Shown here: piece after piece, positions 1 through 39,416 of the stretch
Layout: every line of letters begins with the position of its first letter
Position numbering within the stretch: the first letter of the stretch is position 1
DNA from: Candidatus Zixiibacteriota bacterium
Lineage (GTDB): Bacteria > Zixibacteria > MSB-5A5 > UBA10806 > 4484-95
DNA: 39,416 nt
NCBI GenBank assembly: GCA_021159005.1
Contig: JAGGSN010000111.1
Location: forward strand, 1-39,416
Direction of reading: 5' to 3'
Notes under the pieces: model-generated
Database searches by the model: none
The model's input: only the letters and a program-made list of their open reading frames with translations
What the model was told of the DNA's origin: nothing
Translations under genes and position numbers: made by a program

Positions 1-92
1 GGAGGTATCGGCATGACCAATCTCTGGATTCCCAATCAAGTTGGGAATGACGCGGGCAGTGTGGGAATGACGCGGGCGGTGTTGGGAATGAC
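1..92 (+). repeat. Dispersed GGATTCCC...GGGAATGACG repeat, copy 1, with 20-bp tandem tail
   Basis: Bases 1-53 match, in the same order, the reverse complement of 20821-20870: a TCGGCATGACCAAT block, then CTGGATTCCC, then a hairpin ending GGGAATGACG. From 42 a 20-bp unit (TGGGAATGACGCGGGCAGTG and a one-base variant) is repeated about 2.5 times. This resembles short palindromic extragenic elements common in many genomes. No ORF is supported in 1-297. Confidence 0.75.
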
Positions 93-117
93 ATTATTAT
101 AGCATCCGCCTAAAGCG

Positions 118-140
118 GACAAAAAGCCGGACAGTAGTAA
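118..140 (+). repeat. Dispersed AAAAGnCCGGACAGTAGT element, copy
   Basis: A short block (GACAAAAAGCCGGACAGTAGT) recurs at 21151-21173 on the same strand, as its reverse complement at 39339-39360, and in degenerate form near 20784. All copies are intergenic. Function is unknown; it may be part of a larger degraded repeat. Confidence 0.55.
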
Positions 141-160
141 TAAATTATCAAAACTTAATA

Positions 161-187
161 GCCCCGACTTTCCAGTTGGGGCGGGCT
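161..187 (-). terminator. Imperfect GC hairpin downstream of proS
   Basis: GCCCCGAC and GTTGGGGC flank a short loop. Read on the minus strand the stem is followed by a T-rich stretch (TATTAAGTTTT). It lies about 110 bases past the proS stop and could be its terminator or part of a repeat. The T-tract is weak. Confidence 0.3.
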
Positions 188-242
188 TTATCAACAAGCC
201 CCTTGATTGGGAATCCAGTAATCATCGTCTCGAATTATTTTA

Positions 243-266
243 GCAGTGGAAGTAACTTCCGACTGC
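243..266 (-). repeat. Hairpin of the GGAAGTAACTTCC family, just past proS
   Basis: GCAGT-GGAAGT-A-ACTTCC-G-ACTGC forms a stem with one bulged G and a one-base centre. A perfect relative with arms AGTCAGAAGT/ACTTCTGACT lies at 15168-15196, immediately after another gene's stop codon. Both positions suggest a 3'-end element, perhaps a T-less terminator or mRNA-stabilising hairpin. Confidence 0.5.
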
Positions 267-297
267 ACAAGAAAAAGGATATTAATCTACTTATCTA

Positions 298-2013
298 TTA
301 TAGCGCCTTATAAATCTCGATTGCCTGCTCAGCGGCTGAGTCTATCGGCACCTTTTCCATCGAGAGGTCCTTGCGGCGCACTACCTCGACTATGCCCTGT
401 TTAATTCCCCTGTCCCCTATCGAGATTCTTATCGGCATGCCGATTAAGTCGGCGTCATTGAATTTTACGCCGGGGCGGTCATCGCGGTCATCAATGAGAA
501 CCGAATAGCCGGCGGTTTCGAGTTTCTCTGCCAGCGAGAAGGCTATTTCACGATGCTGTTCGCTGTCCATAAACAATGGTATTATATGGAAATCATACGG
601 CGCAATCGTTTTCGGCCAGATAATTCCATTGTCGTCATGGTATGCCTCGACTGCCGCCTGAGCTGTGCGGGTTATGCCGATACCGTAGGAGCCCATTACA
701 AATGGTTTTTCCGCGCCATTCTCATCGACATAATTAGCGCCCAGAGCTTCTGTGTATTTTGTGCCCAGCTTAAACAGGTTGCCGACCTCAATGCCGGAGT
801 ATGACCATAGATGTCCATCTCCGCAGCGCAGGCATATTTCGCCTGGTTCGGCATTGCGAATTTCCACAAACTCATCGATATTGAAATCGGCAAGATTCGC
901 ATCGATAATGTGAGTGTCATTCTCATTTGCGCCAACTACGAAATTAACTAAGCTTTTAATTTCAGGGTCGGCGATAATCCGCACGCCTTTCAATCCAATC
1001 GGACCGGAGAAACCGACTGTTGCGCCCGTTAATTTCACGATAGTTGCCGGGTCTGCCATCTCAAGCTCGATGCAACTCAGATGGTTTTGAAGCTTTATCT
1101 CATTGATAGAGCGGTTGCCCCGTATTAGAGCCGCAACGGGTTCGCCATCGGCTAAATAGAATAATGTCTTCACCAGCTTATCAGTCGCCACCTTCAGGAA
1201 TTCGGAGACTTCCTCGATGGTTTTCATGTTTGGTGTAAAAGCTTTTTTGCTTTCGCGGGGCTGTTCATTGGATTTCTCAACCGTTAACGGGATAGATACG
1301 GCTTTTTCGATATTTGCGGTATAATCACACTTATCGCAAGATAAGATTATCTCCTCGCCGCCGGCGGTTTCGACCGGCACCATAAACTCATGAGCGCCAA
1401 AGCCGCCCATCGCGCCAACATCAGACTCGACCATCTTGACATCGCAGCCGCAGCGTTTAAATATTTTAAAATAAGCCTCTGCCATTTTTTGATAGGCGAT
1501 GTTCAAACCGGCTTCATCAACATCGAAAGAATAGGCATCCTTCATGATAAACTCGCGGCCTCGCATAAGACCGAAGCGGGGGCGGATTTCATCCCGGAAC
1601 TTAACCTGAATCTGGTACATGTTAAGCGGCACGTTGCGATAGCTTCTTAGCTCGCCGCGGGCAATCCAGGCAACTACTTCCTCATGAGTGCCGCCTAAGA
1701 CCATATCGCGCATGTGGCGGTCTTTCAGGCGCATTTGCTCTTTGCCGACAGTATCCCAGCGGCCGGTTTTCTGCCATAATTCGGCGGGGTGAAGCACCGG
1801 CATGGTGATTTCGACTGCGCCCGAGTCGTCCATCTCCTCGCGGACTATATTCATAACTTTATGAAGAGTTCTCTGCATCAGCGGCAGGTAGTTATAAACA
1901 CCGGCGGTTAGTTTTCTGATATAGCCAGCCCGCATTAAAAGTTTGTGTGAAATGATTTCAGCATCAGCCGGGTCATTACGAAGGGTAGGTATGAAAGTTT
2001 TAGTCCATAACAT
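298..2013 (-). CDS. proS: Prolyl-tRNA synthetase, bacterial type with editing domain
   Basis: Class II aminoacyl-tRNA synthetase that charges tRNA-Pro in the cytoplasm. The 571-aa length matches the long bacterial ProRS (E. coli about 572 aa). The N-terminal catalytic part shows TMPVLHPAELWQKTGRW and GGTHEEVV, followed by the motif 2 region (FRDEIRPRFGLMRGREF). About 180 residues (roughly 225-405) then fit the inserted editing domain that clears mischarged Ala-tRNA, and motif 3 follows (GSYGIGITRT). The C-terminal anticodon-binding domain covers about 474-560 (YDFHIIPLFMD to GDRGIKQGIVEVVRR). The ATG is preceded by AGGAG at a slightly long spacing. It is transcribed away from tRNA-Arg and looks monocistronic. 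Confidence 0.98.
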   Translation of the reverse strand: MLWTKTFIPTLRNDPADAEIISHKLLMRAGYIRKLTAGVYNYLPLMQRTLHKVMNIVREEMDDSGAVEITMPVLHPAELWQKTGRWDTVGKEQMRLKDRHMRDMVLGGTHEEVVAWIARGELRSYRNVPLNMYQIQVKFRDEIRPRFGLMRGREFIMKDAYSFDVDEAGLNIAYQKMAEAYFKIFKRCGCDVKMVESDVGAMGGFGAHEFMVPVETAGGEEIILSCDKCDYTANIEKAVSIPLTVEKSNEQPRESKKAFTPNMKTIEEVSEFLKVATDKLVKTLFYLADGEPVAALIRGNRSINEIKLQNHLSCIELEMADPATIVKLTGATVGFSGPIGLKGVRIIADPEIKSLVNFVVGANENDTHIIDANLADFNIDEFVEIRNAEPGEICLRCGDGHLWSYSGIEVGNLFKLGTKYTEALGANYVDENGAEKPFVMGSYGIGITRTAQAAVEAYHDDNGIIWPKTIAPYDFHIIPLFMDSEQHREIAFSLAEKLETAGYSVLIDDRDDRPGVKFNDADLIGMPIRISIGDRGIKQGIVEVVRRKDLSMEKVPIDSAAEQAIEIYKAL

Positions 2014-2045
2014 AATTATATTCAGCTCCTGTTATTATCTCTTCT

Positions 2046-2094
2046 GCCCTCAGGATGTCGACCGCTTGGGTTGGCTCCATCCTGAGGGATAGCA
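2046..2094. repeat. GCCCTCAGGATG...CATCCTGAGGG palindromic element, copy 1
   Basis: Arms CCCTCAGGATG and CATCCTGAGGG enclose a central CCGCTTGGG-type segment, ending GATAGCA. A nearly identical copy is at 2898-2946 and a left half-copy at 36977-37002. A degraded relative (CCTTAGGCAGACTCCATTATAAGGGATAGCA) is near 2384-2414. The form fits a small non-autonomous palindromic repeat. Confidence 0.8.
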
Positions 2095-2191
2095 AAAGAA
2101 AATTAATCTTATAAATATTTTCGAGCATCATCAGATTGCCTTTCAAATTAAAATCGGCTGTTATTATTAATTATTCATTCTTAATTATAAA

Positions 2192-2263
2192 TACCCCCGG
2201 GCCGACTCGAACGGCCGCACACGGCTCCGGAGGCCGATGCTCTATCCACTGAGCTACGGGGGC
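2192..2263 (-). tRNA. tRNA-Arg(CCG)
   Basis: On the minus strand a full 72-nt cloverleaf can be drawn: acceptor GCCCCCG/CGGGGGT with a G-U first pair, D-arm GCTC/GAGC, anticodon loop CTCCGGA giving anticodon CCG, and T-arm GGCCG-TTCGAGT-CGGCC. The discriminator is A, and the CCA end is not encoded, so a CCA-adding enzyme is needed. The top pair of the anticodon stem is a T-T mismatch. Confidence 0.95.
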
Positions 2264-2469
2264 ATTATCTATTTTTACAGCCGGGAGTATATTATTCGGC
2301 GTTGAGGTAAAAGTCAAGGATAAGATTTTTTGGAGTTTCCCCATTTTTTTCAGAACATTGAAGATCGGGTTCTGAATGAGTTTGCCTTAGGCAGACTCCA
2401 TTATAAGGGATAGCATAAGAGTTTAGCTTTGATAATATATTCTGTTATTGGCGTACGTCTCCGTGCGCC

Positions 2470-2505
2470 GATTTCATGCGTCGTCAGGAACCCCTTCCTG
2501 ACGAT
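2470..2505 (+). repeat. GATTTCATGCGTCGTCAGGAA palindromic repeat, copy 1
   Basis: CGTCAGGAA-CCCC-TTCCTGACG forms a hairpin preceded by GATTTCATGCG. The same unit occurs inverted at 11142-11177 with only a few differences, including the flanking CATGCG. It sits downstream of the zinc-ribbon gene on the minus strand. Confidence 0.7.
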
Positions 2506-2519
2506 AAGCGTCAATTAAA

Positions 2520-2867
2520 TCATCGATTAAAAAACTTCGCCTTGATAATATATCCCGCACTGACAACAAACATCATTACCCCTATTACATCCCACATCAT
2601 AGTCCGGGTGGAAAAACCTCCGGAAGCGATTATCCGCAAGACGGCGCCGGTTCCGAGTATCAGCGGTAGGAATATTCCGCGGTTTAATTTCGAGACTCGT
2701 CTGATTGGCTTTTTGCGGGCAGTTCGTTTTTTTCTTTCGAGGCGGCGGCGGGCATCCTTATCGAACCATAATTGTTCATCCGGGTCGGCCGGCATGCCGC
2801 AATTAGGGCACTCATCGAAGTTTTCTTCCCATTCCGCGCCGCATATTTTGCAGTATTTTTTTGCCAT
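2520..2867 (-). CDS. Small zinc-ribbon membrane protein, function unknown
   Basis: A 115-aa protein starting MAKKYCKICGAEW. Four cysteines in two CxxC knuckles (C6, C9, C20, C23) form a zinc-ribbon. A strongly basic stretch follows (about 40-60, rich in Arg and Lys), then two hydrophobic segments at about 64-81 and 90-110 that look like membrane helices. The ribbon and the basic patch would face the cytoplasm by the positive-inside rule. Short zinc-ribbon membrane proteins are common in FCB genomes and mostly uncharacterised; no reaction can be assigned. It stands alone between tRNA-Arg and a repeat-rich spacer. No good Shine-Dalgarno precedes the ATG. Confidence 0.8.
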   Translation of the reverse strand: MAKKYCKICGAEWEENFDECPNCGMPADPDEQLWFDKDARRRLERKKRTARKKPIRRVSKLNRGIFLPLILGTGAVLRIIASGGFSTRTMMWDVIGVMMFVVSAGYIIKAKFFNR

Positions 2868-2897
2868 GTTAAATTAACGCAATCTGATAAATTTTCC

Positions 2898-2946
2898 GCC
2901 CTCAGGATGTCGCCCGCTTGGGCGGACTCCATCCTGAGGGATAGCA
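2898..2946. repeat. GCCCTCAGGATG...CATCCTGAGGG palindromic element, copy 2
   Basis: Near-identical to 2046-2094, differing mainly in the centre (CGCCCGCTTGGGCGGACTC), which makes the inner palindrome better than in copy 1. It is followed by further patchwork (CAGATTGCTTCACTTCGTTCGCAATGAC type, about 3024-3052), so 2880-3123 is a mosaic of several repeat families with no gene. Confidence 0.8.
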
Positions 2947-3077
2947 CAAGTCATTGCTCCGCCTCTCGGGCAGACGCCTCTGGCGGACGACGCGGTAACC
3001 TGTAGCTTGCTTAGTACCATATAAACAGATTGCTTCACTTCGTTCGCAATGACTGCTATTAGGGTTTTTCAACAAGC

Positions 3078-3092
3078 TGGCAGCCAAGCGCC
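3078..3092 (-). repeat. GGCGCTTGGC(a/t)GCCA motif, copy 1
   Basis: TGGCAGCCAAGCGCC is the reverse complement of the motif also seen at 15665-15681 and 28734-28750, with a related copy at 9947-9963. It lies inside a longer imperfect hairpin from CAACAA (3070) to TTGTTG (3112), beyond the WYL-gene stop. Confidence 0.55.
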
Positions 3093-3123
3093 TCTTGGCA
3101 TTTTGTTGAACCGCGCCATTTCT

Positions 3124-4041
3124 TTACATGTATTTTTTTAGCGTACCCTTCAGTCTTTCCTTTATTTCTTTGCGGATTTCAACCGGTTCTATCAATTCGG
3201 CATTCAGGCCATATGCCAACACCCAATTAACAATATCCTCTTTCCCTCTTGAAACAACGCTATATAAAATCTGATTGTTTCCAATATTTTTAATTTTCTC
3301 ATTCTTATGATGATTAGTTGAGGAAATCGCCACCGCCGCCGGCCCGGAAAATTTTATTTTAAAATGGTATTCCTCTCCCCTGAAAATGCCCCAGCTTTCA
3401 TCCATATATTCCCTTAAGGAAAACCCTTTAAGTCTATTGAATTTTTTACTAAGAACCTTCAGATTTTTAATTCTGACAAGACGAAAAAGCCTTACCTCTT
3501 CCCTTCTCTCGCAGAAGCCAACCAGATACCAGCCATGCTGTCTGAATACAAGGCCGTAAGGATGAACATGTCGTCTTGAGGTTTTGCCATTCAAAGACGT
3601 ATAGTCAAAACTTACCACTTTTTCCGAATCGATAGTTTTTTCAATTTTGCTAAAAATTTTGGCGATATCCGGCGTATCCGATGAACGAGGCTGAAAATCT
3701 ATTTTTGCATTTTTCAATATCTCCGGGATATGGCTTTTTATCTTAACCGCCAATCTGTTTTTTACTTCATCAAGGGCTTTACCGGTAGATTTGCCCTGCA
3801 GGACATTAAACAGATAAATAAGTTCATCCTTGCCGAAACTTAACGGCGGCACTTTGCCGGTGTCGAGAATGTAATAACCCTTGTCGTAATAGATGGGAAT
3901 ATTAGCCTCGGAAATATCAATAATATCCCGATAAACCGTTCTGACCGATACGCCGCATTTATTCGATAATCGGTCAATTGATATGCCCGGGCTGCTGTCA
4001 ATCAGCGTTATCATATATAACAAACGCGAAATCTTCTTCAT
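3124..4041 (-). CDS. WYL-domain transcriptional regulator (YafY/PafC type)
   Basis: A 305-aa DNA-binding protein. Residues about 1-57 form a winged HTH of the HTH_11/DeoR type (SIDRLSNKCGVSVRTVYRDI followed by YYDKGYYIL). Residues about 138-210 form the WYL domain (YTSLNGKTSRRHVHPYGLVF, then GWYLVGFCERREEVRLFRL). The C-terminal part is compatible with the WCX extension. WYL proteins act as ligand- or nucleic-acid-responsive regulators; the ligand here is unknown. It is divergent from the lipoprotein operon that starts at 4305, so it may regulate that operon or itself. A promoter with an internal inverted repeat lies so close that the mRNA would be nearly leaderless. No defence genes are adjacent. 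Confidence 0.92.
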   Translation of the reverse strand: MKKISRLLYMITLIDSSPGISIDRLSNKCGVSVRTVYRDIIDISEANIPIYYDKGYYILDTGKVPPLSFGKDELIYLFNVLQGKSTGKALDEVKNRLAVKIKSHIPEILKNAKIDFQPRSSDTPDIAKIFSKIEKTIDSEKVVSFDYTSLNGKTSRRHVHPYGLVFRQHGWYLVGFCERREEVRLFRLVRIKNLKVLSKKFNRLKGFSLREYMDESWGIFRGEEYHFKIKFSGPAAVAISSTNHHKNEKIKNIGNNQILYSVVSRGKEDIVNWVLAYGLNAELIEPVEIRKEIKERLKGTLKKYM

Positions 4042-4047
4042 ATTATC

Positions 4048-4076
4048 ATATTAGTTTATATGACCTTTAAAGTCAA
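4048..4076 (-). promoter_or_regulatory. Promoter of the WYL regulator with internal operator-like palindrome
   Basis: On the minus strand TTGACT (4071-4076), a 17-base spacer and TAATAT (4048-4053) fit sigma70. Only six bases separate the -10 box from the ATG, so transcription would begin at or next to the start codon, and no Shine-Dalgarno is present. The spacer and -35 contain TGACCTTTAAAGTCA (4061-4075), close to a perfect inverted repeat and suitable for a dimeric repressor. Confidence 0.6.
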
Positions 4077-4110
4077 TAGAACTTATCCCTGAACTATGGG
4101 ATTATCACCA

Positions 4111-4140
4111 TAGTTATAGCGGTAATATCTCGGGTATAAT
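4111..4140 (+). promoter_or_regulatory. Possible promoter of the lipoprotein-barrel-protease operon
   Basis: TAGTTA (4111-4116), 18 bases, then TATAAT (4135-4140) preceded by GGG. The -35 is poor. A small inverted repeat CTATGG-N8-CCATAG (4094-4113) abuts it. The start site would leave a leader of about 160 nt before the GTG at 4305. Other weak boxes exist in 4170-4260. Confidence 0.35.
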
Positions 4141-4304
4141 TTGCCGCCCGGATTTCATCATCGCCCTAACTCTTGATAATTCAATGCTATACAAAACACT
4201 GTATCATACTGTTTCAGGCAAGAAACCCTTGGCATAATGGTTGCCTTATTAAATTCAAGAAAAATCGAAAGATGTGAACCATTAATAATCAGGAGGGAAG
4301 TAAA

Positions 4305-6341
4305 GTGAAATCTTTTCACCTTAAAACCGGTATGCTGACAGCATTAATTGCAGTATTGCTATTTATTCTTCAGTCATGCTCGGTAAACAAACCCGAGGCG
4401 CCCAGTTGGGAAACAACATGGGACCTTCCGCTAACTTCAAAGACTTACAGTATTGAAGACATTATCGATGAGATGGACTCCGACGACATCATGTTTGATT
4501 CATCGGGCAATCCGTATTTTTCAATCGAGCAAGAGATTGACACTATTTCGGTGGATGACAACCTTAACGCGCCCGGTGTAACCTGTGAGCCGTTGTCAAT
4601 AGAGCTTGGCAATGTCGATATTGACGCTCCGGCAATACCATCCTCTGATTTTAACTTGGATGAACTTGGCATTCCAAATGACGCCGGAGTAATTCCTGCA
4701 CCCGCTACTGGTTCATTAGATAAGAATCTTGATGCTTTTTCAAATTTCTCATTAGCCCAGATAAATCAGGGGATTTTAACAATCGAGGTTGTCAACAATC
4801 TGGGGATAGATATCGATTCGCTGACAATAGCAATTTATAATACAGCCGATTTGCCTGCTGCATCGCCTTTGGGTACCGCTGTATTTGATGGCGGCATCAA
4901 TGACACCGAAACCAAGGCTGATACCATAGACCTTGCCGGCAAGCTAATGAAAAACCAGCTTACCTTAAGGATTTACTATGAAGTATCGGATCAGGCTATT
5001 GGCACGCCGTCGAATGACTTGGTAATCAACAGCGCTTTCCCGAACGGTTTGACTGTTTCGAGCGCTATGGCAGAAATTCCGGCTATATCCAAAGATCTTT
5101 CTCAGGAAATAGAGTTAAGCGATTCCTCAATTATTTATGAGGCGGTTATCGAGGCCGGCACGATGAATTTATTAATAGAAAATAATACTAATCTGCCGAT
5201 GAATATCAGCCTTTTGATACCCAATTTTGTATTGAACCATGACACGTTGTCAATCGATACGAGCATTGCCGGCAGTGCTGCTCTTGATTTGGATATTGAT
5301 TTGGCCAATTATACTTTCAGACCATCCGGCATTTCGTTCCCGCAGACTATCGGGATTGAGGCTGCGGCTGATATTGAGGCTTCCTCACCGACACAATACG
5401 CCATTAACCACACAGATAACATCGATATAACATCAGGGGTTTCGGATATTACATTTATTTCGGTGATGGGTCAGATCAAGCCGACTGAAATCGAAATCGC
5501 ATCGATGCAACAGGCGGTTGAACTTCCCGATGGATTCGAGGATGCTCAATTGACGCAGGCTCGTCTTACCATGACTCTTTATAATAACAGCACAACCGAT
5601 GTGTTTGCAGACATTCTTCTGTCAAGTCAGGCTGGCGACAGCGTTGTCGTTCAGGATACTATCAGGGGTAAGGCATTAGCATCTTCAGGTCCCTTAGCGA
5701 CTGATATTACAGTTGGTTCTTCCACTTTGCGAGATTTTTTAAATCCGGCTCCCGAGGAAATCATTATCAATGGTATGGCTATCTTTAATCCTGCCAATGA
5801 AGACTCGGTTCTTATTACTAAAAGTGATTTCTTTTACGGTGAAGTTGAAATTTATTCGCCGATGGCATTTGCCTTAGCTGACACCGCTGAAATCGATCTT
5901 GAAGCCAGCGATGTAGAAATAGACCCTGACGATATGCCAGATTTCGAGGAAACATTTGTTTATGGCAACATTCAATCCAATTTGACAAGCAGTTTGCCTA
6001 TCGGCGCTAGGGTTACTTTATTTATCAGTACTCTTGAGGATGCCGTAAACGATCCTAATGCCGTTGTTATCGGACCATTCACTCTTGAAAGCGCAGATAC
6101 AGATGAAGACGGTTATTCAATCGAGTCGGTACTTTCAACTTTCAATGATTCACTGACATCGGATGAAATATCAATATTCGATAATGAACAAGTTTATATC
6201 CTGCCCAGAGTTCAGCTTTTGCCGACAGAAGCCAGCGGCAGCGTTATTCAGGGCAGTGATTCGCTCATAGTTCAGGCATCAGCTGAGCTTAGAGTTAAAG
6301 CCGGCGACCATCTGTTTGATGATGATGACGATGACAATTAA
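4305..6341 (+). CDS. Large outer-membrane-type lipoprotein, function unknown
   Basis: A 678-aa exported lipoprotein. The GTG start is supported by AGGAGGG eight bases upstream. The signal sequence ends in a lipobox LQSC, with C25 as the lipidated residue. Ser at +2 would favour outer-membrane sorting under the Lol rule. The mature part is acidic and rich in beta-type repeats of about 100-150 aa with phrases such as ILTIEVVNN, LTLRIYYEVS and ARLTMTLYNNS, suggesting stacked beta-sandwich domains; no named family is recognised. It ends in a run of six Asp then Asn, encoded by GAT/GAC triplets. It is 28 bp upstream of the barrel gene and probably works with it at the cell surface. I see no cohesin signature. 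Confidence 0.85.
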   Translation: MKSFHLKTGMLTALIAVLLFILQSCSVNKPEAPSWETTWDLPLTSKTYSIEDIIDEMDSDDIMFDSSGNPYFSIEQEIDTISVDDNLNAPGVTCEPLSIELGNVDIDAPAIPSSDFNLDELGIPNDAGVIPAPATGSLDKNLDAFSNFSLAQINQGILTIEVVNNLGIDIDSLTIAIYNTADLPAASPLGTAVFDGGINDTETKADTIDLAGKLMKNQLTLRIYYEVSDQAIGTPSNDLVINSAFPNGLTVSSAMAEIPAISKDLSQEIELSDSSIIYEAVIEAGTMNLLIENNTNLPMNISLLIPNFVLNHDTLSIDTSIAGSAALDLDIDLANYTFRPSGISFPQTIGIEAAADIEASSPTQYAINHTDNIDITSGVSDITFISVMGQIKPTEIEIASMQQAVELPDGFEDAQLTQARLTMTLYNNSTTDVFADILLSSQAGDSVVVQDTIRGKALASSGPLATDITVGSSTLRDFLNPAPEEIIINGMAIFNPANEDSVLITKSDFFYGEVEIYSPMAFALADTAEIDLEASDVEIDPDDMPDFEETFVYGNIQSNLTSSLPIGARVTLFISTLEDAVNDPNAVVIGPFTLESADTDEDGYSIESVLSTFNDSLTSDEISIFDNEQVYILPRVQLLPTEASGSVIQGSDSLIVQASAELRVKAGDHLFDDDDDDN

Positions 6342-6369
6342 GATGATGATATTTTTGGAGGATATAAAG

Positions 6370-7635
6370 ATGTTGAAGAAATACATTTCGATAGCTATGG
6401 CGATAGCAATGATAGCTTTAACTGCCAGTCCGCTTTATGCCTGGAGCACAGCCAACCCCAGAGCGTTGGCGATGGGCGGCGCCTATACAGCCTTAGGCGC
6501 CGACAATGAGGCGGCCAGTTTTAATCCAGCCAACCTGGGCTTATCAATCCATCGTATTTTTACGTTGAATCTGGTTAATGTTGGGATTGGCATAAAAAAT
6601 AACAGTTTTTCGCTTAATGACTACAATACATACACTGGGCAGTTTTTAACGGATGACGACAAGGACGCCATTTTAGCCAAGATACCTGCTGAGGGTTTGA
6701 AGTTTAATGTGATAACGGAAGCAGGCGGCTTGAATTTTTCGGTCTGGCGGCTGGCGTTTAATTTCCGCGGACTTGGCGCCACAAAGTTTAATATCGATAA
6801 GGACCCCTTTGAACTGCTGTTTTACGGCAATGCTGTAAAATCTGAAATTAGCCTTGATAACACCAGCGGCGAGGCTTTGGCTGTGGGGGATGGTTCGGTT
6901 TCGTATGGCCATCCGCTTATGAAATGGAAAGGCGGCGAACTTTCAGTTGGCACGACTATCCATTACCTTTACGGCATAGCCTATGAAAAAATTACGCAGT
7001 CTGAGGGTAATGTTGCTACGACTGATGATGGTTTCGAGGGCAGCGCTATAATGAAAGTGAAATCGGCTCTTGGCGGCAGCGGAACAGCTTTTGATGTAGG
7101 CGGCACGGTGCTATTCGAAAACGATTGGGTATTCTCTGCCTGCTGGCATAATCTATATTCGAAAATAAACTGGACTAAAGATACAGAAGAACTGGTTTAT
7201 ACTTTCAATATGGACCCAATAAATTTTGACGCTATTAACGACAGTGAAAACAGCGATTCTCTAATTGAATCGAATGACACTACTTATTCCATAGAGTCAT
7301 TCTCATCGAAACTTCCGGCGGTGGTAAAGCTTGGCTTGTCCAGATCATATCACAAGCTTACTTGGGCTGTTGATTGGGAACAGGGAGTTTCATCGGGAGC
7401 CTGGCAGGCGGTAACACCGCGTTTGTCGGCTGGTTTGGAATACAGACCTATCGGTGTATTCCCTCTGAGGCTGGGAACCTCTTTTGGCGGCGATAGAGGC
7501 ACTATTTACTCAACCGGATTCGGAATATATATGGGACCAATGCATATAGATATGGCCATCGCCAATAACGGTTCGATTAAGCCAAACGGCACTAAGGGCG
7601 TGTTGTTTGCTTTCGCAATGGGCTTAAGATTCTAA
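6370..7635 (+). CDS. Outer-membrane beta-barrel protein, PorV/OmpP1(FadL)-like
   Basis: A 421-aa protein. I take the ATG at 6370, preceded by GGAGGATATAAAG, over an in-frame upstream ATG at 6316 that overlaps the lipoprotein gene and lies in its poly-Asp codons. From 6370 it has a clean signal peptide (MLKKYISIAMAIAMIALTAS, cleavage after PLYA). The mature protein opens with NPRALAMGGAYTALGADNEA and FNPANLG, the hallmark N-terminus of PorV/OmpP1/FadL-fold barrels. It continues as alternating amphipathic strands and ends GVLFAFAMGLRF, with the terminal aromatic Phe typical of BAM-inserted barrels. It is the middle gene of a three-gene operon. Possible roles are a transport channel or a type IX-style shuttle; the sequence does not decide. 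Confidence 0.85.
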   Translation: MLKKYISIAMAIAMIALTASPLYAWSTANPRALAMGGAYTALGADNEAASFNPANLGLSIHRIFTLNLVNVGIGIKNNSFSLNDYNTYTGQFLTDDDKDAILAKIPAEGLKFNVITEAGGLNFSVWRLAFNFRGLGATKFNIDKDPFELLFYGNAVKSEISLDNTSGEALAVGDGSVSYGHPLMKWKGGELSVGTTIHYLYGIAYEKITQSEGNVATTDDGFEGSAIMKVKSALGGSGTAFDVGGTVLFENDWVFSACWHNLYSKINWTKDTEELVYTFNMDPINFDAINDSENSDSLIESNDTTYSIESFSSKLPAVVKLGLSRSYHKLTWAVDWEQGVSSGAWQAVTPRLSAGLEYRPIGVFPLRLGTSFGGDRGTIYSTGFGIYMGPMHIDMAIANNGSIKPNGTKGVLFAFAMGLRF

Positions 7636-7664
7636 TTATAGTTGACTGACTACTGGAGAGAGAG

Positions 7665-9395
7665 ATGATTACGCCAATGAGAAATACTTACTGTCTCAGG
7701 CTGCTGAAATCATTTTTGCTGGCGATTACGGCGGGCATTATCCTGCCCGCCGCTCTCCCGGCAATGCCGCCATTTCCGCAGGAAAACGGCAGTATGAAAG
7801 CTAACCAAGTGCCGCAATCATATTATATGAAAAACAGAAACAGATTACATGAAAACGGTGTAAATGCGCCCGGTGACTTGCTGACAAAGCGAAAAACAGG
7901 ATTGACGAAAGCTAATGTTTCGAGAGAAATAAATATTCTGGCAATACTAATCGATTTTTCAGATAAACCCGCTCAAGCTATGGCGGCATATTTTGACACA
8001 TTGATTTATGAAGATATTTCGGGGTCTGTTATGAATTACTATAAGGAAGTCTCATACAACACCCTGACTATCACTACGGCAGTGATTCCCTCAACGTTTG
8101 GCTGGCAAAGAGCACCCGAAACTTATGATTACTATTGCAATGGCCAAAACGGACTTGGCGGTTATCCTAATAATGCCCGGAAATTAGTTGAGGATGCGGT
8201 TGATCTTGTTGACCCTTATGTTGATTTTTCTAATTATGATAATGATTCCGATGGCGAGGTTGACGGCCTTATAATCATTCATTCCGGTACGGGCGCCGAA
8301 AAAACCGGCTCAAGCGATGACATTTGGTCTCATAAATGGACTATTAATGCGCGGCTTGTCGATGGCGTATATGTTAAAACCTATACGATGGACCCTGAAT
8401 ACTGGAATTATCCGGAAGATATGACCTGCGGCGTTTTCTGCCATGAATTGGGACACATGTTCGGCTTGCCTGATTTATATGATACGGATCTCTCATCAAA
8501 CGGCATCGGCAAATGGAGCCTAATGGCTTCAGGCGCCTGGAATGGGACTTTGGGCAATTCACCGGCTCATCTTGATGCCTGGTGCAAGGAACAGCTTGGT
8601 TTTGTGATAACTGAGCAATTGGTTAGCAATCAGACCAATATTTCGATTCCGGCAGTAGAAAATAATCCAACGGTTTATAAATTAACAACGGACAGTTTAG
8701 CTAACGAGGAATATTTCCTTGTGGAAAACAGGCAGCAAATCAGCTATGACAGCCACCTTCCCGGCAATGGCTTGCTGATTTGGCATATTTATAATAGCCA
8801 GAGCAACAACAACAGCGAATGGATGCCTGAAAATGGCGTAGCGAGCAGTACTAACAATTATAAGGTAGCGTTAATTCAGGCTGACAACAATTGGGATTTG
8901 GAAAAATGCATTAATCGCGGCGACAGCGGCGATCCATTCCCCGGCTTATCCGGCAATAATATATTCAATAGTAATTCCAGTCCAAATTCATATTCATATA
9001 GCGGCACAGCTTCCAATGTGTCGGTTGTAAATATCAGTAATTCCGGCGCTATAATGACTGCCGATATGGGGATTGGCATTGAGGGAAACAGTCATGATGA
9101 TAATCAGACTGCCGGCAACCTGGTATTAAACCAGAATTTCCCTAATCCTTTTAACTCGATGACTACAATCAGCTTCCAGTTGAAACAGGCGGGTTTTGCC
9201 GAAATTGCTATTTTTGATATTTCCGGTAGATTGGTCAAGAAAGTATTTTCGGGAAATCTAAGCGTTGGTTTACATAATTTCGTATGGGATGGCTCTAATC
9301 AAAGCGGTTTTAATGTCGGTTCGGGCGTTTATTTATACCGTATTAGCTTAAATAATACCGACAGCTTATATCGTAAAATGTTATTAATTAAGTAA
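7665..9395 (+). CDS. Secreted M6-family metalloprotease with C-terminal sorting domain
   Basis: A 576-aa exported protease. An N-terminal hydrophobic signal (LLKSFLLAITAGIILPAALP) precedes a propeptide-like region, then the catalytic domain with CHELGHMFGLPDLYD. H260, E261 and H264 form the HExxH zinc site, with D270 the likely third ligand as in the immune inhibitor A (M6) family. A downstream VENRQ and GLLIWHI stretch is also typical of M6. From about residue 485 a FlgD-like/T9SS type A C-terminal domain begins (LNQNFPNPFNSMTTISF, then IFDISGRLVKKVF) and ends in MLLIK. The start has GGAGAGAGAG ahead; a second ATG four codons later is also usable. Likely role is extracellular protein degradation. 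It is last in the operon, 29 bp after the barrel gene. Confidence 0.92.
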   Translation: MITPMRNTYCLRLLKSFLLAITAGIILPAALPAMPPFPQENGSMKANQVPQSYYMKNRNRLHENGVNAPGDLLTKRKTGLTKANVSREINILAILIDFSDKPAQAMAAYFDTLIYEDISGSVMNYYKEVSYNTLTITTAVIPSTFGWQRAPETYDYYCNGQNGLGGYPNNARKLVEDAVDLVDPYVDFSNYDNDSDGEVDGLIIIHSGTGAEKTGSSDDIWSHKWTINARLVDGVYVKTYTMDPEYWNYPEDMTCGVFCHELGHMFGLPDLYDTDLSSNGIGKWSLMASGAWNGTLGNSPAHLDAWCKEQLGFVITEQLVSNQTNISIPAVENNPTVYKLTTDSLANEEYFLVENRQQISYDSHLPGNGLLIWHIYNSQSNNNSEWMPENGVASSTNNYKVALIQADNNWDLEKCINRGDSGDPFPGLSGNNIFNSNSSPNSYSYSGTASNVSVVNISNSGAIMTADMGIGIEGNSHDDNQTAGNLVLNQNFPNPFNSMTTISFQLKQAGFAEIAIFDISGRLVKKVFSGNLSVGLHNFVWDGSNQSGFNVGSGVYLYRISLNNTDSLYRKMLLIK

Positions 9396-9589
9396 GTGAA
9401 AGCCGGAGGTTTAGAATAAATCGTACGCAAACACAAGTGAATAATCACAGCAATAAAATAGCTTCCGGTTCTGAATCAGTAAGCAAAGAAAGACCTAAAC
9501 GCCCTTAAAAAGCTTTTAAGACAAAGTTAAAAGAGATAATATAAAATGCTAAGAACGGGTGATATTATTATGTTAACAGGAAACTTCTC
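9396..9589. other. Intergenic spacer after the protease gene
   Basis: No ORF with coding character. It contains AGCCGGAGG and AGCTTCCGGTT as a weak long-range inverted pair, and AT-rich sequence leading into the promoter at 9590. No strong terminator for the protease operon is visible here. Confidence 0.5.
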
Positions 9590-9617
9590 TTGACATTTTT
9601 TTGTTAATGCTTATATT
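9590..9617 (+). promoter_or_regulatory. Strong sigma70-type promoter for the candidate small RNA
   Basis: TTGACA (9590-9595), a 16-base T-rich spacer and TATATT (9612-9617). The predicted start is near 9623-9625. No ORF follows on this strand until 11785, with an intrinsic terminator in between, so the promoter appears to serve a non-coding transcript. Confidence 0.65.
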
Positions 9618-9622
9618 GATAA

Positions 9623-9848
9623 GTGTGGGGAAGCTGAATAGTTTAGCTTAGAACAGAATAGCTTTGAATTAATGATTATCTCAACAGCTATTATATTGAT
9701 GATTAATTGTTTATTGGAGAGCAAGCTACAATTTCAATAGAATATTGCTGTGAGTCTGGCAATTAGTCTTCTTACCCCCTCCGGAGGATTATTGCCATAT
9801 AGCCTCACAGCGCTTAAACCCCTGCATATAGCGGGGGTTATTTTATTA
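9623..9848 (+). ncRNA. Candidate structured small RNA of about 225 nt
   Basis: This lies between two convergent genes and has its own promoter and terminator. The 3' half holds a nested stem: GCTGTGAG (9747-9754) with CTCACAGC (9804-9811), then TGGCAAT (9757-9763) with ATTGCCA (9791-9797), enclosing a C-rich TTACCCCCTCC segment and a CCTCCGGAGG palindrome. The 5' part can form AAGCT/AGCTT and AATAGCT/AGCTATT hairpins. GGGGAAGC at 9627-9634 could alternatively pair with GCTT-AAA-CCCC at 9812-9822, competing with the terminator. It does not show the hallmarks of 6S, SRP, RNase P or tmRNA. The CCCCCUCC stretch could pair with Shine-Dalgarno sequences (inference). Confidence 0.55.
9817..9848 (+). 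terminator. Intrinsic terminator of the candidate small RNA
   Basis: AACCCCTGC (9817-9825), loop ATATA, GCGGGGGTT (9831-9839) make a 9-bp stem with one G-U pair, followed by ATTTTATT. It fits Rho-independent termination on the plus strand. Confidence 0.7.
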
Positions 9849-9886
9849 AGTCCGGATTTTACAGCCATGCCCGCCGGCAGGCAGGT

Positions 9887-9963
9887 TGGAATTTTGTTAT
9901 GGCAGTGATTATCATATAAGACATCGCTATGAATCGATATCATTCTTTGGCAGCCAAGGCGCG
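9887..9963. repeat. GAATTTTrTTATGGCArTGATTAT...ATGAATCGATAyCATT element plus GGCAGCCAA motif
   Basis: 9889-9945 aligns with 21215-21308 at both ends. The other copy carries about 34 extra bases between GATTAT and ATCAT. The GGCAGCCAAGGCGCG motif (9947-9963), related to the GGCGCTTGGCAGCCA family, directly follows, next to the PAP2-gene stop. Confidence 0.6.
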
Positions 9964-9984
9964 CAATACGATTTTATTGCATTA

Positions 9985-10962
9985 TCAGGATGAATGCTTG
10001 CGTATCATACCCTGCCACCATTTATCGAATTTGGGTATATAAACAAACACCGGTATTGCTAACGCCCAGCCGGCAAAGATATCAATTACATAATGATGGC
10101 GAAGGTATACTGTCGATAAAATCAACCCGATGCAAAACGGCAGGATTATCCAGAAAGTGGTTTTCGTATATTTCCAGGCAAACATCAGCGACAACAATGT
10201 TACCGCCGAGTGCAGAGATGGAAAAGCGCACCGCGACCAGCTGGGGAGCATATTGATCGCCTGGTTGGCGACATTGGTCAGGATAGCGCCGTCAAGATTG
10301 ACTGTATATAGATGCTTAAGAGTCAGGCGCGGCGGCACCGCCGGAAACAGGACGTAGAGAAAATAACCGCAATAGAAGCATAATATAACAGTAACAATCG
10401 TCTCCCGAAACTCCTGTCGGCGTTTTTGTATAAGCAAAACAATAGCGACAATCGGCGCAAACATGAAAAATATCATATAGCAGAACGAGAATATCTCAGT
10501 CAGCCAGGGATGGACAAATTGCTGAGACCAAACGCACGGCTGACAGCCAAACAGCCATTGGTCGATGGCGATAAGGTAGTTGTGGATATCGTTGGGATTG
10601 GCAAAATGGACTGTATCATGAAGGTTGGTGTATATCGCTAAGCAATAGGCAAACGGTAGAATATCCCGTAAAAACGAGAGGATAGCGTTATCGGAACGCT
10701 GGCGGGTGATAATATAGGCGATGATAATAACGATGACCACCGCTCCCAGTCTTTGCATATCGCCAATGAAAAGTTTTGGTACATACCCCTGGGCTTTGAA
10801 AAAGAAATAGGCTTTAAATGTCAGGTATGCCATCGGGAAGAAAGCAGCTAAGGCGATAAATTCCTCCGGCCTAAACGAGAAAATGATATGTTTGAGCTTT
10901 GCGGCAAAGTTTGTCGTTTCGGACGGCATATCTGGTTTATTCATTTCGACAGTTTTTGACAT
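9985..10962 (-). CDS. PAP2_3 / inositolphosphotransferase-like integral membrane protein
   Basis: A 325-aa protein with about six or seven hydrophobic helices. It has the family's three signature motifs: FPAVPPR (206-212), FPSLHSA (247-253, catalytic H251) and RHHYVIDIFAG (288-298, H290 and D294). The PPR motif with SLHSA and HHYVID resembles the PAP2_3 branch that includes Aur1-type inositol phosphorylceramide synthases more than soluble acid phosphatases. The likely reaction is phosphoester hydrolysis or head-group transfer on a lipid at the outer face of the inner membrane; the substrate is unknown. It is monocistronic, convergent with the candidate small RNA. No Shine-Dalgarno precedes the ATG, which sits seven bases from a -10-like box; ATG at codon 7 is an alternative. 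Confidence 0.88.
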   Translation of the reverse strand: MSKTVEMNKPDMPSETTNFAAKLKHIIFSFRPEEFIALAAFFPMAYLTFKAYFFFKAQGYVPKLFIGDMQRLGAVVIVIIIAYIITRQRSDNAILSFLRDILPFAYCLAIYTNLHDTVHFANPNDIHNYLIAIDQWLFGCQPCVWSQQFVHPWLTEIFSFCYMIFFMFAPIVAIVLLIQKRRQEFRETIVTVILCFYCGYFLYVLFPAVPPRLTLKHLYTVNLDGAILTNVANQAINMLPSWSRCAFPSLHSAVTLLSLMFAWKYTKTTFWIILPFCIGLILSTVYLRHHYVIDIFAGWALAIPVFVYIPKFDKWWQGMIRKHSS

Positions 10963-10969
10963 GGGGGGA

Positions 10970-10998
10970 TATATAATTTATAATAGGGTTAAAGTAAA
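10970..10998 (-). promoter_or_regulatory. Promoter of the PAP2 gene, probably leaderless
   Basis: On the minus strand TTTACT (10993-10998), 17 bases, TATATA (10970-10975), then TCCCCCC and the ATG. Transcription would start at or just beside the ATG. The C-run leaves no place for a Shine-Dalgarno sequence. Confidence 0.5.
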
Positions 10999-11051
10999 TT
11001 GTTTTTTGTGAAAAATTATTCCTCGTTTTATCGAGTCTCCGCACCCGACAA

Positions 11052-11104
11052 CAAAAGTAATTTATCGCGATGGCAGAAGCAAAAGTAATTTATCGCGATG
11101 GCAG
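11052..11104. repeat. 25-bp direct repeat in tandem, period 28
   Basis: CAAAAGTAATTTATCGCGATGGCAG occurs at 11052-11076 and 11080-11104, separated by AAG. The second copy runs into GGCAGGAACCCTTTCCTGC, a small hairpin related to the TCAGGAACCC family. Only two units, so it is not an array. Confidence 0.85.
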
Positions 11105-11141
11105 GAACCCTTTCCTGCTATCTTTTATTAGCGTACCAATG

Positions 11142-11177
11142 TCGTCAGGAAAGGGTTCCTGACAACGCATGAAAATC
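11142..11177 (-). repeat. GATTTCATGCGTCGTCAGGAA palindromic repeat, copy 2
   Basis: The reverse complement reads GATTTTCATGCGTTGTCAGG followed by AACCCTTTCCTGACG, matching 2470-2505 across about 35 bases with a few substitutions and one inserted base. Intergenic. Confidence 0.7.
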
Positions 11178-11253
11178 CTGCATAAATTCTTTATAATTTA
11201 ATTTATTTCATAGAGTTAACATTTAAAAAAGTGGAAATCATACTGCGAGAGGT

Positions 11254-11302
11254 GTCGGGTTTTTCATTCGTCCGCCTAAGGCGGACTCATTCGGAACCCG
11301 AC
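11254..11302. repeat. Nested GTCGGGTT...AACCCGAC hairpin with inner GTCCGCC/GGCGGAC
   Basis: Outer arms GTCGGGTTT and GAACCCGAC enclose an inner GTCCGCC-TAA-GGCGGAC hairpin (11270-11286). Similar outer arms occur at 15451-15525, and an inner-arm relative (ATCCGCCTAAAGCGGAC) near 104-120. Likely a dispersed palindromic element, not a terminator of a known gene. Confidence 0.6.
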
Positions 11303-11362
11303 TTGCTGTGTTATGAAAAAATAATAAAAAAAAAAATGAGGAAACTCCAAGTCAATTATCCC

Positions 11363-11391
11363 TTGACAAATGGCTGATTTTTCTCTATATA
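11363..11391 (+). promoter_or_regulatory. Promoter of the first giant exoprotein gene
   Basis: TTGACA (11363-11368), exactly 17 bases, TATATA (11386-11391). The predicted start is near 11398, which gives a leader of about 387 nt before the TTG codon at 11785. Confidence 0.65.
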
Positions 11392-11397
11392 TTATAA

Positions 11398-11784
11398 TAG
11401 TTATGCATCAAGTTAGTAAAGAGCTGAGCATCTACAATTATTTGCGTAATAACCTCATTAGGGTAATAAAGTAATTTTACCCTGAAGTCGAGAAGGATAT
11501 TTTAATTAACTATTCGTTCTAATCACAAGGAGGATGTTAGCAATAATCTAATTAACAAATTTTATCATCAAATTAGGTCTGCCATTATAATTTTAATCCA
11601 AAGAGAATCAAGTATGCCAATATTGATTTCTATTGAGTTATAATAATTGGCATTTCCGATAATTAGTATTTCAACGATAGCTTTAATAGCTCTTGAATAT
11701 TTTAAAATTTAATTGGTTTTTACATCAAGCGGGGGTGAATTTATGTTTTATCTGATTTGAGAATGAGTGATAAGGAGGAGTGAG
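11398..11784 (+). promoter_or_regulatory. Long AT-rich 5' leader of the first exoprotein gene
   Basis: No ORF of useful length. Two hairpins stand out: AGGGTAA/TTACCCT (11460-11466 with 11477-11483) and ATGCCAAT/ATTGGCAT (11614-11621 with 11646-11653). An AAGGAGGATG at about 11527 would start only a five-codon peptide with almost no spacing. The true Shine-Dalgarno AAGGAGG is at 11772-11778. A long structured leader suggests post-transcriptional control or mRNA stabilisation, by inference. Confidence 0.5.
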
Positions 11785-14700
11785 TTGCATAAAAGTATTT
11801 TTATTTTAGCGGTTATTGTTTTGGTAGTAAGTTTTATAACTGTTGGCGCAATAGCCGACTGGGAACCGGGAGACAATTACGAGATGCATTTCCCGCAGCT
11901 GCCGGATGAAGATGGCTGGGGTGTTAATGCTTCCTGGCCTATGACTTTGGCAGACGATTGGCTATGCACCGAATCAGGCTGGATTCAAGATATTCATTAC
12001 TGGGGTTCATGGAAACATGATTATGCAGGAGAAATCGAGTACTTTATATTGAGTATCCATGATGACATTCCCGACAGCCTGAATCCGTCCGGCTACAGCA
12101 TGCCGGAAAACCCGCCCTTATGGACATTAGATGTGCCTTATAATGATGTTATAGTCGTTCCATTTACTCCGGATACTTTGGAAGGCTGGTTTGACCCAAA
12201 CAGCGGCGAAATTCTTGATAATGACCATTTACAGTATTTCCAATACAATATCTTTTTAGATGAGGACAACTGGTTTTGGCAGGAGGAGGGTACTGTTTAC
12301 TGGCTGAATATCTCTGCGGTTTTGGCAGGCGCCCAACCTGATACGATTGAGTGGGGTTGGAATTCATCCGAAAATCACTGGAATGACAAGACTGTCTGGT
12401 GTTTAAACCCCGACTTCTACTGGATAGATATTTACGAACCGGCGATACCGATTTCAAACACTTTTACTTCTTACTTAAATGAAAGCGGCGATTCTGCCTG
12501 GGGTTGGGGTTCGGACGCTTATGGTGAGGGCTGGTACTACTATCCGGAATCCAACTCGTGGAATATCTGGTTCTATGACCATCCGATGGATACTACTCGG
12601 AAAAAAATTATCAGGATTGAATTCGATATAGTTAAATACACGCATTCTTGGCCCTCAATGGCAGTAGTATCGTTATGCTGGTCGAACCAGCTGTGGGTCG
12701 ATACAACAAGTCCGCCGGTTGAATCATTGGAAGAGGAATTCATAGACAGTGAAATAATCCTTGCCGCTGAAAATTACGAAGGGTTGTGGACATACGTTTT
12801 GGATATTGAGGATTTCAACCCTGCCTGGGTCTCGGTTAAAATTCAGGGAAATAACTTCTCGCTTATGAATGGGGTCATTGATCATGCCTGCTATGGTTCG
12901 CTTGATATGGCATTTGTGATTTCCGGCGAATCCGGCCGTCCAGCACCGCAAACCGGCGACCCTGATTACAACGACGCACCCTACATGCCAATTGCCTGCC
13001 ATCAAGATCAAACATACGAGCGACTGGGGCAGCTATCGGATAATGAGCCTGCTCCTATTTATGATGATGACACTCAAGGCATAACCAATGACGACGATGG
13101 CTTAATTGGCGCAGTTTTAGCTAATGGCTACCTGACATTAAGATTCGTAGTTTCTTCCTCGTATTCGGCTAATCCCGGTAGTTTCCTGTCATGCTCGGAA
13201 GATTGTGTGGATGCCTGGGTTGACTGGAACGGCAACGATAGATTTGAACACGCATCCGAATATATTGGAAGCTGGACAGGCAATCCGATAACCGGCTGGA
13301 ACGGCCCTTTTGGTCGGGATGCGGTGATTGGCACAATTACCGGTTTCGTAGGCATCAGAGAGCCGGGATATTACCCGATTCGACTCCGTCTTAACTGGGA
13401 ACAATATACAGGAATACATACGCCAAGCCCGGGAAGCGGCATTATCGGAACTTGCGATGATTGGGGTGAGGTTGAAGACGAGGTGTTTTATATAACTCCC
13501 GGCGGCGGTAATTGGGACTATAAAATGCACTTCCCGCAGCTTCCTGATGAAACAGGCTGGGATGCTAATGCTACCTGGCCGATGATATTGGCCGATGACT
13601 GGATGTGCTCGGAGACAGGCTGGGTTAAAGATATTCATTTTTGGGGTTCATGGCGTCAAGGCTTAACAGGAAACATTGACAGTTTTTTAGTGCGAATCCA
13701 TTATGATGTACCGGCAAATCAAAGTCCTACCGGCTACAGCATGCCCGGTCTTTTAGTCTGGGAAAATACAATAGGGCGAAGTATGTTTGAAGAATTTCCT
13801 TTGGCAGCGGATTCATTCGAGGGTTGGTTTACTCCCGCCGAGATTGTAACTGAAGTAAATCCTATGGATAACTGGGAATACTGGCGCTATGATATACTAC
13901 TTCCCGACAGCTTGTGGTTCGAGCAGGAAAACGGCGTTATCTACTGGCTGAGTATATCTGCTTTTATCGAGGATATGCTTCCCGATACGATTGTATGGGG
14001 TTGGAAATCATCCAGCGACCATTGGAATGATAACAGCGTCTGGGTACAATTTCCTGATAATTTCAGAAGAGAATTGTATGAACCGACATTCCCGTATACT
14101 CCTTTCGATATCAATGATGACGGATATGCAGCAACCGTAGCCGATCTTATTTTACTGATCAACTATTTAAATGGAGTTTCGCTGCCGCCATACGAGGTTG
14201 ATGGCTTCTATCCGGCGGCAGATTGTGACGGCAATTGCGTGATTGATATTAACGATTATTATAATTTGGCTGGCCATATAATTGATCCCTACAGCATTAC
14301 CCTCTCTTACTGCACATATTATCCGCCGGATGATATTATTCAATCGCTCGATCTGTCGTTTGTAATCACTGGCGATACATTAGAATCGGCGCCCGATAAT
14401 AATGACTGCGAAAATGCTTCCGCAATAAATGATGGCGATACGCCGTTTTCTACGTTAGGTTCAACAACTGATAATAATGGCAACTGCAGTTTAGCTTTAC
14501 AAAAGGATATATGGTTTAGATATACCGCTGCCTGCACCGGCACTTTAACAGTTGATTTATGCTATTCTAATTTTGACACCTATGTCGGTATTTTTGATAA
14601 TTGCAATGACATGAACTGCATAGCGACAAATAATGATGGCTGCGGTATATTAAACGGTCCATCTTATGTACAATTTGTTGTGAGTGCCGGAATTGACTAC

Positions 14701-15153
14701 CTGATTTGCGTTGGCGGCAATGGCGGCGCAACCGGCAGCGGCATAATTACTATCACCTGCGCTCCTACTGTCAACTGCTTCAATTATCTTACCGGCGATG
14801 TTAATATGCATATCGGTTTATGGCCGCCGGTAGTAATCGGTTCGGATGTTACATATCTGATTAATTATTTCAGAGGCATAATAGCCTCTCAGCCATGTTT
14901 TATGAATAATCCAGCAAGTGATGTTCCATACTTCTGGGCCTCGGCAGATGTTAACGGCGACTGCATAGTCATGGGCAGCGATGCTACCAAGCTGGTTACA
15001 TATTTTAGAGGTACTGGCTCAATTGATTATTGTATCAGCTATACGCCATGCTGGCCACCTCTTCCCCCCGACCCACCCTCCGGCTGGCCAAATTGCCAGA
15101 TACCGCCGGTTTTAAAGGGTTCGACGATAATACCATCTCAATCCGGCAAATAG
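11785..15153 (+). CDS. Giant modular secreted protein with GEVED, PPC-like and dockerin-like modules
   Basis: A 1122-aa exported protein. I choose TTG at 11785 because AAGGAGG ends six bases before it and the protein then opens with a signal peptide (MHKSIFILAVIVLVVSFITV). An upstream in-frame GTG at 11767 would place the Shine-Dalgarno inside the ORF. Domains in order: repeat A (about 30-215, YEMHFPQLPDEDGWG), a linked beta region (225-385), a GEVED domain (395-570, ending GEVEDEVFYI), repeat A' (575-770, YKMHFPQLPDETGWD), a dockerin-like pair (about 773-835, DINDDGYAATVADLILLINY), a PPC-like domain (about 872-995), and a C-terminal dockerin-like module (about 1000-1122) shared with the neighbouring exoprotein. 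Probably surface-bound or released; no catalytic motif is recognised. It is followed by a perfect hairpin. Confidence 0.85.
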   Translation: MHKSIFILAVIVLVVSFITVGAIADWEPGDNYEMHFPQLPDEDGWGVNASWPMTLADDWLCTESGWIQDIHYWGSWKHDYAGEIEYFILSIHDDIPDSLNPSGYSMPENPPLWTLDVPYNDVIVVPFTPDTLEGWFDPNSGEILDNDHLQYFQYNIFLDEDNWFWQEEGTVYWLNISAVLAGAQPDTIEWGWNSSENHWNDKTVWCLNPDFYWIDIYEPAIPISNTFTSYLNESGDSAWGWGSDAYGEGWYYYPESNSWNIWFYDHPMDTTRKKIIRIEFDIVKYTHSWPSMAVVSLCWSNQLWVDTTSPPVESLEEEFIDSEIILAAENYEGLWTYVLDIEDFNPAWVSVKIQGNNFSLMNGVIDHACYGSLDMAFVISGESGRPAPQTGDPDYNDAPYMPIACHQDQTYERLGQLSDNEPAPIYDDDTQGITNDDDGLIGAVLANGYLTLRFVVSSSYSANPGSFLSCSEDCVDAWVDWNGNDRFEHASEYIGSWTGNPITGWNGPFGRDAVIGTITGFVGIREPGYYPIRLRLNWEQYTGIHTPSPGSGIIGTCDDWGEVEDEVFYITPGGGNWDYKMHFPQLPDETGWDANATWPMILADDWMCSETGWVKDIHFWGSWRQGLTGNIDSFLVRIHYDVPANQSPTGYSMPGLLVWENTIGRSMFEEFPLAADSFEGWFTPAEIVTEVNPMDNWEYWRYDILLPDSLWFEQENGVIYWLSISAFIEDMLPDTIVWGWKSSSDHWNDNSVWVQFPDNFRRELYEPTFPYTPFDINDDGYAATVADLILLINYLNGVSLPPYEVDGFYPAADCDGNCVIDINDYYNLAGHIIDPYSITLSYCTYYPPDDIIQSLDLSFVITGDTLESAPDNNDCENASAINDGDTPFSTLGSTTDNNGNCSLALQKDIWFRYTAACTGTLTVDLCYSNFDTYVGIFDNCNDMNCIATNNDGCGILNGPSYVQFVVSAGIDYLICVGGNGGATGSGIITITCAPTVNCFNYLTGDVNMHIGLWPPVVIGSDVTYLINYFRGIIASQPCFMNNPASDVPYFWASADVNGDCIVMGSDATKLVTYFRGTGSIDYCISYTPCWPPLPPDPPSGWPNCQIPPVLKGSTIIPSQSGK

Positions 15154-15167
15154 ATTAAGGTAGAGTA

Positions 15168-15196
15168 GTGAAGTCAGAAGTAACTTCTGACTTCAC
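15168..15196 (+). terminator. Perfect 14-bp inverted repeat right after the first exoprotein gene
   Basis: GTGAAGTCAGAAGT, one central A, ACTTCTGACTTCAC: all 14 pairs match. It begins 15 bases after the stop codon. There is no T-tract, so it may be an mRNA-end stabiliser or a dispersed repeat and not a classical terminator. A bulged relative is at 243-266, after proS. Confidence 0.5.
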
Positions 15197-15313
15197 GCAT
15201 GTTGTTGACAAAAAGTATTAATTAGTAAATTTCATAAGAGCATTTAGTAGGTTTAGTTTTGACCGCAGGAGCTTGCGCCAAAAGTTATAAAAGTCTATAT
15301 CCCATTGCGCTTA

Positions 15314-15339
15314 TAGGGGCATATTGCAATACGCCCCTA
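15314..15339. repeat. TAGGGGC...GCCCCTA palindrome
   Basis: TAGGGGC-ATATTGCAATAC-GCCCCTA, with an inner ATTGCAAT palindrome. This GGGGCATATTGCAATACGCCCC type of element is found dispersed in many bacteria. Related fragments with GCAATACACCCC occur near 21368 and 37030. Confidence 0.6.
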
Positions 15340-15450
15340 CGCGATGCCCTTGCAAATCAATGGCTTATCTACAAACAATACATCTGATTTATTAGCAAAA
15401 TGTCCGCAATGATTGCTCAATCAATCTTTTATCACAGCCCCGTAGTGAAA

Positions 15451-15544
15451 AACCCGACGTTTCGACTCTGATAAGTAATTTACTGAGGGAAAGAGGTTTA
15501 TATTGCCGAGACAAGGTGTCGGGTTTTTTCTCGCCTTCGGCGAG
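15451..15544. repeat. AACCCGAC...GTCGGGTT paired arms with adjacent hairpin
   Basis: AACCCGAC (15451-15458) and GTCGGGTT (15518-15525) bracket about 60 bases and are followed by CTCGCCTTCGGCGAG (15530-15544). The arms match 11254-11302. The rest of 15200-15750 holds no gene; a GGCGCTTGGCAGCCA motif copy lies at 15665-15681. Confidence 0.55.
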
Positions 15545-15664
15545 CCGGAATCCGATCCGCTACTGTCCTACCAATAATTTATAGGTTTTAAGAATTATTG
15601 AAATATTTCCTTTATGTTGGTTATTTATCGATATGACCTTCTGTTAAAATCCTGATTTGCAAAA

Positions 15665-15681
15665 CGGCGCTTGGCAGCCAA
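15665..15681 (+). repeat. GGCGCTTGGCAGCCA motif, copy 3
   Basis: CGGCGCTTGGCAGCCAA, essentially identical to 28734-28750 and to the reverse complement of 3078-3092 apart from the central base. The core TTGGC-A-GCCAA is itself an inverted repeat. Confidence 0.6.
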
Positions 15682-15757
15682 TCGGAAAGCAAAAATTAAC
15701 GATACTTTTAAATGGGTAACCTTATACGTTATCGCAGGCGAATTCTTTAAAAAAAGC

Positions 15758-15786
15758 TTGACAGTTTGAAAATAATTATATACAAT
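15758..15786 (+). promoter_or_regulatory. Promoter of the second giant exoprotein gene
   Basis: TTGACA (15758-15763), exactly 17 bases, TACAAT (15781-15786). The predicted start is near 15793, about 620 nt before the ATG at 16413. The same -35 and spacing are used by the neighbouring exoprotein gene at 11363-11391. Confidence 0.65.
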
Positions 15787-15792
15787 ACAGCA

Positions 15793-16412
15793 GAGGTAGC
15801 AAACATGGTTTTGTATCTAAAAGCATCCTTAATTATTCTAAATCGTATTAATGTTTACGAACTATTAACTAAAATAAAACTTTAAGGAATTTTAAGCGTT
15901 TTATGAAAACGCAAGCAAGAAAAATATGTGAATTAATTACTTCATAAGCAACAAATAAATAACTTTAAGTGGAATTTAGGTATTAAGTTAACCTCGAAGC
16001 AAATAGCAATTTTAATGATGGGAGGAGAAGTATAAAAGCATACGTTAAGGAATCAGCAAAATAAACTTTCTTTAGTGTTTTATTTTCTTCGGATTTGTTT
16101 GGGATAGCAAAACATCCCAATTTAAGTAAAAAAGTTACTGCTTTCAGATGTTTTAAAAATGAGCATGTTATATGCTTTAATAAAAGCAAGAGTGATTAAA
16201 TTAAGAATTTTGAAGCGGTAGATTTTGCCAAAACAATCTGAATATGTAAAATATACTTAACGGATGTTTAGAAAGGAATAAAGAGTAAAGAGAAGTAATT
16301 TTTTAGGGGTAAAGTTGTTAATTAATTTAATTTAGCGGAAATCAGGTAACTCGTTAGATGGTAATGTAATTAAACAAAAATTAACTCCAATTTTTTTATG
16401 GAGGAAAAGTAA
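15793..16412 (+). promoter_or_regulatory. Very long AT-rich 5' leader of the second exoprotein gene
   Basis: About 620 nt without a convincing ORF. Visible hairpins: GCGTTTT-ATG-AAAACGC (15896-15912) and TTGGGAT/ATCCCAA (16099-16105 with 16114-16120). Purine-rich patches (GATGGGAGGAGAAG near 16016) could bind ribosomes but lead only to a six-codon frame. The gene's own ribosome site is GGAGG at about 16400-16404. No known riboswitch pattern is recognised. Confidence 0.45.
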
Positions 16413-19400
16413 ATGAAAAAATGTCTTTTATTGACCGCAATTTTAGTTTTAGCTTTCAGTTTTGCTTGGGCTGATGTTGTTGACAATAATTCAGCGGTTT
16501 TATCTACCGATAATACTGCCATTTCAAAAGCCGCTATTAGCGAAAGTGCCAATAGCCCTATGGCCAACGGCACTGTTCTAAGTGTTGACATGAGAAGCAC
16601 TGATATTCAACATCGCACAGTTGGCACCCCGATTACGGTCAAGCCTGCTCAGGGAGCCGCTTTAGATGCTCCGCCTAATGATTCCTGTCAGAATTGCATT
16701 GCAATTTCCGGCACTGGTACTCAGGATGGCACCTGCGTCGAGGCGACTGTTGACTGCCCGGCTTTGAACACCAACGAGTGCGTTTGGTTTTGTATTGATG
16801 CACCTAATGCCACAAACGACATTGAGATAGACTTCTGCAAAACCTATACCGAACTTGGCGGCGATATCTGGACTATCTGGGCGGTATTATTCGAAACCTG
16901 TTCATGTGATACCGCTGATTTTATAGCTCCGGATTTCTTTGCATGGGGCGAAGATCCTGCTTGTAATTATCAGCCAATTTACCGCTTCTATGCTCTGCCC
17001 GGTCCGGCCACATATTATCTGCCGGTTTACGTGCTTGATTATTATGACGCATTATGCGCATTCCGCTTCGATTATGCTGTTACGGACGCTTTCGTTCCGC
17101 CGCAGGGCGACATGTGTGATGATCCGTTCATGATTACATCATTCCCATATACGGATGCAAATAATAGCTGTGACTTCCGTCATGACTACGGCTATCCGGG
17201 TGAAGACGTTGTTTATGAATTCACCTTGACCGAATGCAAAGACGTAACTGTTTCATTGTGTAATTCACCAGACACATTTGATACTTATCTGTGGCTGATG
17301 GATGATTGCGGCGTTCAAGCTGTTGCCACTGATGATGATGGTTGTATGTCTTCCGGCTATGGCCTATCCCGCATAGAAGGCTATCGTCTGCAAGCCGGCA
17401 CTTACTGGATTTTAGTAGATGCCTATAGCGGCAACTGCGGCAATTATGTTTTAGATGTTACTGTAGAAGATTGCCCTCCGCCTTGCGATTACAACGACTG
17501 CACAGAAATCGATTATGATTCTCTGCTTTATGATGGCGGCACTCTCGTTTATGAGGGCAATAACTATGGCGCAACCCTCGATCCGAACTGCGACTCCTTA
17601 ACTACTGCTATGTCTTGGATTTATTTCCATACGGAAGCTCAGCTTGATGTTAAGCTTGAGTTCTGCGGCACCGATCCGGTTAGAACCGGTTACTATCGTA
17701 TTTTAAGTCCATCCTGTCCTTGCCCGCCAAACGGCTGGGTCTTTGCCCAAGAAGAAAACGATACTGAATGCGGTGACGGCAACACTACTCTGTATTTCAA
17801 AAGATTAGCTGCCGGATCTTATTGGTATCCTGTCATTGGTGATGCCTCGGAAGGCCCATACTTGATTACTTTAACAGCTGGTCCTCCTACAGGCTATTGC
17901 GACTACACCTGTACACCGGGCGCTACAGCTGAAGGCGAAGTCTGCGGCGACGATGACAATGGCGGCTGCAACTCCGCACCTCCAATATTTGGTTCGGTTA
18001 GTATCGATGAACATATTTGTGGTACTGTTTGGGGTGATGGCGGCACAAGAGATACCGATTGGTTCATTTGGACATCACCTCCTCAGGATACTATGATTAT
18101 CTGGAGCGCTGCCGGATCCTGCCCGATTGTTTTAATTGTTATGGAATTAGATAGTATGAGTACAGATGGCGCGGATACCTGCTGCTATACATATTTAGGC
18201 GGTAATGGTATTGCTGAATGCGAAACAACCTCTGTTATAACAGCTATTGATGGCAATTCCGACATAATGTTCTTCGTCTCTACTGACGGAATATACAGCG
18301 GTTATCCATGTGCGGATGGCCCGACTGGCGACGGTTTCCCGTATGAAGCCTGGCTTGCCTTCCAATATTCGGGTCCTCCTGTTAATGATGATTGTGCTTA
18401 TGCTTTCGAGATTGGCGAAGTAACCGACTATCCATTCACCAATATCGGTGCTACAACCGACAATAACGGCGATTGCGACCCAGACCTGCAATCAGATGTC
18501 TGGTATAGATATACGCCCTCCAGTACTGGAATGGCTGAAGTCAGTCTCTGCGATGCCACTCTTTATGATGCATTCCTCGGCATCTTTACAGATGACTGTA
18601 TCAACCATGAATGTATAGTTTATGATGACGACGGTTGCGGGCAAGGCGGCGGTCCTTCAAAAGCCTCATTCATGACAACCTTTGGTGAATCCTACCTGAT
18701 CTGTATCGGCGGCTGGGCCGGCGGTATGGGTAATGGCGAATTTGACATAACAATCGCAGCGCCTCCGGAAATCAGAGTCGATCCAACAACGGTTGATGGC
18801 ACTGCTCCTGAAGGCGGAATGGATACCGAAACTCTTAATGTTTACAACGATGGCGAGATGGACCTCGACTTCGATGTTATCGTTGAGCAGAATACCGGCG
18901 CTCCATTCAGCGCAAGCGATGTTATGGCTCCAATCGCAAAAACCCCGACCTTTGACAATGTTTCTCTCTCTGGCGATGTTTCGATAAAATCTGCCGTCAA
19001 TAATAGCGGCTCTATGCCATCGTTAAACGACCCTGAAACGCTTAAGAGCGTTTCTAAACATATTGATTTGAGAAGCGGTTCTAATGATGAAACGGCTACC
19101 GAAATGTATTGTGACCTGATAATGACAGGTGCGCAAATGTATGTTTTGGGTGCGTTTGGTGATGGTTCCGAAGCGGCAGTATTCATGGATCCTGCCGTTT
19201 GTGGTGATCCTTCCGGAACATATCCCTTCCAAATTGATTCTCTTAATATAGCTGTTTACAGCAACAACACTGTTGAAGAAGATGTTAGTTTCGCAGTTAT
19301 TCTTTACGAAGCTGATATGACAGATCCATCCTGCCCGGTTCCTGGGGCCTGGATCACTAATACACCTGTTTACAGTTATACATTCCCAGCTGGCGGCGCT

Positions 19401-20702
19401 TTCTATGGTTTTGTTCTTGATGCACCGCCTTTGACTTGCGTAAATGCTCCGTTCTTCATGTCCGTTTATTATCCTGACGCGCAGGAATATGTTGCTTATT
19501 GTATGACTGATTTTGCGACTCCGCCTCCTGTTCCTTGCTACTCTTATTTCAATGATAATGCTGGCAGTGGATGGCTTTCTTTATTTGATGCTTTCGCGTA
19601 TGATGCCGACTGGAGTGAATACTACTATGTCAGCGGTCGCACCGAAACTTGCGAAGCTCCTGCTTGCACCGTCTCATGTCCGGGTGAAGGTATTGCCGAA
19701 GCTGAAGTTTGCGGCGATAGTGATAACGACGGTTGTAATGGCGATCCAGTTGTATTCGAAGATATAGCTTGGAATACTATTGTATGTGGTACCGGCTACT
19801 CAACCGATGCTGATACTGGCGGCAATTTCAACAGAGATACCGACTGGTACAACTTCACGACTGCTGGTCTGACCAACATTGATATTCGCATAACTTCCGA
19901 ATTCCCATGCAACATGTATCTGTTAGATGCCACAAATTGCGACAGCATAGGAATGTATGCGGCAATTTCTCTGCCGAGTCCATGTACGGAAGGACGGATT
20001 TATGGCACGTTAGGTGCCGGCACTTACACGATATGGGTTGGCCCGACTGTTGCCAGTGTTTATTGTGATGAATCCGGTGATTACGGCGTAGATTACAATC
20101 TTTCCTTAGATGCTGAAATTGCCTGGTTGTACACCGACATCGATGCGGGCACCGTTGTTGCGCCAGGTCCTGTGCCTGTCGAGGTAACAATGGATGCTGC
20201 TCAGCTTACTGAGGGCGATTATTACGGAAACGTGATATTCGAATCCAATGATCCGGTAACTCCGACAACTACTATTCCGGTTCACTTCCTAGTAACCGCA
20301 GGCAGTGATTGTTATGAATACATGGCTGGCGACGTTAACCAGTCATTAGGTCTGTGGATACCGAGAGTAATCGGCGGCGACGTTACCTTCTTGGTTAACT
20401 TCTTCAAGGGCTCACCTACGTCGGTTCCTTGTTATATGCACAACCCAAGCGCTGGCAACCCATACTTCTGGGCCTCAGCTGACGCTAATGGCGACTGTAT
20501 TGTAATGGGCAGCGACGTGATTAAGATGGTAGGCTACTTCAGAGGTGCTCAGCAGATATCGTATTGCGTAGATTACCTGCCTTGCTGGCATCCCGCAGAT
20601 CCAGCTTTCGATCCTCCTCCAGCAACAGCACCAGCTGGCTGGCCGAATTGTGAAACTCCTCCTGTTACTGGTTCCAAAATAATTCCGACTCAATCTAAGT
20701 AA
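16413..20702 (+). CDS. Giant Cys-rich modular secreted protein with PPC-like repeats and dockerin-like C-terminus
   Basis: A 1429-aa exported protein. The ATG has GGAGGAAAAGTAA upstream and starts a clear signal peptide (MKKCLLLTAILVLAFSFAWA). Several beta-sandwich modules of 120-160 aa follow, many PPC-like (GYRLQAGTYWILVDAYSGNC; VWYRYTPSSTGMAEVSLCD at about 655-780). A Cys/Asp-rich block occurs twice, at about 500 (GEVCGDDDNGGCN) and 1089 (AEVCGDSDNDGCN). Two regions resemble Ig-like choice-of-anchor domains (about 785-830 and 1235-1300). The last 125 residues are a dockerin-like module with two EF-hand-type loops and a Pro/Cys tail, shared with the 1122-aa protein. The many Cys suggest disulfides after export. 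No catalytic residues are recognised. An adhesin, scaffold or S-layer-type role is inference. Confidence 0.85.
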   Translation: MKKCLLLTAILVLAFSFAWADVVDNNSAVLSTDNTAISKAAISESANSPMANGTVLSVDMRSTDIQHRTVGTPITVKPAQGAALDAPPNDSCQNCIAISGTGTQDGTCVEATVDCPALNTNECVWFCIDAPNATNDIEIDFCKTYTELGGDIWTIWAVLFETCSCDTADFIAPDFFAWGEDPACNYQPIYRFYALPGPATYYLPVYVLDYYDALCAFRFDYAVTDAFVPPQGDMCDDPFMITSFPYTDANNSCDFRHDYGYPGEDVVYEFTLTECKDVTVSLCNSPDTFDTYLWLMDDCGVQAVATDDDGCMSSGYGLSRIEGYRLQAGTYWILVDAYSGNCGNYVLDVTVEDCPPPCDYNDCTEIDYDSLLYDGGTLVYEGNNYGATLDPNCDSLTTAMSWIYFHTEAQLDVKLEFCGTDPVRTGYYRILSPSCPCPPNGWVFAQEENDTECGDGNTTLYFKRLAAGSYWYPVIGDASEGPYLITLTAGPPTGYCDYTCTPGATAEGEVCGDDDNGGCNSAPPIFGSVSIDEHICGTVWGDGGTRDTDWFIWTSPPQDTMIIWSAAGSCPIVLIVMELDSMSTDGADTCCYTYLGGNGIAECETTSVITAIDGNSDIMFFVSTDGIYSGYPCADGPTGDGFPYEAWLAFQYSGPPVNDDCAYAFEIGEVTDYPFTNIGATTDNNGDCDPDLQSDVWYRYTPSSTGMAEVSLCDATLYDAFLGIFTDDCINHECIVYDDDGCGQGGGPSKASFMTTFGESYLICIGGWAGGMGNGEFDITIAAPPEIRVDPTTVDGTAPEGGMDTETLNVYNDGEMDLDFDVIVEQNTGAPFSASDVMAPIAKTPTFDNVSLSGDVSIKSAVNNSGSMPSLNDPETLKSVSKHIDLRSGSNDETATEMYCDLIMTGAQMYVLGAFGDGSEAAVFMDPAVCGDPSGTYPFQIDSLNIAVYSNNTVEEDVSFAVILYEADMTDPSCPVPGAWITNTPVYSYTFPAGGAFYGFVLDAPPLTCVNAPFFMSVYYPDAQEYVAYCMTDFATPPPVPCYSYFNDNAGSGWLSLFDAFAYDADWSEYYYVSGRTETCEAPACTVSCPGEGIAEAEVCGDSDNDGCNGDPVVFEDIAWNTIVCGTGYSTDADTGGNFNRDTDWYNFTTAGLTNIDIRITSEFPCNMYLLDATNCDSIGMYAAISLPSPCTEGRIYGTLGAGTYTIWVGPTVASVYCDESGDYGVDYNLSLDAEIAWLYTDIDAGTVVAPGPVPVEVTMDAAQLTEGDYYGNVIFESNDPVTPTTTIPVHFLVTAGSDCYEYMAGDVNQSLGLWIPRVIGGDVTFLVNFFKGSPTSVPCYMHNPSAGNPYFWASADANGDCIVMGSDVIKMVGYFRGAQQISYCVDYLPCWHPADPAFDPPPATAPAGWPNCETPPVTGSKIIPTQSK

Positions 20703-20730
20703 GCTTTTACTAAAATAGTCTACCGACTAT

Positions 20731-20770
20731 GTAGGGGCGTCCGGCAACTGCCGGACGTTCCTTTTTTATT
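20731..20770 (+). terminator. Intrinsic terminator of the second exoprotein gene
   Basis: CGTCCGGCA (20738-20746) and TGCCGGACG (20749-20757) form a GC-rich stem, followed by TTCCTTTTTTATTT. It begins about 35 bases after the stop codon. Confidence 0.8.
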
Positions 20771-20820
20771 TATAAGTCAAATCATTACTATCCGGCCTTC
20801 TATAGAACATTATAATCAAC

Positions 20821-20870
20821 GTCACTCCCGTGAAAACGGGAGTCCAGAAATTGGTCATGCCGACACATCC
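20821..20870 (-). repeat. Dispersed GGATTCCC...GGGAATGACG repeat, copy 2
   Basis: The reverse complement starts GGATGTGTCGGCATGACCAA and ends CACGGGAGTGAC, aligning along its length with bases 1-53. Its hairpin arms have changed together (ACTCCCGT/ACGGGAGT), which keeps the palindrome. Confidence 0.75.
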
Positions 20871-20946
20871 TGCCGGCCGGCGCCCGCCTGTCTGCGGACA
20901 CGGGGCACGGTATTCTTGTTATCCACCCTTGAGTTAACGAACAGTT

Positions 20947-20980
20947 TTCTGGATTCCCCCGCCGCGGCGGGGGAATGACG
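20947..20980 (+). repeat. Dispersed GGATTCCC...GGGAATGACG repeat, copy 3
   Basis: TTCTGGATTCCCCCGCCGCG followed by GCGGGGGAATGACG, a long perfect stem. It faces copy 2 in inverted orientation about 75 bp away, enclosing a GC-rich patch near 20870-20910. Confidence 0.75.
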
Positions 20981-21150
20981 TAAATGGATAATCATCGAAT
21001 TAAAATCAATTACTAAAATTTTATCTCGAAATATTTAACAAAATAAAAGATGAAATGTCGATGTTTACTGGAATTGTCCAACATCTTGCTGCTGCTTAGA
21101 TTATAATTCAAGAAAATTTCGCCTTACTATATATTATTGAAAAACTAAAT

Positions 21151-21308
21151 CGAAAAGACCCGACAGTAGTGAAGTCAAATAAAGGTTATTCGATTAATAA
21201 CCTGTTTTTCAGTTAGAATTTTATTATGGCAATGATTATTGTTTTGCTGATGGTGCCCTTGCCCAACAGCATTTATCATGCAAGGCATTATTATGAATCG
21301 ATACCATT
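21151..21308. repeat. Repeat-rich end of the 20703-21431 spacer
   Basis: 21151-21173 carries the AAAAGACCCGACAGTAGT element. 21215-21308 is the second copy of the GAATTTTATTATGGCAATGATTAT...ATGAATCGATACCATT element, with about 34 bases not present in the copy at 9889-9945. The remainder of the spacer shows no gene. A weak ATACACC/GGTGTAT hairpin at 21371-21392 may end the pilT operon. Confidence 0.5.
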
Positions 21309-21431
21309 ACACGATTGTATAAAATACAACTTCATAGACAAGTAAAAAGAGGGCATATTCAATACACCCTTACTCGTTGGTGTATAATAAGATACACTAT
21401 ATTTGCAGTTCTATAGCAAAATCTGGGTTTA

Positions 21432-22565
21432 TTAAAAGCCTAACTTATCGTCTTTTTTATCATCCATAGAGAACTCAGACCAGCCGCGGTCGGAGGCGGA
21501 GGTTATACCCTTGCATCTGAGGTCGAAATCTTCAGGGTTGGATGACTGAGCCAGCGCTTCTTCATAAGAAATCAAACCGGAACGGAATAACTTCATAATT
21601 GACTGGTCGAAACTCTGCATCCCGTACTGGACAGTTCCCTGCTCGATGAGTTCAGGTATTCCGGGAGTTTTCATCTGGTCGATAATATATTCCCTTATAG
21701 AAGCGGTGCTTATCATGATTTCTATAGCGGGAATTCGACCGGGGCCGTCCGAGCGCGGCAGCAGACGCTGGCAGATAACCGCTTTTAATGTACCCGCCAA
21801 CAGTAAGCGGATTTGCTGATGCTGATGCGGCGGGAAGAACGAGATGATTCGGGTGATTGTCTCAACAACGTTCATAGTGTGAAGAGTAGTAAGTACAAGG
21901 TGTCCGGTATCGGCTGCAGTCAGGGATATGCCCATAGTATCGGCATCGCGAACCTCACCGATTAGAACGATATCTGGGTCTTGACGGAAAGCATGACGGA
22001 GCGCCGTGGCAAAGCTTTCGGTATCGCCGCCCACTTCGCGTTGTGAGATAATCGATTTTTTATCGCGGTAAATATATTCTATCGGATCTTCAATAGTCAG
22101 GACGTTTTCAGAGCGCGTCGAGTTGATATGCTCGATTATCGATGCCAGCGTGGTCGATTTGCCGGAACCGGTAGTGCCGGTAACAATTACCAGCCCTTTC
22201 CTCGCCTCGGCAATATCTTTAATTGTGTCCGGAAGGTTTAATTCCTTATAAGTCGGAATTACTGTATTAACATGCCTTATCGCTATACCGACAGTGCCTC
22301 TTTGTTTGTAGAGATTAATACGGAACCTGCCCATCTTGGAAATTGACAAAGCCAGGTCCATCTCTCTTCGCTGATGGAATTTTTGAAGTTGAGATTCTGT
22401 TAAAACCTGCGACAGAATTTTTTCCATATCCTGCGGCATTAAAATCTGGTCATCTGCTGAAAAAAGCCTGCCGTCTATTCGCAAGGTAGGTCTTAAGCCA
22501 ACCCTTAGATGAATATCAGAACCTTTACGAGTCAACATCTGTTGGATAATTTCTTTAAATGTCAT
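21432..22565 (-). CDS. pilT: Type IV pilus retraction ATPase PilT
   Basis: A 377-aa hexameric secretion ATPase that powers pilus retraction at the inner membrane. The N-terminal PAS-like domain (about 1-105) contains the GSDIHLRVGLRPTLRIDG signature. Walker A is GTTGSGKST (130-138), the Asp box is around 157-165 (LTIEDPIEY), Walker B is PDIVLIGEVRD (197-207) and the His box is GHLVLTTLHT (221-230). The C-terminus is about 30 aa longer than the shortest PilT proteins and is charged. The ATG has GAGGGGGA upstream. It is last in an operon with a TPR protein, an aminopeptidase and accB. No pilin or pilB gene is in the window, so it may serve pili or adventurous motility encoded elsewhere. Confidence 0.95.
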   Translation of the reverse strand: MTFKEIIQQMLTRKGSDIHLRVGLRPTLRIDGRLFSADDQILMPQDMEKILSQVLTESQLQKFHQRREMDLALSISKMGRFRINLYKQRGTVGIAIRHVNTVIPTYKELNLPDTIKDIAEARKGLVIVTGTTGSGKSTTLASIIEHINSTRSENVLTIEDPIEYIYRDKKSIISQREVGGDTESFATALRHAFRQDPDIVLIGEVRDADTMGISLTAADTGHLVLTTLHTMNVVETITRIISFFPPHQHQQIRLLLAGTLKAVICQRLLPRSDGPGRIPAIEIMISTASIREYIIDQMKTPGIPELIEQGTVQYGMQSFDQSIMKLFRSGLISYEEALAQSSNPEDFDLRCKGITSASDRGWSEFSMDDKKDDKLGF

Positions 22566-22623
22566 CGACTCCCCCTCAGATGATATTGTTGAAAGTATGG
22601 GAAATTGTTAGCAAACTTGTTTA

Positions 22624-23100
22624 TCAGGCCGGTTCTATTGCTAATAGAGGCTGTCCGAATTGTACCGGTTGAGCATTCTGAGCCAATACTTCGACAACTA
22701 TGCCGTCGTATTCCGACTCGATCTCGTTCATTATTTTCATAGCCTCTATAATGCATATAATCTGACCGCGAGTTATCCTATCGCCAACCTGAACGTACGG
22801 TTTAGCATCTGGCGAAGGCGCTCTGTAAAAAGTGCCAACCATCGGTGTTTTTATCTCTAAGCGATTTTCCGCTTTTACAGGCGCAGGTTCTGGTTTTATC
22901 TCCGCCGCTTGGCCGGGTGTTATCTCAATTAATTTATCGGGAATAGCCGCTTTGACTTGAGGATTATGACCGTTATTATCTCCGATTTGGCGAACTTTTT
23001 TGCGAATCAGAACCCTGCTTCCCCAGTGGGAAACCTCGAGTTCGTCGATATTTGATTCTTCGACTATTTTAATCAACGACTTTATTTTAGAAGTTCTCAT
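22624..23100 (-). CDS. accB: Biotin carboxyl carrier protein of acetyl-CoA carboxylase
   Basis: 158 aa, the usual size for AccB. The N-terminal helix region (MRTSKIKSLIKIVEESNIDE) is followed by a Pro/Ala/Glu-rich flexible linker (about 65-85), then the biotinyl domain (TPMVGTFYRAPSPDAKPYV onward). EAMKIMNEI carries the biotinylated Lys at residue 122. The carrier brings carboxybiotin from AccC to the carboxyltransferase in the first step of fatty-acid synthesis. In many bacteria it sits in aminopeptidase-efp-accB-accC order. Here the aminopeptidase precedes it directly (15 bp), efp is absent, and pilT occupies accC's usual place 58 bp downstream. Confidence 0.96.
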   Translation of the reverse strand: MRTSKIKSLIKIVEESNIDELEVSHWGSRVLIRKKVRQIGDNNGHNPQVKAAIPDKLIEITPGQAAEIKPEPAPVKAENRLEIKTPMVGTFYRAPSPDAKPYVQVGDRITRGQIICIIEAMKIMNEIESEYDGIVVEVLAQNAQPVQFGQPLLAIEPA

Positions 23101-23115
23101 AATATTCTCTCTGGG

Positions 23116-24186
23116 TTAAAGCTCAATTAATTCCCTCGGCGATTTTGTTAGAACTCTACAGCCATTTTGCGTTATCAAAATATCATCTTCAATTCTAACA
23201 CCGCCCCAATTCGGTAAATAAATTCCCGGCTCAATAGTAATAACATTGCCGACTTTCAGAGTATCCTGACTGCGGGGACTCACAACCGGCCCGCTGTGAA
23301 CCTCAAGGCTAAGGCCGTGTCCTAAACCGTGACCGAAATAATCGCCGTATCCTTCTTTATTTATTATATCACGGGCAACTTTATCAAGCTCTTTTGCATC
23401 CATTCCCGCTCGAGTCGCATCAATTGCTGCCGTCTGGGCTTTTAAGACAATGTTATAAATTTTCTTCTGTTTATCAGTTGCTTTTCCCAAAACAACGGTG
23501 CGGGTCATATCCGAGGCATAACCATTATAGAAGCAGCCAAAATCAAACGTAATCAAGTCGCCTTTTTTCAGTTTTTTATCCGAGGCTTTGCCATGAGGCA
23601 TGCTTGACCTTTGACCCGAAGCGACAATAAAATCAAAAGAAGGACCATCAGCGCCCATTTTTATCATGCTGTAAGATAGCTCCAGCGCTAAGTCGCGTTC
23701 TTTGACTCCCGGCTTTACCCTGTCCAATATTTGGCTGAAAGCTGTGTCTGATATTTTAACAGCCCGTTTAATTTTATTAATTTCAGAAGTGTCTTTAACA
23801 ATGGAAATAGATTCTACGAGATTTTCGGTCGGTATAAATGTGCTTTTTATTAACAGTTCTTTCATTTTTTTGAGTGCTTTAACTGTCATAATTGCGGTTT
23901 CAAAACCAACTTTGGCTTTTTTACAGAAACAGGGCAGTTTAACCAACTCGCTAACTAGTTCTCGTTCGGCTATTATTATCTGAGAGTTCTTAACCTCTTT
24001 GCGCGCTTGGACGGTATATCTGAAGTCCGTTAAAAAATATGATTTAGGCGGCGCCAAGATTAATAACCCATTAGAACCTGAATATCCGCTTAAATACCTG
24101 ATATTAGACAGCTTACTGACAATCATGGCATCAAGCTTATTTTTCTTTACCAAAGCGTTTGCTTGTATAATTCTATTGTTATTCAT
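23116..24186 (-). CDS. Xaa-Pro aminopeptidase, M24 family
   Basis: A 356-aa cytoplasmic metallopeptidase that removes N-terminal residues preceding proline. It has an N-terminal creatinase-like domain (about 1-130) and a pita-bread catalytic domain with the full metal-ligand set: D215 in ITFDFGC, D226 in YASDMTRT, H290 in GHGLGHGLSLEVHSG, E319 in ITIEPGIYLP and E333 in RIEDDILIT. Length and motifs match PepP/PepQ-like enzymes often found upstream of efp and accB. The start ATG overlaps the stop of the upstream TPR gene by one base (TAATG), indicating translational coupling. Confidence 0.94.
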   Translation of the reverse strand: MNNNRIIQANALVKKNKLDAMIVSKLSNIRYLSGYSGSNGLLILAPPKSYFLTDFRYTVQARKEVKNSQIIIAERELVSELVKLPCFCKKAKVGFETAIMTVKALKKMKELLIKSTFIPTENLVESISIVKDTSEINKIKRAVKISDTAFSQILDRVKPGVKERDLALELSYSMIKMGADGPSFDFIVASGQRSSMPHGKASDKKLKKGDLITFDFGCFYNGYASDMTRTVVLGKATDKQKKIYNIVLKAQTAAIDATRAGMDAKELDKVARDIINKEGYGDYFGHGLGHGLSLEVHSGPVVSPRSQDTLKVGNVITIEPGIYLPNWGGVRIEDDILITQNGCRVLTKSPRELIEL

Positions 24187-25085
24187 TATTTTCCTATCTT
24201 TGATTCTATGATTTTTATTCTCTCTTTATATTTATTATTATCGGGATCACCGTTTAGAAGTTTTTTATAAACCTTTAATGCTTTCTCATATTTCCCCTGG
24301 TTAAAACAAATATCAGCAAAAGTTGCAGTTTCAAAAATTTCAGCTTTTAATACATTTACCTGTTCCCGTTTCAGTTCGGATTGGTCGGTTGATTCGATAC
24401 TTCTGACCTCTCTATTGTTAGATTGTATTATATCATCATTTTGTTTCGCAGCTGCTCTATTAAAATCCTCGAGCGGAACGATAGATTCGGATATAACTGC
24501 CGGTTTCTCCTCTAAGTCGTCGGATATTTCTGTGTCGTTGACAGCATCAGCAGCAGCTCTATCAGGCGTTTCGACCTTTGGCTTATTCGCTGTTATGCTT
24601 TCGGTTTCAGACTCCGATTTTTCCACTACCCGGCTGTCATCTTCTGCGGTGATTTCTTTTTTAGTATTCTCCGTTTCAGCAATTACTTCAGGTTCGGTAT
24701 CCATAACCTGCTCATCGCCGGTTTCTTCTTGTTCGAAATAATCGGCTAATGCCGGGAAGATACTTTCGAGACGATTACGGCAATAATCAACTTTCGCTTC
24801 CTTGCCAAGCCTAAAATAAACCTCGCCCATCATAGCCCAAGCTGCCGGGTGTTCCGGGTCGAGGCGAAGAACCGATTCTAAGGATTCCTGAGCAAAACCG
24901 TATTCCTCCTGTTCGATATGCGCTCGAGCCTTTACCAAAAAACAATTTCGATTGGGGCCATATTGGTTTATCGACTCGCGGCATTTTATTATAGCGCCCT
25001 GCGCGTCATTCGAATCGAGCAGTTTCATCGCCTGATATGCTTCAATATCCGGCGAGTTAAATTTTTCAGAATCGGTATCGTTCAT
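24186..25085 (-). CDS. TPR-repeat protein with acidic linker, function unknown
   Basis: 299 aa. Residues about 14-115 form tetratricopeptide repeats (AYQAMKLLDSNDAQGAIIKC; AHIEQEEYGFAQESLESVLR; PAAWAMMGEVYFRLGKEAK). A long acidic, low-complexity linker follows (about 125-230, rich in Glu, Asp and Thr). A final TPR lies at about 248-285 (ADICFNQGKYEKALKVYKKL). There is no signal peptide, so it is probably a cytoplasmic or membrane-associated scaffold. It is the first gene of the operon with the M24 peptidase, accB and pilT, directly behind a consensus promoter. A link with pilus function is possible but unsupported. Confidence 0.85.
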   Translation of the reverse strand: MNDTDSEKFNSPDIEAYQAMKLLDSNDAQGAIIKCRESINQYGPNRNCFLVKARAHIEQEEYGFAQESLESVLRLDPEHPAAWAMMGEVYFRLGKEAKVDYCRNRLESIFPALADYFEQEETGDEQVMDTEPEVIAETENTKKEITAEDDSRVVEKSESETESITANKPKVETPDRAAADAVNDTEISDDLEEKPAVISESIVPLEDFNRAAAKQNDDIIQSNNREVRSIESTDQSELKREQVNVLKAEIFETATFADICFNQGKYEKALKVYKKLLNGDPDNNKYKERIKIIESKIGK

Positions 25086-25108
25086 ATAATCCTCAAAACT
25101 GATTGAAA

Positions 25109-25137
25109 ATTATAACAATAATGCTGTAAATTGTCAA
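25109..25137 (-). promoter_or_regulatory. Consensus sigma70 promoter of the TPR-peptidase-accB-pilT operon
   Basis: On the minus strand TTGACA (25132-25137), 17 bases, TATAAT (25109-25114): a perfect match to both boxes. The start site near 25102 leaves a leader of about 17 nt that contains GAGG ahead of the ATG. Confidence 0.8.
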
Positions 25138-25294
25138 GGCAGAAAGGTGTAAGTTGTTGATAAATATAAATATTTGCTTATCGAAAAATGGCGGAAAAAA
25201 TGATAAAAACAGATATTTCGACAAAATCATACTATAACGACAATAGCGGGAACCAGAACTCAAGATATATACTACTTTTTAAGCTAATGCTATA

Positions 25295-26143
25295 CTACTC
25301 TTTTCTGACCTCAATAACAATAACCCTAGCAAACTTTCGGAGAAAAGAAAGATGAGATAATAAAAGGTTATCCAATTTCTTCAGATGATTTTGAAATTTG
25401 AATAAAAACGGAATACGTTCCATTCTGGTTATTAGTTCAAATTCCGCAAGAGAATATTTAAAACCAGAGTTCTCGATTTCCATAACAAGTTCCTGCTTGT
25501 TAAGCCCTCCTCCGCCCGGTGATTCCGTATCAGGAACAGGGATAAGCTGTCGAAGTTTATAATACAATCCTGAGTTGCACATCGGCTCGATAAATATTCC
25601 AACCCCTCCCTTTTTTAAAACGCGATACATTTCTGCCAAGCTTAACCTGAGATTAAAATGATGCAAGGCCACTAATGCAGTTACAACATCAAAGCAATCA
25701 TCCCTGAAAGGCAAAATCTCAGAACAGCTTTTGATAGGACAGCTATTGGTATCAGACATAGCTATAAATTCTAAACATCTTAAGGAAACATCAATGGAAA
25801 CCACCTCGACTCCGCGTCGCATGAAAAACCGGCTTAAGGCGCCATTACCAGCGCCAAGCTCTAAGAGCCTTAATGGCTTGCGTTTCGGAAACTTGCTGAA
25901 ATAATTATAATTTTTATCAAAAATAAATTTATCTGACGGCTTATCATAAAATTCTGCGAACCATTCTTCATACTCCTGATCCATCTGCATAAGTTTGCCG
26001 CCAGCGTCAAGCTGGCTAAAGTATTCGTCCGCTTCTTTATCATACCACTGCGCTTCAAGAACATTTTTTTGTTGTAATAAGGCAGGGTTTTTCTTGTAAG
26101 GGTTATTTATAAGATTAACATTGTATTTATTACGGTGGCGCAT
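25295..26143 (-). CDS. Class I SAM-dependent methyltransferase, substrate unknown
   Basis: 282 aa with a Rossmann-type Methyltransf_11 core. Motif I is LLELGAGNGALSRFF (93-107), the acidic end of strand 2 is VEVVSIDVS (112-120), the post-I region is ILPFRDDCFDVVTALVALHH and the later strand is LKKGGVGIFIEP. The N-terminal 80 aa are polar and specific to this protein (QWYDKEADEYFSQLDAGGK); the C-terminal part is basic and amphipathic. The pattern is like UbiE-type or glycan/lipid methyltransferases, but nothing identifies the acceptor. It is transcribed alone between rpsA and the TPR operon. No strong Shine-Dalgarno is seen before the ATG. Confidence 0.85.
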   Translation of the reverse strand: MRHRNKYNVNLINNPYKKNPALLQQKNVLEAQWYDKEADEYFSQLDAGGKLMQMDQEYEEWFAEFYDKPSDKFIFDKNYNYFSKFPKRKPLRLLELGAGNGALSRFFMRRGVEVVSIDVSLRCLEFIAMSDTNSCPIKSCSEILPFRDDCFDVVTALVALHHFNLRLSLAEMYRVLKKGGVGIFIEPMCNSGLYYKLRQLIPVPDTESPGGGGLNKQELVMEIENSGFKYSLAEFELITRMERIPFLFKFQNHLKKLDNLLLSHLSFLRKFARVIVIEVRKE

Positions 26144-26330
26144 ATTTTAATTATCTTTACTATTTCAGTTTAATCGCTGTTAATGGCTTCATATATAATT
26201 ATAATATAAATTAATATATTTAGGCAATCATTTTAAGCTATTACGTTTTAATAAATCAGACAGGTTCAGTTAGCCAATAGGCAGACAAGTTAGCCTAAGG
26301 CGAATGCCAACTACAAAATCTAAGCCATAT

Positions 26331-26365
26331 AAAACAAAACCCCCGACCTTTCAAAAAGTCGGGGG
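26331..26365 (-). terminator. Intrinsic terminator of rpsA
   Basis: On the minus strand CCCCCGAC (complement of 26358-26365), loop, GTCGGGGG, then TTTTGTTTT (complement of 26331-26339). An 8-bp GC-rich stem with a T-tract, about 30 bases past the rpsA stop. Confidence 0.85.
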
Positions 26366-26397
26366 CGATTGCTAATAATCAAAATACTGGATATTTA

Positions 26398-28539
26398 TTA
26401 ATCAGTATTGACTCCAGAATCTTTTTCCGGTAATGAGTCTTCTTCAGGATTGGCAACAGCAATTGGTTTTTGCTCGGTTTCCGTCTTAGTTGTTTCGGCA
26501 TCAGCTGCTATCTCAGATTGTTCGTCGGCTGATTCCTCCTGCTGCTGTTCAACTGTTGGTTCGGCTGCGGGTTCTGCAACCGGTTCTTCGGGTTTTTCAG
26601 CTTTCGGCTGTTTATTATCTTCAAAACTCTCAGCCACAGTGTCTTGGATTTTGATAGTGCGAGTAGGGTGATCGGTTAAGAATTTATCGAGATCATCTCT
26701 TTCTCTAACAGCATAATATGCCTCAACCGAAAGGATGATTTTGTGATTTTTAGAATCAAATTCAATAACCCTCAAGGGAATCTGGTCGTTTTCAGAAAAA
26801 GCCTCGGATGGTTTTGAAATATCCCTTTTACCCAGCATATTGGCAGGTACAAATCCCTCGACATTGCCCTCGAGTTCAACGATGACTCCCCTATCCAAAA
26901 GGCGCGTAATAGTTCCAAGTGTTTCGGTATTCACTGAATATTTCATTTCCAGTTCGGGCCAAGGATCATCATTTACTTGCTTAAGTCCGAGCGAAATCCG
27001 TCTATTGTCCTTATCGATAGAAAGAATTCGCACTTCGATTTCATCATTTTTCCTCATAATTTCTGAGGGATGCTGAATTCTTTTAGTCCATGACATATCA
27101 GAAATATGCACTAAGCCATCGATACCATCCTCGATTTCGATAAAGGCACCGAAAGTTGTCAGGTTTCTAACTTTGCCTTTAACAGAAGTACCGACTGGAT
27201 ATTTCAGGTCGATAGTTAGCCAGGGATCGGGTTCGAGTTGTTTTAAGCCGAGCGAGATTTTTTCATTTTCTTTATCAACAGTTAATACTACAACCTCAAT
27301 ATTATCATTAGGCGCAAGGAGTTTTGACGGATGCTTAATATGCTGAGTCCATGACATTTCCGAAATATGTACTAAACCTTCAACACCGCGTTCCAATTCG
27401 ACAAAGGCTCCGTAATCGGTAATCGAAACTACTTTGCCTTTAACGCGGCTGTTGACCGGATATTTTTCTTCGACATTTTCCCAGGGATATGGAGTTAGCT
27501 GTTTAAGTCCCAAAGAGATTCTGCCGGAGTTCTTATCAAAATCAAGAACCTTGATTTTAATCTCCTGTCCCAGCTTGGCAATCTCAGAGGGATGATTAAT
27601 TCTTCCCCAAGACATGTCAGTTATATGTAAAAGGCCATCGACACCGCCAAGGTCGATAAATACTCCGAAATCGGTGATGTTTTTAACAATTCCATCGCGA
27701 ACCTGACCAGGTTCTATTTCCTTTAAAAGCTCATCGCGCATATCTCGGCGTTGTTCCTCAAGGACAGCCCGACGGGAAACCACTATATTTCGTCTGCTCT
27801 TATTGATTTTAATAATTTTCAATTCGAGTTCTTCGTTAAGGAGAGCATCGAAATCGGGCACCTGTCGAAGCGCTACCTGCGAACCGGGAAGAAATGATTC
27901 AACACCAAACAGGTCGACAACCAATCCGCCTTTAATCCGCCTTTGAATTTTGCCAATGACGGATTCGCCGGATTCATGAGATTCTTTGATATTATCCCAC
28001 ACTCTAAGGAAATCTGCTTTCTGCTTGGAGAGAACAAGCTGCCCGTGGCTATTTTCGATAGCTTCAAGGAAAACATCGATATCTTCGCCAACCGAGACAT
28101 TTACAGGTTCGGGAAATTCACTGATAGGGATTAAACCTTCCGATTTAAAGCCCACATCAACAATAACATCATCGCGACTAACACCCATAACTTTGCCGCA
28201 GATGATTTCCCCTTCTCTGACATCCTGAAGGGTACTTTCATACATAACCAGCATTTTATTATATTCTTCCTCGGAATACTCTTGCTCTTCGATTTCCTCC
28301 TCGGTTATAACCACTGGAGTATCAAGTTTTTTAATTTTAGTTCGGGGTGCTTTAGAACGAGTATGCTTAAGCGCTTTTACCTCTGTTGTTTTGGCTGCGC
28401 TTGTTTGTTCTTTTTTGGCAGTTGCCGCGACTCGTGAAAGCTTTTTTGCTTTATGCGTTTTACTTTTGGCGCCACCTCCTAACTTTTTAGATTTTGTTGC
28501 TGCGGTTTTTTTAGCCGCTTTTTTCTTCTTTTCTGGCAT
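26398..28539 (-). CDS. rpsA: 30S ribosomal protein S1 with basic N-terminal and acidic C-terminal extensions
   Basis: 713 aa, against about 557 in E. coli. Six S1 (OB-fold) RNA-binding domains run from about residue 107 to 605; typical cores are DFGVFIDLGGVDGLLHITDM and DYGAFVELERGVEGLVHISE. The first about 75 residues are Lys/Ala-rich (KKKKAAKKTAATKSKK), resembling histone-H1-like tails. The last about 75 are Glu-rich (EEPVAEPAAEPTVEQQQEE). S1 helps mRNA bind the 30S subunit. AAGGAGG precedes the ATG at good spacing. It is downstream of cmk and plsC as in many FCB genomes, but ispH, often found in between, is absent. A 6-bp hairpin lies in its leader. Confidence 0.96.
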   Translation of the reverse strand: MPEKKKKAAKKTAATKSKKLGGGAKSKTHKAKKLSRVAATAKKEQTSAAKTTEVKALKHTRSKAPRTKIKKLDTPVVITEEEIEEQEYSEEEYNKMLVMYESTLQDVREGEIICGKVMGVSRDDVIVDVGFKSEGLIPISEFPEPVNVSVGEDIDVFLEAIENSHGQLVLSKQKADFLRVWDNIKESHESGESVIGKIQRRIKGGLVVDLFGVESFLPGSQVALRQVPDFDALLNEELELKIIKINKSRRNIVVSRRAVLEEQRRDMRDELLKEIEPGQVRDGIVKNITDFGVFIDLGGVDGLLHITDMSWGRINHPSEIAKLGQEIKIKVLDFDKNSGRISLGLKQLTPYPWENVEEKYPVNSRVKGKVVSITDYGAFVELERGVEGLVHISEMSWTQHIKHPSKLLAPNDNIEVVVLTVDKENEKISLGLKQLEPDPWLTIDLKYPVGTSVKGKVRNLTTFGAFIEIEDGIDGLVHISDMSWTKRIQHPSEIMRKNDEIEVRILSIDKDNRRISLGLKQVNDDPWPELEMKYSVNTETLGTITRLLDRGVIVELEGNVEGFVPANMLGKRDISKPSEAFSENDQIPLRVIEFDSKNHKIILSVEAYYAVRERDDLDKFLTDHPTRTIKIQDTVAESFEDNKQPKAEKPEEPVAEPAAEPTVEQQQEESADEQSEIAADAETTKTETEQKPIAVANPEEDSLPEKDSGVNTD

Positions 28540-28598
28540 TTACAAGAATCCTCCTTAACATTCACATTACCCCAAAGGGCGACCCAAGGGTCTGGGTC

Positions 28599-28626
28599 AA
28601 TATAATCACATTTAATTCTAATGCAA
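28599..28626 (-). promoter_or_regulatory. Promoter and leader hairpin of rpsA
   Basis: On the minus strand TTGCAT (28621-28626), 16 bases, TATATT (28599-28604). Immediately downstream GACCCA-GACCCT-TGGGTC forms a hairpin near the predicted start. This leaves about 50 nt of leader before the AAGGAGG; ribosomal-protein feedback is possible but unproven. Confidence 0.5.
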
Positions 28627-28733
28627 TCTGTTTTTTATATCGGATACAAAGAATTTTTTAATAACTTTAAATGAATGATATTTCAACCCGGCTTTGGCAA
28701 TAGAACTATAAATAAATTGCTCTGGTTACTAAG

Positions 28734-28750
28734 CGGCGCTTGGCAGCCAG
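28734..28750 (+). repeat. GGCGCTTGGCAGCCA motif, copy 4
   Basis: CGGCGCTTGGCAGCCAG in the 28540-28891 spacer. See the copies at 3078, 9947 and 15665. Confidence 0.6.
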
Positions 28751-28794
28751 AGCTAAATTTATTCGGAATTATATTGAACATTTAGCGTTAAAAC

Positions 28795-28888
28795 ACACCT
28801 CTAACCCCTCTCAAGAGGGGAATAATATATCGCCAAATTCAATATTAAGACAATGTTCACTATAGCCCCTATCGAGAAGGGAATAATA
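28795..28888. repeat. Two divergent copies of a CCCCT...AGGGGAATAATAT hairpin
   Basis: CCCCTCTCAAGAGGGGAATAATATAT (about 28806) and CCCCTATCGAGAAGGGAATAATATTA (about 28865) are related palindromes about 58 bp apart. The first has a perfect CCCCTCTcaAGAGGGG stem. They lie just downstream of plsC on the minus strand and may act as its transcript end, although the T-tracts are poor. Confidence 0.55.
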
Positions 28889-28891
28889 TTA

Positions 28892-29527
28892 CTATGTGTT
28901 TTGGGCGTTATCTTGAAGCTCTCTGATACGCTTCATTAATTCATCGGTTACAATTTTATAGCCGGTTTTGGATTTACCGCACGATTTTATCCATTCGGAA
29001 TCTATAATACGTCCAAATGATATTTTCATCTTTTTCCCCAGCAAGAAATTCCACCAGGCTCTTTTTGTATTCTCAATATAAGCCGGGACTATAGGCGTTT
29101 CAGCCTTGCAGGCAAGCATCCCAACCCCGATTTTTCCCTCCATCACCCTGCCGTCGGAAGAACGCGTTCCCTCAGGAAACATTATCAGCGCCTTACCCTG
29201 TTTTAAAAACAATATCGATTTTTTAATAACATCAATATCGAAACCGAATCTATCTACCGGAAAAGCGTTAAGTTTAGTGAGCAAGCGACCTAATATGAAA
29301 GGTTTTAATAGTTCTTTCTTGGCCATAAACCAGAGTTCTCTATCAATTGTTGAGCCAAGCAGGAAGGGGTCAGCGCCGGCGACATGATTTGATGCGACTA
29401 TTAACCCACCTTCAGGAGGGATATACTCTTGGCCTTGAATTTTTAGTCTGCACAAGATTCGCATATAAATATTCATAAGAAAATGGATAGACCAGTATAA
29501 ACGATTTACTTTATTTTTCGTATGCAT
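28892..29527 (-). CDS. plsC: 1-acyl-sn-glycerol-3-phosphate acyltransferase
   Basis: 211 aa, PlsC/LPLAT family. It transfers an acyl chain to lysophosphatidic acid to make phosphatidic acid at the inner membrane. The N-terminus is hydrophobic (YWSIHFLMNIYMRILCRL). The catalytic NHVAGADP block contains the H-x4-D motif, the glycerophosphate-binding block is FPEGTRSSDG, and IVPAYIENT corresponds to a later block. It overlaps the end of cmk by 22 bp, so the two are probably translationally coupled. The cmk-plsC pairing upstream of rpsA is a known arrangement. Confidence 0.94.
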   Translation of the reverse strand: MHTKNKVNRLYWSIHFLMNIYMRILCRLKIQGQEYIPPEGGLIVASNHVAGADPFLLGSTIDRELWFMAKKELLKPFILGRLLTKLNAFPVDRFGFDIDVIKKSILFLKQGKALIMFPEGTRSSDGRVMEGKIGVGMLACKAETPIVPAYIENTKRAWWNFLLGKKMKISFGRIIDSEWIKSCGKSKTGYKIVTDELMKRIRELQDNAQNT

Positions 29528-30171
29528 ATCTCGTAAATTTTTTGCACCTGTTGGTCGATTGTAATATCCGTAGTGTCAACTTCGATTGCATCATTGGCTT
29601 TTTTTAAAGGCGAATGTTCGCGGGATGAATCGATTCGGTCTCTTTTAACAAGATTTTCGCGAACCCGTTCCAATTTCTCTGCTGAAGCGTTTTTTTGCGC
29701 CAGACGTCTTTGCGCCCGAACATTAATATCGGCAACTAAAAATATCTTCACGTCGGCATCGGGAAAAACGAAAGTTCCCAAGTCTCTCCCCTCAGCCACA
29801 GTATTGAAATTGCCAGCGAATTTTCGCTGTTGGGTATGCATGTAATCACGAACCAAGCCTACAACCGAAACTTCCGACACAAACCCATCAACCTCGCGGC
29901 TGCGAATTTGCTCTGTAACATCTTTACTATCAAGGAACACTTGCAAGCTATCTTTATGCGGTTTCAGAACAACATTTGTTGAATCTAAAATCTCTTTGAT
30001 GTTGTCTTCATCGCTGAAATCATTTATGCCAAGCTCAAGGAATTTGACAGTTATTGCCCGGTACATGGCTCCTGTATCAAGATAGATAAAGCCGAGTTTT
30101 TCGGCTAAGGCAATTGCCGTAGTGCTTTTTCCGGAGCCTGCCGGGCCGTCAATTACAACTACTTTTCCCAT
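29506..30171 (-). CDS. cmk: Cytidylate kinase
   Basis: 221 aa, phosphorylates CMP and dCMP with ATP in the cytoplasm. Walker A is GPAGSGKST (8-16), followed by YLDTGAMYRAIT, the CMP-binding region. VAEGRDLGTFVFPDADVKIF and the LID-like arginines (RVRENLVKRDRIDSSREHSP) match the family. The length is standard. Its ATG overlaps the rluB stop codon by one base (TAATG), and its end overlaps plsC, giving a tightly coupled rluB-cmk-plsC unit. Confidence 0.96.
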   Translation of the reverse strand: MGKVVVIDGPAGSGKSTTAIALAEKLGFIYLDTGAMYRAITVKFLELGINDFSDEDNIKEILDSTNVVLKPHKDSLQVFLDSKDVTEQIRSREVDGFVSEVSVVGLVRDYMHTQQRKFAGNFNTVAEGRDLGTFVFPDADVKIFLVADINVRAQRRLAQKNASAEKLERVRENLVKRDRIDSSREHSPLKKANDAIEVDTTDITIDQQVQKIYEICIRKIK

Positions 30172-30890
30172 TATTTCAAGCCCACTGAGTTTTGTAATAT
30201 TTTCAAATGTTTTTTATCGATTTTCACAAATTTGCCCCCCGGCAGATTGCCAAGCTTAAGATTGCCATAGGCTATCCTTTTTAGGCTTGAAACGGTCAAG
30301 CCTACTTTTTTAAACATCCGGCGTACCTGACGTTTGCGTCCCTCGTGAATTGTTATATGTACTATGTTTGATGTCTTATCCCGCTGGATTGCTTTTACTT
30401 TTGCAGGCGCGGTCAGGCCATCATCAAGCATTACGCCATCCTGCAGCTTTTTTAGGGCAGGTTCATCAATAACGCCATTGCAAACCACTTCATAAGTTTT
30501 CTTTACGCCATACCGCGGATGGCTCAGGCGAAAAGCAAGGTCGCCATCATTGGTAAAAATCAACAGCCCGGATGAATCATAATCGAGACGACCTACCGGA
30601 AAAACCTTGCCTTTATACTCTTTCAGATATTCTGTTACAAGGTTTGCATGATGGGGGTCTTTTGTCGAGACAAGGCAACCCGTAGGTTTATTCATCATCA
30701 GATAGTAGGTTCCGGTCTCCGGCGATACAATCTTGCCATCGACCTTGATTATGTCAGACTGTTCATCCACAGCTACGCCCAAGGTTTTGACAATTTTACC
30801 GTTAATTTTTACTCGTCCGCAAGTTATCAGGTTGTCGGCATGACGGCGTGAGGCAACTCCGGAAAGAGCGAGGTATTTATTTATTCGCAT
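30171..30890 (-). CDS. rluB: 23S rRNA pseudouridine synthase, RluB/RsuA family
   Basis: 239 aa. The N-terminal S4 RNA-binding domain covers about 1-60 (MRINKYLALSGVASRRHADN). The catalytic domain carries the invariant GRLDYDSSGLL with nucleophile D103, then SHPRYGVKKTYEV and the RKRQVRRMFKKVG-type motif (HEGRKRQVRRMF). It isomerises uridine in ribosomal RNA. The neighbourhood scpA-scpB-rluB-cmk supports the RluB assignment, although RsuA and RluE share the family. A 223-bp gap with a small hairpin separates it from scpB. Confidence 0.93.
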   Translation of the reverse strand: MRINKYLALSGVASRRHADNLITCGRVKINGKIVKTLGVAVDEQSDIIKVDGKIVSPETGTYYLMMNKPTGCLVSTKDPHHANLVTEYLKEYKGKVFPVGRLDYDSSGLLIFTNDGDLAFRLSHPRYGVKKTYEVVCNGVIDEPALKKLQDGVMLDDGLTAPAKVKAIQRDKTSNIVHITIHEGRKRQVRRMFKKVGLTVSSLKRIAYGNLKLGNLPGGKFVKIDKKHLKILQNSVGLK

Positions 30891-31033
30891 TGGTTTTATT
30901 CTTTCGACACATGTTTTTCACAAGGCTAATATATATACTCATAATGAATAAATCTACATCTCTTTAGGCTAATAATATAAAAGGTGATATTTTTTAGATA
31001 TTTACATTTTATCAAAGCCAGCTGCGCAAATAG

Positions 31034-31057
31034 TCAAGACCACAAGGAGGGTCTTGA
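31034..31057. repeat. TCAAGACC...GGTCTTGA hairpin between scpB and rluB
   Basis: An 8-bp perfect stem, TCAAGACC (31034-31041) and GGTCTTGA (31050-31057), around ACAAGGAG. No T-tract on either strand. It may be a repeat or processing site between the two genes. Confidence 0.5.
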
Positions 31058-31113
31058 TCTACAACTGTTCTATTAAATTAAACCATTATCATAAGCAAAT
31101 GATAACTATTAAT

Positions 31114-31884
31114 CTATATATCCTCTTCCTGCAAAATCTTGTCAGTATCAGTATCAGCGTTGGTTTCTGCTTTCATGGTCGGCTCAATATGTTCATCCGG
31201 CAGTTCATCAGTTGAAGATTGCTCATCAGAAGCAGGCATGGATTCACTTTCAGCATCACTATCATTTGCTTGAGCGTCTTCCCCGCTTTTTACCATTTTA
31301 ATAACCGGCATACTTTTAGTGAAATCCTCTATTTCTGTCAGCGGCGGCAGATGTTCAATAGATGGCAAGCCGAAAAATTCAAGGAAGTATTCCGAGGTTT
31401 TGTACAATAACGGGCTGCCGGGCGCCGGCGATTTGCCATCAATAACAACGAGTTCTTTCGACATCAAATTTTTCAGCACGCCGCCGCAATCAACACCACG
31501 AATTCTTTCGATATCAGCCCGAGTAACCGGCTGTTTATAGGCGATTACCGCCAGCGCTTCTAAAGCCGCTTGGGATAGACGGGTAGTTTTTTCCTTAGCT
31601 TTAATCCGATTAATATATTGATGATACTCAGGTAAAGTTAACATCCGAAAGCCTGAGGCTATCTGCTCAATTCTAAAACTTCTGTGGGTATCGACAAATT
31701 CTTCATTTAATTCAATTACAATATTTTCAACAGTTATTTTTGATAAACCGGAAACTTTGGCTATTTGCGCTGATGTTATCGGCTCCTCGGCGGCAAATAT
31801 CAAAGCCTCGACAATACCTTTCTGGTCGACAAGCTCGAACTGTTTTTCCGATACCGTATCCTGATTTTGTACTGATTCTTCTAT
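31114..31884 (-). CDS. scpB: Segregation and condensation protein B, with non-standard start
   Basis: ScpB is the winged-helix partner of ScpA in the SMC condensin. The conserved protein reads KGIVEALIFAAEEPITSAQI and then SQAALEALAVIAYKQPVTRADIERIRGVDC. A Glu/Asp-rich tail covers the last about 60 residues. The only canonical initiator is TTG at 31803, which would cut into the conserved IVEALIFA helix. The frame stays open upstream to the TAA of the preceding protease gene (31899-31897) but contains no ATG, GTG or TTG. Initiation at ATA (31884, eight bases after AAGGGG), ATC (31890) or ATT (31815) is therefore likely. I give the ATA start with low certainty; the gene itself is certain. Confidence 0.8.
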   Translation of the reverse strand: MEESVQNQDTVSEKQFELVDQKGIVEALIFAAEEPITSAQIAKVSGLSKITVENIVIELNEEFVDTHRSFRIEQIASGFRMLTLPEYHQYINRIKAKEKTTRLSQAALEALAVIAYKQPVTRADIERIRGVDCGGVLKNLMSKELVVIDGKSPAPGSPLLYKTSEYFLEFFGLPSIEHLPPLTEIEDFTKSMPVIKMVKSGEDAQANDSDAESESMPASDEQSSTDELPDEHIEPTMKAETNADTDTDKILQEEDI

Positions 31885-31896
31885 TTTGATTTCCCC

Positions 31897-33516
31897 TTAC
31901 TTTAAATATACCATTTTTGCTTTTGCCTGCTGATTATTGATTATTAGATTATAATAATAAGCTCCAGCGGCAATATCGGCCATGGGTTTCCAGGTTATTC
32001 TATTCATACCGTTCACGGCAACACCATCAAACCTATCAACTAATCGGCCGTTTATATTATATATGTCAAACTTATAATCATTCGAGTTTGAATTCCAGTA
32101 AAAACTTATATCACATGCCGAATTAAACGGATTAGGATAACTGTCATATAAGATAAACTTTTCGGGTTCTAATAAATTTCCTGTAAGTATGTTTGTCTGA
32201 GTGTCTTCCAAGTAGGCATTATACTCATAATTGGCGGAATCTGACTCTGTAGAATATTGATATGGCCAGGTTATTGTTAATATTACTTTATCACACTCAT
32301 CAAAGTTATTAATCCGCATCGATATTTGTTCATTAAAACTAAGGCTTCGCGTATAGATTTCAACCGGCCTATCGAGATATACTGCAGCCACAGCAATCTC
32401 CTCAGGATAGTTGTAATCTGATAAGAACTCCAGAATGAGGTCTTTTTTAAATATGCCAACACTTTCGAAACATATATAGGCAAGCCCCATATTTTCGACA
32501 GCTTTCGGAGTATCAATCCAGCCGGTTGGATAGGAACTATGACTTGCGGATACCGGTACAGTTGCCGGAAATTGCTCGCTCTCCTCGAAAAAACCCGGTC
32601 TATAATTGTTATTAGTGAAATAATTCCAACATCCAAAAACTGCAAATTCCCTATCGAAATCAACCTCTTCTTCTAATAATGCCGATTCAATAGCATATAT
32701 AGAGTAGTCTAAATGGATAAGTTTTAAAAATATTTTATTAATTATATCAGGACCATAATTCTGGCGCAGGTATTCAGCAAAAACCCAAGCTCCATACATA
32801 TGCGCGCCGCCAGTCATGTAAATCGAATAATCAATCTTATTGTAATATTTCTCAAGATAGTAGTATATAATGTTAAGGTCATCAAAAACAATCTCATTCG
32901 CCCAACAAGCCGAAAGTTCATACCACCATGGTTCTTCATCGCAAGTATTAGCCCTGTATGCCATCTGAATAGCGTGGAAATATTCATGAGAACAGACAGC
33001 CTTAAGCATCGGAATCGGGTCATTGGGGAAATGTACGCAGCGCAAATCTCTGCCTATGAATATATAAGACGCGTACGCTTCACGGTCGGGATAATAATCT
33101 GATTGAAATTCCGGCACAGTTAAGCCGGCAACATTTGTAACATAAATATCATAGCTATCATCGCCGCCAAAACCTTCATCCGGCGGAGGTACGTCATACC
33201 CCAAAAGTTCGATGTAAGTATAACGGCTTAACTCAAGAAATTCAGCTATTCTATTTATATAATCGGGCACATCGTCGGCAGGGTCTATATCCTCATGAGG
33301 ATGATAAATAACATAATCGCCGGTAGTATCATAATGGATTTTAAAATTATCGCTATCGAAAGTGCAGAGCAGGTCGGGGCGTTCCAAAACCAATGGCGGC
33401 CAGTTTCCCGTATCTTTGGGGGCAATAATCAAATCACCTGTAGTGAAAGATTGCTGGCCAAACAGCAAGCTCGTCAGGATAACGATGAACACAAATATTT
33501 TAATGAGTCTCGGCAT
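31897..33516 (-). CDS. Secreted HExxH putative metalloprotease with C-terminal sorting domain
   Basis: 539 aa from the ATG at 33516, which begins a clean signal peptide (MPRLIKIFVFIVILTSLLFG). A TTG at 33537 is an alternative. A possible zinc site is SHEYFHAIQ (H177, E178, H181), followed by a conserved-looking EPWWYELSACWANE, resembling the putative metalloproteases annotated as MXAN_6640-like. The C-terminal about 85 residues form a FlgD-like/T9SS type A sorting domain (LYDSYPNPFNSACDISFYW, then IYNINGRLVDRF) ending MVYLK. It overlaps scpA by 17 bp and its stop abuts the scpB frame, so a secreted enzyme sits inside the condensin operon. Its substrate is unknown. Confidence 0.85.
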   Translation of the reverse strand: MPRLIKIFVFIVILTSLLFGQQSFTTGDLIIAPKDTGNWPPLVLERPDLLCTFDSDNFKIHYDTTGDYVIYHPHEDIDPADDVPDYINRIAEFLELSRYTYIELLGYDVPPPDEGFGGDDSYDIYVTNVAGLTVPEFQSDYYPDREAYASYIFIGRDLRCVHFPNDPIPMLKAVCSHEYFHAIQMAYRANTCDEEPWWYELSACWANEIVFDDLNIIYYYLEKYYNKIDYSIYMTGGAHMYGAWVFAEYLRQNYGPDIINKIFLKLIHLDYSIYAIESALLEEEVDFDREFAVFGCWNYFTNNNYRPGFFEESEQFPATVPVSASHSSYPTGWIDTPKAVENMGLAYICFESVGIFKKDLILEFLSDYNYPEEIAVAAVYLDRPVEIYTRSLSFNEQISMRINNFDECDKVILTITWPYQYSTESDSANYEYNAYLEDTQTNILTGNLLEPEKFILYDSYPNPFNSACDISFYWNSNSNDYKFDIYNINGRLVDRFDGVAVNGMNRITWKPMADIAAGAYYYNLIINNQQAKAKMVYLK

Positions 33517-34297
33517 ATAATCTGATAGCTTCCTCAACTTGCAGGTTTATAGGATAAACCCATATTTTGCCAAATGTCGACGATTGCCTTAAACTAATCT
33601 GATTTAACCTCACCAATTCAAGTAATGCTGCAAAAGTAACGACTATTACTATTCGGCGCGGGTCATCCTCAAAAAGCTTATAAAACTCCAATTTGTCGCT
33701 ATCTGACAGCATTTCTGTAATGTGCCTGATTCTATCCTCGATATAAACCTCATCCGCCGCTACCTGGTGAACTGTTTCCTTTTTTGCTCGTTCCATAACA
33801 TCGGCAAAAGCAATCATCAATGATGTCATATCTATCTTGCGTAAAACATAACATACTTCCGGCTCGACAACCTCAGGAAAGTCATGCCGCTTGAATCTCT
33901 TGGACCATTCCTTACCTCTTTCGCCAAGCTCCTCTGCGGCTTGCTTATATTTTTTATACTCGAGCAGCGCTTCAATCAGTTCATTGCGCGGGTCATCAAT
34001 CTCAGTTTCGTCTCCCCCAACTTCGGGAAGAAGCATCTGCGTTTTCAGCCTTATCAGCATAGCCGCCATAAGGATAAACTCGCCGGCTACTTCTAAGTTC
34101 AGTTCTTTCATCGCTTCGAGAAAAGTCAGATATTGTTTGGTTATTTCGGCGATAGGTATATCATAAATATCGACCTCATCCTGTTTAATAAGGTATAGCA
34201 GCAAATCAAGCGGGCCCTCGAACGGTTGAGTGCCGTAGCCGCGAAGGTCTTCGGAAATATTAACTAAGTTAATACTGCTGCGATTATTGCCAGTCAA
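33500..34297 (-). CDS. scpA: Segregation and condensation protein A
   Basis: 265 aa kleisin that bridges the SMC heads in the bacterial condensin. The N-terminal signature is FEGPLDLLLYLIKQDEVDIY, then IPIAEITKQYLTFLEAMKEL. A central variable acidic and basic region follows, and the C-terminal winged helix ends FAALLELVRLNQISLRQSST and beyond. It overlaps the trpS stop by 14 bp upstream and the secreted protease gene by 17 bp downstream. trpS-scpA-scpB is a common order; the protease insertion is the unusual part. Confidence 0.95.
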   Translation of the reverse strand: MTGNNRSSINLVNISEDLRGYGTQPFEGPLDLLLYLIKQDEVDIYDIPIAEITKQYLTFLEAMKELNLEVAGEFILMAAMLIRLKTQMLLPEVGGDETEIDDPRNELIEALLEYKKYKQAAEELGERGKEWSKRFKRHDFPEVVEPEVCYVLRKIDMTSLMIAFADVMERAKKETVHQVAADEVYIEDRIRHITEMLSDSDKLEFYKLFEDDPRRIVIVVTFAALLELVRLNQISLRQSSTFGKIWVYPINLQVEEAIRLYAETH

Positions 34298-35273
34298 TTT
34301 TCATCGCCTTTCGAACATCAGCTAAAGTCCGGGAGGCCGTCTCACGCGCCCGGTTGCCGCCATCCTTGAGGATATCCCAGACTTTATCCGTATCTTTAGC
34401 TAACTCCATCCTTTTCTGACGGATTGGCGCTAACGATTCATTAAGATGCTTAGCTACATTCATCTTGCAATCCACACAGCCAAGCTGGCCTGATTTGCAA
34501 GGTTCTATTATTTCCTCATGCTGCTTGTTGTAAATCTGGTGAAGCATATAAACCGGGCAAACATCAGGGTGCCCCGGATCGCCTCGTCGAAGCTTCTGAG
34601 GGTCGGTATACATCTTTTTCAATTTGGCGATAGTGTCTTCACTGGTATCAGCCAATTTGATATCATTGCCGTATGATTTGGACATTTTTCGGCCATCGAT
34701 ACCCGGAATATTCGGAAACTGCGCAAGCAATCCCTCCGGTTCGGGCAATGTATCGCCATAAAGATGATTAAACCTGCGAGCGATTTCGCGGGTTAGTTCT
34801 ATATGCGGAAGCTGGTCTTTGCCCACAGGCACGACATTGGCTTTATAAACTAATATATCCGCTGCCTGCAAAACCGGATAGCCTAAAAATCCGTAACTAT
34901 CCAACCCTTTTTGTTCAACCTGATCTTTATAAGTAGGCACCCTTTCCAGCCATGGAACAGGCGTAATCATCGAAAACAGCAAATGAAGTTCGGCATGTTC
35001 CTTGACCTCTGATTGAATAAATAAAGCGCATTTTTCCGGTTTTAAACCCGCCGACAGGTAATCAAGAGCCATCTCAGTGATTTGGCTTTTAAGGGTCTTT
35101 GTGTCGTTATATCCGGCTGTTAAGAAATGCCAGTCGACTATGCAGAAAAATAAATCGTATTTGCCTTCATCTTGTAATCTTACCCAGTTTCTAAGCGCTC
35201 CCTCATAATTGCCCAGATGCGCCCTGCCAGTTTGCCCTGAGGGCTTCATGCCCGATAATAAAATCTCTTTCAT
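34284..35273 (-). CDS. trpS: Tryptophanyl-tRNA synthetase
   Basis: 329 aa class I synthetase, standard length. The HIGH-type motif is in SGMKPSGQTGRAHLGNYEGA. The signature KMSKS is at about residue 196 (GIDGRKMSKSYGND). The intervening region (PVLQAADILVYKANVVPVGK) carries Trp and ATP contacts. C121-type and CVDCKMNVAK cysteines in the C-terminal half hint at a metal or disulfide site seen in some TrpRS. It is the first gene of the trpS-scpA-protease-scpB unit. Confidence 0.97.
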   Translation of the reverse strand: MKEILLSGMKPSGQTGRAHLGNYEGALRNWVRLQDEGKYDLFFCIVDWHFLTAGYNDTKTLKSQITEMALDYLSAGLKPEKCALFIQSEVKEHAELHLLFSMITPVPWLERVPTYKDQVEQKGLDSYGFLGYPVLQAADILVYKANVVPVGKDQLPHIELTREIARRFNHLYGDTLPEPEGLLAQFPNIPGIDGRKMSKSYGNDIKLADTSEDTIAKLKKMYTDPQKLRRGDPGHPDVCPVYMLHQIYNKQHEEIIEPCKSGQLGCVDCKMNVAKHLNESLAPIRQKRMELAKDTDKVWDILKDGGNRARETASRTLADVRKAMKIDWQ

Positions 35274-35435
35274 TTTGATTTTTCCTGCCTCTTAACGTTT
35301 TTGACACAGTAGAACGTGTACAATAATAGCATTAAATTAGCTGAATGATAGCTGCTGTTAAGTTGAATTAGCTGCAGTTTGCTTATCTCCTCTTTAAATA
35401 GTGAAACAGCTTTGCTGATTTATCTCATTAAGTTC

Positions 35436-35942
35436 TTAATCCATAAAAAGATATTGTCTCCAGCGATAGTCTTTAACGCCGACGAATTTTTGAATAAATG
35501 TGATATGATTTGGGCGTTTCGGTTTTGATAATAATTTCATTTTTGCTTGCTCCGGAGTTCGCTGCCCTTTCCGGTTGTTGCATTTTTGGCATGATGCCAC
35601 TAAGTTTTCCCAGACATCCTTGCCCCCGCGGATTTTGGGAATCACATGGTCGACAGTCATATGTTCGACTTTACAGCCGCAATACTGACATATCCCGCCA
35701 TCGCGCTTGATAACATTCTTACGCGACAGCATGATGCGTTTATTGGGCACCCTTATATAGGCTGCCAGCCTAACCACCGATGGCGCCGGCAGGCTCATCG
35801 AAACTGAATGAATTTTATAACCATCAACAGTTTCAATAACTTCCGCCCTATCTAAGTAAACCATCACAATGGCGCGTTTGAGAGTGCAGACCGACAATGG
35901 TTCGTAATTCTGATTTAGAACTAACACATGCAGAGAAAGCAT
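35436..35942 (-). CDS. HNH endonuclease family protein
   Basis: 168 aa. The HNH fold is clear: C85xxC88 (CQYCGCKVEHMTVDHVIPKI) with D98-H99, N113 (WENLVASCQKC), the second zinc pair C118/C121 and a closing N-N-R-K-G segment. The N-terminal 75 residues (LVLNQNYEPLSVCTLKRAIV) are the region usual for this small chromosomal HNH group, which is widespread and of unknown role. It is not part of a restriction system or mobile element here. Monocistronic, with its own promoter. Confidence 0.9.
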   Translation of the reverse strand: MLSLHVLVLNQNYEPLSVCTLKRAIVMVYLDRAEVIETVDGYKIHSVSMSLPAPSVVRLAAYIRVPNKRIMLSRKNVIKRDGGICQYCGCKVEHMTVDHVIPKIRGGKDVWENLVASCQKCNNRKGQRTPEQAKMKLLSKPKRPNHITFIQKFVGVKDYRWRQYLFMD

Positions 35943-35977
35943 ACCGAGCCACCAAATATCATTATCTTCTACAAGTT

Positions 35978-36005
35978 AATTTACGATAAATGACTAAATT
36001 GTCAA
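35978..36005 (-). promoter_or_regulatory. Promoter of the HNH gene
   Basis: On the minus strand TTGACA (36000-36005), 16 bases, TAAATT (35978-35983). The leader is about 30 nt. The rest of 35943-36215 is AT-rich and shows no gene. Confidence 0.55.
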
Positions 36006-36215
36006 TTAAAAATTAAGATAATGTGGATTTGGGTGTTATAACAAGGGAGATGAATAGCAATACTGCCCATATAATAGGCGGATTTAAAAATCAGGTCTGA
36101 TAGCTTTTTATTATAAACAATGTTAAATAAGGTAAAATTTGTGATTGTTTTTACGTATTTATACTATCATGACCTTTGAATATGGTTTTTATACATGATT
36201 TACATATAAAGACTT

Positions 36216-36243
36216 AAAATATAAACCCACCCGATGGGTGGGT
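36216..36243 (-). terminator. Intrinsic terminator downstream of tRNA-Leu
   Basis: On the minus strand ACCCACCC-ATC-GGGTGGGT (stem complement 36225-36243), then TTATATTTT. An 8-bp GC-rich stem with a T-rich tail, about 27 bases after the tRNA 3' end. Confidence 0.75.
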
Positions 36244-36269
36244 ACAGTTTGTTGTTAATATATTATAAC

Positions 36270-36351
36270 TGCGGAAGGCGGGACTTGAACCCGCACACCT
36301 TTCGGCACTACCCCCTCAAGATAGCGTGTCTACCGGTTCCACCACTTCCGC
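36270..36351 (-). tRNA. tRNA-Leu(GAG)
   Basis: 82-nt class II tRNA on the minus strand: acceptor GCGGAAG/CTTCCGC, anticodon stem CTATC/GGTAG around TTGAGGG giving anticodon GAG, a long variable arm (TGCCGAAAGGTG) and T-arm GCGGG-TTCAAGT-CCCGC. The discriminator is A; CCA is not encoded. It follows secG by 24 bp, like the secG-leuU linkage in enterobacteria. Confidence 0.96.
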
Positions 36352-36375
36352 AATAATCTTATGCAAATCCTGAGG

Positions 36376-36777
36376 TTATTCGCCGCCCTCAGTCGGCTGC
36401 GGATTGTCGCCCGTCGGAGCTGGCGGAAGCTCGATATCGCCGGGTCCTGTTTTCTGTTCGCCGGGCAGAGTAGATGGTTGTCCGGTGGGAACTGGCGCAT
36501 TTTCAATCTGGTCTTTAATCGCTGATTTTATCTTAGTTGCCTGCCTCGCCGGTGAAACAAAAGTTAAAACCAGACAGGAAACCATAAACGAAATCGCTAT
36601 TATAGTTGTAGCCTTAGATAAAAATGTAGCCGCACCTCGACCACCAAATACAGCGCCGGAAAGACTTGTCCCGCCAAAAGCGCCGGCTAACCCCTCGCCT
36701 TTGGCAGATTGCATGAGAATTACAAGAATCAGTCCCAAACAGATAATTACATGGATCGTTATTAAAATAGCAAACAT
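36376..36777 (-). CDS. secG: Preprotein translocase subunit SecG
   Basis: 133 aa membrane protein of the SecYEG channel. Two transmembrane helices: about 1-22 (MFAILITIHVIICLGLILVI) and about 51-73 (KATTIIAISFMVSCLVLTFV). Between them lies the conserved cytoplasmic loop LMQSAKGEGLAGAFGG with SGAVFGGRGAATFLSK. The C-terminal 45 residues are Pro/Gly-rich (PTGQPSTLPGEQKTGPGD) and longer than in E. coli. AGGAG lies ahead of the ATG. It is downstream of tpiA, as in several lineages, and in front of tRNA-Leu. Confidence 0.95.
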   Translation of the reverse strand: MFAILITIHVIICLGLILVILMQSAKGEGLAGAFGGTSLSGAVFGGRGAATFLSKATTIIAISFMVSCLVLTFVSPARQATKIKSAIKDQIENAPVPTGQPSTLPGEQKTGPGDIELPPAPTGDNPQPTEGGE

Positions 36778-36813
36778 TCACTGCTCCTTTTTTCACATTT
36801 TCGACAAGTAAAT

Positions 36814-36841
36814 AAGATACTTGAAATATACTTGCAGTCAA
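36814..36841 (-). promoter_or_regulatory. Probable promoter of secG and tRNA-Leu
   Basis: On the minus strand TTGACT (36836-36841), 16 bases, TATCTT (36814-36819). The leader is about 30 nt and ends in AGGAG before the secG ATG. Confidence 0.5.
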
Positions 36842-36976
36842 GTTAAAAAATGTAATTAAGCGAAAATTAGTTTTAAAGGATAATTCACCTCAGGTGGATG
36901 ATATCCATATGATAAACGTCAGGATGATATACGCCTAAGGGTCGAACATCTTGACGCTTGTTGTAATAAGCTTATC

Positions 36977-37002
36977 GCCCTCAGGATGTCGCTCCGCTCC
37001 AT
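36977..37002. repeat. Left half of the GCCCTCAGGATG element
   Basis: GCCCTCAGGATGTCGCTCCG then CTCCAT: the left arm and centre of the element at 2046 and 2898, broken before the CATCCTGAGGG arm. It lies in the 36842-37148 spacer, with a GCAATACACCCC fragment near 37030 and no gene. Confidence 0.65.
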
Positions 37003-37148
37003 ATTTATGAATAATAACAAGAGAGGCTGTATGCAATACACCCCTAAGCGCGATAACGCATATTATTTAAAGAATTTGAGTATTGTTTTGCCGTCAGGTT
37101 CTGAGAGCGTCCGGCAGCTGCCTCTGCTTCGCACTTACCCTAATTCAT

Positions 37149-37916
37149 CTATGCCGTTACTTGCGGGGCAGCCGCTTTGGCAATGCCGATAAAATCAGCC
37201 GCTTTAAGGCTGGCGCCGCCAACTAAGAAGCCGTCAATATCTTCCTTGATAATCAACTCGCCGGCATTGCCCGGTTTGACCGAACCGCCATATAAAAGCC
37301 GCACTTTATTATAACCATCCGTTTGCGATTTCAGTAAATCCCTAAGCAGCTTATGAACCTCCTGCGCCTGTTCGGGAGTAGCGGTTTTGCCGGTTCCGAT
37401 TGCCCACACAGGCTCGTAAGCTAAAATAATCCCATCATATTGCGTGAATCCCCTAAAGCATTCCTTAAACTGTTCGGTAATTACATCATTGGTCTTGCCG
37501 CTTTCCCTGATATCTAAACTTTCGCCAAGACAGACAACGGGAATCAGCGAACTTTCGATAGCCTTGTTTAGCTTTTTATTGATTGTCTGGTCGGTTTCAC
37601 CGAAATATTGACGTCTTTCGGAATGCCCGAGGATGACATATTCGCAGCCGGCTGATTTTATCATAGCCGGAGAGATTTCACCTGTATAGGCGCCTTTATC
37701 CTCCCAATACATATTTTGCGCGCCAAGTTTAACATCAGTATTCTTTACAATGCCGGCGACTGTATTTAACCAGACAAACGGCGGACATATTAAAAAATCA
37801 GTTTGATGACTTAACCCAGGGATTTCCTTGGCTATATCCCCAGCCAGTTTTATTGCCTCATCGGCAGTTGTATTCATTTTCCAATTGCCTGCGATTAGAG
37901 TTTTACGATTTGCCAT
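37149..37916 (-). CDS. tpiA: Triosephosphate isomerase
   Basis: 255 aa, standard TIM-barrel length; interconverts dihydroxyacetone phosphate and glyceraldehyde 3-phosphate. GNWKMN near the N-terminus holds catalytic Asn and Lys. LGHSERRQYF carries the catalytic His, LAYEPVWAIGTGKTATPEQA the catalytic Glu with the mobile loop 6, and LLYGGSVKPGN plus GFLVGGASL the phosphate-binding loops. It starts one base after the pgk stop codon, so the two glycolytic genes form an operon. Confidence 0.98.
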   Translation of the reverse strand: MANRKTLIAGNWKMNTTADEAIKLAGDIAKEIPGLSHQTDFLICPPFVWLNTVAGIVKNTDVKLGAQNMYWEDKGAYTGEISPAMIKSAGCEYVILGHSERRQYFGETDQTINKKLNKAIESSLIPVVCLGESLDIRESGKTNDVITEQFKECFRGFTQYDGIILAYEPVWAIGTGKTATPEQAQEVHKLLRDLLKSQTDGYNKVRLLYGGSVKPGNAGELIIKEDIDGFLVGGASLKAADFIGIAKAAAPQVTA

Positions 37917-37917
37917 A

Positions 37918-39114
37918 TTATTCTTTCTCCGTTAATGCCGCCAACCCGGGCAGGATTTTACCCTCGAGGAATTCTAAGGACGCCCCGCCACCGGTGGAAA
38001 CATGAGTTATTTTATCTTTAAGTTTAAGTTTTGATAGCGCGGCTACCGAATCACCGCCGCCGACAATACTAATAGCGCCTTTTTCCGTTGCCTCTGCCAG
38101 CGCCCGCGCAACCGCCAGGGTGCCGCCGGCAAACTCATCGGTTTCGAATATCCCCATAGGACCATTCCAGACAACCGTCTTAGCCTGGCTGATAATATCG
38201 GCAAACTGCCCTTGAGCGGATGTTCCTATATCGACTCCAATCCAATCAGCCGGAATGTTTGATTTATCGACGATATTAGTCGAAAACGGTTTATCCAGCT
38301 TGTCGGAAACTAAAATATCATCCGGTAGAATCAATTGGACATTATCCGGCAGTTTCATTTTAAGCAGGCTCTCAGCCTCGCCGATTTTCTCCTTCTCAAG
38401 CAGCGACTTGCCGATTGACAAACCCATCGCCTTATAAAATGTGAAAATCATACCGCCGCCGATAAGTAAAATATCAACTTTCTGCAGAAGGTTTTTAATG
38501 ACATCGATTTTGCCGGAAATCTTGGCGCCGCCGATAATAGCCACAAAAGGATGCTGAGGATTGGTTAATACCTTGCCAAGATAATCAATCTCTTTCTGCA
38601 TCAGGTAGCCGGCCGCGGCTGGTTTAATAAAGTGTGCAACCCCTTCGGTTGAGGCATGCGCCCGATGAGCCGTACCGAAAGCGTCATTGATATACACATC
38701 TCCAAGGTTTGCTAATTGCCGGGCGAAATCCGTATTATTATCGGTTTCTTCTTTGTGGAAACGAAGGTTTTCCAGAAGTATAATTTCGCCATCCTTAAGA
38801 TTATCAACTGCGCTTTTAACCTCAGTTCCGATACAATCATTGATGAATTTCACATTCATATTAATATCTTCCGAAAGCTTCTTCGCCACCGGTTTTAATG
38901 AAAGTTCCGGCTTAACCTGCCCTTTCGGACGTCCTAAGTGCGACATTAAAATAGCTTTGCCGCCGGATGATGTTATCTTTTTAATTGTTGGCAGTGCCGC
39001 TTTGATGCGGGTATCATCCCCAACTTTGCCATCCTTGAGCGGAACATTGAAATCAACCCGCGTCAGGACATTTTTGCTTGCAAGTTCGATGTCATCAATA
39101 TTAATTTTATTCAA
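37918..39114 (-). CDS. pgk: Phosphoglycerate kinase
   Basis: 398 aa from a TTG start at 39114, chosen because AGGAGG lies eight bases upstream. The longer frame from 39144 would put that site inside the coding region and add ten residues not usual for Pgk. It makes ATP and 3-phosphoglycerate from 1,3-bisphosphoglycerate. Seen motifs: LTRVDFNVPLKDG, SHLGRPKGQ, ENLRFHKEE, AIIGGAKISGKI, WNGPMGIFE and the nucleotide loop GGGDSVAAL. First gene of pgk-tpiA, behind its own promoter. Confidence 0.97.
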   Translation of the reverse strand: MNKINIDDIELASKNVLTRVDFNVPLKDGKVGDDTRIKAALPTIKKITSSGGKAILMSHLGRPKGQVKPELSLKPVAKKLSEDINMNVKFINDCIGTEVKSAVDNLKDGEIILLENLRFHKEETDNNTDFARQLANLGDVYINDAFGTAHRAHASTEGVAHFIKPAAAGYLMQKEIDYLGKVLTNPQHPFVAIIGGAKISGKIDVIKNLLQKVDILLIGGGMIFTFYKAMGLSIGKSLLEKEKIGEAESLLKMKLPDNVQLILPDDILVSDKLDKPFSTNIVDKSNIPADWIGVDIGTSAQGQFADIISQAKTVVWNGPMGIFETDEFAGGTLAVARALAEATEKGAISIVGGGDSVAALSKLKLKDKITHVSTGGGASLEFLEGKILPGLAALTEKE

Positions 39115-39158
39115 TTTGATTCCCTCCTGAAATTGAATCAACAACTGTTATCTTATTT

Positions 39159-39187
39159 CATATAGTTTATCGGCGATAATCAGTCAA
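39159..39187 (-). promoter_or_regulatory. Promoter of pgk-tpiA
   Basis: On the minus strand TTGACT (39182-39187), exactly 17 bases, TATATG (39159-39164). The start site near 39152 gives a leader of about 40 nt that ends in AGGAGG. Confidence 0.6.
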
Positions 39188-39416
39188 GCAGAATATAATG
39201 TGGAAGAATTCTTTGAAAATGTGTTGCAACAGCACCTCACCCGTTGGGTGTGATACAATATAGTCTTAAGTAAATCTCAGTAACATTCAACATCTTAAAT
39301 CGTACTTATTCTGCGATGTAAAAACATATACTATAAAATCACTACTGTCCGGTCTTTTCAACAGAATTCTCCAATTAATACACAATAAATGAAACTTGCT
39401 TAAGCCATAACATATA
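39188..39416. other. Gene-free end of the window with repeat fragments
   Basis: CACCCGTTGGGTG (about 39238-39250) is a small palindrome related to the GGTGTATT/AATACACC fragments elsewhere. 39339-39360 is the reverse complement of the AAAAGACCGGACAGTAGTGA element seen at 118 and 21151. No ORF is supported. Confidence 0.5.

Follow-up and report, generated by a model that had tools for sequence, protein, structure and literature searches.

An elaborated dockerin module at the C termini of secreted proteins in Candidatus Zixiibacteriota and its exchange with T9SS tails on C25 proteases

Two large exported proteins that end in the same module

The window analysed here, a stretch of 39,416 nucleotides that makes up positions 1 to 39,416 of contig JAGGSN010000111.1 (assembly GCA_021159005.1, Candidatus Zixiibacteriota bacterium), encodes two large proteins that carry related C-terminal modules (Table 1). 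Carrier 1 comprises a signal peptide, two DUF7901 domains (Pfam E 5.8e-81), a sub-threshold GEVED match, an internal dockerin-like unit, a GBD-like region and the C-terminal module, referred to below as the long form; carrier 2 comprises a signal peptide, PPC-like repeats and a BACON-like domain, followed by the same type of module. The last 126 residues of carrier 1 and the last 131 residues of carrier 2 are 57% identical over 131 columns (E 1e-41; 63% identity as counted by a multiple aligner), a likeness well beyond chance. An earlier reading of this DNA, made from its letters alone (the sequence-only reading), had described the last approximately 120 residues of the two proteins as aligning from end to end and had listed their common motifs; the alignment bears this out and all of the motifs are present. 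The folded core of copy 1 corresponds to approximately 14773-15108.

Table 1. Positions in the window of the two carrier proteins, their C-terminal modules and the internal unit of carrier 1
Feature	Position	Strand	Details and evidence
Carrier protein 1	11767..15153	+	1128 aa from GTG, 1122 aa from TTG at codon 7
Carrier protein 2	16413..20702	+	1429 aa ORF
C-terminal elaborated dockerin module, copy 1	14773..15150	+	E 1e-41 to copy 2; AlphaFold; Foldseek
C-terminal elaborated dockerin module, copy 2	20307..20699	+	alignment to copy 1; profile match
Putative calcium loop 1, copy 1 (D9-D25, 17 residues vs usual 12, insert around GLWPP)	14797..14847	+	profile-profile alignment of long and short forms; column conservation
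Putative calcium loop 2, copy 1 (D59-D70, canonical 12 residues, DVNGDCIVMGSD)	14947..14982	+	conserved D59, N61, D63, D70
C-terminal strap, copy 1 (C87-C108, CISYTPCW...GWPNC)	15031..15096	+	invariant C87, W105, P106, C108; pLDDT block means 95-97
Putative calcium loop 1, copy 2 (DVNQSLGLWIPRVIGGD)	20331..20381	+	gap-free alignment with copy 1
Putative calcium loop 2, copy 2 (DANGDCIVMGSD)	20481..20516	+	gap-free alignment with copy 1
Internal dockerin-like unit, carrier 1 (residues 780-834)	14104..14268	+	best stretch for Pfam Dockerin_1

The internal unit of carrier 1 (FDINDDGYAATVADLILLINYLNG...ADCDGNCVIDINDYYNL) lies upstream of the C-terminal module and is of another type; at this unit the protein matched Pfam Dockerin_1 with a whole-protein E of 4e-4, under the gathering score, and the first half of the unit resembles the dockerin unit of T9SS-tailed cohesin proteins (L127). 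With regard to sorting tails, Pfam Por_Secre_tail did not match either window module, while it did match two other window proteins (9138-9380 and 31912-32139), consistent with the earlier observation that neither carrier ends in a PNPFN tail. The window also encodes a predicted outer-membrane beta-barrel protein (6316-7635; RALAMGGAYTALGADNEAASFNPANLG), PorV/FadL-like by eye, the gene for which lies directly upstream of that for a T9SS-tailed M6-like protease.

Anatomy, predicted fold and descent of the long form

The long form follows the pattern YLPGDxNMxxGLWPPxVIGxDVTYLVNYFKG...PCLLDGFWASADANGDCxVxGSDVIRLVNYFRG...YCxDYxPxW...GWPNC. Across 93 long-form modules, W17, C42, C87, W105, P106 and C108 are invariant and C64 is kept in 99%, and the loop 2 residues D59, N61, D63 and D70 are kept in 96-100%; loop 2 is thus canonical and conserved, while the 17-residue loop 1 has no clear counterpart of the Asp at position 5. 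In addition to the four near-invariant cysteines there is an optional, covarying pair, one cysteine immediately preceding the module and the other lying at position 93; both were present in 12 modules, neither in 71 and one only in 3 (Fisher p 7.5e-12, uncorrected for kinship), and this co-occurrence suggests that the pair may form a third, optional disulfide.

An AlphaFold model of a trimmed 112-residue target, built from an alignment of 117 sequences that included short forms (see below), reached a pLDDT of 96.5 and a pTM of 0.87 across all 112 residues, with helices at residues 23-33 and 68-78; with the 29 window-genome long-form modules alone, pLDDT was just 48.6. Because the high pLDDT covers all 112 residues, the C-terminal strap ending in WPNC is, in this model, part of the folded unit. 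When the predicted structure was compared with the PDB by Foldseek, the best 22 matches were all dockerins, mostly out of cohesin-dockerin complexes (e.g., 4dh2_D with probability 1.00 and 3ul4_B with a target-normalised TM of 0.79); E-values were modest (0.015 and above), which is to be expected of a domain this short. Structure prediction, which had been proposed as a check on the sequence-only reading, returned a dockerin fold with two helices modelled.

Sequence libraries recognise the long form poorly. Pfam Dockerin_1 gave copy 1 a score of 15.2 bits, below its cut-off of 22.9, and did not match copy 2, and at E <= 0.01 it matched 4 of 29 long-form modules; NCBIfam had no match to the module, and a search of PDB sequences gave marginal dockerin matches only (E 0.06). 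The same genomes carry a short form, with the pattern CDYxPGDINGDGxVIGSDVTYGVNYFRG..PPPDSCWN..WLYxAADANGDCxFIGSDITYLVxYFRG..CPQTPP, and 11 of 16 such modules matched Dockerin_1. Long and short forms are aligned by hhalign with 99.8% probability (E 9.5e-29), and according to this profile-profile alignment the long form is set apart by five additional residues in the first calcium loop and by the C-terminal strap. Because the homologous short form matches Dockerin_1, the long form is a derived dockerin and no unrelated signal; its origin from dockerins is clear, and it represents a lineage-specific elaboration of the type I dockerin. The earlier description of a dockerin-like form that departs from type I by its insertion, its cysteines and its tail is upheld. 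The idea that went with it, of a distinct signal, holds insofar as the profile does not merge fully with Dockerin_1, but gives way to descent from a dockerin by way of the short form. As far as these libraries show (i.e., mostly no match in Pfam and none in NCBIfam), the remodelled form is undescribed.

The distribution of the module was judged by a profile search of 133 genomes of one phylum. The long form (>=142 bits) was found solely in the window genome and in the sister-genus genome Ca. Zixiibacteriota Gpa_9; other genera of the order had shorter matches, of 92 bits and below, and the remaining phylum outside the order had no match at E 1e-15. One apparent intermediate, GDANMGVASWPTFLEGSDV...FPAC, was seen in a genome of the same family (G002, L144:4685-7345). 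A contig scan with two peptides from the window copies gave matches in Gpa_9 only, which says little on other phyla because the queries were narrow. Searches of open-access full-text literature found no paper that joins dockerins with Zixibacteria and none that joins Zixibacteria with T9SS.

Copy number, placement and tail exchange on C25 proteases

Profile searches with a profile built from the two window copies gave 57 matches, 32 of them strong, in the window genome (3.66 Mb, 97% complete) and at least 114 in Gpa_9; the module is hence not confined to the two paralogues, whereas such confinement is what the sequence-only reading had named as a refutation of its proposal. In Gpa_9, many carriers, all with modules of their own, are encoded by genes that directly follow one another. 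Gene runs of this type, with a long-form module ending each protein, were seen on contigs C37 and C208 (L131 and L129), and ORFs of 198 and 226 aa on C208 look like a recent local expansion. On contig C39 of the window genome, two long-form modules (18471-18827 and 21515-21829) lie approximately 3 kb apart and are identical over the shared part; the second lies in a truncated ORF, and the pair may be the product of recent local duplication or of misassembly.

A WPxC end could be recognised in 88 long-form proteins; in 86 of these the module was C-terminal, and 71 had a signal peptide as judged by a simple hydrophobicity script (not SignalP), several of the others being truncated ORFs. The sequence-only reading had regarded the tail as constant, which does not apply to the family as a whole; the WPxC cysteine lies within two residues of the stop in 39 of the 88, and the terminal IIPxQS, while common to both window proteins, is no general feature of long forms. 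Module tails end in WPNCE before the stop or in a short polar extension, with no hydrophobic helix. An anchor of the sortase or PEP-CTERM type, which would call for a motif, a C-terminal hydrophobic helix and a basic end, was therefore ruled out on sequence. Internal copies are few (C124; L128:18745-19998; L132:3232-6309). Domains identified in carriers (n=31) included CarboxypepD_reg (10), SdrD_B (7), beta-helix (5), Peptidase_C25 (4) and DUF7901 (2), as well as Ig and cadherin types. What emerges is a remodelled branch of dockerins with more than 100 copies in one genome, the cargo of which consists of proteases and adhesin-like proteins, not cellulases.

The C25 proteases allow for a direct comparison between the module and T9SS tails. 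The 18 Peptidase_C25 proteins of the window genome comprise 7 with a T9SS tail, 4 with a long module, 6 with a short module and 1 PorU-like protein; the corresponding numbers in Gpa_9 are 7, 3, 4 and 1, in addition to 2 proteins cut by contig ends and 1 TPR-type protein that is not cargo. To assign tails in the window genome, matches from separate searches were paired where contig position and open-frame length agreed, and in some proteins the tail was seen directly. No C25 protease of either genome carries both a module and a T9SS tail, and Por_Secre_tail did not match the module-tailed ones; if tails were independent, the chance of such perfect exclusion would be 1/19448 for the 17 cargo proteases of the window genome and 1/3432 for the 14 of Gpa_9, although paralogues are not truly independent. 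When the tail labels are mapped onto a maximum-likelihood tree of 32 C25 domains, 12 changes are required, compared to a mean of 12.1 for shuffled labels; counting well-supported branches only, no fewer than 7 changes between the module and the rest are forced. Differing tails are found within sister pairs supported at 100/100 (G1_C16_9662, long, with G1_C49, T9SS; C210, T9SS, with C165, long) and within a four-member group with the same support (C49 and G1_C10, short; C45 and G1_C250, T9SS); C45 and C49 are 54% identical over 1223 residues, and C210 and C165 are 48% identical over 1204 residues. Since these swaps occur between close relatives, the module family and the T9SS tail are interchangeable on this enzyme family, as if the two tails were alternative address labels. 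We did not find exchange of a dockerin module with T9SS tails in the literature searched, and the many exchanges on one protease family represent natural paired constructs for testing each tail. A separate, conserved pair of C25 proteins (L203/L219; G000:C195 and Gpa_9 C381), which have a degenerate PNPV tail and are the top C25 match in their respective genomes, probably represents PorU, the T9SS sortase.

Cohesins, the docking reading and known systems

Pfam cohesin profiles matched in 16 of 18 genomes tested, and cohesins were found throughout the phylum, including in genomes without the long form; the T9SS translocon SprA is also present. A phylum-tuned cohesin profile identified 6 stretches in about 4 proteins of the window genome and 17 stretches in Gpa_9, with three stretches at most in any window-genome protein; no multi-cohesin scaffoldin was seen. 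Cohesin-like domains with T9SS tails are encoded in the C146 cluster of the window genome and in its Gpa_9 counterpart C182 and are hence kept between genera; in the C146 protein, a T9SS tail comes after a dockerin. Four genera of the family share a small secreted cohesin-like protein (C65), which is 68, 55 and 42% identical to its counterparts in the three other genera and the G002 copy of which has, by eye, a lipoprotein-like signal; in addition, a 257-aa protein of Gpa_9 contains a cohesin together with a short dockerin. Candidate cohesin-like partners, for which the sequence-only reading had proposed a search, are thus present, several of them T9SS-tailed, but few. A long-form carrier on G000:C31 (L173:1963-3570), a 536-aa ORF that is possibly 5'-truncated, shows a weak likeness to cohesins at residues 288-336 and may likewise unite cohesin and dockerin in one protein.

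We consider it probable (approximately 60%) that the module serves, outside any cellulosome, as a dockerin by which exoproteins attach to cohesins at the cell surface, and a docking or anchoring role at the C terminus, as the sequence-only reading had proposed, remains the best reading. Dockerin descent, predicted fold, placement, copy number, exchange with T9SS tails and the presence of cohesins and the translocon all support it. Carriers would leave the cytoplasm via Sec by means of their signal peptides; the module would fold round two F-hand loops that bind calcium, with two or three disulfides and the WPNC strap as braces, and would then bind a cohesin-like partner at the surface, so that secreted proteases, beta-helix proteins and Ig-type proteins would be placed there as the T9SS tail does for others. 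Several cohesin proteins carry a T9SS sorting tail and would therefore sit on the surface. The two halves of the module are near-identical (VIGxDVTYLVNYFRG and VIGSDVTxLVxYFRG) and stay constant while the N-terminal domains of the carriers vary, which fits one shared receptor. Two findings count against docking: cohesins are scarce (6 stretches vs 57 module matches in the window genome, 17 vs at least 114 in Gpa_9), and module carriers have no T9SS tail, so that docking by itself does not account for their exit from the periplasm.

Because cohesins are few and no outer-membrane route is evident, two further readings retain some weight. The module could itself direct export or sorting from the C terminus, as a second signal of this kind with a dockerin fold and no cohesin partner, and be read by T9SS or another outer-membrane machine. 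Its position as the last domain, its repeated swapping with T9SS tails that it never accompanies on C25 proteases, the lack of any other visible outer-membrane passage in its carriers and the excess of copies over cohesins are all compatible with such a signal; we nevertheless regard it as unlikely, since the module has the fold of dockerins that bind cohesins (the T9SS CTD fold is Ig-like, unlike the dockerin fold), the same genomes encode cohesins, the internal copies would be impossible for a C-terminal signal, and the C146 protein has a T9SS tail after its dockerin. Alternatively, the module might bind a T9SS-tailed cohesin in the periplasm, with the folded pair leaving through SprA, which would account for replacement of the T9SS tail by the module on sister proteases; we hold this route to be quite unlikely.

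A cap that is stabilised by calcium and disulfides and either shields the C terminus or mediates self-association, with no dedicated receptor, would fit the strongly conserved cysteines, Trp and Gly/Pro, the compact predicted fold and the presence of the module on many unrelated carriers, but appears improbable, as two conserved, near-identical helix faces would be superfluous for a plain cap and exchange with a sorting tail points to location, not stability. While dockerin fold and cohesins would also be expected of a classical cellulosome, in which enzymes on a multi-cohesin scaffoldin degrade plant polysaccharide, none of the 25 domains seen most often in carriers is a glycoside hydrolase and the best scaffold candidate of the window genome has only two or three cohesin stretches, making this account very unlikely.

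Among known systems, the module resembles type I dockerins (PF00404; e.g., C. thermocellum Doc435 and Doc918, PDB 4dh2 and 3ul4) in its putative tandem F-hand calcium motifs, its near-identical halves, its predicted fold and its C-terminal site on secreted proteins, and differs in its length (112 residues vs 57-79 in most matched PDB dockerins), its 17-residue loop 1 with an invariant Trp, its four to six cysteines, its WPNC strap and its scores, which are mostly under Pfam thresholds. The same-order short form (CDYxPGDINGDG...CPQTPP) is a direct homologue that is also C-terminal, occurs on C25 proteases and is swapped with T9SS tails, but has a canonical 12-residue loop 1, lacks the WPNC strap and has its fourth common cysteine at the N-terminal side. 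The T9SS type A sorting domain (Por_Secre_tail, PF18962) shares the C-terminal position on the C25 family, whereas the window modules and the module-tailed C25 proteases have no match to it. Non-cellulosomal dockerins are already known (PMC6461901, PMC8542988, PMC9012536). For the 'planctosome' of freshwater Planctomycetes, a non-cellulosomal cohesin-dockerin system has been proposed for peptidases, in a different phylum and with another anchor, a lamin-tail domain (PMC6461901). In Ca. Stygibacter (Cloacimonadota), enzymes with signal peptides, including a C25 peptidase, have C-terminal dockerins, and a cellulosome-like complex has been proposed around a multi-cohesin scaffoldin of 3,755 aa with a T9SS CTD (PMC8542988), a precedent for the docking reading; compared to that complex (PMC8542988), the genomes studied here have few cohesins, many more proteins bearing the tag and a dockerin that has been remodelled.
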